From assembly GCA_903940225.1 (NCBI GenBank), contig CAJAKC010000009.1, forward strand, positions 1-64,000: a DNA stretch of 64,000 bases. Direction: 5' to 3'. Position numbers and translations under genes: made by a program. Of the stretch, positions 1 through 64,000 are shown piece after piece. The notes beneath the pieces were generated by a model that was not told where the DNA came from, ran no database searches, and worked only from the letters and a program-made list of their open reading frames with translations. Within the stretch, counting starts at the first letter, position 1, and each line of letters opens with the position of its first letter. The stretch comes from an uncultured Microbacteriaceae bacterium. Lineage in GTDB: Bacteria; Actinomycetota; Actinomycetes; Actinomycetales; Microbacteriaceae.

Positions 1-115
1 GTCCGCATACCAACCAGGGGTTGTCGAATTCTCCATCGCGCGCTCACCTCAGTTTTGTCTCTCGCTATGTCATTGCGTAAACCCTAGTATTGTCCAATCA
101 CCCAAATAGAGAGAT

Positions 116-973
116 TTGGTCATGAATTCGACTCACCTGCCCGCCCCGAAAGGCCAGCCCGTTTCCCGGATGCCCGAAGGCAAGTCTTTCTGGACCACAT
201 GGGCGATGTCAGCCTTCCTCGGTTTCTTTGGTGCGGATCATTTCTACCTGGGAAAGAATAAATCTGGAATCGCGAAGCTACTCACGTTGGGCGGTTTTGG
301 AATTTGGTGGATCATTGATCTTGTTTTGGTCACTTTCAACAAAGCCAAAGACGCACAGGGCAACGGTCTCGTGGGGGCACCCGCAAATCAGAAAGTTGCG
401 TGGGCTATTTCTGGCGCCTTCCTCTTCGCCCTCCTCGCGGCCCAAGTTGCGTTGCCGATGGCCGGGAATTTTTCCTCACTCAGTGCGCCAATCGAAAGTC
501 AGCAACCTGCGGTTACGGACCAACCCACGGCGGACCCGACGATTGACGTCACCCCGACGACGGTGCCAACCCCAGCACCAACCCCAACAACCTCCAACGA
601 TTCCAGCTCAGGGGAGGAATCTTTTGACCTTGGGTATTTCGTACTCAGTGCAAATGGCAATATTGATGACGCAAAGAAGGATGTCAAAGATCTCAATAAG
701 CGTGTTAAGAATCAACAATTCATTCGATTAATGGGAAACATCTTCGAACTTTCGTTCAATCTAGGTCAGCTCGAAGCGCTCGATCCGCCGGCAAATATTG
801 GTGAAGCGTGGATTGATGGGCTTGCAACGCTCGATCAAAAGATAGCGGCAGCTTCGGACGCGGCAGCGGATTATATTGTGGGGGACATTAGCGAATCAAA
901 AATGTTGAAGAAGGTTAAAGCTGTCAACTCCCAACTGAACACTCTCAAGAAGTTGGTTGGAAAGGCCAGTTAG
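116..973 (+). CDS. TM2 domain-containing membrane protein with Pro/Thr-rich linker
   Basis: ORF 285 aa; TM2-type motif ([33 protein letters not shown]), second TM segment, PT-rich linker. Confidence 0.8.
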
Positions 974-1038
974 GGAGGACAATCGCTCACGTTGCCCCTT
1001 GGCGACCGTGCTAATCTAGTGCGGTTGCCGTTTGGCAC

Positions 1039-1111
1039 GCCGCCTTAGCTCAGTCGGTAGAGCGTCTCACTCGTAATGAGAAGGTCGTGGGTTCGATTCC
1101 CACAGGCGGCT
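1039..1111 (+). tRNA. tRNA-Thr (anticodon CGT)
   Basis: Cloverleaf: acceptor GCCGCCT/AGGCGGC, anticodon arm TCTCA-CTCGTAA-TGAGA, T-loop GTTCGATTCC. Confidence 0.95.
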
Positions 1112-1115
1112 CTCT

Positions 1116-1520
1116 TTATGCCTCGGGCGTGAACTTCAACGACAGCGAGTTCATGCAGTACCGCAGCCCTGTCGGTGTGCCGAAACCGTCGGGGAACACG
1201 TGACCCAGGTGCCCGTCGCAGGAAGCACATCGCACCTCCGTGCGTGTCTGACCGAGCGAGTTGTCCTCGAGAAGTGTGACGGCTTCGGGGTTGATTGATT
1301 CGTAGAACGACGGCCAGCCGCAGTGGCTATCGAATTTTGTGCCGGCGGTGAAGAGCTCTGCACCACAGCCACCACAGGTGTAAAGACCGGCGCGGTCCTC
1401 CTCGAGTAGCTCGCCCGTCCACGGACGCTCGGTTCCCGCCTCACGGAGAATGTGAAATTGTTCGGGGGAGAGCGCTTCACGCCACTCCGCTTCGGTGCGC
1501 TGACCGGGTTTCTCTGTCAT
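1116..1520 (-). CDS. msrB: peptide-methionine (R)-S-oxide reductase MsrB
   Basis: CGGCGAELF, HCGWPSFY, CASCDGHLGHVF, RYCMNSLSLKF motifs; start taken at internal Met (MTEKPG). Confidence 0.93.
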   Translation of the reverse strand: MTEKPGQRTEAEWREALSPEQFHILREAGTERPWTGELLEEDRAGLYTCGGCGAELFTAGTKFDSHCGWPSFYESINPEAVTLLEDNSLGQTRTEVRCASCDGHLGHVFPDGFGTPTGLRYCMNSLSLKFTPEA

Positions 1521-2766
1521 GCACACCATTAAACTCGCAAACATGGCACTAAGCGAACGCGACCGAGCCGCCGACTGGTTCCGTCGCTTCGCGGACGCCG
1601 AAGGGCGCGAGTCGCAACGTTACCGCGAGTGGGCGCTCGCCCTTGCCGAGGATGATGAACTTCTCGCCAAAATCATTCGTTTGCCGGTCGCCAAGCGCCA
1701 ACCGGTTTTGTTGCTGACGTGCGCGCGCGTAGCCGGCGTGCCGCTGCGACCGTTTGCCACCGTGCGACCCGATTTCGTGAAGTTGTGGCCGCGCATCGCC
1801 GTGCTGGCTAAAGAGCGCGCAACGCAAACCAACGATCCGCGGCGTTGTTCACCGCTGCTGATCGCGCTCAACAGAATTCAGGGACCAATCGCCCTGATCG
1901 AAGTGGGGGCTTCCGCTGGTCTGACGCTCATCCCCGATCGATATTCGTATGCGTGGACGGCACGCGGTCGCCGAATAGTCGCCGATCCGCCATCGGGACC
2001 ATCGACGGTGACACTGGCAGCCAAGGTTGCGGGGTGGGGCGCGAACCCCCCAACCATTCCGCTAATTGTCTACCGCGAGGGGATTGATCTATCCCCGCTT
2101 CGAGTGGCGAGCTCGGCTGACCGGGAATGGCTCGAGGCGCTGGTGTGGCCGGAGCAAACCGACCGACTCGACACAGTGCGCAATGCGGCCGACATCGTTG
2201 CTGATGTTGACCTGCTCTTGACGGTGGGCGACGCGCTGGATCAGCTTCGCGCCGCGGTGGCGCGCGCGCGAAAGGCGGCGCCGAAAGCGACCGTCGTTGT
2301 GTGGTCGCCGGCTGTGCTCGTTTACCTTGATCCTGCGCGACGCGCAGAATTTCAGAAATACTGCCGTCGTGCGACGGTTCGGTGGATTTCGCTCGATGGT
2401 CGAAACGTCCTGGCGGGACTGGCCGCGGCAGCTAACAAACGAGGCCTAGAGGGTGATTACCTTTTGACGCTCGACGGTGAGCCGATCGCCGAAGTCGACC
2501 CGCTGGGACGCTCGGCGATAGTTCTCAACACAGCAGGGCTTAGTCCGGATGACATGGACTTGATCGAGTTCGAACGGGTGCATTGGGGCGCCCTGCGCTC
2601 AAAGGAGTCGCTCGTACGCACACACTGGGGGTTGCCACTGGTTCGCTACTACCAGCGCCTGTACGCGATAATGGAGAGTGCCGCCGCGAGGCGGTATGAC
2701 CCGGTCCTCGTCCGTACATTTGATGAGTCTCGGGATTCCGCAAACCAGCGCAGTCGGCGAGAGTGA
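1519..2766 (+). CDS. DUF2332 family protein
   Basis: ORF 415 aa; family-like motifs (WFRRFADAEGRESQRYREWALALAED, LIEVGASAGLTL); true start may be the internal ATG at about 1543. Confidence 0.75.
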   Translation: MHTIKLANMALSERDRAADWFRRFADAEGRESQRYREWALALAEDDELLAKIIRLPVAKRQPVLLLTCARVAGVPLRPFATVRPDFVKLWPRIAVLAKERATQTNDPRRCSPLLIALNRIQGPIALIEVGASAGLTLIPDRYSYAWTARGRRIVADPPSGPSTVTLAAKVAGWGANPPTIPLIVYREGIDLSPLRVASSADREWLEALVWPEQTDRLDTVRNAADIVADVDLLLTVGDALDQLRAAVARARKAAPKATVVVWSPAVLVYLDPARRAEFQKYCRRATVRWISLDGRNVLAGLAAAANKRGLEGDYLLTLDGEPIAEVDPLGRSAIVLNTAGLSPDDMDLIEFERVHWGALRSKESLVRTHWGLPLVRYYQRLYAIMESAAARRYDPVLVRTFDESRDSANQRSRRE

Positions 2767-2776
2767 GAACTACCAC

Positions 2777-3337
2777 GTGAGAAAGTACCCCCAAGACCGA
2801 TTCGATGACCGAGATTCGAGTTCGGTTCCCCGTGGCGCTCACCGCACAACGGTTCGTCGCAAGCCCTGGTGGGTCAAAGTCGTTACTGTTGTCGCGGCGA
2901 CGAGCGCGGTGATCGTTGTGGCGCTTGCCGGAATCACGGTCATCGACGCCCGCCTTAACTTTGAAATCCCCGACTTCACTGCTATCGGACAAACTCCGAC
3001 ACCCACACCCACCCCGACAATCGCGTTGCTCGATCCGACGAAATTGACGGAGCAACAGTTCAAGGCGACCACCATCACCATTCTCAACGGCACAACCTCC
3101 CCGACCCTGGCGGCGGATGTCGCAGCAATGCTGACGACACAGAACTGGCCACAAGCAACCATTGCCGACGCTGCCGATGACACTGTCGCCAAGAGTGTGA
3201 TTGCCTATCGGTATTCGCTGGATGAGCAACTGGCTCGGTCTATTGGAAGTTCTTTGGGTATCGACGTACTTCAACAGAGCGACGATTACTTCGGTGCACG
3301 TGTCTATGTGGTTCTCGGCGCAGACTTCCTCAAGTAG
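2777..3337 (+). CDS. LytR C-terminal domain-containing membrane protein
   Basis: N-terminal TM, TPTPTPTP linker, LytR_C-like domain (TITILNGTTSPTLAADVAAML); GTG start chosen inside ORF 2678..3337. Confidence 0.7.
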   Translation: MRKYPQDRFDDRDSSSVPRGAHRTTVRRKPWWVKVVTVVAATSAVIVVALAGITVIDARLNFEIPDFTAIGQTPTPTPTPTIALLDPTKLTEQQFKATTITILNGTTSPTLAADVAAMLTTQNWPQATIADAADDTVAKSVIAYRYSLDEQLARSIGSSLGIDVLQQSDDYFGARVYVVLGADFLK

Positions 3338-3342
3338 CCAAC

Positions 3343-4374
3343 ATGACATTCACCGTGCGAATCACCTGGGCCCTCGTTGCGCTTACTGCGCTGGCGGGTT
3401 GCGCCGCAGTCCCGGTCGAACCCACTCCGACCGCAACCGTGAGTGTTACACCGACTCCAACTCCGACGCCGGTCGAGGCAGCGCCCCTGACCGGTGAAGA
3501 GTTCGTGGCCGGCACGCTGTCGAACGGAACGTTCATGGCCAAGATCGATAACCACCCGGACGCGAGACCGCAGTTCGGGCTCAATCACACCGACATCGTG
3601 TTTGAGGAACTCGTTGAGGGCGGATTGAGTCGGTACGTGGCAGTTTGGCATTCTGACATACCCAAAGAAATCGGTCCGGTCCGGTCCATCCGCCCTATGG
3701 ACCCGGACATTGCAAGTCCCTTCAAGGGGATCATCACCTATTCGGGCGGAAAGCGGAAGTTCATCTTTATGATGCGCGATACCCAGGTTGAGAATTTCAT
3801 GCACGGACTTGCCACGACAAAGAAGTACATGTTTCGCACGGATAAGCGTGAAGCGCCACACAACGTCATCGTGCGTGCCGCGAAGGTCATCAAGGCCAAA
3901 TCGAAGCTCGTCGCACCGGACCAGGCGTTCACCTTTGCGGCGGCGGGTGAGATGCCCACCGCCGTCCAGTTTGGCGCGATGCGTGAAGTTCTCCACGCAC
4001 GATTCTCTTACTACAACGAACCGTCGTGGGTCTGGGATTCCGAACTCGGTTTGTACAAGAGGCGTCAGGCGGGTGGTGAGTGGGACACCGACGAAAACGG
4101 TGACGTCTTGACGGCTACCAATGTGATTGCACAGGTGGTCAAAACGTCCCGCGAGTACGGTTACGTCCCGAAGGCGGTAGTTGTCGGCAAAGGTACAGCG
4201 CACATCTCTACCGGCGGGAAAACGTTCAAGGTGAAGTGGACTAAGAAGGATAGGAACTCGTTCACCGTGTTCACGTTCCAAGACGGAAATATCGTGAAAC
4301 TTGCACCGGGAAACACGTGGATCGAGCTCGTCCCGACCTCCGGAAAGTTCTGGACTGACGCGAAAGCGAAGTAA
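3343..4374 (+). CDS. DUF3048 (YerB-like) domain lipoprotein
   Basis: Lipobox LTALAGC; FMAKIDNHPDARPQFGLNHTDIVFEELVEGGLSRYVAVWHSDIPKEIGPVRSIRPMD typical of DUF3048. Confidence 0.85.
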   Translation: MTFTVRITWALVALTALAGCAAVPVEPTPTATVSVTPTPTPTPVEAAPLTGEEFVAGTLSNGTFMAKIDNHPDARPQFGLNHTDIVFEELVEGGLSRYVAVWHSDIPKEIGPVRSIRPMDPDIASPFKGIITYSGGKRKFIFMMRDTQVENFMHGLATTKKYMFRTDKREAPHNVIVRAAKVIKAKSKLVAPDQAFTFAAAGEMPTAVQFGAMREVLHARFSYYNEPSWVWDSELGLYKRRQAGGEWDTDENGDVLTATNVIAQVVKTSREYGYVPKAVVVGKGTAHISTGGKTFKVKWTKKDRNSFTVFTFQDGNIVKLAPGNTWIELVPTSGKFWTDAKAK

Positions 4375-4389
4375 TTCCTGTCGATGGAA

Positions 4390-4416
4390 TTTGCACTCTC
4401 CGTGGGGGAGTGCCAG
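4390..4416. promoter_or_regulatory. CIRCE element (HrcA operator), copy 1
   Basis: TTTGCACTC-N9-GAGTGCCAG against consensus TTAGCACTC-N9-GAGTGCTAA, upstream of groL. Confidence 0.88.
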
Positions 4417-4424
4417 AATTAGCA

Positions 4425-4451
4425 TTAGCACTCTCGACAGTGGAGTGCCAG
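4425..4451. promoter_or_regulatory. CIRCE element (HrcA operator), copy 2
   Basis: TTAGCACTC-N9-GAGTGCCAG; left arm matches the consensus perfectly. Confidence 0.9.
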
Positions 4452-4462
4452 AACCTTAGTGA

Positions 4463-6103
<1,641 letters not shown>

Positions 6104-6117
6104 TCCATCGATTCAGT

Positions 6118-6149
6118 CAGTCGGGGTGGCCTTCGGGTCACCCCGACTG
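6118..6149. terminator. Stem-loop terminator between convergent groL and WXG100 gene
   Basis: CAGTCGGGGTG-N10-CACCCCGACTG perfect 11-bp stem. Confidence 0.8.
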
Positions 6150-6153
6150 TCGT

Positions 6154-6444
6154 TTAACCGCTGAGCAACCTAACGTTGGTCGCTTCCGTCTCGAGATAGT
6201 GGGAGTGGATCTGACGCAGCGCCGTCCCGATCGCACCGAGCGATTCGGTGAGACGCAGGCTCGCGCCGGTCCAGTCGTTCATGAGGTGGGCGAAGGCCAG
6301 CGCAGCTGGTCCACTCCACGATCCCTCGAGCGCCCGCAATTGAGCCCCCATCGTGGCGATGTCGGCTGTCAGACGGTCAATCGTTGAACCGATCTGAACG
6401 GTTGCGCTGTCGAGTGCGCTGGAGTCGACGTGGAAGTTGGTCAT
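6154..6444 (-). CDS. WXG100 family (ESAT-6-like) protein
   Basis: 96 aa, helical, central WSG motif (LEGSWSGPAALAFAHLMNDW). Confidence 0.8.
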   Translation of the reverse strand: MTNFHVDSSALDSATVQIGSTIDRLTADIATMGAQLRALEGSWSGPAALAFAHLMNDWTGASLRLTESLGAIGTALRQIHSHYLETEATNVRLLSG

Positions 6445-6531
6445 GACGGTAGTGTGCCGTCCTTAGCGTCGGCCACGTGCTAATGCGTCGAATGGTGTTC
6501 ACAACTCACCGCGGCGCGGTGCTGTGGGGGC

Positions 6532-8160
6532 CTAAACGACCGACTCGTCCACGATTTCATAGGCGTAACCCTGTTCTGTCAAAAACCGTTGCCGGTTCTG
6601 GGCGAAATCCTGTTCGACGGTGTCGCGCGCGACCACCGTGTAAAAAACAGCAGTACGACCGTCCGACTTCGGCCGCAGAATTCGTCCCAGTCGTTGTGCT
6701 TCCTCTTGGCGCGACCCGAACGAACCCGAAATCTGGATGGCGACCGATGCGTCGGGCAGGTCGACCGAGAAATTGGCAACCTTCGAAACCACGAGTACTT
6801 TGATGATGCCCTTGCGAAATTTGTCGTAGAGCACTTCGCGCTCGTCAACCGGGGTCGCGCCCGTGATTGTCGGCAGCCCAAACTGTTCCCTGACCTCGTC
6901 AATCTGGTCAAGGTACTGGGCGATGACCAGAATCTGGTCGTCGGGGTGCTGCTCAATCAAGCGACGAACAACCCGCTGTTTCGTCGGGCTCGTCGCCGCG
7001 ATGCGATAGCGCTGACGATCGCCCGCAACGGCGTACTCCATGCGTTCATCCGATTCGAGCAACACGCGAACCTCGACGCAGCGGGCCGGCGCAATGAACC
7101 CCTGTGCCTCGATGTCTTTCCAGGGTGCATCGAAACGTTTCGGCCCGATCAGCGAGAAAACGTCTCCCTCTTTGCCGTCCTCGCGAACGAGAGTGGCGGT
7201 GAGCCCCAAGCGACGACGCGCCTGCAGGTCGGCGGTGAGCTTGAAGACGGGAGCGGGCAACAGGTGGACCTCGTCGTAGATGATGAGCCCCCAGTCGTTC
7301 GCGTTGAGCAACGGCAGGTGCGCGAACTCGCCCCCGCGCTTGGCGGTGAGGATGTGATACGTCGCGATGGTGACGGGACGAATTTCTTTACGCTCGCCCG
7401 AATACTCACCGATCTGGTCTTCGGTCAGCGTGGTGCGCGCGAGAATTTCGTCACGCCACTGGCGCGCGGAAACCGAGTTGGTCACGAGGATAAGCGTCGA
7501 CGCCTGGGACGCGACCATTGCGCCGATTCCGACGACGGTCTTGCCTGCTCCACAGGGCAGCACAACAACCCCGGCGCCCGCATCAATAAACAGGTCAATC
7601 GCTTTGCGCTGGTATCCGCGCATTTCCCAATCGGTGCCGGCAAAATCGACCGCGAGTGGCTGGCCCTCGGTGAATCCGGCGCGGTCTTCGGCCGGCCACC
7701 CGATCGAGAGCAACTCTTGTTTGACGATTCCACGAGCCCAGTCGTGAAGGCGCACAATAGTTTCGCCCGACTGTGCGCCGAGCAGAGGCTCGAGCTTTGA
7801 GGATCGGGTTACTTCGGTGAGAATCGCGGGCGTCTCTGCCTCGAGGTAAAGCCCCTCGTCGTCCCGTTCAATGATGACGCGACCGTATCGGGCGACGGTG
7901 TCGGCGATGTCGGTGGCGACAACCGCGGGCACGGGGAACTTCGAGTACGTTTCAAGAGTTCCGAGCATCTCGTCGGCCGTGTGTCCTGCCGCACGCGCGT
8001 TCCAGAGTCCCAGGCGCGTGATTCGGTAGGTGTGAATGTGTTCGGGGGCACGTTCCAGTTCGGCAAACACCGCCAGAGCGTGACGTGCCTCGGTGGCGTC
8101 GGGGTGACCGACTTCGAGCAGAACTGTTCGGTCGCTCTGGACAATGAGGGGTCCGTTCAT
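6532..8160 (-). CDS. XPB-type DNA repair helicase (SF2)
   Basis: 542 aa; VVLPCGAGKTVVGIGAM, IIYDEVHLLPAPVFKLTADLQARRRLGLTATLVREDG, QRLGRILRPKSDG. Confidence 0.93.
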   Translation of the reverse strand: MNGPLIVQSDRTVLLEVGHPDATEARHALAVFAELERAPEHIHTYRITRLGLWNARAAGHTADEMLGTLETYSKFPVPAVVATDIADTVARYGRVIIERDDEGLYLEAETPAILTEVTRSSKLEPLLGAQSGETIVRLHDWARGIVKQELLSIGWPAEDRAGFTEGQPLAVDFAGTDWEMRGYQRKAIDLFIDAGAGVVVLPCGAGKTVVGIGAMVASQASTLILVTNSVSARQWRDEILARTTLTEDQIGEYSGERKEIRPVTIATYHILTAKRGGEFAHLPLLNANDWGLIIYDEVHLLPAPVFKLTADLQARRRLGLTATLVREDGKEGDVFSLIGPKRFDAPWKDIEAQGFIAPARCVEVRVLLESDERMEYAVAGDRQRYRIAATSPTKQRVVRRLIEQHPDDQILVIAQYLDQIDEVREQFGLPTITGATPVDEREVLYDKFRKGIIKVLVVSKVANFSVDLPDASVAIQISGSFGSRQEEAQRLGRILRPKSDGRTAVFYTVVARDTVEQDFAQNRQRFLTEQGYAYEIVDESVV

Positions 8161-8162
8161 GG

Positions 8163-9779
8163 CTACTCTCCTGCTGGCTTGAGGTCGAGAATCGCCGAGA
8201 TGGGCAGCGTTCGTTCGACGTCCGAGCTGGTGTCGAGTCCGCGCACGCGGCCGTTCGCGACTTGCCGCGGTTCGAGGGTGATGGTGCGCGGACCGGTTCC
8301 TGTTTCGATCACGAGGGTCACTTTCGTTTTTGTCTTGCCGGCAACCATGAGAGCGCGCTCGAGGTGGGAAGAGCCGAGCCCGATCTCGAACAAGGTCTCG
8401 GCCAGGTCGATGACGGGCGAGCGGGGCACCGCGTCAGCGAGGGAGGAATCCCGCTCGGAAGCGACGACGGTGTAGCGCGCTTCGATCAGGGTTGCTTCCA
8501 CTCGATCGCGGGAAGCCCCATAGAGAATGCTGACCGAGTCCACCGCGACGGGCGCGAGGCGCTGCAGTCGCGGATCCGTGAGGAGCATTTCGCCGAGTTC
8601 CGGGTGCGACGCTTTCGCCGCGGTGTCCGTGCCCGTGCCGTTGAGCAGGACGTACCGAGTGTTCGTGGCGATGTCGTTGACGGTGGAGGTGATCGCCGAC
8701 GTGAGAGGAGTGAGCGAATGTTCTGCGAGAACCTCCAGCAGCGACTCGACGGTCGACCCGTTGGCAATCGATCGGAGGATTCGAGCGGGGTCGAGGCGCC
8801 GCTTGGCGGCAAGCCCGCGCGTTTCGACTGTCGAGACGGAATCGAGTGCCTCGGCTGCCGTAGTCGAGATCGGCCCCGGCGCAATGATGCTGAGATCGTC
8901 AAGGACGTACACGGTATCCAAGAGCGCGGGGAACGATTCGCCACGAATTGCATCGAGCGCTGACGTGTCGCGCGCGAGCACCGCGCGCCCGCAATCGGTG
9001 GTGGAACCGGCGACGAGCCCGAGCATTTCGGCAGCGTGATGAATGTCCTCGAGTTTTAACGTGTCTGTTGCGTCACGCAGCGGCCACACCCACTCGCAGA
9101 ACTCGCGGTCTAAACGGCCCGCGCTGCGAAGTTCGCCGAGTATCGATGCGGGGAACATACCCAACACCGCGTTGACAGCGGCATCCCAAAGACCGACGAG
9201 GTCGTCGAGAGCCGTGGCACCGCTGACCGTAATCCGCAAACGGCGATCGATGTTGCGCGCAAAACCTGCGCGCTCGACCATCCACACGACGGTGTGAGCT
9301 TCGCTCGGGGGGATAACGAGGCTTTGGGAAACCGTCTTTTCCTCCGCCCGAAGGATGCCGCCGGTTGCCGACATCGGTAACGGTTCGTCGACAATCCACG
9401 CGAGCAGATCACGCATGGCGGCGACTGTGTGCAACATCGTGCTCGAGTCGGTGACCGCGATGGCGGGTTCGGCGGGTGCGGGATGCGCGGTGACCGTTGG
9501 CAACAGCGCGACTACCTCGGAGTAGATGTCACCGGAAGCCTTGGTCAGCAGCAGTTCGCGACACGTCACATCCGCCGAGCTGGCGTGCAGGCTCGTTAGT
9601 GATGGGCGCGAGAGGCCGCGCAGTGTCGGCGCGATTGACTCCGCCGAAAGGAGAGTGTCGGCGAGGTCGTGCAAGTCGTGTTGGCGTCCCAACTGGAACG
9701 GACGAGCGAGCAGAAGTTCCGTCAGCTTCGCCAGTGTTAGCTCGCTGAGCTGGTTGGCGACATGGACGGCAGAGGGCAT
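8163..9779 (-). CDS. Helicase-associated domain-containing protein (XPB/Ssl2-like partner)
   Basis: 538 aa immediately upstream of the XPB gene on the same strand; actinobacterial pair architecture. Confidence 0.7.
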   Translation of the reverse strand: MPSAVHVANQLSELTLAKLTELLLARPFQLGRQHDLHDLADTLLSAESIAPTLRGLSRPSLTSLHASSADVTCRELLLTKASGDIYSEVVALLPTVTAHPAPAEPAIAVTDSSTMLHTVAAMRDLLAWIVDEPLPMSATGGILRAEEKTVSQSLVIPPSEAHTVVWMVERAGFARNIDRRLRITVSGATALDDLVGLWDAAVNAVLGMFPASILGELRSAGRLDREFCEWVWPLRDATDTLKLEDIHHAAEMLGLVAGSTTDCGRAVLARDTSALDAIRGESFPALLDTVYVLDDLSIIAPGPISTTAAEALDSVSTVETRGLAAKRRLDPARILRSIANGSTVESLLEVLAEHSLTPLTSAITSTVNDIATNTRYVLLNGTGTDTAAKASHPELGEMLLTDPRLQRLAPVAVDSVSILYGASRDRVEATLIEARYTVVASERDSSLADAVPRSPVIDLAETLFEIGLGSSHLERALMVAGKTKTKVTLVIETGTGPRTITLEPRQVANGRVRGLDTSSDVERTLPISAILDLKPAGE

Positions 9780-9840
9780 CCGACAATTCTATCGCGCCAC
9801 GGGTATCCTCATGGAGAGTCATCAATTTGAGGAGATGGGC

Positions 9841-10221
9841 ATGCCCACCGGAAAAGTGAAATTTTTCGACGACGACAAGGGCTTCGGGTTCATCCAGGGT
9901 GATGACGACATCGAAGTGTTCTTGCACGCGTCGGCGTTGCCCGCTGGTGAAACCGTTCAACCGGGTTCCCGCGTCGAGTACGGAACTGTAGAGGGAAAGC
10001 GCGGATTGCAGGCTCACGGCGTCAGCGTTCTCGACGCACCGCAATCCATTGCGAAAAACCGTCGGCGCAATCCAGACGACATGGCCGTCATTGTCGAGGA
10101 CTTGGTGACCCTGCTCGACTCGGCGAACAACGACCTGCGCCGCGGCCACTACCCGGCAAGTTCACACGCTCGAAAGATCGCAGCGGTGTTGCGGAAGGTG
10201 GCGGATGACTTTGACGCTTAA
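9841..10221 (+). CDS. Cold-shock domain protein (CspA family) with C-terminal extension
   Basis: MPTGKVKFFDDDKGFGFIQGDDDIEVFLHASALPAG; start chosen at 9841, not the longer ORF. Confidence 0.92.
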   Translation: MPTGKVKFFDDDKGFGFIQGDDDIEVFLHASALPAGETVQPGSRVEYGTVEGKRGLQAHGVSVLDAPQSIAKNRRRNPDDMAVIVEDLVTLLDSANNDLRRGHYPASSHARKIAAVLRKVADDFDA

Positions 10222-10687
10222 CACGAGAGAAGCTGCCGGGCGTGACGCGCTCGCGCAAATGACGCCGGTCTCCACAATCGGTGACCTACTGTCGAGCGAG
10301 CAGACCGACAACATTGCGACGCTCCGCTTTTCCGCACGGATGACGGGCTACGTTGGCTGGGTGTGGGTTGTCTCGCTCGCCGTCGATGGTGACAACACAA
10401 CAATCCTCGAAACCGAGCTTGTCGCCGGCGAGGAAGCGGTGATCGCCCCTGACTGGGTGCCGTGGGCTGATCGACTTCGCGAATACGAAGAGTCGATTGC
10501 CGCGGGCATCGAGGCCGAAGAGGTGATCATCGTCGCCGAGGACGAACTCGATGACGATGACGATGACGATGATTTCGACGACGACCTGTTGGACGGCGTC
10601 GATGAGGCCGACAGCATCGACGAGGACGAGGACGAGGACGACGACGATGATGATGACGCGTTCGTCGTCATCGACGACAAAGACTAA
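10205..10687 (+). CDS. DUF3027 domain-containing protein with acidic C-terminal tail
   Basis: MTGYVGWVWVVSLAV...APDWVPWADRL; Asp/Glu-rich tail; follows csp gene with 17-nt overlap. Confidence 0.75.
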   Translation: MTLTLNTREAAGRDALAQMTPVSTIGDLLSSEQTDNIATLRFSARMTGYVGWVWVVSLAVDGDNTTILETELVAGEEAVIAPDWVPWADRLREYEESIAAGIEAEEVIIVAEDELDDDDDDDDFDDDLLDGVDEADSIDEDEDEDDDDDDDAFVVIDDKD

Positions 10688-11790
10688 AGCGCAGCGATCG
10701 CCGCATCAATCGCGCCGAGCAGGCGCGACACATCGGTCGGCTCAACCGCGGTAAACGTCGCGATGCGCAATTGGTTACGACCCAGCTTGCGATACGGGTC
10801 GATGTCGACGATGCCATTTGCACGAAGCATCGCCGAAACCGTCGCCGCGTTGACGGAGTCGTCAAAGTCAATCGTCGCAACAACCTGTGAACGGTGATCG
10901 GGGTTGGTGACGAACGGTGTCGCGTTCGGGTGTTTCTCCGCCCACGAATAAACCATCCCCGACGACTCGCGAGTGCGCGCATCGGCCCACGCGAGCCCAC
11001 CGCTGTCCAGCATCCACCGAATCTGCGCCTCCATCAGCAAGAGAGTCGCGATGGCGGGTGTGTTGAGTGTCTGGTCAAGACGAGAGTTATCGACGGCAAC
11101 GCTGAGGCTGAGGAACTCTGGGATGTATCGGTCAGAAGCGGCAATACGTTCGATGCGCTCAATCGCCGCTGGGGACATGAGCGCAAACCACAGGCCACCA
11201 TCGGACGCAAAGTTCTTCTGCGGCGCGAAATAGTAAACATCCGTCTCGCTAACGTCGATGTTCACACCACCGGCGGCACTCGTCGCGTCGACCACGGTGA
11301 GTGAGTCGCGAGGACCCTGGCGGCGAACGGCGGCCATCGCACCGGTTGATGTTTCGTTGTGGGGGAAGGCGAACACGTCGGCCTCTTCTCCGCCGGTGAA
11401 GGCCGACACGGTTCCCGGTTCACCCACGACGACCGCGGGGGACTGCAACCAGGGCGCCCCTGCTGCCGTGACAAATTTGTGACCAAATTCGCCGAACGAC
11501 AGATGCGCACTGCGCCGCTCAATCAACGAAAAAGCCGCGGCATCCCAAAACGCTGTCGAGCCACCGTTGCCCAGGACGACTTCGTAACCTGCGGGCAGTC
11601 GGTAGAGCTCGGCAAGACCGCTACGAACTCGGCCGACGAGATCGCGGACGGGCTTTTGCCGGTGAGAGGTGCCGAGGAGGTGGGAGTGCTTGACAAGGTG
11701 CGCGACCTGTTCGGCGCGGATCTTGGACGGCCCACAACCAAATCGACCGTCGACGGGAACCAACTCGTCGGGCAGTCGGAAGTCGCTCAT
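10684..11790 (-). CDS. serC: Phosphoserine transaminase
   Basis: 368 aa; FGCGPSKIRAEQ, LGNGGSTAFWDAAAF, FAPQKNFASDGGLW. Confidence 0.93.
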   Translation of the reverse strand: MSDFRLPDELVPVDGRFGCGPSKIRAEQVAHLVKHSHLLGTSHRQKPVRDLVGRVRSGLAELYRLPAGYEVVLGNGGSTAFWDAAAFSLIERRSAHLSFGEFGHKFVTAAGAPWLQSPAVVVGEPGTVSAFTGGEEADVFAFPHNETSTGAMAAVRRQGPRDSLTVVDATSAAGGVNIDVSETDVYYFAPQKNFASDGGLWFALMSPAAIERIERIAASDRYIPEFLSLSVAVDNSRLDQTLNTPAIATLLLMEAQIRWMLDSGGLAWADARTRESSGMVYSWAEKHPNATPFVTNPDHRSQVVATIDFDDSVNAATVSAMLRANGIVDIDPYRKLGRNQLRIATFTAVEPTDVSRLLGAIDAAIAAL

Positions 11791-11918
11791 TACCTCATTT
11801 TAGTCGCCATCCACAGCCCATGAATATCCCCAGAAACCGCCACGCGCGGGGCCTCGCTTTGGCTTCTCGGAGAGCGCTTTGGTACCCTAGAGGTAGTTCG
11901 CAGGCGCCACCGTGCCGC

Positions 11919-12677
11919 ATGAACCGCATCAGATTCAGGAGATTTCTCTTGGCAAACGTTTTGTTCCATCTCGGTCGCCGTTCGGCGCTCGCTCTCAAAA
12001 CCAACTCTCGACGACTTGCTCGAGGCCTTCGTCGGGTCACTAGCCGACTCGCGGGTGCGCTACGCAACGACGGTTTTCGCCGATTGAGCACCGTCACGAT
12101 CGGCTCGTCACTAATCGGGGCATTTGCCTTTCCCGCTTTCGCGATGGGGCCGGAAACTGTCGACAACACTCGCGAAGGCCTGACCGTAGTTGCAGCCGAC
12201 GGAATCACCGTCGTCAGCAAAGACGCGTTCAAGGCACTCTCCGCCGCGCAGGCTGCTCGCGCAGGCCTGACAATCAACTACCCGTCCTACAGCGGCCCCT
12301 CCGTCGGCGACTATCTCAAAAACCCGGCGTACCCGGATTATGACCTGTCCGCCGTATTCGCGGTTGCGAAGAAATACGTTGGGATCCCTTATCGGTTTGG
12401 TGGGTCATCTCCCGCCGGCTTTGACTGCTCTGGCTACATCCAGTTCGTCTACGCGCAGTTCGGAATCTCCCTCCCACACTCGGTGAGTGGGCAAGCCGCC
12501 CGCGGAAAGCCGATCCACCTGAAAGACGCAAAACCCGGAGACCTCGTCATCATGTCAGGGCACAACGGCTTCTACGCAGGGAACGGAATGATCCTTGACT
12601 CGCCTCGCACCGGTGGTTCCGTGAGCATCCGGCCAATCTGGACCGAGTCCTACTACATCGTTCGTCTCGGAATTTAG
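11919..12677 (+). CDS. C40 family (NlpC/P60) peptidase
   Basis: VGIPYRFGGSSPAGFDCSGYIQFVYAQFGISLPHSVSGQAARGK...GDLVIMSGHNGFYAGNG; start codon uncertain. Confidence 0.88.
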   Translation: MNRIRFRRFLLANVLFHLGRRSALALKTNSRRLARGLRRVTSRLAGALRNDGFRRLSTVTIGSSLIGAFAFPAFAMGPETVDNTREGLTVVAADGITVVSKDAFKALSAAQAARAGLTINYPSYSGPSVGDYLKNPAYPDYDLSAVFAVAKKYVGIPYRFGGSSPAGFDCSGYIQFVYAQFGISLPHSVSGQAARGKPIHLKDAKPGDLVIMSGHNGFYAGNGMILDSPRTGGSVSIRPIWTESYYIVRLGI

Positions 12678-12852
12678 TTTTCCGCCAATACACGGTCCGT
12701 TCACTGAACGGGGTTAGTCTGAGCGGGTGACCAACACACACCGGAGCATTCACGTCATAGACGGCTCCCGCGTAACCTCAACCCGAGGATTCACGTGGGA
12801 ACACCCGATATGTCCGAGCACCGTGACGCGGCCCCGCGGCCGCACCACGTCG

Positions 12853-12882
12853 AGGCACTGTCACTAAGACAGTGCCTTTTTT
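12853..12882 (+). terminator. Rho-independent terminator / attenuator
   Basis: AGGCACTGTC-ACTAA-GACAGTGCCT followed by TTTTTT. Confidence 0.88.
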
Positions 12883-12951
12883 GTGCTCACGAACCGGTCG
12901 ATTTGGCACGACCCGACAGCCCACACTCCATGCGGGCACGAAAGGAACACC

Positions 12952-13443
12952 ATGAGAACCCTCGTCCTGAACGCCGGCTATGAGCCGCTTGCCGTCGTGT
13001 CCGATCGGCGCGCAATCGTGCTCGTCATGACCGGCAAAGCCGCCATCCTCAGCCACGAAGCGAACCATCCCGTCTTTGGAATCAGCGGACTGTGGGATCG
13101 CCCCAGCGTCGTCATCCTCACTCGGTACGTCAAGGTGCCCATGACAAACGGAGTCCCCCTGACCCGTCGCGGAGTGTTGCGCAGGGACAACAACCGCTGT
13201 GCCTATTGCGGCAAAGCCGCCAACACCATCGACCACGTTCAGCCGAAATCGCGAGGCGGTGCAGACAGTTGGGAAAACCTCGTCGCCTGCTGCGTCCGAT
13301 GCAACAACGAAAAAGCCGACCGGACCCTGCGCGAAATGGGGTGGACTCTCGGCGTGAAACCCAAACAGCCACACGGTACCTCGTGGCTCGTGCGCGGGCT
13401 GGATCGAGACGTACCCGCCTGGAGCGACTACCTCGCGGCCTGA
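12952..13443 (+). CDS. HNH endonuclease
   Basis: CAYCGKAANTIDHVQPKSRGGADSWENLVACCVRCNNEKADRT; ATG at 12952 with AAAGGA upstream. Confidence 0.92.
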   Translation: MRTLVLNAGYEPLAVVSDRRAIVLVMTGKAAILSHEANHPVFGISGLWDRPSVVILTRYVKVPMTNGVPLTRRGVLRRDNNRCAYCGKAANTIDHVQPKSRGGADSWENLVACCVRCNNEKADRTLREMGWTLGVKPKQPHGTSWLVRGLDRDVPAWSDYLAA

Positions 13444-13485
13444 CACCCGCACACCAACCGTCGCCCGTGCGACAATGGTGTGCAC

Positions 13486-13557
13486 GCCTTCGTAGCTCAA
13501 TGGAAGAGCAGTTCCGTCCTAAGGAAAGGGTTGGGGGTTCGAGTCCCTCCGAGGGCA
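13486..13557 (+). tRNA. tRNA-Arg (anticodon CCT)
   Basis: Acceptor GCCTTCG/CGAGGGC, anticodon loop GTCCTAA, T-arm GGGTTCGAGTCCC. Confidence 0.93.
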
Positions 13558-13570
13558 CCCTTACGCCGCT
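13547..13570 (+). repeat. 24-bp direct repeat overlapping tRNA-Arg 3' end (copy 1)
   Basis: CTCCGAGGGCACCCTTACGCCGCT. Confidence 0.97.
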
Positions 13571-13619
13571 GTAATGCGTTTCTGTTGAATCAGACAGGGG
13601 AATCCACAGGATTCCCCTG

Positions 13620-13643
13620 CTCCGAGGGCACCCTTACGCCGCT
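13620..13643 (+). repeat. 24-bp direct repeat of tRNA-Arg 3' end (copy 2, att-like)
   Basis: Identical CTCCGAGGGCACCCTTACGCCGCT 73 bp downstream. Confidence 0.97.
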
Positions 13644-13669
13644 TTATAGCGTTCCCGGCAGGTTAAGAC

Positions 13670-13692
13670 GTGACAACCCACTGGGTTGTCAC
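13670..13692. repeat. Perfect inverted repeat
   Basis: GTGACAACCCA-C-TGGGTTGTCAC. Confidence 0.9.
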
Positions 13693-13740
13693 GCTCCTCG
13701 GGCACGATTACATGTCCGAGGTCCGCCGTAGCCTGCGGAC

Positions 13741-16700
13741 ATGGAGAAAAACACTCAACTGACGTGGTCACGTCGCGCCCGAATCGCGTGGACGCTCATC
13801 GTCGCCGCGGTACTCATGATTCCCACCGGGCTCGGTTCTGCCCCGGCGGCCGCGGCGGGAACCGCCCCTGGGCCGATTCCGTCGATTTCCTTGGTTTCGC
13901 GTGGTGTGAACTCGGTAACCGTTTCGTGGGAAGCCCCATGGACCGATGGGGGTGCACCGATAACCGACTACGGTATCGAGATTCGAGCAGTCGGCGGTGA
14001 ATGGGTTCGTGCCGCCGAGGACGTTTCAACCGCACAAACGGCGGTTGTGCGCGGAATGCAAAACGATACGGATTTCAATATCCGAGTATTCGCGACTAAC
14101 GCAAATGGTGACGGTCCGGCGACTGTGTACGGTTCAATGTCGACGCTTATCTCGAATAACGAAGATCTGTGTGGCGCGGCCACGGGCCAGTCCTTGAGTT
14201 GCTTCACGTACACCAAGTCGGTGCGGACGGTCACCTACTACGACTATCCGACCCCCAGCGCAGCGACGCGTCACGCGGCTTCCGACATTATCGATATGGA
14301 GGGCCTCTGCTACCTGAGCCGATCAGTAGGTGTCATTTGTTCGAGCGAATGGAACAACAGACACGGTGAACTCGGACAGGGCTTGACTGGCGGTCCAATA
14401 GCGAATTTCAGGGTGCCCGTTCCTACAGACAGCACGATTGTGTCGATAACGAGCGACTCCCAGCGAAACTGTGCCCTCGACTCGGCCCGTCGATTGTGGT
14501 GTTGGGGGATGTCCCGCGACGACGCAGGAAATGAGCAACCCCTCTTGTCACCAACAATTGTCAAGACCGGTGTCGTGCAGTACGAAGGCTCATGCGCGCG
14601 CTTGTGGGACGACACCGTCGAATGCCTCAACGCCGACTTCAAGTGGACGTCTATCCCGGGGATGACGCCGATCGTCGAGCTCGCAACGAGGCACGGATCC
14701 AGCTGGAACGGTTGCGGAATCACCGCAGACCGAAAAGTCTTGTGCTTCAATACGGTCGACAAGACGTGGGCGGAGCGTGCCGAATGGCAGGGCGCCGTTG
14801 ACATGGTCCACGGATCCGGCAGCCCAACCTGCGTTCTACTTGCCACGGGAGCCGTCAAATGCTTTGCGGGTTCAAATTACCGCGGAGAACTGGGGGACGG
14901 CAATCGTGGTCTCGGCGGTTATGCCTCGGTTAGATTGCCTGAGCCCGTAATCGCGCTCAGCACCAATAAGCGGGTGTGGACCCCGAATCACCTCACCTAC
15001 ACCTGTGCCGTCGGAGTATCGTCGGTTGTGTATTGCTGGGGCGAATTCCCGCATGCGTTTTCGACGGGACTGGGAATCACGACCGTCCCCCTCGAAGTAG
15101 CGGGTGGCGGGGCATTGGCGGTTCGCCCGTACAGTGCTCCGAGTACCGTGTCCGGTCTGGCGCAATCGTCACGCACTGCCACGACGACGTCCGTAACGTG
15201 GGGGTCGGCGACGAGCCCGGATACTCCAGTTCTTGGCCACGCTATTCGCTGGAGTACTGACCGCGGAGCCACGTGGGTGGTTGATTCAGGGGGGACAATG
15301 CGGGTATGGACGAGCACAACGCTCGAGACAAATTCCACCATTTTGGTGCAAGTCGCCGCGGTCAATGAAGCAGGTCGTGGTCCGTGGTCAGGAACGATCT
15401 CCGCGTCGACAACCACACCGCCCGCGCGACCGACAACTCTGCGCCAAATTTCTCGAACCAGCACGAGCGCTGTCATCGCTTGGACCCGATCCTCTGACGA
15501 AGACGAACCCATCACCGGTTACCGGATTCAATGGGCGAGCGACGGCAAATCGTGGAATGACGCACTCGTAGCGGCTGCGGACTCGTCGGCAACGATTCAG
15601 GGACTCCCCGTCGCTTCCGCGATTGAGATCCGTGTGCGGGCCGAAAATGCGGCGGGCGTCTCGTCGTGGACAGCACCGCTCCTCTTTGGCACATCGGGAA
15701 TGAACGCGCAAAGTGTCGTTGTCACCGATTCGCATGGGTCACCGGTCATTGGCGGCCGCGTGACCTGGGTGACGTCGAACGGGGCGTTCCAGTCAGCGGT
15801 CGATTACGGTCTCACATCAGACGGGTCTGTCACCTTCCCGCTCGCCCCGGCTGGCCAAGTCAACCTCACCCTTACCGGTGTACTTATTCCTGGCGGGGCG
15901 ACGGCGAATTATTCCACCACCGCACTCTTCGGAGCGGGTCGCACCCCGACCGTCCGATTTCCCGCCGAACCCAGCCGATCTCACCACGTGGTCCGTGTCA
16001 CTCTGCCAAATGGGATGCCGGTCATGGGTGCAACCGTCACATCCACTGAACTCGACCAGTACGCAACGGTGGATGGTGTTACCTTCGCCACTCCCGCGGT
16101 CAACTCCAGCGGAATCACGAACGAATTCGGCGAGGTGTATCTGGTTGGTTATTCGGACAACTCGACAACGGTGAATATCGAATACAACGACGGAGTCCTC
16201 ATTCAACGTTTATCCGGTCCGTTAGGTCGTACCGACGCTGATTTCCAATTCGAGGAAATGCCATGGATCGAATCCACAATCGACACGACCACCGCATCGG
16301 TCGGCCAGTTGGTGAGCATTCCGGTCACCGCCGAATCGTCGGCCGCGACCGTTCGGGTAGTTGCACCGGCGGGTGCCGCTCAAAAATGTAGGGGTCGCGT
16401 ACTCTCGGCACGGGTGAATGCCGCAGGACGGGCAACACTGAAAGTCTGTGCTAGCGCATCCGGCAGATACGCACTGGCGGGAACCGGCGCAGTCTCAACC
16501 GGCGCAGTTCAGCTGAACGTTCTGGGGACGAAGTCGCTTGGAGTCCGTAATGCCGTTGCTGTATCGCGTGCCCATGCCACGGCAAAGGTGACATGGACAG
16601 CACCGGCATTCACCGGTGGCAAGCCGATCACCGGCTACACCGTCAAGATCGTCAGTCCGACCGGAGCGACAATCTCCAAAGTCGTCACTGGCACGACGGC

Positions 16701-16806
16701 AACGTTCACGGGACTCCGCGGGGCTACGAAGTACACGGTCTCAATCACCCCTTCGACGCGACTCGGGAACGGCGTCACCGTCACTCGAACGGTGCCCGTC
16801 TCGTAA
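13741..16806 (+). CDS. Large secreted protein: fibronectin type III domains plus seven RCC1-like blades
   Basis: Signal peptide (...AWTLIVAAVLMIPTGLGSAPAAAAG), fn3-like domains (VSWEAPWTDGGAPITDY; VIAWTRSSDEDEPITGYRIQW; KVTWTAPAFTGGKPITGYTVKI), seven C-x9-C RCC1-like repeats. Confidence 0.85.
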   Translation: MEKNTQLTWSRRARIAWTLIVAAVLMIPTGLGSAPAAAAGTAPGPIPSISLVSRGVNSVTVSWEAPWTDGGAPITDYGIEIRAVGGEWVRAAEDVSTAQTAVVRGMQNDTDFNIRVFATNANGDGPATVYGSMSTLISNNEDLCGAATGQSLSCFTYTKSVRTVTYYDYPTPSAATRHAASDIIDMEGLCYLSRSVGVICSSEWNNRHGELGQGLTGGPIANFRVPVPTDSTIVSITSDSQRNCALDSARRLWCWGMSRDDAGNEQPLLSPTIVKTGVVQYEGSCARLWDDTVECLNADFKWTSIPGMTPIVELATRHGSSWNGCGITADRKVLCFNTVDKTWAERAEWQGAVDMVHGSGSPTCVLLATGAVKCFAGSNYRGELGDGNRGLGGYASVRLPEPVIALSTNKRVWTPNHLTYTCAVGVSSVVYCWGEFPHAFSTGLGITTVPLEVAGGGALAVRPYSAPSTVSGLAQSSRTATTTSVTWGSATSPDTPVLGHAIRWSTDRGATWVVDSGGTMRVWTSTTLETNSTILVQVAAVNEAGRGPWSGTISASTTTPPARPTTLRQISRTSTSAVIAWTRSSDEDEPITGYRIQWASDGKSWNDALVAAADSSATIQGLPVASAIEIRVRAENAAGVSSWTAPLLFGTSGMNAQSVVVTDSHGSPVIGGRVTWVTSNGAFQSAVDYGLTSDGSVTFPLAPAGQVNLTLTGVLIPGGATANYSTTALFGAGRTPTVRFPAEPSRSHHVVRVTLPNGMPVMGATVTSTELDQYATVDGVTFATPAVNSSGITNEFGEVYLVGYSDNSTTVNIEYNDGVLIQRLSGPLGRTDADFQFEEMPWIESTIDTTTASVGQLVSIPVTAESSAATVRVVAPAGAAQKCRGRVLSARVNAAGRATLKVCASASGRYALAGTGAVSTGAVQLNVLGTKSLGVRNAVAVSRAHATAKVTWTAPAFTGGKPITGYTVKIVSPTGATISKVVTGTTATFTGLRGATKYTVSITPSTRLGNGVTVTRTVPVS

Positions 16807-16815
16807 CCCAATTGT

Positions 16816-16858
16816 CCGCCCGGTCGCGGCTTTCGTGCCTTTCTACGCGGCCGGGCGG
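16816..16858 (+). terminator. Strong GC-rich stem-loop, probable terminator
   Basis: CCGCCCGGTCGCG-N17-CGCGGCCGGGCGG, just after the stop codon of the giant fn3/RCC1 gene. Confidence 0.6.
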
Positions 16859-16917
16859 CTCCTTCACGGGGTGGGTTGCTACAGAGTTTTACACTGTGCG
16901 CGAGATAGCGTGAAACC

Positions 16918-19900
16918 ATGCTTCGGTCGGGGGAATACCGCTGGTCCGACGGTGAAAACCCGCGACCAGACGCGATGGTCGACCCCGCCGGTCTGACGAC
17001 GGGATCATCGGAAACGATTGTTTCCAACATCGCCGAACCCGTTTGGGACGCGTGGCGCAAAACCCTGTCCGAGCTCGGTGGGATAAACCCACTCCTTCAT
17101 TTCCCGGATCATGCCGCGATTGAACTCAGTAGCGGTCACCCGGGTGGACTTGCGCGCTTCTTCTCGGGCACCCCGACTTTCCTGCGCAACCTCGTTCGTG
17201 ACGACGTCGCACTTCATCGGGCGCGAAACACGGCAATCCGCATCAACGACAAAAACGTTGAACTCGCGGCGGCCCGCGGAATCGATTCCGTTTACTTGGC
17301 CGTTGGCACAGTCGAATGGTCAAACGGTTCGGAATCATTCAAAGCGCCAATGCTCGTGCGCCCAATTTCGATGCACCGCCGAGGTGACGACATCGAACTC
17401 CAACTCACCGGTTCACTGCGACTCAATCGTGCACTCGCGCGCGAATTGGCCTACCAGTTCGGCGTGGCGCTCGATGAACAAACGTTCGTCGCGCTGACCA
17501 ACGACAACGGTTCCTTCCGCCCCAACGGCGCCCTCGACCGACTCCGTGGCTTGATCGCGCACATCGAGGGGGCCACGGTGTCACCGACGCTCGCTGTCGC
17601 AAACCTCAGCGACGTTGCGTCCGAGATGCTCAGTGCCGCCCGCGTACTCGACCACCCGTTGCTCGACGCACTCGGGGGCAATGCGAATGCGACGAGAATC
17701 ATCACCGAATCGCATGCCGCGGTCGACCCGGGGGATTCGGACACCCGCAGTCTCGACACCGACGCGCTCATGCTGGATGCCGATACCGAACAGGAACGAA
17801 TCATCGCCCACATCGTCGCGGGCAACTCGATAGTCGTTGGGACTCCGTCCGGCGCCGGTGCGACGCAAACCGTTGTCAATGCTCTCGGGGAGTTGATGAG
17901 GGCCGGCAAGAGCGTATTGGTTGTCGGGCCTCGCCGGGCCCGGCTCGACGCGGTGCGGCGTCGTTTGCGTGGGATCGGGCTCGACGGTATCGGCGTCAGT
18001 CCCTCGAGTCTCACATTCGACCTCATCCGCAGCATTTCCCGCATCGAAAAGACACCGACCCCCAACACCTCCGATGTCGACAGCGCGCTCCTGAGGATGC
18101 GCACGATTCTTCGCGAATACCGATCCGCTCTGGCCGAACCCGATGCGCGCTTCGGTGTCAGCGTGCTGGATGCCCTCCGAGAACTCGCCCGACTCGCACA
18201 TGATGCGGACGCGACGAACGAGGTCACGTTGGACACCGCAAGTGTGGTCGCGCTGACTCACTCGATGTCCGAGACCATCGACGCGCTCCTCGCAATCGCT
18301 CAACTTGGCCAATTCGACACGAAGTCGGGTAACTCACCCTGGCTCACTGCACAGTTCGCGACCGCCGACCACGCTTCCCTGGCTCTACAGGCTGCGCGCC
18401 GACTCGATTCTCCTGCTCTCGCGGCTCTCGACACCATCGTCAACGAGGTGCTGGGGCCTACTCCGTTGGGTGCCGGATTGACGTTCGCCGATGTGCGCGT
18501 TCGCCTCGACCTTTTCCAGGGTCTCGCCAAAACTCTCGACAAATTCACGCCGGAACTGTTTGACCGATCCATTGGCGATCTGGTCGAGGCGTATGGTCCG
18601 AAGAACCCCGAAAACCGAACTCCCGCCGTCACGCGCCGCCGACTCAAGAAACTCGCCAAGGAGTGCCTCCGCCCCGGCGCACACGTCCCCGATATGTTTG
18701 ACGCGCTTTCTCGAGCCGCGGAACAGCGAACGCTGTGGAACAAGTTGGTGGCCGCTGCCTACCGACCTTCCGTCCCTGCTGGGCTTGCCCAACTCGCCGA
18801 AGCGATTGCCCAGGTAGGCGACGATATCGAAACCCTGTCGCGTGTATTCGACCGTCGCCTAGACACCGCGCCGCGAGCCGACCTCATTGGTTTTATCCGT
18901 GATTTGGCGAGCGACTCCGCGAGCATCGAAACGATTCATGAGCGCAGCGAGCGCGGAGAGGCGATTCGCGCGCGCGGACTGGAACCGCTGCTTAATTCCT
19001 TTGCCGGCCGAATCGTCACACGCGAGATTATCAAGTCGGAACTGACCCTCGCCTGGTGGCGCGGAGTTTTGGAAGCAATCATCGCCGAGCGCCGGCAGCT
19101 GCTCGGCGCCGATACCACCGTGCTCGACCGACTCGAAAACGATTACCGACTGGTTGACCAGGCGCACGTGACGGGCAACAGCCATAAACTTGCGCACACG
19201 TTGGCCGAATCCTGGCGCATTGCCTTGCGTGATTTCCCCGACCAGGCGCAAGCACTCAAGGTTGCGCTGAAGGCCGGGAGCGCGACCGCGTCGCACCTGC
19301 GCGACGTCGCTCCCGCTCTGCTGGACATCGTTGCTCCCGTCTGGGTTGTGTCGCCGTATGACGTCTCACGGTTGGCGCCGCACCAGGAGTTCGATGTTGT
19401 CATTCTTGTTGACGCGGCGGCACTCTCCGAGGCTGAAGCAGCCCCCGCCATCGCCCGAGGCGGCCAGATCGTCGCGTTCGGCGACCCCATCGTTGATCGA
19501 CCGACCCCGTTCGTCATTACCCCGACGGACACCCTTCCGCCCGCGTCCACAGTGCCGTCGGTCCTCGCCAAACTCGCTCAACACGTGCCCACGCACACCC
19601 TGACTAAGTCATACCGACCCCTTGGCACTGCGTTGGCCTCGCAGATTTCCACCCACCTCTATTCCAACGGTCTTTCGTCGTGGCCCCTCGCCGAGGCTAG
19701 CCTCGGCCAGTCGGGGCTGACGTTCATCGGCGTCGATGGGTCGGCGCCGCTTGACGAACGCACCGGTCGCATCGAGGCTGCGCAGGTCGAGTTGGATGCC
19801 GTCGTCGCAAACGTCATCGAACACGCCACGCTGCACCCCGAAGAGTCACTCATGGTTGTCAGCGCATCGACCGTCACCGTTGACCGAATCCACGATTCGA

Positions 19901-20553
19901 TTCAGAGTGTCTTGCCCGCGAACAGAACCTTGCAGGACTTCTTCGCCCGCCACGAGGACGAACCGTTCGTCGTGATTACTCTGCAACAGGCCTCGGCCGT
20001 CACCCGCGACCGGGTCATCTTTTCGCTCGGCTTCGGTCGTAGCCCCCACGGTCGTGTCCTCAGCGACCTCGGCGCTCTCTCAACGGACGACGGCAAACGG
20101 CTCGTTGCGGTCGCCGTGACCCGCGCCAACCACCACCTGACGGTCATCTCGTCACTGACCACGGCAGAGTTGCGTGAAGAGCGCATGTCGGATGGCGCGA
20201 ATTTGCTCGGTGAATTCATCGATGACACCTTGTCGTACGTGCCCCCAACGCGAGCGAACCATCCGCTGCTCGACGACCTCGGTCGTCGCCTCGAACAGCG
20301 CGGTGCAGTGCTCATCGCGGATGTTCCGGGGATTCCACTGGCGGCGCGCGTCGGCGATGCGTGCATCGCGATCGATATCGATGACAAGCTCCTCACCCTG
20401 AACCTGCGGGACGGGTTGAGAATCCGACCCGCGGTGTTGGAGCGCTGTGGCTGGAAGTACGCGCGAGTTCATGAGCTTCAGTTGTTCCTCAGCCCGGACA
20501 TCGTCGCTGACCGGATTGTCAAGGCACTCGGTGGCGGACAAGCCCCCGCGTAA
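16918..20553 (+). CDS. DUF4011/AAA-type SF1 helicase-like protein (motifs degenerate)
   Basis: 1211 aa; HPGGLARFFSGTPTFLRNLVRDDVAL, P-loop-like VVGTPSGAGATQTVVNAL, Walker B-like FDVVILVDAAALSEAEA, C-terminal TVIS/VAVTRANHHL helicase region. Confidence 0.75.
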   Translation: MLRSGEYRWSDGENPRPDAMVDPAGLTTGSSETIVSNIAEPVWDAWRKTLSELGGINPLLHFPDHAAIELSSGHPGGLARFFSGTPTFLRNLVRDDVALHRARNTAIRINDKNVELAAARGIDSVYLAVGTVEWSNGSESFKAPMLVRPISMHRRGDDIELQLTGSLRLNRALARELAYQFGVALDEQTFVALTNDNGSFRPNGALDRLRGLIAHIEGATVSPTLAVANLSDVASEMLSAARVLDHPLLDALGGNANATRIITESHAAVDPGDSDTRSLDTDALMLDADTEQERIIAHIVAGNSIVVGTPSGAGATQTVVNALGELMRAGKSVLVVGPRRARLDAVRRRLRGIGLDGIGVSPSSLTFDLIRSISRIEKTPTPNTSDVDSALLRMRTILREYRSALAEPDARFGVSVLDALRELARLAHDADATNEVTLDTASVVALTHSMSETIDALLAIAQLGQFDTKSGNSPWLTAQFATADHASLALQAARRLDSPALAALDTIVNEVLGPTPLGAGLTFADVRVRLDLFQGLAKTLDKFTPELFDRSIGDLVEAYGPKNPENRTPAVTRRRLKKLAKECLRPGAHVPDMFDALSRAAEQRTLWNKLVAAAYRPSVPAGLAQLAEAIAQVGDDIETLSRVFDRRLDTAPRADLIGFIRDLASDSASIETIHERSERGEAIRARGLEPLLNSFAGRIVTREIIKSELTLAWWRGVLEAIIAERRQLLGADTTVLDRLENDYRLVDQAHVTGNSHKLAHTLAESWRIALRDFPDQAQALKVALKAGSATASHLRDVAPALLDIVAPVWVVSPYDVSRLAPHQEFDVVILVDAAALSEAEAAPAIARGGQIVAFGDPIVDRPTPFVITPTDTLPPASTVPSVLAKLAQHVPTHTLTKSYRPLGTALASQISTHLYSNGLSSWPLAEASLGQSGLTFIGVDGSAPLDERTGRIEAAQVELDAVVANVIEHATLHPEESLMVVSASTVTVDRIHDSIQSVLPANRTLQDFFARHEDEPFVVITLQQASAVTRDRVIFSLGFGRSPHGRVLSDLGALSTDDGKRLVAVAVTRANHHLTVISSLTTAELREERMSDGANLLGEFIDDTLSYVPPTRANHPLLDDLGRRLEQRGAVLIADVPGIPLAARVGDACIAIDIDDKLLTLNLRDGLRIRPAVLERCGWKYARVHELQLFLSPDIVADRIVKALGGGQAPA

Positions 20554-20674
20554 GCGCAGGGTCCAGCGACCGTCGCCGGACGGAACCGACCCGAAGCCGT
20601 CTCCCGAACCGGAACGTCACGAATCCACGGAAAACGACGACCGGCTCAAGCAGGACAAACCGCCCCACTACTGA
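20531..20674 (+). CDS. Small hydrophilic Pro/Lys/Glu-rich protein (47 aa)
   Basis: GTG start, MADKPPRKRRVQRPSPDGTDPKPSPEPERHESTENDDRLKQDKPPHY; overlaps upstream ORF end. Confidence 0.45.
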   Translation: MADKPPRKRRVQRPSPDGTDPKPSPEPERHESTENDDRLKQDKPPHY

Positions 20675-21246
20675 ACGTTGTAGATGTCTCGTTCCGTGAC
20701 GATGGCGTCAACACTGATGTCGTGGGCTTCAGTGGGGATGTCAACCAGGACGTCAGCGTCAAACACGATGGCGACGACGAACACCGACGGTTTCAGATTC
20801 ACGAGAAATCGGTCATAAAAGCCTTTGCCCCAGCCCAGTCGATTGCCGTCACGATCAACGGCTGCGGCGGGGACGAAGACGGCGTCAGCGTTGTCGACGC
20901 TGGTCGCTTCTCCATCGGACGGAATCGGCATTCCCATGCTGTCGGCGGCCAACGTGTCCTCGAATCCAGGCGCGAGGCGGATCCAGTCGAGGCGGCCATC
21001 CGGTGTCGACGAGGGAACAGCGACCTCGAGGCCCAGCGCCAACATGTCGGCGAGAGCGCCGAGGATGGGGGGCTCGGTTGCGGTGGGGATGAATGCGGCA
21101 ATGTTGCGCCAACCGTGTTCGGCAATTAGGTGTGACAGCGCGGCGGTGAATTCGGTCTGAGCTTCTGCCCGCTCATTTTCACTGCGAGCGGCGCGCGTCA
21201 GCCGAACGAACGCACGAAGTTCGGACTTGACGTCACCGGCCGGCAT
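20668..21246 (-). CDS. 5-formyltetrahydrofolate cyclo-ligase
   Basis: FVPAAAVDRDGNRLGWGKGFYDRFL motif; 192 aa. Confidence 0.9.
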   Translation of the reverse strand: MPAGDVKSELRAFVRLTRAARSENERAEAQTEFTAALSHLIAEHGWRNIAAFIPTATEPPILGALADMLALGLEVAVPSSTPDGRLDWIRLAPGFEDTLAADSMGMPIPSDGEATSVDNADAVFVPAAAVDRDGNRLGWGKGFYDRFLVNLKPSVFVVAIVFDADVLVDIPTEAHDISVDAIVTERDIYNVQ

Positions 21247-21287
21247 GAGCCCATCCTATTGACGAGCCCCTGCGATAACCTTGACTC

Positions 21288-22178
21288 ATGACGACACGAC
21301 TGACCAAAGCGGTCATCCCAGCTGCCGGTTTGGGCACGCGATTCTTGCCCGCTACAAAGGCGATGCCGAAAGAGATGCTGCCCGTCGTGGACAAGCCGGC
21401 CATTCAATATGTCGTCGAAGAAGCGGTGCAGAACGGTTTGACTGATGTGCTCATGATCACCGGTCGCAACAAGAACGCGTTGGAGAACCACTTCGATAGC
21501 GTTCCCGAACTTGAGTCCGCGCTGGAACTCAAAGGTGATCAGACCAAACTTCTCACGGTGACTCAACCCGCGGACTTGGCCGATATGCACTACGTTCGCC
21601 AGGGCGCACCGCGAGGGCTCGGCCACGCGGTGCTTCGAGCGCAGATGCACGTCGGGGATAACCCCTTCGCTGTTCTTCTCGGGGATGACCTCATTGACGA
21701 GCGCGACAACGTACTCGGTCCGATGATTGCCGCTCACAAAAAGCACGATGCGTCGGTGATTGCCCTCATGGAGATTCCCAAGGATTTGACAGACCACTAC
21801 GGGATTGCAACCGTCGAATCGGTTGGCGAAGGTGACCTCGTTCGCATCCTCGACCTGGTGGAGAAGCCCGCGCCCGAAGACGCGCCCTCCAACCTGGCGA
21901 TCATTGGCCGCTATGTTTTGAAACCCGACATTTTCGAGGTTCTCGACCAGACTCTCCCCGGCAAGGGCAACGAAATTCAGTTGACCGATGCGCTTCGTCA
22001 CATGGCGACGAACAACATCGCCGGTGGTGTGTACGGTTACATTTTCCGAGGACGTCGATACGACACCGGCGACAAACTCGATTACATCAAGGCGATCGTT
22101 CGACTCGCTCTGCAGCGGGAAGACCTCGGCCCACTCCTCGAACAGTGGCTCGACGTCGAGTCGCACCGCCGCAAGTGA
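21288..22178 (+). CDS. galU: UTP--glucose-1-phosphate uridylyltransferase
   Basis: KAVIPAAGLGTRFLPATKAMPKEMLPVVDKPAIQYVVEEA. Confidence 0.97.
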   Translation: MTTRLTKAVIPAAGLGTRFLPATKAMPKEMLPVVDKPAIQYVVEEAVQNGLTDVLMITGRNKNALENHFDSVPELESALELKGDQTKLLTVTQPADLADMHYVRQGAPRGLGHAVLRAQMHVGDNPFAVLLGDDLIDERDNVLGPMIAAHKKHDASVIALMEIPKDLTDHYGIATVESVGEGDLVRILDLVEKPAPEDAPSNLAIIGRYVLKPDIFEVLDQTLPGKGNEIQLTDALRHMATNNIAGGVYGYIFRGRRYDTGDKLDYIKAIVRLALQREDLGPLLEQWLDVESHRRK

Positions 22179-22819
22179 TTTTTGTTCCGACCCTCACGCA
22201 CGGTGATGTCACCGTTCGGTCGATTCGCCCGCGCGATGCGAGCAAAATCTCGCGGCTGCTGAAAGAGAATCGCTCCTGGTTGGAGAAGTGGGAGGCGACC
22301 GTCCCCGGTTTTGACGGGATGCCGCCCGTCGGAGACATGATTCGCGGAATTTTGCGGTTGGCCCGAAAAGATCAGGTCGCACCGTTTGTCATCGAGTACC
22401 GTGGCGAGGTTGTCGGGCAGGTGACGCTCAGCGGCCTCTCGTTCGGTTCGCTCGCCTCGGGTGCCGTCGGTTACTGGGTCGCCGAATCCTTCGCGGGCAA
22501 GGGGATCACCCCGCTCGCGGTCGCACTTGTTGGGGATTGGGCGTTCACCACTCTGGGGATTCACCGAGTGGAGGTTTGCATCAGACCCGAGAACGAAGCG
22601 TCGCTGCAGATTGTTCGCAAGCTCGGCATGCGCTACGAGGGCTTGCGCCGTCGCTACATCCACATCGACGGGGACTGGCGCGACCATTTCTGTTTCGCCA
22701 TCACGATCGACGAGGTTCTCGGTGGGTTGCTCGCCGCACTACTCCGCGGCACGGCCAATCCCAGCCTGGCGGACATCCCCGAGGCGGATCGCATCGCTGC
22801 GCGCACGCCGATTCGATAA
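22175..22819 (+). CDS. GNAT family N-acetyltransferase (RimJ/RimL-like)
   Basis: GYWVAESFAGKGITPLAVALVGDWAFTTLGIHRVEVCIRPENEASLQIVRKLGMRYEG; GTG overlaps galU stop. Confidence 0.88.
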   Translation: MIFVPTLTHGDVTVRSIRPRDASKISRLLKENRSWLEKWEATVPGFDGMPPVGDMIRGILRLARKDQVAPFVIEYRGEVVGQVTLSGLSFGSLASGAVGYWVAESFAGKGITPLAVALVGDWAFTTLGIHRVEVCIRPENEASLQIVRKLGMRYEGLRRRYIHIDGDWRDHFCFAITIDEVLGGLLAALLRGTANPSLADIPEADRIAARTPIR

Positions 22820-22876
22820 CGACACGCGCCCGCGCGCATCCCCCGTTCTTGCTCAGCCAGTTTTACCGTAGAGAGC

Positions 22877-23656
22877 ATGGGGAACGGAATGGGGACGACG
22901 CTGACGTTCATCGTCGCGGGAATCCTCTGGTTGGTTTACCTCGTCCCCGCTCTGCGTCGCAACCGTGAATTCGACGCCACGGAAAAGAACGCGATTCGCC
23001 TTCAGCAGGCCCTTCGAACATTTGCACAGTCGACCGAGACCCCGGATGAGATCGTCACCGAATTGTCGAATCGCGAGGCGTTGATTCGACAGCGCGAACG
23101 GGAACGAATTGATCGACAACACGAGCTCGCTCTGAGAGCCCAAGTCCGTGCTGAATCTCACGCCACCAATCCCGCTGTGCCGGTGCGGCAACGCTCGGCC
23201 AAACTCGGGCTTTCCGCCCTCGGCCTCGTCACACTAGTGACGACGGGAGTGTTCGGATTTGCCGGTGCGTGGGTGCCCACGCTCGTCTCGCTCGGCCTCC
23301 TCGGGTTATCGGCCGTCGGTCTGGTCGTCATCAACGGTTCAAGTGCTCGAGCGCAACCGGAAGTGAGGGCGCAACGATTCACCGGACTGCCCGACGTCGA
23401 TGAGTCGTGGACACCAATCCGCACACCCAAGGTTCACCGTTCGATTCCGGAGGGCGCCGGCCTGATTGTTACCCCCGAAACGGAACGCAAAGTTGCCGAA
23501 GCCGAGCGCGTCGCCCGAATTCGGGAACAAGCCGCTCGGGTTGCGGCCGAGGCGGAACCGTCGATCGACCCGCGCTTTAGCGAGATTGCCCTGACGAGCG
23601 ACGATGTCCCCGCTGTCGACATCAACGCCGCACTGCGCGCTCGTCGCGCGCAATAA
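22877..23656 (+). CDS. Membrane protein resembling the GLPR/Rv0996-type protein of the galU-glp-rimJ locus
   Basis: N-terminal TM (TLTFIVAGILWLVYLVPALRRNREFDATEKNAIRLQQALRTFAQS), two central TMs, position downstream of galU-rimJ. Confidence 0.55.
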   Translation: MGNGMGTTLTFIVAGILWLVYLVPALRRNREFDATEKNAIRLQQALRTFAQSTETPDEIVTELSNREALIRQRERERIDRQHELALRAQVRAESHATNPAVPVRQRSAKLGLSALGLVTLVTTGVFGFAGAWVPTLVSLGLLGLSAVGLVVINGSSARAQPEVRAQRFTGLPDVDESWTPIRTPKVHRSIPEGAGLIVTPETERKVAEAERVARIREQAARVAAEAEPSIDPRFSEIALTSDDVPAVDINAALRARRAQ

Positions 23657-23698
23657 CGGTTTACGCTCCCGCGCGTCCGCTGTTATTCTGAAACACCT

Positions 23699-23771
23699 GG
23701 GGCTATGGCGCAGTTGGTAGCGCGTCTCGTTCGCAATGAGAAGGCCAGGGGTTCGAATCCCCTTAGCTCCA
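23699..23771 (+). tRNA. tRNA-Ala (anticodon CGC)
   Basis: Acceptor GGGGCTA/TAGCTCC, anticodon loop TTCGCAA, T-arm GGGGTTCGAATCCCC. Confidence 0.94.
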
Positions 23772-23840
23772 CAGAGTTGCAACCGCCCCGTGTAAATCAC
23801 ATTGGATGCCTTTGACAGGTTAAAGGCACATACTTACAAT

Positions 23841-24560
23841 ATGAATCTAAATCGATTTCACAAGGCCATGTTTTCGGCGGCCTGCGTTGTTTTCCTGGGT
23901 TTTACTTCTGGTTGTGTCGCAGCAGCTGACCGAGAAGCTTCCGATTCGCCATTCGAGGCCGAAGTCATCACGAGCACGGAAACCCAACAGGTCGAAGCCG
24001 ATAAGGGCTCAATCGAATCGCAACTTGTTGCGGCGTTGAAGAGCGCTTGCCCAGACCTAAGCCCTTTTGCCTCTGACGCAAGCAGCTGGGTGATTATTTC
24101 CGACAAATCTGCCGGCGCACCTTTCAGAATGACCCTGGACGGTGGTGATGGAGGTTATATCGTGCTTTGGTTTACGCCCGGCAACGGTGAAGCAAACCTC
24201 AAAATCGATGACGAGTATTTTGACGAGACGAACACAGTACTTTTCTACTCGGGCTGCAAAACGCTCGCAGAAAACCCTGATCTTGATGTGGAAGTCGGCG
24301 CCGCTACAAATTCCGTGGAAGTCGAAATGTTCGAGGTGCCAAATTTTGTTGGTGTTCTCCAACGTTCTGCGAAAAGTTGGTTCGGCCTTAATTCTGCTCA
24401 AGTTCGGGTTCAGCACCGCTTCAAATACGGAACTAACCCAAAAACTTCGTGCATGGTTTCGGGTGACGGGTACATCATCGATCAAACGCCGAGGGCCGGA
24501 ACTCTCTTGGAAAACACGGGATCTTCGACAGTTATCCTCGCGGTTGACTGCGAGTGGTAG
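23841..24560 (+). CDS. Lipoprotein with C-terminal PASTA-like domain
   Basis: Lipobox LGFTSGC; VPNFVGVLQRSAKSWFGLNS...IIDQTPRAGTLLENTGSSTVILAVDC. Confidence 0.65.
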   Translation: MNLNRFHKAMFSAACVVFLGFTSGCVAAADREASDSPFEAEVITSTETQQVEADKGSIESQLVAALKSACPDLSPFASDASSWVIISDKSAGAPFRMTLDGGDGGYIVLWFTPGNGEANLKIDDEYFDETNTVLFYSGCKTLAENPDLDVEVGAATNSVEVEMFEVPNFVGVLQRSAKSWFGLNSAQVRVQHRFKYGTNPKTSCMVSGDGYIIDQTPRAGTLLENTGSSTVILAVDCEW

Positions 24561-24570
24561 GGACTCAATC

Positions 24571-25389
24571 TCAGAACTGGGTGCGGATTGCCCACAGGTC
24601 GGGGAAGACCGAGTGGAAGAGCGTCGACGACAGGTACCCGACTCCGCTGGATCCGCCGGTGCCCTGCTTGTTGCCGATGGTGCGTTCGACCATTTTGACG
24701 TGACGGTATCGCCACTCCTGCAGTCCTTCGTCGATGTCGACGAGCGCCTCGCAGATCAGGCCGGCCTCGGGGTCGTTGTGGTGCACGCCGAGCAACATGG
24801 ATTGCACGCGTTCGTCCCCGCCATAGGGAGCGGTGACATCGCGGTCGCGGATATCGGCCGGGACATCGTGACCGCGGGTGACGAGGTATCGAAGGGTTGA
24901 ATCCCACAGGCTGGCACGCGCCATGGCTGCTTCGACGCGAGCACGCGCGGGGGAGCCGGCGACGAGGTGCTCGCTCATCCCCATCCCCGTTCCCGAACCA
25001 GCCCCGGCACCCGCGTGATCGCGGCGACCCAACACGGCCTCGAGTTCACGGAACTGTGCCGACTGGAATCCGCTGCCCGAGGTCAGGCGGTCTCGAAAGG
25101 TGTTGAACTGCAGCGGGGTCATCGTTTCGAGAATGTCGAGCTGGCTGACACACACTTTCAAAATCGTGCGGATCCGGCCCAAAGTGGCGAGCGACGAGAA
25201 CGTGTTTCCCGATTCGAGGGTTTCTTGGACGTGGGAAATCTCCCACAGGATCTGCTTGAACCACAACTCGTAAACCTGGTGGATTGCAATAAACAACGGT
25301 TCATCGTGTTCCGTTGATTGCGGTTCGTTCAGCGAAAGCAGTTCATCGATCTTCAGATACTGCGTGTATGTCAGGGCCTGCTGGCTCAT
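24571..25389 (-). CDS. kynA: Tryptophan 2,3-dioxygenase
   Basis: LTYTQYLKIDELLSLN, FIAIHQVYELWFKQILWEI, WRYRHVKMVERTIGNKQGTGGSSGVGYL. Confidence 0.96.
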   Translation of the reverse strand: MSQQALTYTQYLKIDELLSLNEPQSTEHDEPLFIAIHQVYELWFKQILWEISHVQETLESGNTFSSLATLGRIRTILKVCVSQLDILETMTPLQFNTFRDRLTSGSGFQSAQFRELEAVLGRRDHAGAGAGSGTGMGMSEHLVAGSPARARVEAAMARASLWDSTLRYLVTRGHDVPADIRDRDVTAPYGGDERVQSMLLGVHHNDPEAGLICEALVDIDEGLQEWRYRHVKMVERTIGNKQGTGGSSGVGYLSSTLFHSVFPDLWAIRTQF

Positions 25390-26702
25390 GTGACTCGGTT
25401 CCCTTCATCGTGTACGTCTTTATAGGCGCCACTGGCGACCAGGTCGCGCAGCCTTTCGAACCCATCCCAGACTTCGACATACGAGGTTGGCAGTGGCGAC
25501 ATCGCCATGCGAATCCCGTCGGGCATGCGGAAGTCGGGGATGACCTTGGAAATCTTGCGCATCGCCAGAGCAATCTGGCGAGCGTCGGTGTGGTGGATGG
25601 TGATGTGTCCGCCGCGCTGTTCGGCCTCGCGCGGGGTGCCCAGTCGGAATCCCAGCGGTTCGAGCCATTCGTCAAAGAGGCGAATCATCAGTTCAGTGCC
25701 GATGGCCGCCTTGTTTTCAATCGCAGCGATTCCGGCTTCGCCGATCATCTCGAACGCGGTGCGAACCGACCGCAACCCCATGATCGACGGTGAGGCGATC
25801 TGGAATCGTCGGATCGTGTCGGTTGGTTCGAAGGCGGGACCCATCGCGAACTGGTCTTCTTGAGCGAACCACCCCTGAATCGGGGGGCGAAGGACGGACT
25901 GCAATTCTGAGCGAACAAACAACCACGCCGGAGCCCCAGGCCCCGAGTTCCCGTATTTGTAAGTGCACCCCACGGCGAGGTCGACGCCGTTGGCGTCGAA
26001 GTCGAGGGAAATGGAGGCGACAGCGTGGGCACAATCCCAGACGACGTAGATACCGCGCGAGCGGGCAAGGTCGTTGATGGCCTTCATGTCGGATCGCGAG
26101 CCCGAGCGGTAGTGAATCGCCTGGAGGGTCAGAACGGCAACGTCGTCGGTCAGGTAAGGCTCGAGGACGTCGACGGTCAGGCGTTCGTTTTCGGTGACAA
26201 CGTCAACTGCGCCGGGACCGCCGGATCCGTCGTTGTTCAGTGTGACGATCGTCATGCCGTTCGCCTCGGCGAGCCCCTGCACGATGTATCGATCGGTCGG
26301 GAAATTCGCGGAGTCGATGATGATCGTCTTTCGGCCCGAATTCGCTCGAATCGCAGCCCCAACGAGTTGGTACAGGTTGACGCTCGTCGTGTCGCACACG
26401 AGTGTTTGGCCGGGACCGGTTCCCAGCGCCACCTCGGCGAGGACATCGCCGACGCTTCCGGCTTCGTCCACCCAGTGCGACCAACCGTCAACGGCTTCCG
26501 CACCCCACTCGTCGTTCATGAAATCGCCGACGTTCGACACCGTGTCGAGCGGAAGGCGGCCGAGCGAATTTCCGTCGAGGTAACACACGTCATCGTCGTC
26601 GATGTAGAACTGGTCGCGGTAATGCGCGAGAGCGTCGGCGGCGTCGAGCTTCTCTGCGGTTGCTCTCAGGGTTGCGTCTCCCGGTAGGACCGAATTTGCC
26701 AC
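25386..26702 (-). CDS. kynU: Kynureninase
   Basis: VCYLDGNSLGRLPL, VWDCAHAVASISLDFDANGVDLAVGCTYKYGNSGPGAPAWLFV; GTG start inside ORF 25386..26750; 4-nt overlap with kynA. Confidence 0.95.
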   Translation of the reverse strand: MANSVLPGDATLRATAEKLDAADALAHYRDQFYIDDDDVCYLDGNSLGRLPLDTVSNVGDFMNDEWGAEAVDGWSHWVDEAGSVGDVLAEVALGTGPGQTLVCDTTSVNLYQLVGAAIRANSGRKTIIIDSANFPTDRYIVQGLAEANGMTIVTLNNDGSGGPGAVDVVTENERLTVDVLEPYLTDDVAVLTLQAIHYRSGSRSDMKAINDLARSRGIYVVWDCAHAVASISLDFDANGVDLAVGCTYKYGNSGPGAPAWLFVRSELQSVLRPPIQGWFAQEDQFAMGPAFEPTDTIRRFQIASPSIMGLRSVRTAFEMIGEAGIAAIENKAAIGTELMIRLFDEWLEPLGFRLGTPREAEQRGGHITIHHTDARQIALAMRKISKVIPDFRMPDGIRMAMSPLPTSYVEVWDGFERLRDLVASGAYKDVHDEGNRVT

Positions 26703-26787
26703 GGGGCACTCTCCTTTGTGTCGACCATTGGTCACACTATCCCTCTGCACCGAATCCTGCTAGCGGGCGCCTCGGTAGACTTAAACG

Positions 26788-27963
26788 GTGAGTTCGTCGC
26801 GCATCGCCGTCGTGGGCATCGGTTTCGTGGGTCTTTCCCTCGCTGTCCTTCTTGCACAGCGCAATACGGTCGTCGCCATCGACATCGATCCGGAGAAGGT
26901 CAACGCGGTCAATCGGCGCGGATCGCCGTTTGAGGATGCGGACATTTCACGTTTTTTCGCCGAGAAGGAACTGCACCTGACCGCGACGACCGATGCCGTG
27001 CCGGAGTTTCGGGCCGCTGACATCGTCATCATCGCGACACCGACAAACTACGATTCGACGACGGATTCGTTTGATACCTCGAGCGTCGAACACACGATTT
27101 CGCTCGTTCACGACACAAACCCGGACGCTCTCATTGTCGTGAAGTCGACGGTTCCGGTCGGTTTCACCGCCCGCATTCGTGAGAAGTTGGGGCTGACCAA
27201 TCTGGTCTTCTCGCCGGAGTTTCTTCGCGAAGGCCGCGCGTTGCACGACAATCTGCACCCGTCGCGAATCATCGTGGGTGATCGAGGTCAGCGCGCGGCG
27301 GAATTTGCCGAGCTGCTCGCCGAATGTGCCGAGGGGGTTCGACCGACGGTCCTCTTGACCGATTCGACCGAGGCCGAGGCGATCAAACTTTTTTCCAACA
27401 CCTACCTGGCTTTGCGCGTCGCGTATTTCAACGAGATCGATTCGTTCGCGATGACCAACAACCTCGATGCTCGCGCGGTGATCGATGGTGTCAGCCTCGA
27501 CCCGCGCATCGGCACCGGTTATAACAATCCGTCGTTCGGGTACGGCGGCTATTGTCTGCCGAAAGACACCAAGCAACTTCTGGCCAATTATCGTGACGTT
27601 CCGCAAACGACGATTCGTGCGGTCGTCGAAGCAAACGAACAGCGCAAGGACTTCATCGCCGATGACATCGTCGCGCGCAAGCCGGGCACGGTCGGCGTCT
27701 ATCGACTCGTCATGAAGTCGGGCAGCGACAACTTCCGCGAATCGAGCGTCCTGGGCGTCATTGAACGCTTGCAACGACACGGCGTGGCCGTCATCGTGTT
27801 TGAGCCAACTCTCGACCACGCCCCCCTCGACGGGCTTGACGTCGTTAACGATTTCGATGACTTCATTTCACGAGCCGATCTCATCGTCGCCAATCGCGAC
27901 TCTTCTCAGCTCGACGGCGTTCGCGGCAAGGTGTACACGCGCGACCTGTTCGGCGACAACTAA
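26788..27963 (+). CDS. UDP-glucose/nucleotide-sugar dehydrogenase
   Basis: IAVVGIGFVGLSLAVLLAQ, VVKSTVPVGFTARIR, LVFSPEFLREGRALHDNLHPSRIIVG, NPSFGYGGYCLPKDTKQL. Confidence 0.93.
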   Translation: MSSSRIAVVGIGFVGLSLAVLLAQRNTVVAIDIDPEKVNAVNRRGSPFEDADISRFFAEKELHLTATTDAVPEFRAADIVIIATPTNYDSTTDSFDTSSVEHTISLVHDTNPDALIVVKSTVPVGFTARIREKLGLTNLVFSPEFLREGRALHDNLHPSRIIVGDRGQRAAEFAELLAECAEGVRPTVLLTDSTEAEAIKLFSNTYLALRVAYFNEIDSFAMTNNLDARAVIDGVSLDPRIGTGYNNPSFGYGGYCLPKDTKQLLANYRDVPQTTIRAVVEANEQRKDFIADDIVARKPGTVGVYRLVMKSGSDNFRESSVLGVIERLQRHGVAVIVFEPTLDHAPLDGLDVVNDFDDFISRADLIVANRDSSQLDGVRGKVYTRDLFGDN

Positions 27964-27985
27964 TCGACACGGGTACGGTTGAAGC

Positions 27986-28621
27986 ATGATTGTTGCCGCA
28001 GCGGAAGACCTGCTCCCCTGGTTTAACGACACCGTTGCCACCGCGGGAATCGTCGGGTTCTACCTGCTCGTGTGGGGGCTGGTGTTCGCCGGCACCGGAC
28101 TCTTTGTCGGCGCGTTCATCCCGTTCATCACGGGCGACACTCTGCTGTTCGCCGCCGGTTTGCTTGCCGCGCATTTGGTGGGGGTCGACATCGTCATCCT
28201 CGCAATCGGAACGGGAATCGCCGCTTTTCTTGGCGACCACGTCGGATTCATCATGGGGCGCAACCTTGGCCGTCCGTATCTCGACGCCCGAACCGGACCG
28301 CGCATGAAGGGGATCATTTCGGGGGTCGAGCAGATGTATCAGCGTTACGGATGGTGGTCGGTCGTCGTCGCCCGCTTCGTTCCGTGGGCTCGCGTTTTTG
28401 TTCCGTGGGTCGCCGGAATCGGGCGGATGAACTACTACCGATTCCTGACCGCAAACGCGCTCGGCGCGATGCTCTGGGGTGTCGGACTTACCTTCGCCGG
28501 GTGGGGCGCCTACTTCATCCCCGGTGTGAAGTCCGCCGCCTATGTCATCGCGGGAGTCGTCATCCTGATGTCGGTCATCGCGGGCTTCCGCACCTGGCGC
28601 GCGAATCGGGTTCAACCCTGA
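27986..28621 (+). CDS. DedA family membrane protein
   Basis: GAFIPFITGDTLLFAAGLLAA...RFVPWARVFVPWVAGIGRMNYYRFLTANALGAMLWG. Confidence 0.9.
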   Translation: MIVAAAEDLLPWFNDTVATAGIVGFYLLVWGLVFAGTGLFVGAFIPFITGDTLLFAAGLLAAHLVGVDIVILAIGTGIAAFLGDHVGFIMGRNLGRPYLDARTGPRMKGIISGVEQMYQRYGWWSVVVARFVPWARVFVPWVAGIGRMNYYRFLTANALGAMLWGVGLTFAGWGAYFIPGVKSAAYVIAGVVILMSVIAGFRTWRANRVQP

Positions 28622-29766
28622 TGGGCGCCCTCGACGGAGTTCTTGTCGTCGACTTGTCGCGCGCTGTCGCCGGTCCGCACGCGGCGATGATGCTGGGTGA
28701 TCTGGGTGCTCGCGTCATCAAGGTTGAGTCTCCGGGCGGCGACGATTCTCGACAGTGGGGGCCGCCGTTCGTCGACGGGGAATCGACGTATTTCCTGTCC
28801 GTCAATCGCAACAAAGAGTCGGTGGTTCTCGACCTGAAAACAGAAGAGGGGCGAGCCGTGCTTGACACACTGGTTGCGCGCGCGGACGTCATCATCGAAA
28901 ACTTCAAGGTGGGCACGCTTGCGCGACTCGGCTTCTCCGAGGACCGCATTCGGGAACTGAATCCGCGCGCCGTGCTTTTGTCGATCACGGGGTTCGGCCA
29001 CGACGGCCCCGAGGCCGCCCGCGCGGGGTATGACCAGATCGCCCAGGGTGAGGCCGGACTCATGTCGGTCACCGGCTCGGACGTCGACGACCCGCAACGC
29101 GTCGGCGTTCCCATCTCGGACGTCCTCGCCGGACTTTACGGTGCGTTTGGAATCGTCGCGGCGTTGTACGACCGCGAAAAGTCGGGCGTCGGCACAACCG
29201 TTCGCACCTCTCTTCTTGCCGCCACCGTCGGAGCCCACGTTTACCAGGGGACGGCACAGACCGTCGGTCACGTGACCGGACAGCCTCGCGGTAACCACCA
29301 CCCGTCGTTGGCGCCCTACGGTCTCTTCCACGCCTCGGACGGACCGATTCAGATCGCGGTTGGTACGGAAACGCAGTGGGCCACACTGTGTGCCGTGCTC
29401 GGAATCGAACAGGCCGAAAAGTTTTCGACGAACAGCCTGCGCGTCACGCGTCATGGCGAACTCGTTGAGGTGCTCAACGCTGCACTCGCGTCGCGCACCT
29501 CGGCGGACATTCTCGCCGAACTCGAGACGGCGGGTGTCCCAGCCGGCAAGATTCGGTCGATGGACGAGGTGTACGCGTGGGATCAGACGCGCTCACAGGG
29601 ACTCGTCATCGATGTTGAGCACGACACCCTCGGCACGATTGAGATTCCAGGGCCGGCACTTCGCTGGTTCGACGGCTCGGGCGAAATCACGCCCACGCGG
29701 CACCGTGCGCCGCCTACGCTCGGCCAGCACACCAACGACGTGCTCGCGTGGCTGGCTGACGACTAG
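28621..29766 (+). CDS. CaiB/BaiF family CoA transferase
   Basis: GVLVVDLSRAVAGPHAAMMLGDLGARVIKVESPGGDDSRQWGPPF; ATG overlaps dedA stop. Confidence 0.93.
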   Translation: MGALDGVLVVDLSRAVAGPHAAMMLGDLGARVIKVESPGGDDSRQWGPPFVDGESTYFLSVNRNKESVVLDLKTEEGRAVLDTLVARADVIIENFKVGTLARLGFSEDRIRELNPRAVLLSITGFGHDGPEAARAGYDQIAQGEAGLMSVTGSDVDDPQRVGVPISDVLAGLYGAFGIVAALYDREKSGVGTTVRTSLLAATVGAHVYQGTAQTVGHVTGQPRGNHHPSLAPYGLFHASDGPIQIAVGTETQWATLCAVLGIEQAEKFSTNSLRVTRHGELVEVLNAALASRTSADILAELETAGVPAGKIRSMDEVYAWDQTRSQGLVIDVEHDTLGTIEIPGPALRWFDGSGEITPTRHRAPPTLGQHTNDVLAWLADD

Positions 29767-30515
29767 TCGTTCAACCAGTCCGACAGTTCTGCACAGAATC
29801 GGTCGGGGGCGTCGCGGTGAACGTTGTGTCCTGTGCCCGAAATCATCACCCGAGTCACGAGCGGGTTTGCCGATTCGATTCGCGCAGCGTGCGCGTCGGT
29901 GTAACGAGCGACAACGGCCGGGTCGCCCTGAAAGACGAGGGTCGGAACGGTCAGCGCGATTGTTTCATCGAGGACATCCCAGTCGGGGTTGTCATCGCAC
30001 GAATGCACGAGCGCAAACTCGTCCGCTGCCCGTTGCGCGTGCACCGAGGCTTCGATATCCCGCTGGTCCCAGTGCGGATTGTCGGTCGCCTGCTTTTCGA
30101 CCGTAAGCGTGTGGTGGTTGAGCACCTGCCGCGCCCGGATTTCCGCGCGGTCTTCCGCCGTCGTCGCGAGGGCCGGGTCTATCAGCACCAGCCGCCGTGC
30201 CCAGTCGGGCTCTAACGCGCTCGCGAAAACGATGTTTGCCCCACCAATCGAATGGCCGACGACGACGTCCCACGGGCGCTCACGGCGAACGGCGAGCAGG
30301 TCCCGCGCGTAATCCTCGATTCGATAGCGGTCGGTGCGAGGGGCGCTGCCGTGCCCCCGTTGATCAACGGCGACGGCGAACCAACCCTCCGACGCCAGGT
30401 GCTCACCGATTCGCCACATCGTGTGCATGTCACTGCCGAGCCCGTGAACCAGCAGCGCGTGCCGTGTGGCCGAGGGCAAGCCCCGAGTGACGAACGGCAG
30501 CTCAACGACGGTCAT
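29763..30515 (-). CDS. Alpha/beta hydrolase
   Basis: LLVHGLGSDMHTMWRIGEHLASEGWFAVAVDQRGHGSAP...VVGHSIGGANIVFA...GTGHNVHRD. Confidence 0.9.
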   Translation of the reverse strand: MTVVELPFVTRGLPSATRHALLVHGLGSDMHTMWRIGEHLASEGWFAVAVDQRGHGSAPRTDRYRIEDYARDLLAVRRERPWDVVVGHSIGGANIVFASALEPDWARRLVLIDPALATTAEDRAEIRARQVLNHHTLTVEKQATDNPHWDQRDIEASVHAQRAADEFALVHSCDDNPDWDVLDETIALTVPTLVFQGDPAVVARYTDAHAARIESANPLVTRVMISGTGHNVHRDAPDRFCAELSDWLND

Positions 30516-30529
30516 GTGAGACTCCTGCG

Positions 30530-31702
30530 TCAGTGTCCCGTGAGATGCCGCAGGTCGGGAAGTTTTCTGACCCAGATCGCGGGGATGAGCGCCGCGATCC
30601 CAGCAAAAACGGTGGCGGCAACGAAACCTCCGGTTGGGCCGAACGCATCAATGGCGAAACCAGCGATGGCGCTCGCGATGGCGGCTCCTATGACCCATCC
30701 CGTGCCGAGCCACCCGAGGCTTTCGGGGACGTCACCCTTGGCCACCGATTCGGTGGCGACGGCGTACTGGACGGTCATGGCGGGTGCGACACCGAGACCG
30801 GCAACGAGCAGCGCGCACGTGATCAAGATGGGGTCACTCGTGAACATGGCCAGAGACGCTCCGAAGGCAACAAACCCGAGCCGGCGGGTGAGTGACCAGC
30901 GCCCCATCGGGGAGTGCCCCATGGCCAGGCCGCCGACGAGAGAGGTGGCCGCCCACAGCCCGAGCACGAGCCCGGCAGCGGAATCCTGACCGCTGCCGAA
31001 GGCCGCGACGGTGGCGGCTTCGATTGCACCGAATGATCCGACGACCATTACGCCACTGAGGACAACGATGAGGACGGCCGGCTTCTTGAGAACGGCACCC
31101 ATCTTCCCGCTGGAGGCCTCGAGAGTCGCACTCTTGACCGCAGGGCGAGTGAGGAACCACAGGCCACCACCCCCGCCGATGACGGCACTGCCGAGCAGGG
31201 CGGTGGGCGAGTTGATCTGTGTCGCGAGGAACACCACGATCACGGGTCCGAGAATCCAGATCAGTTCCTGGATACTCGCATCGAGGGCTTGCAGACTTTG
31301 CAGTTGTTTCCGCGAAACGATGGACGGGTAGATCGCACGCGCGGCTGGTTGGATGGGCGCCAGTGTCAACCCGAGCAGTAATCCGAGTGGGATGTCAATG
31401 AAGGCGTTCACCGGGATGAAGGCGATGGCGACGGTGGTGATTGTCGAAATCACGGTGAGCCAGCCGAGAACGGGGCGAATGCCGTATCGACTCATCCAGC
31501 GCGTGGCGATGGGGCTGGCGATTCCTTGGCCGATCGACATCGCCGCGAGCACGAGGCCCGCCACCCCGTAGAACCCCGTCTGTTGCTGCACGTGGATGAG
31601 CAGCCCGAGCCCCAGCATTCCTCCGGGGAAACGCGCGAGGAGTTGTGAGAGGACAACGGGGGTGAGGCCCCGTACTCGCAGCAAATCGGCGTATCTCTTC
31701 AC
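30530..31702 (-). CDS. MFS transporter
   Basis: 390 aa, about 12 hydrophobic segments, MFS-like loops. Confidence 0.82.
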   Translation of the reverse strand: MKRYADLLRVRGLTPVVLSQLLARFPGGMLGLGLLIHVQQQTGFYGVAGLVLAAMSIGQGIASPIATRWMSRYGIRPVLGWLTVISTITTVAIAFIPVNAFIDIPLGLLLGLTLAPIQPAARAIYPSIVSRKQLQSLQALDASIQELIWILGPVIVVFLATQINSPTALLGSAVIGGGGGLWFLTRPAVKSATLEASSGKMGAVLKKPAVLIVVLSGVMVVGSFGAIEAATVAAFGSGQDSAAGLVLGLWAATSLVGGLAMGHSPMGRWSLTRRLGFVAFGASLAMFTSDPILITCALLVAGLGVAPAMTVQYAVATESVAKGDVPESLGWLGTGWVIGAAIASAIAGFAIDAFGPTGGFVAATVFAGIAALIPAIWVRKLPDLRHLTGH

Positions 31703-31787
31703 CTGCTCAGCCTATGTCCGTGCTGGGTGTTTTACTGAGGGCAGCGCCCGGTTTGGCCGAAAATGGTCGACTTCCGGCGAAATGGCC

Positions 31788-31815
31788 TGTGGAAAACTCG
31801 AATAAGTTATCCCCA
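31788..31815. promoter_or_regulatory. Pair of inverted DnaA-box-like 9-mers upstream of nrd operon
   Basis: TGTGGAAAA (31788-31796) and TTATCCCCA (31807-31815), each one mismatch from TTATCCACA or its complement. Confidence 0.3.
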
Positions 31816-31830
31816 GATGTGCACGACACG

Positions 31831-31846
31831 CCACAAGATATGGGGT
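31831..31846. promoter_or_regulatory. NrdR box-like site 1
   Basis: CCACAAGATATGGGGT, 12/16 to acaCwAtATaTwgtgt; 32 bp from site 2. Confidence 0.6.
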
Positions 31847-31862
31847 TCTTGCCCAAACGACA

Positions 31863-31878
31863 ACCGAACATATAGTGT
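31863..31878. promoter_or_regulatory. NrdR box-like site 2
   Basis: ACCGAACATATAGTGT, 13/16 to acaCwAtATaTwgtgt; 32 bp from site 1. Confidence 0.68.
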
Positions 31879-31968
31879 TTTTCATCCAACCATTTTTTGC
31901 TACGAAATCGGCGCGAATTCACCGAAAACCTTCGACTTCGAACCGCTCTGGAAGAAACGAGACCACCC

Positions 31969-34407
31969 ATGGCCATCACGGTCGTCAAGCGCAACGGGGC
32001 ACGCGAGCCCTACGACGCCAACAAGATCAACCTTGCTATCGAGGAAGCCGCCGAAGGCTTCCCCGACAAGCTCGCGTGGGTGACCCAGATTGGCACCGAA
32101 CTCGAACTCACCCTGTTTGATGGCATCACCTCGCAGCAGCTCGACGAAGCCGTGATTCAGGTCGCACTCCAGAACGTCAAGGATGACCCCGGATTCGACC
32201 AGATCGCCGCGCGCCTGTTGCTCAAGACCATCTACAAGAGTGTCCTCGGAGACTACAACTCGGCCGAGGAACTCAAGAGCCTGCACGCGCAACACTTCGA
32301 GGCGAACATCCGCCGCGGTGTCGACGAAGGGTTGCTCGACACGCGCTTGGCGGAAATGTTCGACTTTGACACCCTGGCCAAGGAACTCGAGCCCAACTAC
32401 GACGAGCTCCTCAAATACATCGGTGTTGTCACGCTCAACAACCGCTACGGCGTCAAGGGACGCAACGGCGACCCGCTCGAGGTTCCCCAGTACTTCTGGA
32501 TGCGCATCGCAATGGGCCTGTCGCTCAACGAAAAGGACCCGACAACCGTCGCCCTGCGGTTCTACCGCAAGATGGCCAGCCTCGAATACTTGGCGGCCGG
32601 TTCGACCCTCGTCAACGCGGGAACGTCGTACCCGCAACTCGCGAACTGCTTCGTTCTCGAAATGCAGGACGACATCGAGCACATCGCCAAGACCACCCGC
32701 GACGTCATGTGGCTGACAAAGGGCACCGGCGGCATCGGCCTCTCGGTCACCAAGTTGCGCGCCCAGGGATCACCCATTCGCTCGAACAACACCGTCTCGA
32801 CCGGCCCGATACCGTTCATGCACACCATCGACTCGGTTCTTCGCGCCATCTCGCGCGGCGGCAAGAAGTTCGGCGCCCTCTGCTTCTACATGGAGAACTG
32901 GCACCTCGACTTCCCCGAGTTCCTCGACCTGCGTCAGAACTCCGGTGACCCGTACCGTCGTACCCGCACCGCCAACACGGCCGTCTGGATTTCGGACGAG
33001 TTCATGAAGCGCGTTCAGAACGACGAGGACTGGTACCTCTTTGACCCGCTCGAGGTCTCGGACCTCAACGAACTGTACGGTGCCGAATTCTCGAAGCGTT
33101 ACGCGGAATACATCGCGCTCGCGGAAAAGGGTGAAATCGAGCTCTTCAAGAAGATTTCGGCGCGCGAACAGTTCAAGCAGATTCTCATCTCGCTGCAGTC
33201 GACATCACACCCGTGGCTGACGTGGAAGGACACGATCAACCTTCGTGCCCTCAACAACAACACGGGCACCATTCACTCGTCGAACCTCTGCACCGAAATC
33301 TGCCTGCCGCAGGACGCCGAGAACGTGTCGGTCTGCAACCTCGCGTCCATCAACCTGTCGACGCACCTCATCGACGGCAAAATTGATTTCGAGAAGATGG
33401 ACGAGAGCGCCCGCATCGCCGTGCGCCAGCTCGACAACCTCATCGACATCACCCGCTCGTCGGTGCACGAAGCGGACAAGGCCAACGCCGAGAACCGGGC
33501 CGTGGGCCTCGGGCTCATGGGCTTCACGGACATCTGCGAACGCCTGGGCATCTCGTACGAGTCCGAAGAGGCCTACGAGCTCATCGACGAAATCACCGAA
33601 CGCATTTCGTATTCGGCAATCGACGAGTCGACCAATCTTGCGCGCGAGCGCGGGGCATATGACAACTTCGCCGGTTCGCGCTGGTCGCAGGGACTCGTGC
33701 CGTTCGACTCGATCGACTTGACCGAGAAAGACCGCGGGGTTTCGATCGACATCTCACGCAAGACCCGTCTTGACTGGGATGCGCTGCGCACGAAGGTCAA
33801 GGGCGGAATCCGCAACGCGACCCTCATGGCCATCGCCCCCACCGCGTCGATCGGTCTCGTCGCCGGAACCACCCCCGGTCTCGACCCGCAGTTCTCGCAG
33901 ATCTTCTCGCGGTCGACCTCCAGCGGAAAGTTCCTCGAAGTCAACCGCAACCTCGTCGACGCGCTCAAGCAGCGCGGGCTGTGGGAATCAACTCGCGAAG
34001 ACATTCTCCGTTCGCAGGGGGACATCCAGTCGCTGCCGACGATTCCCGACGACGTCAAAGAGGTCTTCAAGACGTCGTTCCAGTTGTCGCCCTATGCGTT
34101 CCTCGAAGTTGCCGGTCGCGCTCAGAAGTGGATTGACCAGGCGATCAGCAGAAACATGTACCTCGAAACCCGCGACATCGACGAAATGGTCGATATCTAC
34201 ATGGGTGCATGGGAGCGCGGCGTCAAGACGACGTACTACCTGCACATGAAGCCTCGCCACACCGCCGAACAGTCGACAGTCAAGGTCAATAAGGCCGAGG
34301 ACATTGTCGAAGGAAACAAGAAGGGCTTCGGCGCATCGGCCGAAACCGCAGAACCGGTCGCCGCCGCTGCATCACCCCGCAAGGGCTTCGGCTTCGGTGG
34401 AGCGTAA
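31969..34407 (+). CDS. nrdA: Class I ribonucleoside-diphosphate reductase, alpha (large) subunit, NrdA type with ATP cone; lacks the C-terminal CxxC
   Basis: LANCFVLEM, SSNLCTEICLPQ, VSVCNLASINL, TTYYLHMKPRH; N-terminal ATP-cone; C-term ...SPRKGFGFGGA*. Confidence 0.96.
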   Translation: MAITVVKRNGAREPYDANKINLAIEEAAEGFPDKLAWVTQIGTELELTLFDGITSQQLDEAVIQVALQNVKDDPGFDQIAARLLLKTIYKSVLGDYNSAEELKSLHAQHFEANIRRGVDEGLLDTRLAEMFDFDTLAKELEPNYDELLKYIGVVTLNNRYGVKGRNGDPLEVPQYFWMRIAMGLSLNEKDPTTVALRFYRKMASLEYLAAGSTLVNAGTSYPQLANCFVLEMQDDIEHIAKTTRDVMWLTKGTGGIGLSVTKLRAQGSPIRSNNTVSTGPIPFMHTIDSVLRAISRGGKKFGALCFYMENWHLDFPEFLDLRQNSGDPYRRTRTANTAVWISDEFMKRVQNDEDWYLFDPLEVSDLNELYGAEFSKRYAEYIALAEKGEIELFKKISAREQFKQILISLQSTSHPWLTWKDTINLRALNNNTGTIHSSNLCTEICLPQDAENVSVCNLASINLSTHLIDGKIDFEKMDESARIAVRQLDNLIDITRSSVHEADKANAENRAVGLGLMGFTDICERLGISYESEEAYELIDEITERISYSAIDESTNLARERGAYDNFAGSRWSQGLVPFDSIDLTEKDRGVSIDISRKTRLDWDALRTKVKGGIRNATLMAIAPTASIGLVAGTTPGLDPQFSQIFSRSTSSGKFLEVNRNLVDALKQRGLWESTREDILRSQGDIQSLPTIPDDVKEVFKTSFQLSPYAFLEVAGRAQKWIDQAISRNMYLETRDIDEMVDIYMGAWERGVKTTYYLHMKPRHTAEQSTVKVNKAEDIVEGNKKGFGASAETAEPVAAAASPRKGFGFGGA

Positions 34408-34418
34408 GGAGAAAAGCC

Positions 34419-34499
34419 ATGAACCCAACTGACACCACCAACGATTACGTCGTGCCGATAGATCCGATGGATCTGTTGCAGTGCGAATCGTGCCAGTAA
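34419..34499 (+). CDS. Candidate 26-aa microprotein resembling the NrdA C-terminal redox tail (CxxC)
   Basis: ATG at 34419 with AAGGAG 7 nt upstream; MNPTDTTNDYVVPIDPMDLLQCESCQ*; different frame from nrdA; between nrdA and nrdB. Confidence 0.65.
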   Translation: MNPTDTTNDYVVPIDPMDLLQCESCQ

Positions 34500-34560
34500 C
34501 ACAACCCTGAGGGACAACCCTCGCCACTCGAAGTATTTTTCACCACTTAAGGAGATCACA

Positions 34561-35547
34561 ATGGGAATTCTCGGAACCGGAATCCAAGACGGACTGCTAC
34601 TCAAGCCCGTTCGCTACCAGTGGGCCATGGACCTTTACAACCAGGCGGTTGCAAACACATGGTTCCCCAACGAAATTCAGCTCGGCGAGGACATCGCCGA
34701 CTTCAAAAAGATGACCGATGAAGAACGCCAAGCCATCACGTTCCTCATGTCGTTCTTCAACCCGTCGGAACTGATCGTCAACAAGGCGCTCGCGTTCGGC
34801 GTCTACCCGTACCTCAACGCTGCCGAGGCGCACCTGTACCTCGCCAAGCAAATGTGGGAAGAAGCGAACCACTGCATGAGCTTCGAGTACATCCTCGAGA
34901 CGTTCCCCGTAGACCGTGAAAAGATCTACGCCCAGCACGTCGACCACCCGGCCATTGCCGCCAAAGAGGAATTCGAAGTCAAGTTCATCAAGCGCATGGC
35001 CGAACGAAGCCTCGACATCACCACCACCGAGGGCAAGCAGGACTTCGTCCGTAACCTCGTCGCATACTCGGTCATCATGGAGGGTATCTGGTTCTACACC
35101 GGATTCATGGTCGCCCTGTCGTTCCGTCAGCGCAACCTGCTCCGCAACTTCGGTTCGCTCGTCGACTGGATCGTGCGCGACGAGTCGCTGCACCTCAAGT
35201 TCGGAATCAACCTGATCCTCACGGTCCTCGAAGAGAACCCCGACATTGCCACGGCGGAGTTTGCGGACGAGATCAAGCAGATGATTCTGGACTCGGTTGT
35301 CATGGAAGAGGAATACAACAAGGCCATGATCCCCAACGGAATCCTCGGCCTCAACGCGGAATACATCACGCAGTACACCAAGCACATGGCCGACCGCCGC
35401 CTCGAAGAGCTCGGATTCGAAGCGCACTACAAGGTGTCGAACCCCGCGAAGTGGATGGCCGCAGCGAATGACACGCTGCAGCTCGTCAACTTCTTCGAAT
35501 CGACGAACACCTCGTATGAAGTCAACTCGGGAACGTCGAAGGTCTAA
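34561..35547 (+). CDS. nrdB: Class I ribonucleoside-diphosphate reductase, beta (small) subunit, class Ic-like
   Basis: Ligand motifs SELIVNKAL, MWEEANHCMSF, IMEGIWFYTGF, RDESLHLKFG; AAGGAG RBS; Phe at the radical-Tyr position. Confidence 0.95.
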   Translation: MGILGTGIQDGLLLKPVRYQWAMDLYNQAVANTWFPNEIQLGEDIADFKKMTDEERQAITFLMSFFNPSELIVNKALAFGVYPYLNAAEAHLYLAKQMWEEANHCMSFEYILETFPVDREKIYAQHVDHPAIAAKEEFEVKFIKRMAERSLDITTTEGKQDFVRNLVAYSVIMEGIWFYTGFMVALSFRQRNLLRNFGSLVDWIVRDESLHLKFGINLILTVLEENPDIATAEFADEIKQMILDSVVMEEEYNKAMIPNGILGLNAEYITQYTKHMADRRLEELGFEAHYKVSNPAKWMAAANDTLQLVNFFESTNTSYEVNSGTSKV

Positions 35548-35590
35548 CCCTCCGCGCTCTCGGTCATGCCCCTCAGTTAGGCTGGGGGGC

Positions 35591-36424
35591 ATGACCTTTA
35601 TCCCGAACATTTCCCTCAACGACGGCACCACGATCCCCCAACTGGGGCTCGGAACCTACCGCCTCGAAGACGCTGACGCCGAGCGCGTGGTCGCCGAGGC
35701 GCTCGAGGTCGGATATCGCCACATCGACACAGCGAGCCTTTACAAGAACGAGGTTGGCGTCGGACGCGCGATTGCGTCATCCGGGATTCCGCGTAACGAG
35801 CTGTATGTCACGACGAAGTGTTGGAACAGCGAACAAACCGACCCTCGCGCCGCTATCGGCAATTCGCTGGACCGCCTCGGTCTCGATCACGTCGACCTGT
35901 ACCTCATCCACTGGCCGGCGCCAACCCGCGGAACGTACATCGACGCGTGGCAGGAATTCGCGAAACTGCGCGCCGACGGGTTGACGACATCAATCGGCGT
36001 CAGCAACTTCCTCACCGAACACCTCGACGCGCTCGCCGCCGCCAGTGACATCGTGCCCGCCCTCAACCAGATTGAATTGCACCCGCTGTTGCAGCAAAAC
36101 GAACTCCGAGCAGTGCACGCCGCGCGGGGAATCGCCACCGAATCGTGGGGACCGCTGGGGCACGGCAAGGCCGACCTCGTCGCCGAACTTCCCGCACTGA
36201 CGAACCTTGCGGAACGCTACGGCAAGACCCCTCAGCAGGTCGTGCTGCGCTGGCACATCCAAGAGGGAACCATCATCTTCCCGAAGACGACCCACCGCGA
36301 ACGGCTCGTCGAGAACATGTCCATCTTCGATTTCGAAATCAGCGACGCGGACATGGACGAAATTCGTGGGTTCAACCGTGACGAGCGCATCGGTGCTCAC
36401 CCCCTAGAGGGCAACTGGGACTAG
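35591..36424 (+). CDS. Aldo/keto reductase
   Basis: GYRHIDTASLYKNEVGVGRAI, DLYLIHWPAP, ESWGPLGHGK, IIFPKTTHRERLVEN. Confidence 0.95.
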   Translation: MTFIPNISLNDGTTIPQLGLGTYRLEDADAERVVAEALEVGYRHIDTASLYKNEVGVGRAIASSGIPRNELYVTTKCWNSEQTDPRAAIGNSLDRLGLDHVDLYLIHWPAPTRGTYIDAWQEFAKLRADGLTTSIGVSNFLTEHLDALAAASDIVPALNQIELHPLLQQNELRAVHAARGIATESWGPLGHGKADLVAELPALTNLAERYGKTPQQVVLRWHIQEGTIIFPKTTHRERLVENMSIFDFEISDADMDEIRGFNRDERIGAHPLEGNWD

Positions 36425-37809
36425 ATCCACCACGGGAACCAATAGTGGGCGGCGGCGAACCACACCGGAATCGGCAGCCCCATCCACACGGGCAGGAAGA
36501 ACGCGCCGACGGCGACGCCCGCGACGACTAACCCGGTGACGACCGTCTCTCTGCCGCCACGCCACAGTCGCACGAACAGCCAGACCGCCGCGAGGGCGAG
36601 GAACGGCTCGAGGGTGACTGTGTAGAACTGGAAAACCGTGCGGTGGGCGAAGAAGAGCCACGGAAGATAGGTCGCCGCGACACCGACGAGGATCGGCACA
36701 CCCCACGTGGATCGGCTTCGAATCGTGTGAACGACGAGCCAGACCAGCGCAACAACGCCGAAGTACCAGAAAATCGGGTTGCCGACACTCGTCACGTATT
36801 GGACGATTCCGTCGATTCCGGTTTGTTCGTAATAGAACGCGGTCGGGCGAATCATGAGCAGCCACGTGAAGGGGTTCGCCTGGTATCCGTGCGGGGAGAC
36901 CAGCCCGATGTTGTACTCAAATATTGAGTGGTGGTAGGTCCACAGCGACCCGAGCGCCGACCCGATGGGGTTTCCTTCGAGGGTGACGACCTGCCGGTTG
37001 TACCCGCCGCTGGAAAACAGCCAACCCGACCAGCCGGCCAGGTACGTGATGGCGGCGACCGGGACGGCAAGTAGCACGGCACGACCGATGTGCCACGCGG
37101 CAACCCACGAACGGTTGCGCAGGATGGCGTCGACCGCAATCCACACGCCCAAGACGGCAAACGCATACAGGCCGCTCCACTTGACCGCGGTGGCGGCACC
37201 CAGCAGAACCCCCGCGAGAATCAGCCACTGACCCCAACCGGGGCGCTCAAAGTGCCGGAGGATGACGAGGAACGCGGCGAGAATGAACGCCGCCAAGATT
37301 CCGTCGAGCAGCGCGGTGCGGCTCATGGTGATGGCGACCCCGTCCAGCGCAACGATCAGTCCCGCGAGTGCGGCGGCGAATCGGGAACGGAATAGCCGCT
37401 GAGCGATGAGCATGGTGAGCAGCACCACGACGATTCCGGCAACGGCGGTGGCACATCGCCATCCGAACGCGTTGTCGGGGCCAAACAGGGCCATGCCGGC
37501 CCCGATGAGCCACTTGCCCAGCGGCGGGTGTGCGATAAAGGACGGACCGGTCGTGAACGCGGAGGTTGACCCACCGACGAAGTCGGAGCCTTCCGCCCAT
37601 TCCGACTCGTACCCCAGATTCCACAGCGTCCAGGCGTCACGCACGTAGTACACCTCGTCGAACACGAGCGCGCGGGGGCTGCCCAGGTTGATCAGCCGAA
37701 TCAGCGCGGCGAGGACGAGAATCGGGCCGTAGAGCAAGAGAGTCTGCACCCGCGGGGCGAGCAACGCAACCCGGTCACGCACGGCGCTGGCGCGGTCGAC
37801 GAGGGTCAT
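36421..37809 (-). CDS. Protein O-mannosyltransferase / dolichyl-phosphate-mannose-protein mannosyltransferase family
   Basis: Multi-TM; LVFDEVYYVRDAW, FIAHPPLGKWLIGAGMALFGPDNAFGWR; divergent from rsmI. Confidence 0.9.
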   Translation of the reverse strand: MTLVDRASAVRDRVALLAPRVQTLLLYGPILVLAALIRLINLGSPRALVFDEVYYVRDAWTLWNLGYESEWAEGSDFVGGSTSAFTTGPSFIAHPPLGKWLIGAGMALFGPDNAFGWRCATAVAGIVVVLLTMLIAQRLFRSRFAAALAGLIVALDGVAITMSRTALLDGILAAFILAAFLVILRHFERPGWGQWLILAGVLLGAATAVKWSGLYAFAVLGVWIAVDAILRNRSWVAAWHIGRAVLLAVPVAAITYLAGWSGWLFSSGGYNRQVVTLEGNPIGSALGSLWTYHHSIFEYNIGLVSPHGYQANPFTWLLMIRPTAFYYEQTGIDGIVQYVTSVGNPIFWYFGVVALVWLVVHTIRSRSTWGVPILVGVAATYLPWLFFAHRTVFQFYTVTLEPFLALAAVWLFVRLWRGGRETVVTGLVVAGVAVGAFFLPVWMGLPIPVWFAAAHYWFPWWI

Positions 37810-37836
37810 GACTCAACGGTACGCGAGAATGGGTTT

Positions 37837-38655
37837 GTGCTCATCCTCGCCGCCACCCCGATTGGGAACCTCTCCGACGCCAGTCCGCGGCTGCGCGAGG
37901 CGCTCGCGAACGCCGACGTCATCGCGGCCGAGGACACTCGCACCACACACCATCTGATGTCGGCACTGGGGCTGACGACCGAGGCGAAATTCGTCGCCCT
38001 GCACGATCACAACGAAACCGCCAAGGCCGCCGAGATCGCCGAACTCGCGCGCGACCGCGATGTCGTGCTCGTGTCGGATGCGGGGATGCCCGGCATTTCC
38101 GACCCAGGTTTCGGTGTCGTCCGTGCCGCCCACGAATTGGGTGTCACCGTTACGGTTGTGCCCGGTCCGTCCGCGGCCATCGCGGCGCTCGCCGTTTCGG
38201 GCCAGCCGACCGACCGGTTTGCGTTCGAGGGCTTTGTTCCCCGCAAAGGACAGACGGCATATTTCACCGAACTCGCCCGCGAGCCCCGCACGCTTGTGTT
38301 TTACGAATCGCCGCACCGACTGGCCGATTCCCTCATCGCGGCGCGTGACGCGTTCGGCGCCGATCGGCCGGCAACCGTCGTTCGTGAACTGACCAAGATG
38401 TTCGAGGAGGTTGCCAACGGCGCCCTCGGCGAACTTGCGGAGCGATTCGCGGGGGAGAACCGCGGCGAGATTGTGCTCGTCGTGGCGGGGGCGACGGTCA
38501 CCGCAATGTCTCTCGAGGATGCGCTCGCGGATGTGCGCGCCCGCGTTGCGTCGGGAGAGCGACTCAAGGATGCGTGCCGTGAAGTCGCCGAAGTGACGGG
38601 CATCCCCAGCCGCGACCTGTACTCCGCCGCAATCGCCAAGCCCAGCGCCCCGTAA
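37837..38655 (+). CDS. rsmI: 16S rRNA (cytidine(1402)-2'-O)-methyltransferase
   Basis: LAATPIGNLSDASPRLREALANADVIAAEDTR, VSDAGMPGISDPGF, EGFVPRKG. Confidence 0.96.
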   Translation: MLILAATPIGNLSDASPRLREALANADVIAAEDTRTTHHLMSALGLTTEAKFVALHDHNETAKAAEIAELARDRDVVLVSDAGMPGISDPGFGVVRAAHELGVTVTVVPGPSAAIAALAVSGQPTDRFAFEGFVPRKGQTAYFTELAREPRTLVFYESPHRLADSLIAARDAFGADRPATVVRELTKMFEEVANGALGELAERFAGENRGEIVLVVAGATVTAMSLEDALADVRARVASGERLKDACREVAEVTGIPSRDLYSAAIAKPSAP

Positions 38656-38667
38656 ACTAGACAAGTT

Positions 38668-40239
38668 ATGGCCAGCGCGGACAACTACTTCATCACGACC
38701 CCGATCTTTTACGTCAACGATGTGCCCCACATCGGGCACGCGTACACGGAGGTCGCGGCCGACGTACTCGCGCGGTGGAATCGACAGAACGGCAAAGACG
38801 CGTGGCTGTTGACGGGGACCGACGAACACGGCCAGAAAATCTTGCGCACGTCCGTTGCCAACGGTGTTTCTCCCAAGGAGTGGGCGGACCGGCTCGTCGC
38901 CGAGGCGTGGAAGCCGCTGCTGGAGACGATCGACATTGCCAACGATGACTTCATCCGCACGACGGACGAGCGCCACGAGGTTGCCGTTCAGAAATTTCTG
39001 CAGCACCTCAAGGACACCGGGTTCATTTATTCGGGCGAGTACGAGGGCTATTACTGCGTCGGGTGTGAGGAATACAAGCAACCGACCGACCTGCTCGACG
39101 GCGGCGAGGACTTCCCCGGCGACAAGGTGTGCGCGATTCACACCCGTCCCGTCGAGATCCTCAAGGAATCGAACTACTTCTTCCGCATGAGCGACTTCCA
39201 ACAGAAACTGTTGGACCTCTACGAATCTCAGCCTGATTTCATCCAACCCGAGTCGGTGCGCAACGAAATCATTTCGTTCGTCAAGCGCGGGCTCGACGAC
39301 CTCTCTATCTCGCGGGCGTCATTCGACTGGGGTGTCAAGATTCCGTGGGACGACAGTCACGTCGTGTACGTCTGGTTCGACGCACTGCTCAACTACGTCA
39401 CCGCGACGGGCTGGGGTCAAGACGACGCCGAGTTCGAAAAGCGTTGGCCGGCCATTCACATCGTGGGCAAGGACATCGCTCGGTTCCACGCCGTCATTTG
39501 GCCCGCGATGCTCATGGCCGCCGGTCTGCAGCCGCCGCGCCGCGTGTTCGGCCACGGCTGGTTGCTCGTCGGTGGCGAAAAGATGTCGAAATCCAAACTG
39601 ACGGGAATCGCGCCGCACCAAATCACCGACGTGTTCGGGTCGGACGCGTTCCGGTTTTACTTCATGAGCGCCATCAGTTTCGGCCAAGACGGTTCGTTCT
39701 CGTGGGAGGACCTCTCGGCGCGGTATCAGTCGGAACTCGCGAACGGTTTCGGAAACCTGGGCAGCCGTGTGGTTGCGATGATTTCGCGGTACTTCGATGA
39801 CACCGTCCCCGGCGCGAACGAAATGAACGACGCCGACGCCGTCATCGTCGACACCGTCGCCCGCGCGTTCCAGGGCGCGAACGCGGCGATTGACAAGCTC
39901 GCGATTCACGACGCCATCGCGTCGATCTGGACCATCGTCGACGCGCTCAACCTGTACATCACCGAGCAGGAGCCCTGGGTTCTCGCCAAGGAGGACGCCG
40001 ACCGCGCCCGACTCGAGACGGTTCTGTACACGGCGGTCGAGGGGCTGCGCGCCATCGCCGTCGGGCTGTCACCGATCATGCCCGACGCGACCCAGAAACT
40101 GTGGTCCGCTCTCGGGGTCGGTGAGGCCCTGGGAAACCTGCGCGACCAGCACCTGTCCCGCGCGGGCGAGTGGGGCCAGACCCCCGCCGGAATCCGCACC
40201 TCGCCGCTCGACGCACTCTTCCCCCGCATCGAGGAGTAA
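38668..40239 (+). CDS. metG: Methionine--tRNA ligase
   Basis: FITTPIFYVNDVPHIGHAYT, GTDEHGQKI, KMSKSK. Confidence 0.98.
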   Translation: MASADNYFITTPIFYVNDVPHIGHAYTEVAADVLARWNRQNGKDAWLLTGTDEHGQKILRTSVANGVSPKEWADRLVAEAWKPLLETIDIANDDFIRTTDERHEVAVQKFLQHLKDTGFIYSGEYEGYYCVGCEEYKQPTDLLDGGEDFPGDKVCAIHTRPVEILKESNYFFRMSDFQQKLLDLYESQPDFIQPESVRNEIISFVKRGLDDLSISRASFDWGVKIPWDDSHVVYVWFDALLNYVTATGWGQDDAEFEKRWPAIHIVGKDIARFHAVIWPAMLMAAGLQPPRRVFGHGWLLVGGEKMSKSKLTGIAPHQITDVFGSDAFRFYFMSAISFGQDGSFSWEDLSARYQSELANGFGNLGSRVVAMISRYFDDTVPGANEMNDADAVIVDTVARAFQGANAAIDKLAIHDAIASIWTIVDALNLYITEQEPWVLAKEDADRARLETVLYTAVEGLRAIAVGLSPIMPDATQKLWSALGVGEALGNLRDQHLSRAGEWGQTPAGIRTSPLDALFPRIEE

Positions 40240-40242
40240 CCG

Positions 40243-41121
40243 GTGTCGGAACCGTTGCGGGCTCGAAACGCGAAAGAGGGCGACCTCACGCGCGACCTGT
40301 CGTTCCCGCCCGCCCCCGAACCGCTGACGGTCCCCGTCTACGACAATCACACGCACCTCGAAATCGCGGACGGTGAAAACCCGTTGCCCCCCGAGGAGAG
40401 CCTCGCGATGGCCGCGGCCGTCGGCATCAAGGGCGTTGTGCAGGTCGGAACCGACCTCGAAACATCCGAGTGGAGCGCCGACCTGGCCGACCGCGATGCG
40501 CGAGTTCTCGCGGCGGTCGCCATTCACCCCAACGAAGCCCCGCGACTTCACGAACGCGGATTGCTCGACGAGCACATCGAGGGCATTGCCGCACTCGCAA
40601 CGCGCGACCGCGTGCGCGCCATCGGTGAAACCGGTTTGGATTTTTTCCGAACCGACGAGAACGGTCGCGCACCGCAAATGCACTCGTTCGAGGCGCACAT
40701 CGACATCGCGAAGGCGAACAATCGTGCTCTGCAGATTCACGACCGCGACGCGCACGGTGCCGTGATGGAGACGCTGCTGCGCGTCGGGGCGCCAGAGAAG
40801 ACGGTTCTGCACTGTTTCTCGGCCGACGGAGAATTCGCGCGCGTGTGCGACGACAACGGCTGGTACCTGTCTTTTGCGGGGACGGTGACGTTCGGCAACG
40901 CGAAGGGGATTCGCGAGGCGCTGTCGATCGCGTCGCGCGACCGCATCCTCATCGAGACCGACGCGCCGTTCCTCACGCCGACACCGTTCCGCGGTCGCCC
41001 CAACGCGTCGTACATGATTCCGTACACGCTGCGGTTCATGGCGGAACACCTGGGGATTGACCCGAACGAACTCGCCGCGGACATCGCCCGAAACACCGAG
41101 TCGGTGTACGGCCAGTGGTGA
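40243..41121 (+). CDS. TatD family DNase
   Basis: VYDNHTHLEIADGE, AIGETGLDFFRT, LHCFSADGEF, RILIETDAPFLTP. Confidence 0.94.
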   Translation: MSEPLRARNAKEGDLTRDLSFPPAPEPLTVPVYDNHTHLEIADGENPLPPEESLAMAAAVGIKGVVQVGTDLETSEWSADLADRDARVLAAVAIHPNEAPRLHERGLLDEHIEGIAALATRDRVRAIGETGLDFFRTDENGRAPQMHSFEAHIDIAKANNRALQIHDRDAHGAVMETLLRVGAPEKTVLHCFSADGEFARVCDDNGWYLSFAGTVTFGNAKGIREALSIASRDRILIETDAPFLTPTPFRGRPNASYMIPYTLRFMAEHLGIDPNELAADIARNTESVYGQW

Positions 41122-41945
41122 ACCTTCTCGGGGCGAGTGACATTCGTGCGCTCGCGTCGGAGCTGGGGGTTACGCCGGCGAAGAAGTGGGGCCAGAACTT
41201 TGTGCACGACGCGAACACGGTTCGAAAGATTGTCGCCTCGGGTAAACTGTTGCCCGGGGAAGCGGTTCTCGAGGTCGGCCCCGGATTGGGTTCGCTGACT
41301 CTGGGGCTCATCGAGGCGGGACACCGGGTGACCGCAATCGAGATCGACCCGCGACTGGCCGATCGCCTTCCTCGCACTCTGGTTGACCGTGGCGGAAACC
41401 CGGCGGACCTCAGGGTCGTGCTGTCGGATGCGCTGGTCGTGCGCGACCTGCCCGAACCGCCCACGGCCCTCGTCGCCAATCTGCCGTACAACGTGTCGGT
41501 GCCTGTCCTCATTCACCTGCTGGAGACGTTTCCCACGATTCGCCGCGTTCTTGTGATGGTCCAGGCCGAGGTCGGGCAACGGCTAGCGGCCGTTCCCGGA
41601 ACAAAGATGTACGGAGTGCCCAGCGTCAAGGTGTCGTGGTGGGGTCACTGGGCTCTCGAGGGGACAGTCAGCCGCCGCGTGTTCTGGCCAGAGCCGAACG
41701 TCGATTCGGTGCTCGTCGGGATGTCCGCGCGTGACACCCCAGCGGACGACACGGTTCGGCGGCGCGTGTTCGCGCTCGTCGACGGCGCGTTTGGCCAGCG
41801 CCGCAAGACTCTGCGACAAGCGCTGAGCGCCGTGACCGGCTCAACGACCGCCGCCGAGGCGCTGTGTGTTTCCGCCGGAATCGACCCCGGTGCGCGCGGC
41901 GAACAACTGCAACTCGACGGTTTCCTCCGTCTTGCACAGGCGTAA
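41115..41945 (+). CDS. rsmA: 16S rRNA (adenine(1518)-N6/adenine(1519)-N6)-dimethyltransferase
   Basis: KKWGQNFVHDANTVRKIV, VLEVGPGLGSLTLGLIEAG, LVANLPYNVSVPVL. Confidence 0.96.
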   Translation: MVNLLGASDIRALASELGVTPAKKWGQNFVHDANTVRKIVASGKLLPGEAVLEVGPGLGSLTLGLIEAGHRVTAIEIDPRLADRLPRTLVDRGGNPADLRVVLSDALVVRDLPEPPTALVANLPYNVSVPVLIHLLETFPTIRRVLVMVQAEVGQRLAAVPGTKMYGVPSVKVSWWGHWALEGTVSRRVFWPEPNVDSVLVGMSARDTPADDTVRRRVFALVDGAFGQRRKTLRQALSAVTGSTTAAEALCVSAGIDPGARGEQLQLDGFLRLAQA

Positions 41946-41978
41946 ATCGGTGTCACCGAGAGCGTTTAGGGTTTAGTA

Positions 41979-42896
41979 ATGGCATCCAGATCCGTCACGG
42001 CGACAGCACCGGGCAAGATCAATGTCTGGATGCGCGTCGGCCCGTTGCACGAGGACGGTTATCACGACGTCGCCACCATTTATCAGGCCGTTTCGTTACT
42101 AGAAGAAATCACCGCGACCGAGGCCGACGACATTTCGGTGACGTTCTCCGGGCCAATCGACACGAGCGGAATCGCTCTGGGTGAATCGAACCTCGTCATT
42201 CGCGCAGCCCGCGCGGTCGCCGCCGCAGCCGGCATCACCGCGGGTGCCGCTCTCCACGTGGTCAAAAACGTTCCGGTCGCCGGCGGAATGGGTGGGGGTT
42301 CGGCTGACGCCGCCGCCACGCTCGTCGCGGTTGACGCACTGTGGGAAACGAACCTCGGGGCAAAGGTGTTGCACGAATTGGCGGCCGAACTCGGCGCCGA
42401 CGTTCCGTTTGCCCTGCACGGCGGAACCGCCATCGGACTGGGCCGCGGGGATGTCCTTTCGCCCGTCCTCGCGACGGGGCACTTCGAGTGGGTTCTCGTC
42501 ACGAGCGATCAGGGATTGTCGACGCCCGAGGTGTACACCCAACTCGACCGTCACCGAGCGGAACATTCCATCGAGATTGAGACGGTTGCGGTCGACCCGA
42601 CGGTTGAACCCGAACTGCTGCACGCCCTGCGCTCGGGTGATTCGATTGCACTGGCCGAGTACGTGCGCAACGACCTGCAGGCCGCCGCTCTACAGCTCAT
42701 GCCGGCACTGGGCGACGTTCTCGAGTTTGGCGAAACAAACGGTGCTCTGGCGGGCCTTGTCTCGGGCAGCGGCCCGACGGTCGCCTTTCTTGCCGAAGAC
42801 GACACCGCAGCCCTCGCGCTGATCGACGCGTTTTCCGCGCAGCGTCAGACGGCTATGCGGGTGATTTCGCCGGTTCACGGCGCTCGGGTTCACTGA
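41979..42896 (+). CDS. ispE: 4-diphosphocytidyl-2-C-methyl-D-erythritol kinase
   Basis: APGKINVWMRVGPLHEDGYHDVATIYQAV, VPVAGGMGGGSADAAATLVAV. Confidence 0.96.
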   Translation: MASRSVTATAPGKINVWMRVGPLHEDGYHDVATIYQAVSLLEEITATEADDISVTFSGPIDTSGIALGESNLVIRAARAVAAAAGITAGAALHVVKNVPVAGGMGGGSADAAATLVAVDALWETNLGAKVLHELAAELGADVPFALHGGTAIGLGRGDVLSPVLATGHFEWVLVTSDQGLSTPEVYTQLDRHRAEHSIEIETVAVDPTVEPELLHALRSGDSIALAEYVRNDLQAAALQLMPALGDVLEFGETNGALAGLVSGSGPTVAFLAEDDTAALALIDAFSAQRQTAMRVISPVHGARVH

Positions 42897-43362
42897 ACGG
42901 AATCCCGATAAAGGTCAGCACGACGGCTCCCGCGGCGGCCCCGACCAGGGCGATGTCGGCGATGTTCCCGACGAAGAATCCCGCGTAGTCGAGGAAATCG
43001 ACGATGTGTCCGTTGGCGAACGCCGGCGGTCGCAAAAGTCGGTCGAAAAAGTGAGTGACCGCGCCACCGAACATCGACCCGAGGACGAACGCCCACGCCG
43101 TGTGACGGACTCGGGTTGCGTAGTAGCCGAGCGCGATGGAGAGAACCCCCGCGACGACCGTCAGGATCCAGGTGTACCCGGTGCCCAAACCGAACGCGGC
43201 ACCCGGGTTGTAGACGAGTCGCAGCTGGAACCATTCGCCCAGCAGGGGCGTTGCCGCACCCGGTTCGAGGTACGTTTCGGCGAGCCATTTTGTTGCCTGA
43301 TCGGTGACGATCCAGAAAATCGCGATGCCGAACGTCAGGAGTGAGAGCGCTCGTTGTTTCAC
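42853..43362 (-). CDS. lspA: Signal peptidase II (lipoprotein signal peptidase)
   Basis: DQATKWLAETYL, LVYNPGAAFGLG, FFDRLLRP...GHIVDFLDYAGFFVGNIADI. Confidence 0.92.
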   Translation of the reverse strand: MKQRALSLLTFGIAIFWIVTDQATKWLAETYLEPGAATPLLGEWFQLRLVYNPGAAFGLGTGYTWILTVVAGVLSIALGYYATRVRHTAWAFVLGSMFGGAVTHFFDRLLRPPAFANGHIVDFLDYAGFFVGNIADIALVGAAAGAVVLTFIGIPFSEPERREPAKSPA

Positions 43363-43402
43363 ACCATCATTCTCCCAGCAATTCCATCCCTAAACTGACG
43401 AA

Positions 43403-45172
<1,770 letters not shown>

Positions 45173-45175
45173 GTG

Positions 45176-45247
45176 CTCCGCCTCCAGGATTCGAACCTAG
45201 ACCGAACATCTCCAAAGGATGCCGTGCTGCCATTACACTAAGGCGGA
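45176..45247 (-). tRNA. tRNA-Gln (anticodon TTG)
   Basis: Reverse complement TCCGCCT...CTTTGGA loop...GGTTCGAATCC...AGGCGGAG. Confidence 0.93.
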
Positions 45248-45335
45248 CCGTCACGAGGACATCTCTATTCTGCCCGACCCAAACCGTTTGGCGGTTCGCC
45301 ATTGAGGCGGCGCGGTCTGGTGGCAGAATGGGGTT

Positions 45336-46754
45336 ATGACCGACTCCGCCCTCGCCGTGGTGATTCTCGCCGCTGGTGAAGGTTCGCGAATGAAGTCGTC
45401 TCTCGCCAAGGTGTTGCACCCCATCGCGGGCGTCCCCATGATCGGGCACGTTTTGTCGACCGCCGCCGCCCTGCACCCGCAACACACGATCGCGGTTTTG
45501 CGCCACCAGCGCGATTCGGTCGCCGCGGTGGTCGCCGAGCTCACGGACGGTGTCGTCATCGTCGACCAGGATGACGTTCCCGGAACGGGCCGCGCCGTCG
45601 AACTCGCACTGGCCGCACTGGATGGTTTTGAGGGCGATGTCGTCGTCGTTTCCGGTGACGTTCCGCTGCTGGATGCCGGAACACTCGCCGCACTGGTCGC
45701 CGACCATCGCGCGAACGCCCGCGCCGCTTCTGTTCTCAGCGCGATCGTGGATGACCCGACGGGGTATGGGCGCATCGTTCGCACGGCCGACCGTTTCACC
45801 CGAATCGTCGAGGACTCGGATGCGACCGACGACGAACGCGCCATCGCCGAAATCAATTCGGGGGCTTATGTTTTCAGTGCCGGGCTGCTGCGCACCGCTC
45901 TCGCGCAGGTGACGACCAAGAACGCTCAGGGTGAAAAGTACGTTACCGATGTGTTGGAGGTCCTCGCGGCCGGCCACACCATCGACGCGCACACCGTTTC
46001 GTTCCCGTGGTTGGTCGCCGGAATTAACGACCGTGCGCAACTGGCCGAGGTTTCCGCCAGGCTCAACGCGATGATTGTCCGCGGTCATCAGGTGAACGGC
46101 GTCACCATCGATGACCCGGCAACGACATGGATCGACCGTGCGGTAACAATCGAGCCCGACGCGCGAATCCTGCCGGGAACATTCCTGCAGGGCGCGACGA
46201 GCATCGCTGCGAACGCGGTCGTCGGGCCGGGCACTACGTTGCGCGATTGCGAGATCGGGGCTGGCGCAACGCTCAACCGCGTCGACGCGACTCTCGCCGT
46301 CATCGACGCCGGCGCAACGGTCGGACCGTTCTCGTACCTGCGTGCCGGAACCGTCCTGGGCCCGAACGGCAAGATTGGCGCGTTCGTCGAAACCAAGAAT
46401 GCGACCATCGGCGCGGGCAGCAAGGTCCCCCACCTTTCGTACATCGGCGACACGACCGTCGGCGAACAGTCGAACATCGGGGCGGGAACCATCACCGCGA
46501 ATTACGACGGAGTCGACAAACACCAGACGATCGTCGGGTCACACGTGCGGACCGGCTCGCACAACGTGTTCGTTGCGCCCGTCACGATCCACGACGGTGC
46601 CTACACCGCCGCGGGAACGGTCGTCCGCAAGGATGTGCCGGCCGGGTCGCTGGGCATGACGGTCGCCCCCCAGCGCAACAACGAGGGTTGGGTCGAGGAA
46701 CATCGACCAGGAACAGACGCGGCTGACGCGGCTAAACGAGCACCGAAAGAATAG
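45336..46754 (+). CDS. glmU: Bifunctional UDP-N-acetylglucosamine diphosphorylase / glucosamine-1-phosphate N-acetyltransferase
   Basis: VILAAGEGSRMKSSLAKVLHPIAGVPMIGHV; hexapeptide repeat C-terminal domain. Confidence 0.97.
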   Translation: MTDSALAVVILAAGEGSRMKSSLAKVLHPIAGVPMIGHVLSTAAALHPQHTIAVLRHQRDSVAAVVAELTDGVVIVDQDDVPGTGRAVELALAALDGFEGDVVVVSGDVPLLDAGTLAALVADHRANARAASVLSAIVDDPTGYGRIVRTADRFTRIVEDSDATDDERAIAEINSGAYVFSAGLLRTALAQVTTKNAQGEKYVTDVLEVLAAGHTIDAHTVSFPWLVAGINDRAQLAEVSARLNAMIVRGHQVNGVTIDDPATTWIDRAVTIEPDARILPGTFLQGATSIAANAVVGPGTTLRDCEIGAGATLNRVDATLAVIDAGATVGPFSYLRAGTVLGPNGKIGAFVETKNATIGAGSKVPHLSYIGDTTVGEQSNIGAGTITANYDGVDKHQTIVGSHVRTGSHNVFVAPVTIHDGAYTAAGTVVRKDVPAGSLGMTVAPQRNNEGWVEEHRPGTDAADAAKRAPKE

Positions 46755-46762
46755 GGATCACA

Positions 46763-47740
46763 GTGTCGGAAGTGGAACTTGCGGGCAAGAAAAAGCTCAT
46801 TCTCATTTCGGGACGCGCACATCCCCAGTTATCCGCCGACATCGCCCGCGAACTCGACACCGAACTGCACCCCACCGAAGCCCGCACGTTTGCGAACGGC
46901 GAGATTTACGCTCGATTCGGCGAGTCGGTTCGCGGAACGGACGCGTTCGTCATCCAATCTCACTGCGCGCCCATCAACGAGTGGCTGATGGAACAACTCA
47001 TCATGGTCGACGCGCTCAAGCGGGCCAGCGCAAAGCGCATCACCGTCGTCGCACCGTATTACCCCTATGCCCGTCAAGACAAAAAGACGCGGGGTCGCGA
47101 GCCGATTTCGGCCCGACTGGTCGCCGACTTGTTCAAGGCAGCCGGCGCCGACCGAATCATGTCGGTCGACATTCACGCGGCACAGATTCAGGGGTTCTTC
47201 GACGGACCGTTCGACCACCTGTTCGCCATGCCTGTTTTGCTCGAGCACTTCCGTGCGCAACTCGACCCATCGGAGGTCACCGTCGTGAGCCCCGACATGG
47301 GCCGCGTTCGTGTCGCTGATATCTGGAGCGACAAGTTGGGCGCACCCCTCGCCATCATTCACAAGCGCCGCGACCCGCTCGTACCCAACCAGGTGACGGT
47401 TCACGAAATCGTCGGTGACGTCGAGGGCCGTGTGTGTCTGATTGTTGACGACCTCATCGACACGGGGCGAACCATCGTCAAGGCGGCCGAGGCCCTCAAA
47501 AACGCCGGCGCCAAGGGTGTCGTCGTCGCGGCGACTCACGCCGTCTTCTCGGATCCCGCGACCGAGATTCTGCAGTCCGACTTCATCGACAAGGTCGTCG
47601 TCACCGACACCCTGCCGATTCCTGAAGACAAGCGGTGGGATCGCCTCGAGGTTCTCTCCATCGCACCGACCATCGCCAACGCAATCCGCGAGGTCTTCGG
47701 TGAAGGTTCCGTTACCGCAATGTTCGACGGCGCCGCATAA
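46763..47740 (+). CDS. prs: Ribose-phosphate diphosphokinase
   Basis: FANGEIYARFGESVRGTDAFVIQSH, PYYPYARQDKK, CLIVDDLIDTGRTIVKAAEAL. Confidence 0.97.
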   Translation: MSEVELAGKKKLILISGRAHPQLSADIARELDTELHPTEARTFANGEIYARFGESVRGTDAFVIQSHCAPINEWLMEQLIMVDALKRASAKRITVVAPYYPYARQDKKTRGREPISARLVADLFKAAGADRIMSVDIHAAQIQGFFDGPFDHLFAMPVLLEHFRAQLDPSEVTVVSPDMGRVRVADIWSDKLGAPLAIIHKRRDPLVPNQVTVHEIVGDVEGRVCLIVDDLIDTGRTIVKAAEALKNAGAKGVVVAATHAVFSDPATEILQSDFIDKVVVTDTLPIPEDKRWDRLEVLSIAPTIANAIREVFGEGSVTAMFDGAA

Positions 47741-47752
47741 CCGATTCGCGCG

Positions 47753-48478
47753 TTAGCGCTCGGGGACGGTGATGTCGGCGACGGGCAGTCGCTCGGCACG
47801 GAACGCGTTCACCTTGTCGCCCGAGGGGTAACCGACCGCAATTCCGCACAGCAATTTGTATTGCTTGGGAACGTTGAATTCTTTTTTCACCGGTGTTGAC
47901 CAGATCGCCAGTGCACCCTCGGCGCACGTTCCCAACCCGCGCGCGTGGGCGGACAGCATGAGATTTTCCATGAACAATCCCGCGTCTGACGCCGAATACG
48001 TCGGCAATCCCTTGTGGGTGAAGATGAACAGCGCGACGGGGGCGCCGAACAGGTCAAAGTTTCGTGCCCACTGCGCGTCGCGCGCCACGCGATCGCCGCG
48101 CGGGACTCCGATGTGCGTGTACAGGTCGCGGCCAATCTTCTGGCTGCGCGGCAAGACATCCTTGGGGTACGGCCGGTACACGTGATAGTCGCTCGACGGC
48201 AGGGCATCCCCGCGCAACACGAACATGACCTTCGCCCACCAGTTCCCGTTGATGGCTTTCGCGGCAACCTCCCAGCGACGCAACAGTTCGGCGGTGATGC
48301 GTTCGCGCACCTCGCCTGTTGCGACGGCGACCATGTACGGGCGAGTGTTCGACCAGCTGGGCGCGGTCATCGCGTCGGTCAACAGTTCGTCGATTACCTT
48401 ACGCGGTACGGGTTTTGGCAGAAAATCGCGCGTGCTGCGACGCGACGCAAGAAACGCCGAGAATTCGGTGGGGCTCAT
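47753..48478 (-). CDS. Nitroreductase family protein
   Basis: RRSTRDFLPKPVPRKVIDELLTDAMTAPSWSNTRPYMV, AHARGLGTCAEGAL. Confidence 0.92.
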   Translation of the reverse strand: MSPTEFSAFLASRRSTRDFLPKPVPRKVIDELLTDAMTAPSWSNTRPYMVAVATGEVRERITAELLRRWEVAAKAINGNWWAKVMFVLRGDALPSSDYHVYRPYPKDVLPRSQKIGRDLYTHIGVPRGDRVARDAQWARNFDLFGAPVALFIFTHKGLPTYSASDAGLFMENLMLSAHARGLGTCAEGALAIWSTPVKKEFNVPKQYKLLCGIAVGYPSGDKVNAFRAERLPVADITVPER

Positions 48479-48497
48479 CCCTCTATTGTTCCGCGTT

Positions 48498-50255
48498 TCA
48501 CGGCGTGCACGACCCCCGCGTTATGTTTCCGAAGGAAGGGTAGTCCTTCAAATCCTGCAACGATTCAGCCGAACCGACGCCGTACCCTGTGCCGGGGTCG
48601 GTCATTCCCATAGAGTCTTCGTCCCACGGCGCGACAGAGACACACATCGGTTCGACATCGTCAGACGTCTGAATTTCGATCAGGCGAATCTTGCCGTCCA
48701 TGTCGACGACCGGGGTCACAGGGATGTCGTATTGGTAGTTCCTCAACGCCTCGCGGATCAACGTCGCGTTGTTGGGGTCGATGTCGGGGTTTGCCAGGCG
48801 CGCTTGCCCAATGGTGGTCAACAGGTCATTCAATTCGTGGGTGCCATCGCTCAGTTGGTCTTGTCCTGGCAAGAGTTCGTCGGGCACAAACGTCGTCGAC
48901 ACCGTGAATCGATAGTTGAATAGTCCGGGGTCGGGGCTGGCGGTGCCCGTCTGAATTTCCATCAGGTCCATCTGGAAGGGGACGTCACCGATTCCGACGA
49001 AGCGGAACACCGCGGAATCGATTCCGTAGGGCTGAATAAGTTGAGGGTAGTCGGCGAGGGTCGCCACACACATTGCGTTCGCGGCGGGGTCCTCGGCGCT
49101 TTCGAGCGGAATGCGGGAATAGTCGGGGGCAATCGACCACGCCGTCGCGCCGTTTGCAAAGGCATACGCCACCGTCGTCGCGCACACGTCGAACGCATTC
49201 GACTGTGGATCACCCAGGCGCACGAATGTCACCGTCGAATCGGGATCGTCGATGCAGTTCTCGGTGCCGCAATCCAGGAGGTCGCTCACCTCGGTGAAGC
49301 CGTCCGGGTTGCCCGCTTCGACGAGGTTGTTGATCCAGTTGCTCGACACCAGTGCTTTTTCGTTGCGCTCGACGGCCTCGGGGCTAACGCCGGCAAACCC
49401 GACAACGGTCGTGGCAATCACGCCCGGAACAACGGCCAGAGACAACACCGCCAACAGCGGGGTCGTGACCTTGCGGGGCGAGCGATCGCGGGGCCAGTTG
49501 ATGAGCGCAAAAATCAGAATGACAACGCCCGCAGCGTTACCCATGGTCAAATCGATGAACTGATAGAAACTGAATTCGAATCCCGGTGCCGCAAGGTCTG
49601 TCAGTTCCCCGTTGCGCGCTAATTGGAATGCCGTGAACTCGACCTGAACGGTGAAATACGCGAGCAGGATCGCGCCGACAAGAAAAAGGTTGGGCGCGAT
49701 GGGGAGTTTCGGAACCGCCCGCTTCGGTTCGTCACCGGCGGGAGCCGTTTCGGTCGTTTGCTGTGGTTCGTCCGGTGCCGCCTCGGCGAGGGCGCGCGCC
49801 TTCAACCCGCGTTGCACCGATCCGACCAACAGATACGTCACCGTGAAGACGTACACCATCGCCCACGGCACCATGATGGGCGCATTGAACAGTTGGTCTT
49901 GCGGAGCCAAGGTAAACGAGAACGGGATATTGATTGCCGCGGGAACGACACCGACGATCGCGCCAATCAGTGCGGGGATTCCCGTAGCCCGTTGCACGGT
50001 GAAGATTGTGCGGGCCGATTTTTTTGCGGCTTCGGCGTCTTTCGCGGCCCACCGGAACGACGCGACGGTCAGATAAATCAAACCGGGTGCGAACAGGGCC
50101 AGCCACATCACGCCGCTAAAACCGAAGAAGCTGGACGCAAACCCCACTTGCGATTCCGCGTACGAAACGTAACCAGTGGCTGCAGCCCAAATCGCCAGCG
50201 TGACGCTGTAGATAGCCTGAAGTTTGCGAACCCATGCGGGTGTTTTCGTGCTCAT
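48498..50255 (-). CDS. Multi-pass membrane protein with large C-terminal extracytoplasmic domain, unknown function
   Basis: About 585 aa from internal Met (MSTKTPAWVRKLQ); N-terminal TM cluster, Cys-containing C-terminal region. Confidence 0.65.
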   Translation of the reverse strand: MSTKTPAWVRKLQAIYSVTLAIWAAATGYVSYAESQVGFASSFFGFSGVMWLALFAPGLIYLTVASFRWAAKDAEAAKKSARTIFTVQRATGIPALIGAIVGVVPAAINIPFSFTLAPQDQLFNAPIMVPWAMVYVFTVTYLLVGSVQRGLKARALAEAAPDEPQQTTETAPAGDEPKRAVPKLPIAPNLFLVGAILLAYFTVQVEFTAFQLARNGELTDLAAPGFEFSFYQFIDLTMGNAAGVVILIFALINWPRDRSPRKVTTPLLAVLSLAVVPGVIATTVVGFAGVSPEAVERNEKALVSSNWINNLVEAGNPDGFTEVSDLLDCGTENCIDDPDSTVTFVRLGDPQSNAFDVCATTVAYAFANGATAWSIAPDYSRIPLESAEDPAANAMCVATLADYPQLIQPYGIDSAVFRFVGIGDVPFQMDLMEIQTGTASPDPGLFNYRFTVSTTFVPDELLPGQDQLSDGTHELNDLLTTIGQARLANPDIDPNNATLIREALRNYQYDIPVTPVVDMDGKIRLIEIQTSDDVEPMCVSVAPWDEDSMGMTDPGTGYGVGSAESLQDLKDYPSFGNITRGSCTP

Positions 50256-50442
50256 GTCAGTGGGTGTCCTCTCGGCGACTCGATCGCGGGCTTCAATCGA
50301 CGGTATCCGTCGGCGGGTGGAAGTGCAACAGCGCGCTGTGTCCCACGCGAAGGGCGCAAAGGCCGATATATCTTCCCTGTACATCTTGAGTTGTCGTCAG
50401 TTGACGATACAGTGAAAGTAATTCATTAATGCAAGGGGCGGG

Positions 50443-53400
50443 ATGAATCCCTTCGGCAGGTTGGGTCGCGTTGTTGCGATGGCCCTTTCGCTTGTCATTT
50501 TTGCCCCGGTTGCTGACATTGCGACTGCTCAAGTCCCTTCGGGTGAGATTCCGTCGGTGTCGCGGGCTGTCCCCACAAACACGGTTTATCCCGCAATCAC
50601 CGGCACTGCTCGTGTTCCCAATACGCTGACAGCGAGTCGTGGCACCTGGGGTAACGCACCGACGACGTTTACCAATGCCTGGTACCGGTGCACAACTGCC
50701 GCGGCTAAAGCAACAGCCAAACCCGCCTCCTGTACTCTCGTCGATGGTCAAACTGCGGCCACCTATGTCTTGTCCACTGCTGACGCGGGCAAGTTCGTTG
50801 TTGCGTCGGTCACCGCCGGTAACACTTCTGGTTCGCTGACGCGGTGGTCGGCGTCGACAGTTGCGATCGTTGCTCAGTACCTACCACCCGCAAATACGGT
50901 TGCGCCGGCCCTCACCGGAAACAAGGCCGTTTCGCAAATCCTGACGGTGTCGAATGGGACGTGGACGGAAACGCCATCGTCATATGCCTATAAATGGTTC
51001 CGATGCACCGCCACTCAGGTGGCCGCGAACGCGAAGCCGGCCGCATGTACCGAGATCGGCGGCCAGACCAACGCCACGTACACTCTTGTCACGGCTGATG
51101 CGGCGCGATTCATCGTCGCTTCAGTGACCGCCACGAACACCGTGTCGTCCGTCACGAAATGGTCAGCATCGACCACCGCGGTTGCGGCGTTGCCTGCGCC
51201 GGTGAATACGGTCGCCCCAGCACTTTCGGGTAGTGCGCAAGTGTCGCGCATTGTGTCACTCACTGACGGCACATGGACGTACCGCCCCACCAGTTACACA
51301 TATAAGTGGTATTCCTGCACCGCCACAAAGGCGGCAGGGACCACACTTCCCGCTGGATGTACCCAAATTGTTGGGGCTACGGCGTCGACGTATCAACTTT
51401 TGGCCAGGCAGAAGGCGAAGTTTGTGTTGGGAATGGTGAAGGCAACAAACCGCGTCGGCTCCACTGTCCGATACACCGCAACCACCACCGCAGTTAAGGT
51501 TCCCGCCCCGTATTCCCCGTCAGTGTTTGATCGTGCGGTACCGGATATTCGATACGAAGGGGAGGCCACTCCCGAGCCAGCCAGTGCAATTTCAGGTGAT
51601 GCGAAGTTGGGCAGTGTTTTGGTGGCTAGCAAAGGTGTATGGCTTGGGTACCCGCTCCCCGAGGTTTCCTACTCGTATTGGTATCGATGTGACCTTGAGC
51701 ACTTGGCCGCTTCGACATCGCGACCTTCGGATTGTTATGCGATTGCTGGATCAAATGGTGCGAGTGGGGAAACTTATCTTATCGTCGAAGAGGACGTTGG
51801 ACACTTTCTCGCGTTTGAAGTCATCGCAACGAATAACCGAGGGACTTCTCGATACTTCACGCCTACAACCGATGCCGTTTCTGCAACCCCTACCCTGATC
51901 GCAGCTCCGACAGTCACGGGTTCCCCCGGTTATGGAGAAACGCTATCGACTTCACAGGGCCGTTGGTCGGTGGCCCCCGGCCTAGCACTCAACTATTCAT
52001 ACTCGTGGCGCCGATGTGCAACGTCCACACCGAACTTGTTTGCCGGAATTCCCGTTGGTTGTGAGACCATATCTGGCGCAAATGGCTCAACTCATCTGGT
52101 TACCATCAACGATCTCGGCAGTTATCTCGTTGCTACAGTTGCCGTGACCAACGGCTATCAAGAAACCGTGTCGGCAAGTTCGTTGGCCACGCAACTTGTC
52201 CGATCGATTCCAACCAATTTGTCCGTTCCAGAAGTCGAAGGCAGCCGCGGCCCAAGTGGAGTTCTGTCTGTTCAAACAGGAACTTGGGTTGCATATCCCG
52301 CCGCCACCACGACAGTCCAATGGTATCGCTGCGCAAATGCCGCATATTCCCCAGAAACCTTCCTTCAAAATTCCTGTTCAATCATTTCAGGCGAAACATC
52401 CATTGACTACTCACTCACTGCCATTGACAAAGGAAAGTTTGTAACCGCAGCAGTAACGGTGCGCAATGCACTCGGTGCCGCCACGAGTTGGGCGGGGGTT
52501 TACGATTATCAAGCAACTAAATTCGCACCGGAATTGGTTAGTCCACCCATCGTCTCTGGGACATTGACGGTAGGAACTGATGCGGTGATTTCTAGTTCAG
52601 GTGCCTGGAACGCGGACCCTTGGCCATTTGGCGCTTTGAAGCAGCTTTGGTTTACCTGTGACACCGCGGATTCCGGGTTCGAGGATGTCGGTGGTCCGCG
52701 CGCGGATCCGCCGTTCAATTGTGTTTTGCAAGGTAACGGTTACAATGATCGCAGGACAATTCATAGATTAATGGTCGGGAAGTTTCTGTTTCTTGCCATG
52801 ACTCTGCGAAATGAGTGGGGAAGCAAAACTGCGGTTGTGAGTGTCGGGATACCTAGGTCCGCCCCCACACTCGTCACTGCACATGTTGTTGGGGGTGTTT
52901 CGGCCGTTGGCGAAACACTGAACGCGACCTCGGGTAGTTGGGTTGTTTATCCGGAAAACACCAGCTACCAATGGTATCGATGCACCTCTGCGGTCACCTC
53001 GCACCAATTGGTCAAACCCGCACAATGTGATGCCCTTCCAGGTGACACTGACCATAACTATCTCCTAAATGACGCTGATTACGGAAAGTTTCTTTCGGTT
53101 TCCATGACCAAATCCAACGAGTTAGGCACATTGACCGTCTGGTCGAGAACCGCGGGGGCCGTTGGGACGAAACCGGAAAGTGTCACCTCACCAACTCTCG
53201 ATGGGAGTCCTGAAGTTGGGCAATCACTAACAATCTCTTCCGGGCAATGGACCGGCGATCCAGACCCAGACCTTTCTTTTGCCATGTACGCGTGTGACGG
53301 TCCCATAACGTCACAAGACGCAATTGAGACACCCGGCTGCCAACAGTTCTTTGGACCAGCGGTGACCTCTTTGTCACTCGGAACCGATAATTCTTGTTTC

Positions 53401-54552
53401 AGCAATGACGACGGAAATGTTGTGTGCTGGGGGCCAAACCAATTTGGTGAGGTCGGGGACGGGACGACGGTAACACGTCGTGCAGCAGTCCGTGCTGGAG
53501 TTCAATCGGTGAAGCAAGTTTCAGTTGGCGAAACGCACACGTGTGCGCTGTTGCTTGGTGGCCAAGTGGATTGTTGGGGGCTTATCCAAGGCGATTTGCG
53601 CGGAAATGGGACTGTTTCTTATTCAGGTTCTGACCCAATCCGTGTATTCAACGTCTCGAATGCGATACAGATTGCGTCGGGCCTGCATCATTCATGTGCC
53701 CTACGAATTGATGGAACCGTCTCCTGCTGGGGTGCGCGGGTTTGGCTAGGGGGAAGTGGGTTTACAACGGGTGCGGAACAGGTTCCAGGAATCGAAAATG
53801 CAATCCAAATCTCACATTCGATGAGGCACGCTTGCGCAGTGTTGGCCGATGGAACTGTCAAATGCTGGGGGTACAACGCGAAAGGCCAAATAGGCGACGG
53901 CACTAACCAGACGCGCGTGACCCCAGTATTCGTCAGCGGAATTAACAACGCAACGGCTGTTTCTACCGGCGAGAACAACACTTGTGCCCTCCTAGCCGAC
54001 GGGACAGTCAAATGCTGGGGGGATAATTGGGGATACCAACTCGGGCTCAACGCGAATGCGGATGGTAGTAACATTCCCGTTATCTTGGGTGGCATATCCT
54101 CTGCCGTCCAAATCTCGACCAATGATCGCAGTGCGTGTGCATTGATTTCCGACGGCAGCATCAAGTGTGTTGGGGATAATGACTTCGGCGCACTTGGGAA
54201 TGGGGCGCATGGACCCGCCTCAGCAACACCATCAAACGTGGTCGGGATTAACAACGCGGTATCGATAGCACAGAATTCACACCGAGGGTGTGCTTTGCTT
54301 GAGACAAATGAGATCAAATGCTGGGGTTACAGTGGCGATCCGGGCAGTATCGGCCGCATAGGTGATGGGACGCAGTTCGACCGCTATTCACCAGTCAGCA
54401 TCCGTTTTGATTTGTCAACCGATGTAATTTTTCCAATCCCTCAACAACTCGAGGGCAAGTGGCTCATCGCGGGCGTCCGAGGGGCAAGCAAGTACGGGAC
54501 CAGTTCTGATTCATGGAGCAACCCAATTGGGCCAATAGGACCCACTCATTGA
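50443..54552 (+). CDS. Giant secreted repeat protein: about nine ~105-aa repeats with an inserted seven-blade RCC1-like module
   Basis: Signal peptide; repeats NTVxPAL(S/T)Gxxx...GTWTxxPxxYxYKWYxCTA...GKFVxAxVTAxN; seven C-x9-C CALxxDGxVxCWG blades. Confidence 0.85.
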   Translation: MNPFGRLGRVVAMALSLVIFAPVADIATAQVPSGEIPSVSRAVPTNTVYPAITGTARVPNTLTASRGTWGNAPTTFTNAWYRCTTAAAKATAKPASCTLVDGQTAATYVLSTADAGKFVVASVTAGNTSGSLTRWSASTVAIVAQYLPPANTVAPALTGNKAVSQILTVSNGTWTETPSSYAYKWFRCTATQVAANAKPAACTEIGGQTNATYTLVTADAARFIVASVTATNTVSSVTKWSASTTAVAALPAPVNTVAPALSGSAQVSRIVSLTDGTWTYRPTSYTYKWYSCTATKAAGTTLPAGCTQIVGATASTYQLLARQKAKFVLGMVKATNRVGSTVRYTATTTAVKVPAPYSPSVFDRAVPDIRYEGEATPEPASAISGDAKLGSVLVASKGVWLGYPLPEVSYSYWYRCDLEHLAASTSRPSDCYAIAGSNGASGETYLIVEEDVGHFLAFEVIATNNRGTSRYFTPTTDAVSATPTLIAAPTVTGSPGYGETLSTSQGRWSVAPGLALNYSYSWRRCATSTPNLFAGIPVGCETISGANGSTHLVTINDLGSYLVATVAVTNGYQETVSASSLATQLVRSIPTNLSVPEVEGSRGPSGVLSVQTGTWVAYPAATTTVQWYRCANAAYSPETFLQNSCSIISGETSIDYSLTAIDKGKFVTAAVTVRNALGAATSWAGVYDYQATKFAPELVSPPIVSGTLTVGTDAVISSSGAWNADPWPFGALKQLWFTCDTADSGFEDVGGPRADPPFNCVLQGNGYNDRRTIHRLMVGKFLFLAMTLRNEWGSKTAVVSVGIPRSAPTLVTAHVVGGVSAVGETLNATSGSWVVYPENTSYQWYRCTSAVTSHQLVKPAQCDALPGDTDHNYLLNDADYGKFLSVSMTKSNELGTLTVWSRTAGAVGTKPESVTSPTLDGSPEVGQSLTISSGQWTGDPDPDLSFAMYACDGPITSQDAIETPGCQQFFGPAVTSLSLGTDNSCFSNDDGNVVCWGPNQFGEVGDGTTVTRRAAVRAGVQSVKQVSVGETHTCALLLGGQVDCWGLIQGDLRGNGTVSYSGSDPIRVFNVSNAIQIASGLHHSCALRIDGTVSCWGARVWLGGSGFTTGAEQVPGIENAIQISHSMRHACAVLADGTVKCWGYNAKGQIGDGTNQTRVTPVFVSGINNATAVSTGENNTCALLADGTVKCWGDNWGYQLGLNANADGSNIPVILGGISSAVQISTNDRSACALISDGSIKCVGDNDFGALGNGAHGPASATPSNVVGINNAVSIAQNSHRGCALLETNEIKCWGYSGDPGSIGRIGDGTQFDRYSPVSIRFDLSTDVIFPIPQQLEGKWLIAGVRGASKYGTSSDSWSNPIGPIGPTH
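50578..51515 (+). repeat. Three well-conserved ~312-315 bp coding repeats (105/104 aa period)
   Basis: NTV starts at 50578, 50893 and 51205. Confidence 0.88.
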
Positions 54553-54604
54553 GAGTCTCTTTTTGGTTTGGGGGTTGGACAAAGAAGGTGAGGATTCGAT
54601 CGAA

Positions 54605-55135
54605 ATGGATACAATTCCTGCCCTAACCGGGACGTCCGCCGATTGGCTACTCGTCTTGATTTCGGCACTTGCAGCGATTTTTGCACTTTTCCAATTGAAC
54701 GCGAACCGCCGGTCGGCTCGGGAGCAACTCAGGGCCTATCTCGTGTGTCGTTTAGAAATAGTCAATTCTGATCCCGGCCGTACCAAAGTCTTCTTGGAGT
54801 TGAAGAATCATGGGAAGACGCCAGCACGCAAATGCATTATTCATTTTTCTCATGGGGGTTGGCACGGGCTTAAGTCGATAAATCACCTTCCATTCTTAAC
54901 CCAGCAAGGAATTTCCATGATTCCACCAGGCGCGACATTTCGATATTTTCTTGGTTACGTCGATGCATCGTCAAATTTGTTAGGACTCACCCGCGCGGCT
55001 GTAACTGGGACAATCAAATACTCGGTGTCCCCGGACGAAAAGAGTGTAAGCGAAACAATTACGCTAACCCTTCAGGATTTTGCGGGTGCGGTCCGGGTGA
55101 AGACGCGAAAACAAGCCACTAAACGATTGATTTAG
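54605..55135 (+). CDS. Hypothetical protein with one N-terminal TM segment
   Basis: MDTIPALTGTSADWLLVLISALAAIFALFQLNANRRSAREQLRAYLV; start uncertain (ORF 54563..55135). Confidence 0.55.
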   Translation: MDTIPALTGTSADWLLVLISALAAIFALFQLNANRRSAREQLRAYLVCRLEIVNSDPGRTKVFLELKNHGKTPARKCIIHFSHGGWHGLKSINHLPFLTQQGISMIPPGATFRYFLGYVDASSNLLGLTRAAVTGTIKYSVSPDEKSVSETITLTLQDFAGAVRVKTRKQATKRLI

Positions 55136-56571
55136 TGAGTGTCTTCCGCCGCAATCTCGGTGCGGTTGCCCGACCAGAGTGTGTGGAACGTACCTGCCTT
55201 GTCAATCCGCTTGTAGGTGTGTGCACCGAAGAAATCACGCTGGCCCTGCACGAGGGCGGCGGGCAGTCGCTCGGCACGAAGGCCGTCGTAGTAGGACAGG
55301 GACGAACCGAACGCGGGAGCGGGGATGCCGGCCTGGGCGGCAGCGATAACGACTCGGCGCCACGCTTCCTGAGCACCCGATACGGCTTTCGCAAAATACG
55401 GCGCCGCCATCAAGAGCGCTAGTGTCTCGTCGGCGCGGTACGCCTCGGTGATGCGGTTGAGGAACTGGGCACGAATGATGCAGCCACCGCGCCAGATGCG
55501 GGCGACCTCGCCCAGGTTGATGTGCCAGTTGTATTCGGCGGCACCGGCGCGAATCGCGTCAAACCCTTGCGAATAGGCGACAATCTTGGATGCGTAAAGG
55601 GCCTGACGAACGTCCTCGATAAACGCATCCTTGTCGGCGACGGCAAACGCCGACGGCCCGGCAAGTCCGCCGGCTAGCGCGCGCTGTTCGGGGTGCGAGG
55701 AGAGACCGCGGGCGAACACGGCCTCGGCGATTCCGGACACGGGAGTTCCTAGCGACAGTGCGGTCTGAACGGTCCAAACACCGGTGCCCTTTGACCCCGC
55801 CTGGTCGACGATGACGTCCACCAACGGCTTGCCCGTGGCGGCGTCCGTTTGGCGGAGGACTTCGGCGGTGATCTCGATGAGGTACGACTCGAGTTCGCCC
55901 TTGTTCCACTCGGTGAACACATCGGCGATCTCGGCGGGGGAAAGGCCCGTGCCGCGACGGATGAGGTCGTACGCCTCGGCGATCAGTTGCATGTCGGCGT
56001 ATTCGATGCCGTTGTGAATCATCTTGACGAAGTGCCCGGCGCCGTCGGTGCCGATGTGCGTGACGCAGGCTTCGCCTTCGGCAATCGCGGCGATACCGGT
56101 GAGGATGGGCCCCAGTGTTTCCCACGCCTCGGCCGAACCGCCGGGCATAATGGACGGCCCGGTCAGGGCGCCCTCTTCTCCGCCGGAAATTCCGGCGCCC
56201 ACAAAGTTGATGCCCGTTTCGCGAACGGCCTTTTCGCGACGAATCGTGTCGGTGAACAGCGCGTTTCCGCCGTCGACGATGATGTCGCCCGGTTCGAACA
56301 CCTCACACAATTGGTCGATGACGGCGTCGGTTCCGGCGCCGGCCTTGACCATGATGATCGCGGTGCGGGGCTTGGATAGGGCCGCCGCAAATTCCTGGAC
56401 CGTCGTGGCGGCGATGAAGTTCGCCTCGGGGTGGTCCGCGGTCAGTGTTTCTGTCTTGTCCCACGAGCGGTTGTAGACAGCGACGCGGTTGCCGTCGCGT
56501 GACGCGAGATTACGAGCCAGATTCGACCCCATTACGGCGAGACCGACGACACCGATGTTGGCCTGAGACAT
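55132..56571 (-). CDS. gnd: 6-phosphogluconate dehydrogenase (decarboxylating)
   Basis: IGVVGLAVMGSNLARNLASRDG, DGGNALFTDTIRREK, FVGAGISGGEEGALTGPSIMPGG, FVKMIHNGIEYADMQLIAEAYD. Confidence 0.97.
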   Translation of the reverse strand: MSQANIGVVGLAVMGSNLARNLASRDGNRVAVYNRSWDKTETLTADHPEANFIAATTVQEFAAALSKPRTAIIMVKAGAGTDAVIDQLCEVFEPGDIIVDGGNALFTDTIRREKAVRETGINFVGAGISGGEEGALTGPSIMPGGSAEAWETLGPILTGIAAIAEGEACVTHIGTDGAGHFVKMIHNGIEYADMQLIAEAYDLIRRGTGLSPAEIADVFTEWNKGELESYLIEITAEVLRQTDAATGKPLVDVIVDQAGSKGTGVWTVQTALSLGTPVSGIAEAVFARGLSSHPEQRALAGGLAGPSAFAVADKDAFIEDVRQALYASKIVAYSQGFDAIRAGAAEYNWHINLGEVARIWRGGCIIRAQFLNRITEAYRADETLALLMAAPYFAKAVSGAQEAWRRVVIAAAQAGIPAPAFGSSLSYYDGLRAERLPAALVQGQRDFFGAHTYKRIDKAGTFHTLWSGNRTEIAAEDTH

Positions 56572-56652
56572 TCCGACTCCTGACGGGAAAAACGGGGTGA
56601 AAACCAGTCCCCAGCCTATCGGGTATGCTGAAAACGAACTTCGGCGAGGGAT

Positions 56653-56666
56653 TCACGGATCCGTGA
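56653..56666. repeat. Perfect 14-bp palindrome in rplY leader
   Basis: TCACGGATCCGTGA. Confidence 0.9.
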
Positions 56667-56730
56667 TCGACGCGGTGGGTTGGCCTCGGTCTTCCTCACG
56701 CTTCGGGCGTTCGAGTTGAAACACCAACCA

Positions 56731-56744
56731 GGGGTCGCGACCCC
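56731..56744. repeat. Perfect 14-bp palindrome in rplY leader
   Basis: GGGGTCGCGACCCC. Confidence 0.9.
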
Positions 56745-56759
56745 GCGAAAGGCAACATC

Positions 56760-57377
56760 ATGGCTGAACAATTTGCACTCAAGGGCGAAGAACGCGCCGC
56801 ATTCGGCAAGGGCGCTGCGCGCAAGCTGCGCGCACTCGGCAACGTGCCCGCCGTCATCTACGGACACGGCGAAGACCCGCGTCACGTGATGGTCAACGCA
56901 CACGAACTGAGCCTGCTCGTTCGTCACAAGAATGTGCTCATCGACCTTGACGTGAACGGCAAGAAGGAACTGGTCCTGGTCAAGGACGTACAGAAGGATT
57001 ACGTGCGCCAGATCATCGAACACGTTGACCTCGTCATCGTCAAGAAGGGTGAGACCGTGACGGTCAACATCCCCGTTTCCATCATCGGGCATCCGTTCGC
57101 GGGAACCGTTGCGATGCTGGAGCACCAGACCATCCAGGTCGAGGCCGAAGCGACACAGATCCCTGAGCACCTCGAGGTCGACGTCACCGGAATGCTCGAG
57201 CACACGCACATTTCGGCGAAGGACGTCACTTTGCCCGCCGGCGTCAAGCTGCACCTTGACCCCGAGGCGATCATCGTTGCGATTCAGGCCGTTCCGAGCG
57301 CCGAGTCGCTGGGAACCGACACCGTTGCCGCCGAAGCACCCGAGGCACCCAAGGCGTCTGAAGACGCAGCAGAGTAA
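56760..57377 (+). CDS. rplY: 50S ribosomal protein L25/general stress protein Ctc
   Basis: AAFGKGAARKLRALGNVPAVIYGHGEDPRHV; TL5/CTC C-terminal domain. Confidence 0.95.
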   Translation: MAEQFALKGEERAAFGKGAARKLRALGNVPAVIYGHGEDPRHVMVNAHELSLLVRHKNVLIDLDVNGKKELVLVKDVQKDYVRQIIEHVDLVIVKKGETVTVNIPVSIIGHPFAGTVAMLEHQTIQVEAEATQIPEHLEVDVTGMLEHTHISAKDVTLPAGVKLHLDPEAIIVAIQAVPSAESLGTDTVAAEAPEAPKASEDAAE

Positions 57378-57379
57378 TC

Positions 57380-57961
57380 ATGTCGACTGCGTGGCTCGTA
57401 GTCGGGCTCGGTAACCCCGGGCCTGACTACGCCACGCACCGGCACTCCGTCGGTCAGCGCGTTGTCGAAGAAATCGCCGCGCAACTGGGGGAGAAGTTCA
57501 CGCGCCACAAGTCGATCGCGAACGTGGCCGAGGGCCGTTTTCAGCCCGGCACGGACAAAGTCATTCTTGCGACGCTACTCAGTTTCATGAACACCTCGGG
57601 CGTTCCGATTCGACGACTGGCGGATTTCTTCGGGGTTGACCCCGAGCACGTCATCGTCGTTCACGACGACATCGACCTGCCGTTCGACACCGTGCGCATC
57701 AAGTTCGGCGGCGGGCACGGCGGCCAGAACGGGTTGCGGTCGACGATTCAACACATCGGTGCCGAGTTCGTGCGCGTACGCGTGGGCGTCGGCCGACCCA
57801 CCGGGCAGAAGGAAGCCGCCGTTCACGTGCTGGAACCGTTCTCCAAATCCGAGCGCGAGGTTCTGCCGAGCCTCATCGCCGATGCGGCCGGTGCGGTCGA
57901 ATCGATCGTTCTCGAGGGGCTGTCTGCCGCTCAGTTGCGGCACCACTCGCCGCCGCAATAG
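57380..57961 (+). CDS. pth: Aminoacyl-tRNA hydrolase
   Basis: WLVVGLGNPGPDYATHRHSVGQRVVEEIA, FMNTSGVPIRRL, HDDIDLPFDTVRIKFGGGHGGQNGLRS. Confidence 0.96.
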   Translation: MSTAWLVVGLGNPGPDYATHRHSVGQRVVEEIAAQLGEKFTRHKSIANVAEGRFQPGTDKVILATLLSFMNTSGVPIRRLADFFGVDPEHVIVVHDDIDLPFDTVRIKFGGGHGGQNGLRSTIQHIGAEFVRVRVGVGRPTGQKEAAVHVLEPFSKSEREVLPSLIADAAGAVESIVLEGLSAAQLRHHSPPQ

Positions 57962-57980
57962 CCCGCCCTAGACTGAACCA

Positions 57981-60900
57981 GTGAGTCTCGCGGGGTTGGT
58001 GGCATTAGTAAGGCCCCTGACTCGTACCCTCAGCGGGTCTTCGCTTGTCCTCGACGACGGCGCCCGCGCACCCTTTATTGCGGCGATGTGTGCCGATCCG
58101 CAGATCGTTTTGGTCGTCACGGCGACGGGTCGCGAAGCCGATTCGCTGGCGGAATCGCTGACCACGTGGGGCGTCGACGCCATCATTTTCCCATCGTGGG
58201 AAACCCTGCCGCACGAACGGTTGAGCCCGTCGAGTGAGACCATCGCCAACCGGGTCCAGGCGCTGCGCCGCGTGCGCACGTGGAACGGTGCGCAATCACT
58301 TGTTGTCATCGCGAGCGTTCGTGCCGCACTGCAACCCATCTCGGCCGCGGTGGCCGATTCCGCGCCGCTGACGCTGGCCGTCGGCGAACGGCACAACCTG
58401 CTCGATGTGTCGCGGGCGCTTCTGGAACGCGGGTATCAGCGCGTCGACATGGTGTCGCGCCGTGGCGAGATGGCGGTGCGTGGCGGAATCCTTGACGTGT
58501 TCCCACCGCTGGGCGGTCACCCGTGCCGCGTCGACTTTTTCGGCGACGAAATCGACGAGATTCGTGAGTTCTCGATCGCCGACCAGCGATCGCTCGCCAC
58601 CGTGAAATCGGTCGAGGCGTCGGCGGTGCGCGAAATTCTGTTGACCCCCGAAGTACGCAAGCGTGCCGCGAAACTCGCCGAACGCGTGCCGAGCCTGCGT
58701 TCACTGGCCGAACCGATCGCCGAGGGCATCGCCGTTCCCGGAATGGAATCGCTGCTGCCCGCCCTCGTCGACAAGGTCGTTCCGCTCGTGTCGTTCTTTC
58801 CCGACTCTGCGAGCGTCATCGTTGTTGGGCCCGATCGAGTCCGCGCCCGTGCGGAAAGCCTGCGACTGACCAATCAGGAATTCCTCGCCGCAGCGTGGCA
58901 TTCGGTCGGTGACGGCGGTGAGGTTCCCATTGATCTGGCGATGGCCGACTTCGTTGATCTTGACCAGTTCCGCACCGATGTGGCAAAACGCGAATACGTC
59001 ACCATGGCGTCGCTCGATTCCGGAAATGAAACGCGGGTCAACTCGACGCCGATCCCGTCGTTCGTTGGCGACCCCGACGGCGCGGTTGCGTTTGCGGGGG
59101 AGCGCCTGAAGGCCGGCGGAATCGTGGTCATCGTCGCGGCCGGACACGGAACCCTCGATCGCGCCCGTGAGATGCTCTCCGAAGCGGAACTGGCTGCCCG
59201 TCCCGTCGATGTCATTCCCGACGACCCCGAGAAGGGAGTCGCCTACCTCGTCATGGGGTCGATGGATCACGGGGTCGAATTCCCCGACGCCGGGCTGACC
59301 GTCATCGGCGAAGCGGAATTCTTTGGCCGACGCGAATCGAACGTGTCGAAAGACTCAACCCGACTGGCGGCCAAACGAAAGTCCACCGTCGACCCGCTGT
59401 CGCTCGTCGCGGGGGACTACATCGTTCACGAAACGCACGGAATCGGGCGATTCGTCGACATGGTCGAACGCGACATCGTCGTCAACGCGCGCACCAAGAC
59501 AAAAGCAAAGCGCGAATACCTCGTCATCGAATACGCCCCCAGCAAGCGCGGATTCCCGGGCGACAAGTTGTATGTGCCGACCGACCAGTTGGGACTCGTG
59601 TCGCGGTATGTCGGTGGAGAAGACCCGACGCTGTCGAAGATGGGCGGATCGGACTGGTCGGCGACGAAGGGCCGCGCCCGCAAGGCGGTGCGCCAAATCG
59701 CGGTCGAGCTCGTCAAACTGTATGCCGCCCGCGCTCAATCCCGCGGATTCGCGTTCCCGCCGGATACCCCGTGGCAACGCGAGTTGGAAGACGCGTTCCC
59801 GTATCACGAGACTCCCGACCAGTTGACGACCATCGACGAGGTCAAGGCCGACATGGAACGGGAAATCCCGATGGATCGCCTGTTGGCGGGTGACGTCGGG
59901 TTCGGCAAGACCGAGGTTGCTGTTCGCGCAACGTTCAAGGCGGTCATGGCGGGCAAACAGGTCGCCGTCATTGCACCGACCACCCTGTTGGTGCGCCAGC
60001 ACACCGAAACCTTCCGAGACCGATTCGCGGGATTCCCCGTGCGACTCGCGCCGCTGTCGCGATTCCAGTCCGACTCCGAAGTGAAGGCATCGGTTGCGGC
60101 GTTGGCCGACGGAACTCTCGACGTCGTTATCGGAACGCACCGACTGTTGTCGTCGGGGATTAGTTTCAAAGACCTCGGACTGGTCATCATCGACGAGGAA
60201 CAGCGGTTCGGCGTTGAGCACAAAGAGGCGCTGAAGAAACTCAAGACCAACGTCGACGTACTGGCGATGAGCGCGACCCCGATTCCCCGAACGCTCGAGA
60301 TGGCGATTGCGGGAATCCGCGAAATGTCGACCCTTGCCACCCCGCCGGAGGAACGCCATCCTGTGCTCACGTATGTCGGTGAGTACTCGGACGATCAGGT
60401 GTCCGCCGCCATCAAACGCGAAATGCTGCGCGAAGGCCAAGTGTTTTACGTGCACAACCGGGTCTCGTCGATTGCCGGTGTTGCCGCGCGACTGTCGGAA
60501 CTGGTTCCCGACGCGCGCATCGCCGTCGCGCACGGAAAACTGTCCGAAGCACAGCTGGAACAGGTCATGCTCGACTTTTGGGACCGCAAATACGACGTCC
60601 TCGTGTGCACGACGATCATCGAAACCGGTCTCGATGTTCCCAACGCGAACACGCTCATCGTGGACCGCGCCGACAAGTACGGGCTCAGCCAATTGCACCA
60701 ACTGCGCGGTCGCGTCGGCCGCTCGCGCGTTCGTGCTTATGCATATTTCCTCTACGACCGCGGACACGAACTGAGCGAAACCGCCTACGAGCGGCTCAAA
60801 ACGATTTCGCAAAACGCCGACCTCGGTGGGGGAATGGCGATCGCCATGAAAGACCTCGAGTTGCGGGGGGCGGGCAACCTGCTGGGTGCCGAACAGGCCG

Positions 60901-61439
60901 GGCACATCGCCGGAGTCGGGTTCGACCTGTATTTGCGCATGATTTCCGAAGCCGTCGGCGAATTCAAGGGCGAAGCAGCCCCCGAATCGAACGACCTGCG
61001 ACTGGAAATCCCCGTCGACGCCCGAATCCCCGACGACTACATCGATTCCGAGCGGCTGCGACTCGAGGCGTATCAAAAACTGTCCGCCGCGTCCTTCCCG
61101 ACCGCAGCCGACGACGCCATCGACCGCGAACTCGACGAACTCGTCGATCGATACGGCGAGGTCCCCGCGCAAGTGCTCACCCTCGCCTCTATCGCGCGAC
61201 TGCGCCGCAAGATTGCGCTGTGGGGAATCACCGACCTTGTCACCACCGGAACAAACCTGCGAATCGTCGGCGAAGCGCTGCCCGATTCCCGCCAAACTCG
61301 CCTGCAACGACTGTATGCGGGGGCGAAATACGTCACCACCATGAACTCGTCGATCGTGCCGATGCCCGCGCGCGAAGGCGACGAGCTTGTTGCCTGGGTA
61401 GACGACCTCGTCACCGCCATCTATGGTGATGAATCATGA
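57981..61439 (+). CDS. mfd: Transcription-repair coupling factor
   Basis: 1152 aa; GDVGFGKTEVAVRATFKAV, IIDEEQRFGVEHKEALK, MSATPIPRTLEMAIAGIREMS, QLRGRVGRSRVRAYAYFLY. Confidence 0.98.
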   Translation: MSLAGLVALVRPLTRTLSGSSLVLDDGARAPFIAAMCADPQIVLVVTATGREADSLAESLTTWGVDAIIFPSWETLPHERLSPSSETIANRVQALRRVRTWNGAQSLVVIASVRAALQPISAAVADSAPLTLAVGERHNLLDVSRALLERGYQRVDMVSRRGEMAVRGGILDVFPPLGGHPCRVDFFGDEIDEIREFSIADQRSLATVKSVEASAVREILLTPEVRKRAAKLAERVPSLRSLAEPIAEGIAVPGMESLLPALVDKVVPLVSFFPDSASVIVVGPDRVRARAESLRLTNQEFLAAAWHSVGDGGEVPIDLAMADFVDLDQFRTDVAKREYVTMASLDSGNETRVNSTPIPSFVGDPDGAVAFAGERLKAGGIVVIVAAGHGTLDRAREMLSEAELAARPVDVIPDDPEKGVAYLVMGSMDHGVEFPDAGLTVIGEAEFFGRRESNVSKDSTRLAAKRKSTVDPLSLVAGDYIVHETHGIGRFVDMVERDIVVNARTKTKAKREYLVIEYAPSKRGFPGDKLYVPTDQLGLVSRYVGGEDPTLSKMGGSDWSATKGRARKAVRQIAVELVKLYAARAQSRGFAFPPDTPWQRELEDAFPYHETPDQLTTIDEVKADMEREIPMDRLLAGDVGFGKTEVAVRATFKAVMAGKQVAVIAPTTLLVRQHTETFRDRFAGFPVRLAPLSRFQSDSEVKASVAALADGTLDVVIGTHRLLSSGISFKDLGLVIIDEEQRFGVEHKEALKKLKTNVDVLAMSATPIPRTLEMAIAGIREMSTLATPPEERHPVLTYVGEYSDDQVSAAIKREMLREGQVFYVHNRVSSIAGVAARLSELVPDARIAVAHGKLSEAQLEQVMLDFWDRKYDVLVCTTIIETGLDVPNANTLIVDRADKYGLSQLHQLRGRVGRSRVRAYAYFLYDRGHELSETAYERLKTISQNADLGGGMAIAMKDLELRGAGNLLGAEQAGHIAGVGFDLYLRMISEAVGEFKGEAAPESNDLRLEIPVDARIPDDYIDSERLRLEAYQKLSAASFPTAADDAIDRELDELVDRYGEVPAQVLTLASIARLRRKIALWGITDLVTTGTNLRIVGEALPDSRQTRLQRLYAGAKYVTTMNSSIVPMPAREGDELVAWVDDLVTAIYGDES

Positions 61440-62068
61440 GCGAATCCCGCCACCCCGAACTCGACGCGCTGATCGAAGTCATGGCGACGCTGCGCGGCCC
61501 CGACGGGTGCGCGTGGGACCGCGAACAAACGCACGAGTCGCTGCTCAAGTACCTGATCGAAGAAAGTCACGAATTCATCGACGCGGTCGAATCGGGTGAC
61601 CGCGACCACATGATCGAAGAACTGGGCGATGTGCTGTACCAGGTGCTGTTTCACGCCGACCTGGGCGCGGATGCCGAACGACCGTTCGACATCGAGGATG
61701 TTGCCCGCGTCGCCCGAACGAAGATGGTCGGTCGCCACCCCCACGTGTTCGGCGATGTCACTGCCGATACCGCCGACGAGGTTGTCGCGAACTGGGAGAA
61801 ATGGAAAGCCGCCGAAAAGCCCGAACGCGAATCGAAGTTCGACGGACTGCCGAAGGGGCTGCCGGCGCTGGCGCTCGCCGACAAAGTCATCGGAAAACTG
61901 ACACAGGCGCCGTCGAGCGATTCACTGCCGGCGGGCACGACCTCGGATGACCTGGGTGAGCTGTTGTTCGGGCTCGTCGCCGCGGCTAGGGCACAGGGCC
62001 TTGACGCCGAAGCCGCCCTGCGTGCCGCGGTTCGCCGCGCTATTTCCGCGGACGAAGCCGCGGAATAA
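61436..62068 (+). CDS. mazG: MazG family nucleoside triphosphate pyrophosphohydrolase
   Basis: LRGPDGCAWDREQTHESLLKYLIEESHEFIDAVE, EELGDVLYQVLFHADL. Confidence 0.95.
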   Translation: MSESRHPELDALIEVMATLRGPDGCAWDREQTHESLLKYLIEESHEFIDAVESGDRDHMIEELGDVLYQVLFHADLGADAERPFDIEDVARVARTKMVGRHPHVFGDVTADTADEVVANWEKWKAAEKPERESKFDGLPKGLPALALADKVIGKLTQAPSSDSLPAGTTSDDLGELLFGLVAAARAQGLDAEAALRAAVRRAISADEAAE

Positions 62069-63125
62069 CGACCATCCCGGCAATCCATAACGCAACGACC
62101 GACAACTGACCGATCAGCCCTAGGGTGAACCCGGACTGCGTGTCATCGACAACTTTCTGAGATGCCGTGCCATCCGGATAATCGGGATACGGTTGACCCG
62201 TTTCAGCTAAAAGTTCGCACTCGTTGACGACAATGTTTTCGACCGGAGCAATCTGCAGGGCTCGCGACGAAATCGCTACGGTCGAAAACAGATCAATCGG
62301 CGCGGTCACTTTGTTCACCTCGGGGGTAATGGGCGCGCTGTCGCCCGCCCAGAGTGTTTGATCGTAGGTCGCAATCATCGGTTCGACCGATTCAGAGACC
62401 AACACGAAAGGATTGACGGGGGCCGCCGGCCAGACGAGGTCGTAGCGCGGAATCATGACGGTGCTCAACGAAGGGTTGGGACACTTCGGGTCCTTGGGGT
62501 ACCCGGTGTCCGGGTCGACTTCGGACTGGTCGGAAGGCCACTCCATCGACCACGTTCGTGTGGTCTGCTTGATTCCCGGCAACGCGGTAACGGCAGCCAA
62601 GACGAGGAACGGGCCGAGCACGAGCGACGCAATCGCACCGTAGGCGACAGCGGTCGCCGCGCCCGGTTTGCGAATGGTGGTGAACGCGACCGCAACGAGC
62701 AGGTCGACGATGAGGATTTCGAGCTTGAGCGATCCGAGCGCGGGAATCCACACGGCCGGCGAAACACTCGTCGACAGCAGTGCCCAGAGAATCGCGGGCG
62801 TGGCGGCTACGAGGAGTGACGAACCGACGATGAACGCCGTGACGAACGAGTTGAGGAAACCGCTCGCGCCGGTTGCACTGCGAACCCGGTCAACGATCGC
62901 CGGGATGGTGAAGAGTGCGAACGCGAGAACGAACAGCGTCACGAACGACAGTGACATCCGCCCCGCATCGAGCCCCGGGACGGTCGTGTTCTCGTTGAAT
63001 GTGGTGAGTGCCGTCGCGACGAGGGCGAGGATCCCCTCGGCGGCAACGATCGTCAGCCACAGTGGGGTGCGTACGACGGCGACGATGGAATTTCTGATCT
63101 GAGTGACAATTCTGGGATTGCTCAT
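62040..63125 (-). CDS. Multi-pass membrane protein, unknown function
   Basis: 361 aa, several N-terminal TMs, extracytoplasmic region and C-terminal TM; 29-nt convergent overlap with mazG. Confidence 0.65.
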   Translation of the reverse strand: MSNPRIVTQIRNSIVAVVRTPLWLTIVAAEGILALVATALTTFNENTTVPGLDAGRMSLSFVTLFVLAFALFTIPAIVDRVRSATGASGFLNSFVTAFIVGSSLLVAATPAILWALLSTSVSPAVWIPALGSLKLEILIVDLLVAVAFTTIRKPGAATAVAYGAIASLVLGPFLVLAAVTALPGIKQTTRTWSMEWPSDQSEVDPDTGYPKDPKCPNPSLSTVMIPRYDLVWPAAPVNPFVLVSESVEPMIATYDQTLWAGDSAPITPEVNKVTAPIDLFSTVAISSRALQIAPVENIVVNECELLAETGQPYPDYPDGTASQKVVDDTQSGFTLGLIGQLSVVALWIAGMVVIPRLRPRK

Positions 63126-63196
63126 ATGTTAAGTGTCTCACCGTTTGGTCGAAGGCCTGACGGGTATTGTTCGCGGCGCGTGAAACAATAGGGAAC

Positions 63197-64000
63197 ATGG
63201 CGAGCGTGACACCACCCCGAGGGATGCGCGACTTCACGCCCGCCGTCAAGGCTCAGCGTGAACGAGTGTTGTCGCGAATTCGTGATTCCTATCGTGCCCA
63301 CGGCTTCGACGAGATTGAAACGCCCGTCATGGAAGAGTCGAGCCGACTGTCGGCGGGGCTGGGCGGCGACAACGAAAAGCTTGCATTCGGAATCCTCAAG
63401 CGCGGATTAACGGCCGAGGACATTGCCGGCGCCGTCTCGACGGCCGACCTGATCGACATGGGTCTGCGGTACGACCTCACCGTTCCGCTCGCCCGTTTTT
63501 ATGCGACGAACCGCGCGGAACTGCCGCCCGTGTTCCGCGCGATTCAGATTGCACCCGTGTGGCGTGCCGAACGCCCGCAAAAAGGCCGCTTCCGCCAGTT
63601 CGTTCAGTGCGACATGGACATCATCGGCGAATCGGGCATCATCGCCGAGGCCGAACTGCTCACCGCGACCCTGGCGACCCTCGATTCTCTCGGCGTCATG
63701 GGAACGACGATTCGCATCAACGATCGCCGAATCCTGATGGGGATGCTGGCGGCGTTGGGTCTGACCGACACGGCATCCGCCCTCATCACTCTCGACAAAC
63801 TCGACAAGGTCGGGGCCAGCGGCGTGATCGACGAACTGCGCGAACGGGGAACACCCGAATCCGCCCTCGAGACGCTGTCGGCTCTGCTGTCGAGCCATGC
63901 CACCCCGACCGCTGCACCCACGGTCGCCGCGATGGCCGCCGCCCTGCCCGCCGGTGTCTCGCCCGACGCGGTGGCGGAACTCGCCGCGATTGCCGACGCC
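63197..64000 (+). CDS. hisS: Histidine--tRNA ligase, truncated by window edge
   Basis: Not in the ORF track (no stop in window); MASVTPPRGMRDFTPAVKAQRERVLSRIRDSYRAHGFDEIETPVMEES...LRYDLTVPLARF...FRQFVQCDMDIIG. Confidence 0.93.
   Translation, partial: MASVTPPRGMRDFTPAVKAQRERVLSRIRDSYRAHGFDEIETPVMEESSRLSAGLGGDNEKLAFGILKRGLTAEDIAGAVSTADLIDMGLRYDLTVPLARFYATNRAELPPVFRAIQIAPVWRAERPQKGRFRQFVQCDMDIIGESGIIAEAELLTATLATLDSLGVMGTTIRINDRRILMGMLAALGLTDTASALITLDKLDKVGASGVIDELRERGTPESALETLSALLSSHATPTAAPTVAAMAAALPAGVSPDAVAELAAIADA

Follow-up and report, generated by a model that had tools for sequence, protein, structure and literature searches.

A class Ic-type ribonucleotide reductase operon with a putative detached redox-tail microprotein in Microbacteriaceae

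Introduction

In ordinary class I ribonucleotide reductases (RNRs), the active-site disulfide of the catalytic subunit is reduced by a CxxC tail located at the C terminus of the same chain. Class I enzymes carry such double-cysteine C-terminal tails almost exclusively (PMC9669993). The nearest precedent for re-reducing cysteines that reside on a separate polypeptide and act in trans is the split class II enzyme NrdJa/NrdJb of Pseudomonas aeruginosa, whose C-terminal cysteines lie on a distinct subunit that is required in vivo (PMC4520616). NrdJb itself is folded and contains additional domains (PMC9669993). On the radical-generating side of class I enzymes, the residues at the first metal-ligand position and at the radical site covary in a manner that separates class Ic from classes Ia/Ib and Id, with the Glu/Phe pair constituting the class Ic signature and class Id pairing Tyr with Glu (PMC8463856). 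Tropheryma whipplei is among the organisms tabulated as having a class Ic enzyme (PMC4009431).

Here we analyze a 64,000-nucleotide stretch of DNA (the window) from a small-genome Microbacteriaceae bacterium, in which an nrdA-microprotein-nrdB operon is the only RNR of its kind that was found. The NrdAB proteins belong to the same family as those of T. whipplei and Microbacteriaceae class Ic enzymes (models NF005101 and NF007186), for which we found no paper describing a detached tail peptide. The existence of a separate gene and its co-occurrence with nrdA suggest a parallel with NrdJa/NrdJb. However, the P. aeruginosa enzyme is an AdoCbl-dependent class II RNR, whereas the window system is class I and its counterpart of NrdJb is a peptide of 22–30 amino acids, which, unlike NrdJb, occurs in several unlinked copies preceded by NrdR boxes and is also present on mobile elements. 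We consider it probable that the operon encodes an Mn/Fe-type class Ic RNR for which a free CxxC microprotein under NrdR control acts in trans as the reductant; the translation and redox function of this microprotein are predicted.

The window NrdB has the residues of a class Ic R2 protein

A preliminary description of the window had recognized a class I R2 protein in the open reading frame (ORF) at positions 34561–35547, with Glu as the first metal ligand, Phe at the tyrosyl-radical position and the other ligands intact, and had called it class Ic-type. The coordinates are correct, and each of these assignments is borne out by the comparisons given below. The relevant features are as follows.

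34561..35547, + strand: nrdB, 328 aa, class Ic-type R2 (ORF call, Pfam, NCBIfam, alignment, tree and structure matches)
34768..34770, + strand: codon for Glu70, first metal ligand, Asp84 in E. coli (alignment)
34882..34884, + strand: codon for Phe108, radical site, Tyr122 in E. coli (alignment)

The encoded protein is a Ribonuc_red_sm member (PF00268, 8e-72) that scores 383 bits against the NCBIfam model NF007186 (cut-off 237). It was aligned with E. coli NrdB (from NC_000913.3), Chlamydia trachomatis NrdB (1SYY) and 6Y2N, which we take to be the R2 protein of Saccharopolyspora erythraea. In this alignment, E. coli residues W48, D84, E115, H118, Y122 and E204 correspond to W34, E70, E101, H104, F108 and E174 of the window protein, and F208, I234, D237, E238, H241 and Y356 correspond to F178, I204, D207, E208, H211 and Y319. 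The ferritin-like Glu and His metal ligands of R2 proteins are present (E101, H104, E174, E208 and H211), and all of the ligands and radical-transfer residues that were checked are kept except that Glu70 replaces Asp84 and Phe108 replaces Tyr122. These two residues lie 31 positions before Glu101 and four positions after His104, the spacings that had been given earlier. The Glu/Phe pair recurs in 108 of 109 NrdB ORFs from related loci, some of which overlap, indicating that the window residues are no sequencing accident; the single exception is a Tyr-type relative from another family, with Asp/Tyr. Membership of class Ia or Ib, which would call for an Asp first ligand and a Tyr at the radical site, is ruled out by Glu70/Phe108, and membership of class Id (Tyr/Glu) is ruled out by the Phe/Glu combination.

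Among solved structures, the best sequence matches are C. trachomatis NrdB (6.6e-72) and 6Y2N (4.6e-62), with the E. coli protein far behind, and sequence, profile and fold searches all place the C. trachomatis entries 1SYY/4M1I nearest. The window NrdB is approximately 35–39% identical to the C. trachomatis (1SYY, 4D8F, 4M1I) and S. erythraea (6Y2N) class Ic proteins, with which it shares the Glu/Phe pair, the remaining ligands and the radical-transfer residues. An AlphaFold model of the window NrdB, made with 24 close relatives, is of low confidence (mean pLDDT 60) and serves as support only, its top 13 PDB matches all being C. trachomatis NrdB. In a maximum-likelihood tree, the window protein lies beside Glu/Phe proteins that include those of C. 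trachomatis and S. erythraea, and one branch (85/76) divides them from every Asp/Tyr row, a separation with moderate support and long branches. The alignment and phylogeny that had been suggested as a check therefore find no Tyr at the radical site and a placement outside the Asp/Tyr rows, and rule out assignment to a Tyr-radical clade. The Glu/Phe group in the tree is not a single clade, as two Glu/Leu proteins nest inside it. These two NrdB proteins (L221 and L222), from genomes of other families of the phylum (G246 and G225, respectively), pair a first-ligand Glu with a radical-site Leu, an alternative to Phe that likewise dispenses with the radical tyrosine.

As a sequence class, the assignment of the window NrdB to class Ic is well supported by its residues, by its grouping with characterized class Ic proteins in the tree and by its nearest solved structures. 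Class Ic is already known, also from within the family (Tropheryma), and equivalog models exist in NCBIfam that both the window NrdA (NF005101) and the window NrdB (NF007186) pass. By homology, the cofactor is most likely Mn(IV)/Fe(III), with no tyrosyl radical. Sequence alone cannot tell metal choice, and a Tyr-radical-free protein with an Fe/Fe or Mn/Mn center in place of the class Ic Mn/Fe cofactor could also be envisaged. However, the Glu/Phe pair is the class Ic signature (PMC8463856) and the nearest characterized proteins are class Ic, such that a different metal center seems improbable. The NrdB finding by itself adds a further, ordinary member to class Ic; the new part is the putative detached, regulated and mobile redox tail.

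A catalytic subunit without redox cysteines precedes a conserved small ORF

The preliminary description had placed this NrdB alongside a split NrdA, a point that proved both right and the more important half of the observation, with the redox tail corresponding to a separate, conserved peptide gene. Upstream of nrdB, the operon contains the following features.

31969..34407, + strand: nrdA, class I catalytic subunit, 812 aa, ATP-cone and barrel, ending ...PRKGFGFGGA (ORF, NCBIfam, Pfam and residues)
34240..34404, + strand: cysteine-free NrdA C-terminal tail ending in a [KR]GFG motif (comparison of linked loci)
34407..34411, + strand: microprotein ribosome-binding site, AGGAG (read directly)
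34419..34499, + strand: microprotein ORF, 26 aa, MNPTDTTNDYVVPIDPMDLLQCESCQ, putative detached NrdA redox tail (reading, motif and conservation)

The window NrdA keeps the active-site cysteines C227 and C456, the radical cysteine C441, N439, E443 and the tyrosine pair Y756/Y757. No cysteine follows Y757, and the redox cysteine pair that canonical class I NrdA proteins have in the same chain is absent. A cysteine-free tail is found in all 81 linked loci, and [KR]GF[GA] occurs near the C-terminal end in 91 of 92 split NrdA proteins (the E. coli NrdE row being set aside), where it might provide a possible docking site for the peptide. This arrangement differs from that of the Chlamydia and Saccharopolyspora class Ic enzymes in that the tail peptide is encoded separately within the operon and the window NrdA has no redox tail of its own. 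Against NF005101 the window NrdA reaches 1580 bits, and against the class II model TIGR02504 (NrdJ_Z) it reaches 382 bits, below the cut-off; an AdoCbl-dependent class II identity is ruled out by the class I scores, which are by far the best, and by the presence of nrdB in the operon. A second class I or II RNR that might do the work was also considered and is ruled out, as the 94%-complete genome gives a single Pfam hit to NrdB and a single one to the NrdA/NrdJ barrel.

The microprotein ORF begins 11 bases past the nrdA stop codon and has its own Shine-Dalgarno site. Its product, MNPTDTTNDYVVPIDPMDLLQCESCQ, looks like the missing NrdA redox tail. The first set of relatives comprised 29 loci, one of which (L008) is cut by a contig end; each of the 28 with upstream sequence has an ORF of the same kind ahead of nrdB. 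A comparison of distinct microprotein sequences (83 linked, 74 standalone) shows no change in the CxxC cysteines, the DPM core or the terminal Gln, with variation at third codon positions. The ratio of nonsynonymous to synonymous differences, relative to expectation, is 0.079 for linked and 0.047 for standalone copies, values that are descriptive because the pairs are related; amino-acid changes among single-base codon differences are thus approximately 13 to 21 times rarer than expected. By these measures, the ORF is under strong purifying selection at the sequence level. The ORF is short, and its counterparts are unannotated in most of the phages and in several of the plasmids examined, as might be expected if the locus encoded nothing more than an ordinary class Ic RNR followed by a chance ORF or a decaying remnant of the NrdA tail. 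Such an origin is exceedingly improbable given the strong purifying selection, a CxxC that does not vary in approximately 157 distinct sequences, the unlinked paralogues with NrdR boxes, and the occurrence of the ORF in every genome that has the split NrdA.

Could the CxxC tail nevertheless be joined to a portion of the NrdA molecules, through programmed frameshifting, stop-codon readthrough or reinitiation? Many linked ORFs do start in an overlapping stop/start (gap of −4 or −1), a geometry that is shared with frameshift sites. Against this, the distance from nrdA to the ORF in 81 linked loci ranges from −4 to +62 nt by a simple start-codon rule, and all three frame relations are seen, which speaks against fusion to NrdA by frameshifting; the ORFs also have their own starts, in the window with a Shine-Dalgarno site. 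In two genomes (G029 and G068) the linked ORF is absent, and the only copy found is unlinked, remote from the operon and behind an NrdR-type promoter of its own; in G029 it sits downstream of ACACTATATATAGTAG. As natural tests, both genomes indicate that a detached tail can work. Moreover, phages and plasmids carry the peptide without nrdA. Taken with the spacing data, these observations make an attached tail very unlikely, and favor a free peptide. A sequencing frameshift that splits nrdA artificially is ruled out, as the same split is present, with varied spacing, in dozens of genomes. One locus (L045, genome G023) has an nrdA without the usual stop codon that runs into the nrdB region in another frame; it may contain an assembly indel and was set aside.

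The microprotein family has no match in Pfam, NCBIfam or PHROGs, and we found no report of a detached class I redox tail or of its peptide in the open-access literature.

The peptide co-occurs with the split NrdA and resembles a fused tail

The microprotein was detected in 50 of 50 genomes of the family that have this NrdAB and in 1 of 40 that do not (p=9e-25, 90 genomes). The single positive genome without this NrdAB (G013) is incomplete and belongs to the genus of the window. The class Ic RNR of Tropheryma is on record, and the detached-tail arrangement is very likely present in this organism as well (genome G029).

Outside the family, NrdA proteins with fused tails occur in f5, f8, f10, f19, f24 and other families. 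In the sister families f5, f10, f19 and f24, whose NrdB proteins are 76–80% identical to that of the window, the NrdA carries a fused, homologous tail (...VGGVACPVDPMERLQCESCQ), and the NrdA of f10 ends in the fused sequence DTEMVGGVACPVDPMERLQCESCQ. The free peptide aligns with the sister-family tail over up to 24 residues (D...VGG.A.PVDPM..LQC.SCQ), and is distinguished from the tail of an ordinary class I NrdA by being a separate gene with its own start and by having an unlinked copy with its own promoter. Because the tail is fused in the sister families, the split looks derived, and fission of the gene in the Microbacteriaceae line would be the simplest account. A loose tail pattern returned nothing else from 248 genomes drawn across the phylum, a set that samples thinly outside the family. 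The motif is also present in metagenome bins labeled Acidobacteria, Nanopelagicales and Cellulomonadaceae (L080, L098, L073 and L072), which might reflect either mis-binning or a wider spread.

These data also bear on whether the peptide might instead be a regulator or inhibitor of RNR, acting as a decoy tail or a redox sensor, with thioredoxin, NrdH or a low-molecular-weight thiol reducing NrdA directly. The separate NrdR-type control and the extra copies of the gene would fit such a role, and non-physiological dithiols can reduce the active-site disulfides of tail-less RNRs in vitro (PMC4520616). However, the peptide and the fused tail of the sister families have identical redox residues, the peptide is never lost in the 50 genomes with this NrdA, and the loss of cysteines from the NrdA tail coincides with the appearance of the peptide. 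On balance, a purely regulatory peptide is unlikely, and we favor a role in re-reduction of NrdA.

Standalone copies are associated with NrdR boxes

A motif scan of 85,462 genomes returned at least 117 stretches, approximately half of those listed having no nrdA or nrdB nearby. The standalone microproteins are approximately 27 amino acids long, typically MDNDNDTVGGYAVPVDPMDLLQCDSCQ, and are monocistronic, with a promoter region on one side and a terminator-like hairpin on the other. For the NrdR box, we take the consensus to be ACACWATATATWGTGT. Twin boxes score above every shuffle for 69% of standalone copies, compared with 0 of 87 linked copies; some standalone ORFs, in prophage or plasmid contexts, have no NrdR boxes. 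The window itself contains the following element.

31831..31878, + strand: twin NrdR-box-like sites in the nrdA promoter, CCACAAGATATGGGGT (31831–31846) and ACCGAACATATAGTGT (31863–31878), 32 bp from start to start

The site at 31863–31878 is the sole match to ACACWATATATWGTGT in the 64 kb (three mismatches), with at least one match present in 5 of 100 shuffles. The same twin arrangement also precedes standalone microprotein genes, and the genome of the window encodes an NrdR. Both kinds of copy are present in this genome, the motif occurring at positions 34461–34499 of the window and at G000:C45:91291-91329, where it is preceded by ACACAATATGTAGTGG ... CGATATAGTGTT. Most genomes have two microprotein copies, with a maximum of six. 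The presence of a second copy with NrdR boxes in most genomes implies that the dose of the peptide can be set independently of that of NrdA. Gene fission would have made a separately controlled component out of what was a flexible tail.

Proposed mechanism

We propose that the NrdB metal center, most likely Mn(IV)/Fe(III), oxidizes the NrdA cysteine directly, with the radical path running through W34, D207 and Y319 of NrdB and then through Y756/Y757 of NrdA. Each turnover would leave a C227–C456 disulfide in NrdA. As the tail appears to have been cut off by gene fission, the free peptide, which ends DPMDxLQC[DE]SCQ, would dock on NrdA, possibly by means of its conserved GGYxVPxDPMD segment and the [KR]GFG-rich end of NrdA, and would reduce the active site. 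The peptide might in turn be re-reduced by thioredoxin, a mycoredoxin-like protein or an NrdH-type redoxin, and the genome of the window encodes thioredoxin-fold proteins and one such redoxin. A stand-alone peptide performing re-reduction would offer a clean test of tail docking, of dose and of exchange with thioredoxin or NrdH.

For a large part of the family, we lean toward a more general reading, in which the obligatory electron-delivery arm of RNR is a free, NrdR-controlled CxxC microprotein (22–30 residues) acting in trans, and the copies on phages and plasmids control or boost the host enzyme.

Phages and plasmids carry copies of the peptide

The viral distribution of the peptide was judged from INPHARED phage records. 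It is encoded by Pontimonas phage phiPsal1 and by Clavibacter phages CN1A and CMP1, and also by a phage recorded as Pseudanabaena phage Pan2. The latter is recorded as a cyanobacterial phage, which is at odds with the other hosts. The phage copies are located as follows.

MG835450.1, 4001-4066: phage microprotein (L201)
KF669650.1, 4001-4069: phage microprotein (L202)
GQ241246.1, 4001-4057: phage microprotein (L203)
ON968453.1, 3001-3075: phage microprotein (L204)

These four copies are mostly unannotated and lie near lysis or replication genes. Plasmid copies (L205, L206, L207 and L208) were found on Clavibacter and Leifsonia plasmids, three of the four being shortly upstream of genes for single-stranded DNA-binding proteins; mobile copies in general often adjoin holin or single-stranded DNA-binding protein genes. 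NrdA is absent from all eight phage and plasmid records examined, and the peptide must therefore serve the host enzyme, if any. Phages and plasmids probably carry these copies to raise host dNTP output.

One genome (G056) has six microprotein copies (L183, L192, L197, L198, L199 and L200), two of which precede genes for single-stranded DNA-binding-like proteins, and this suggests integrated mobile elements. Another copy (L199) overlaps, through TGATG, the start of a gene for an NrdH redoxin (96 bits, NCBIfam cut-off 86). This overlap suggests that NrdH can reduce the peptide.

The gene is tiny, mostly unannotated and one that mobile elements may use to raise the host dNTP supply. Such peptides have been overlooked or misnamed as RNR subunit beta, an annotation that the present analysis corrects; a Leifsonia plasmid copy (WP_223361114.1, 33 aa), for example, appears in RefSeq under the name ribonucleotide-diphosphate reductase subunit beta.
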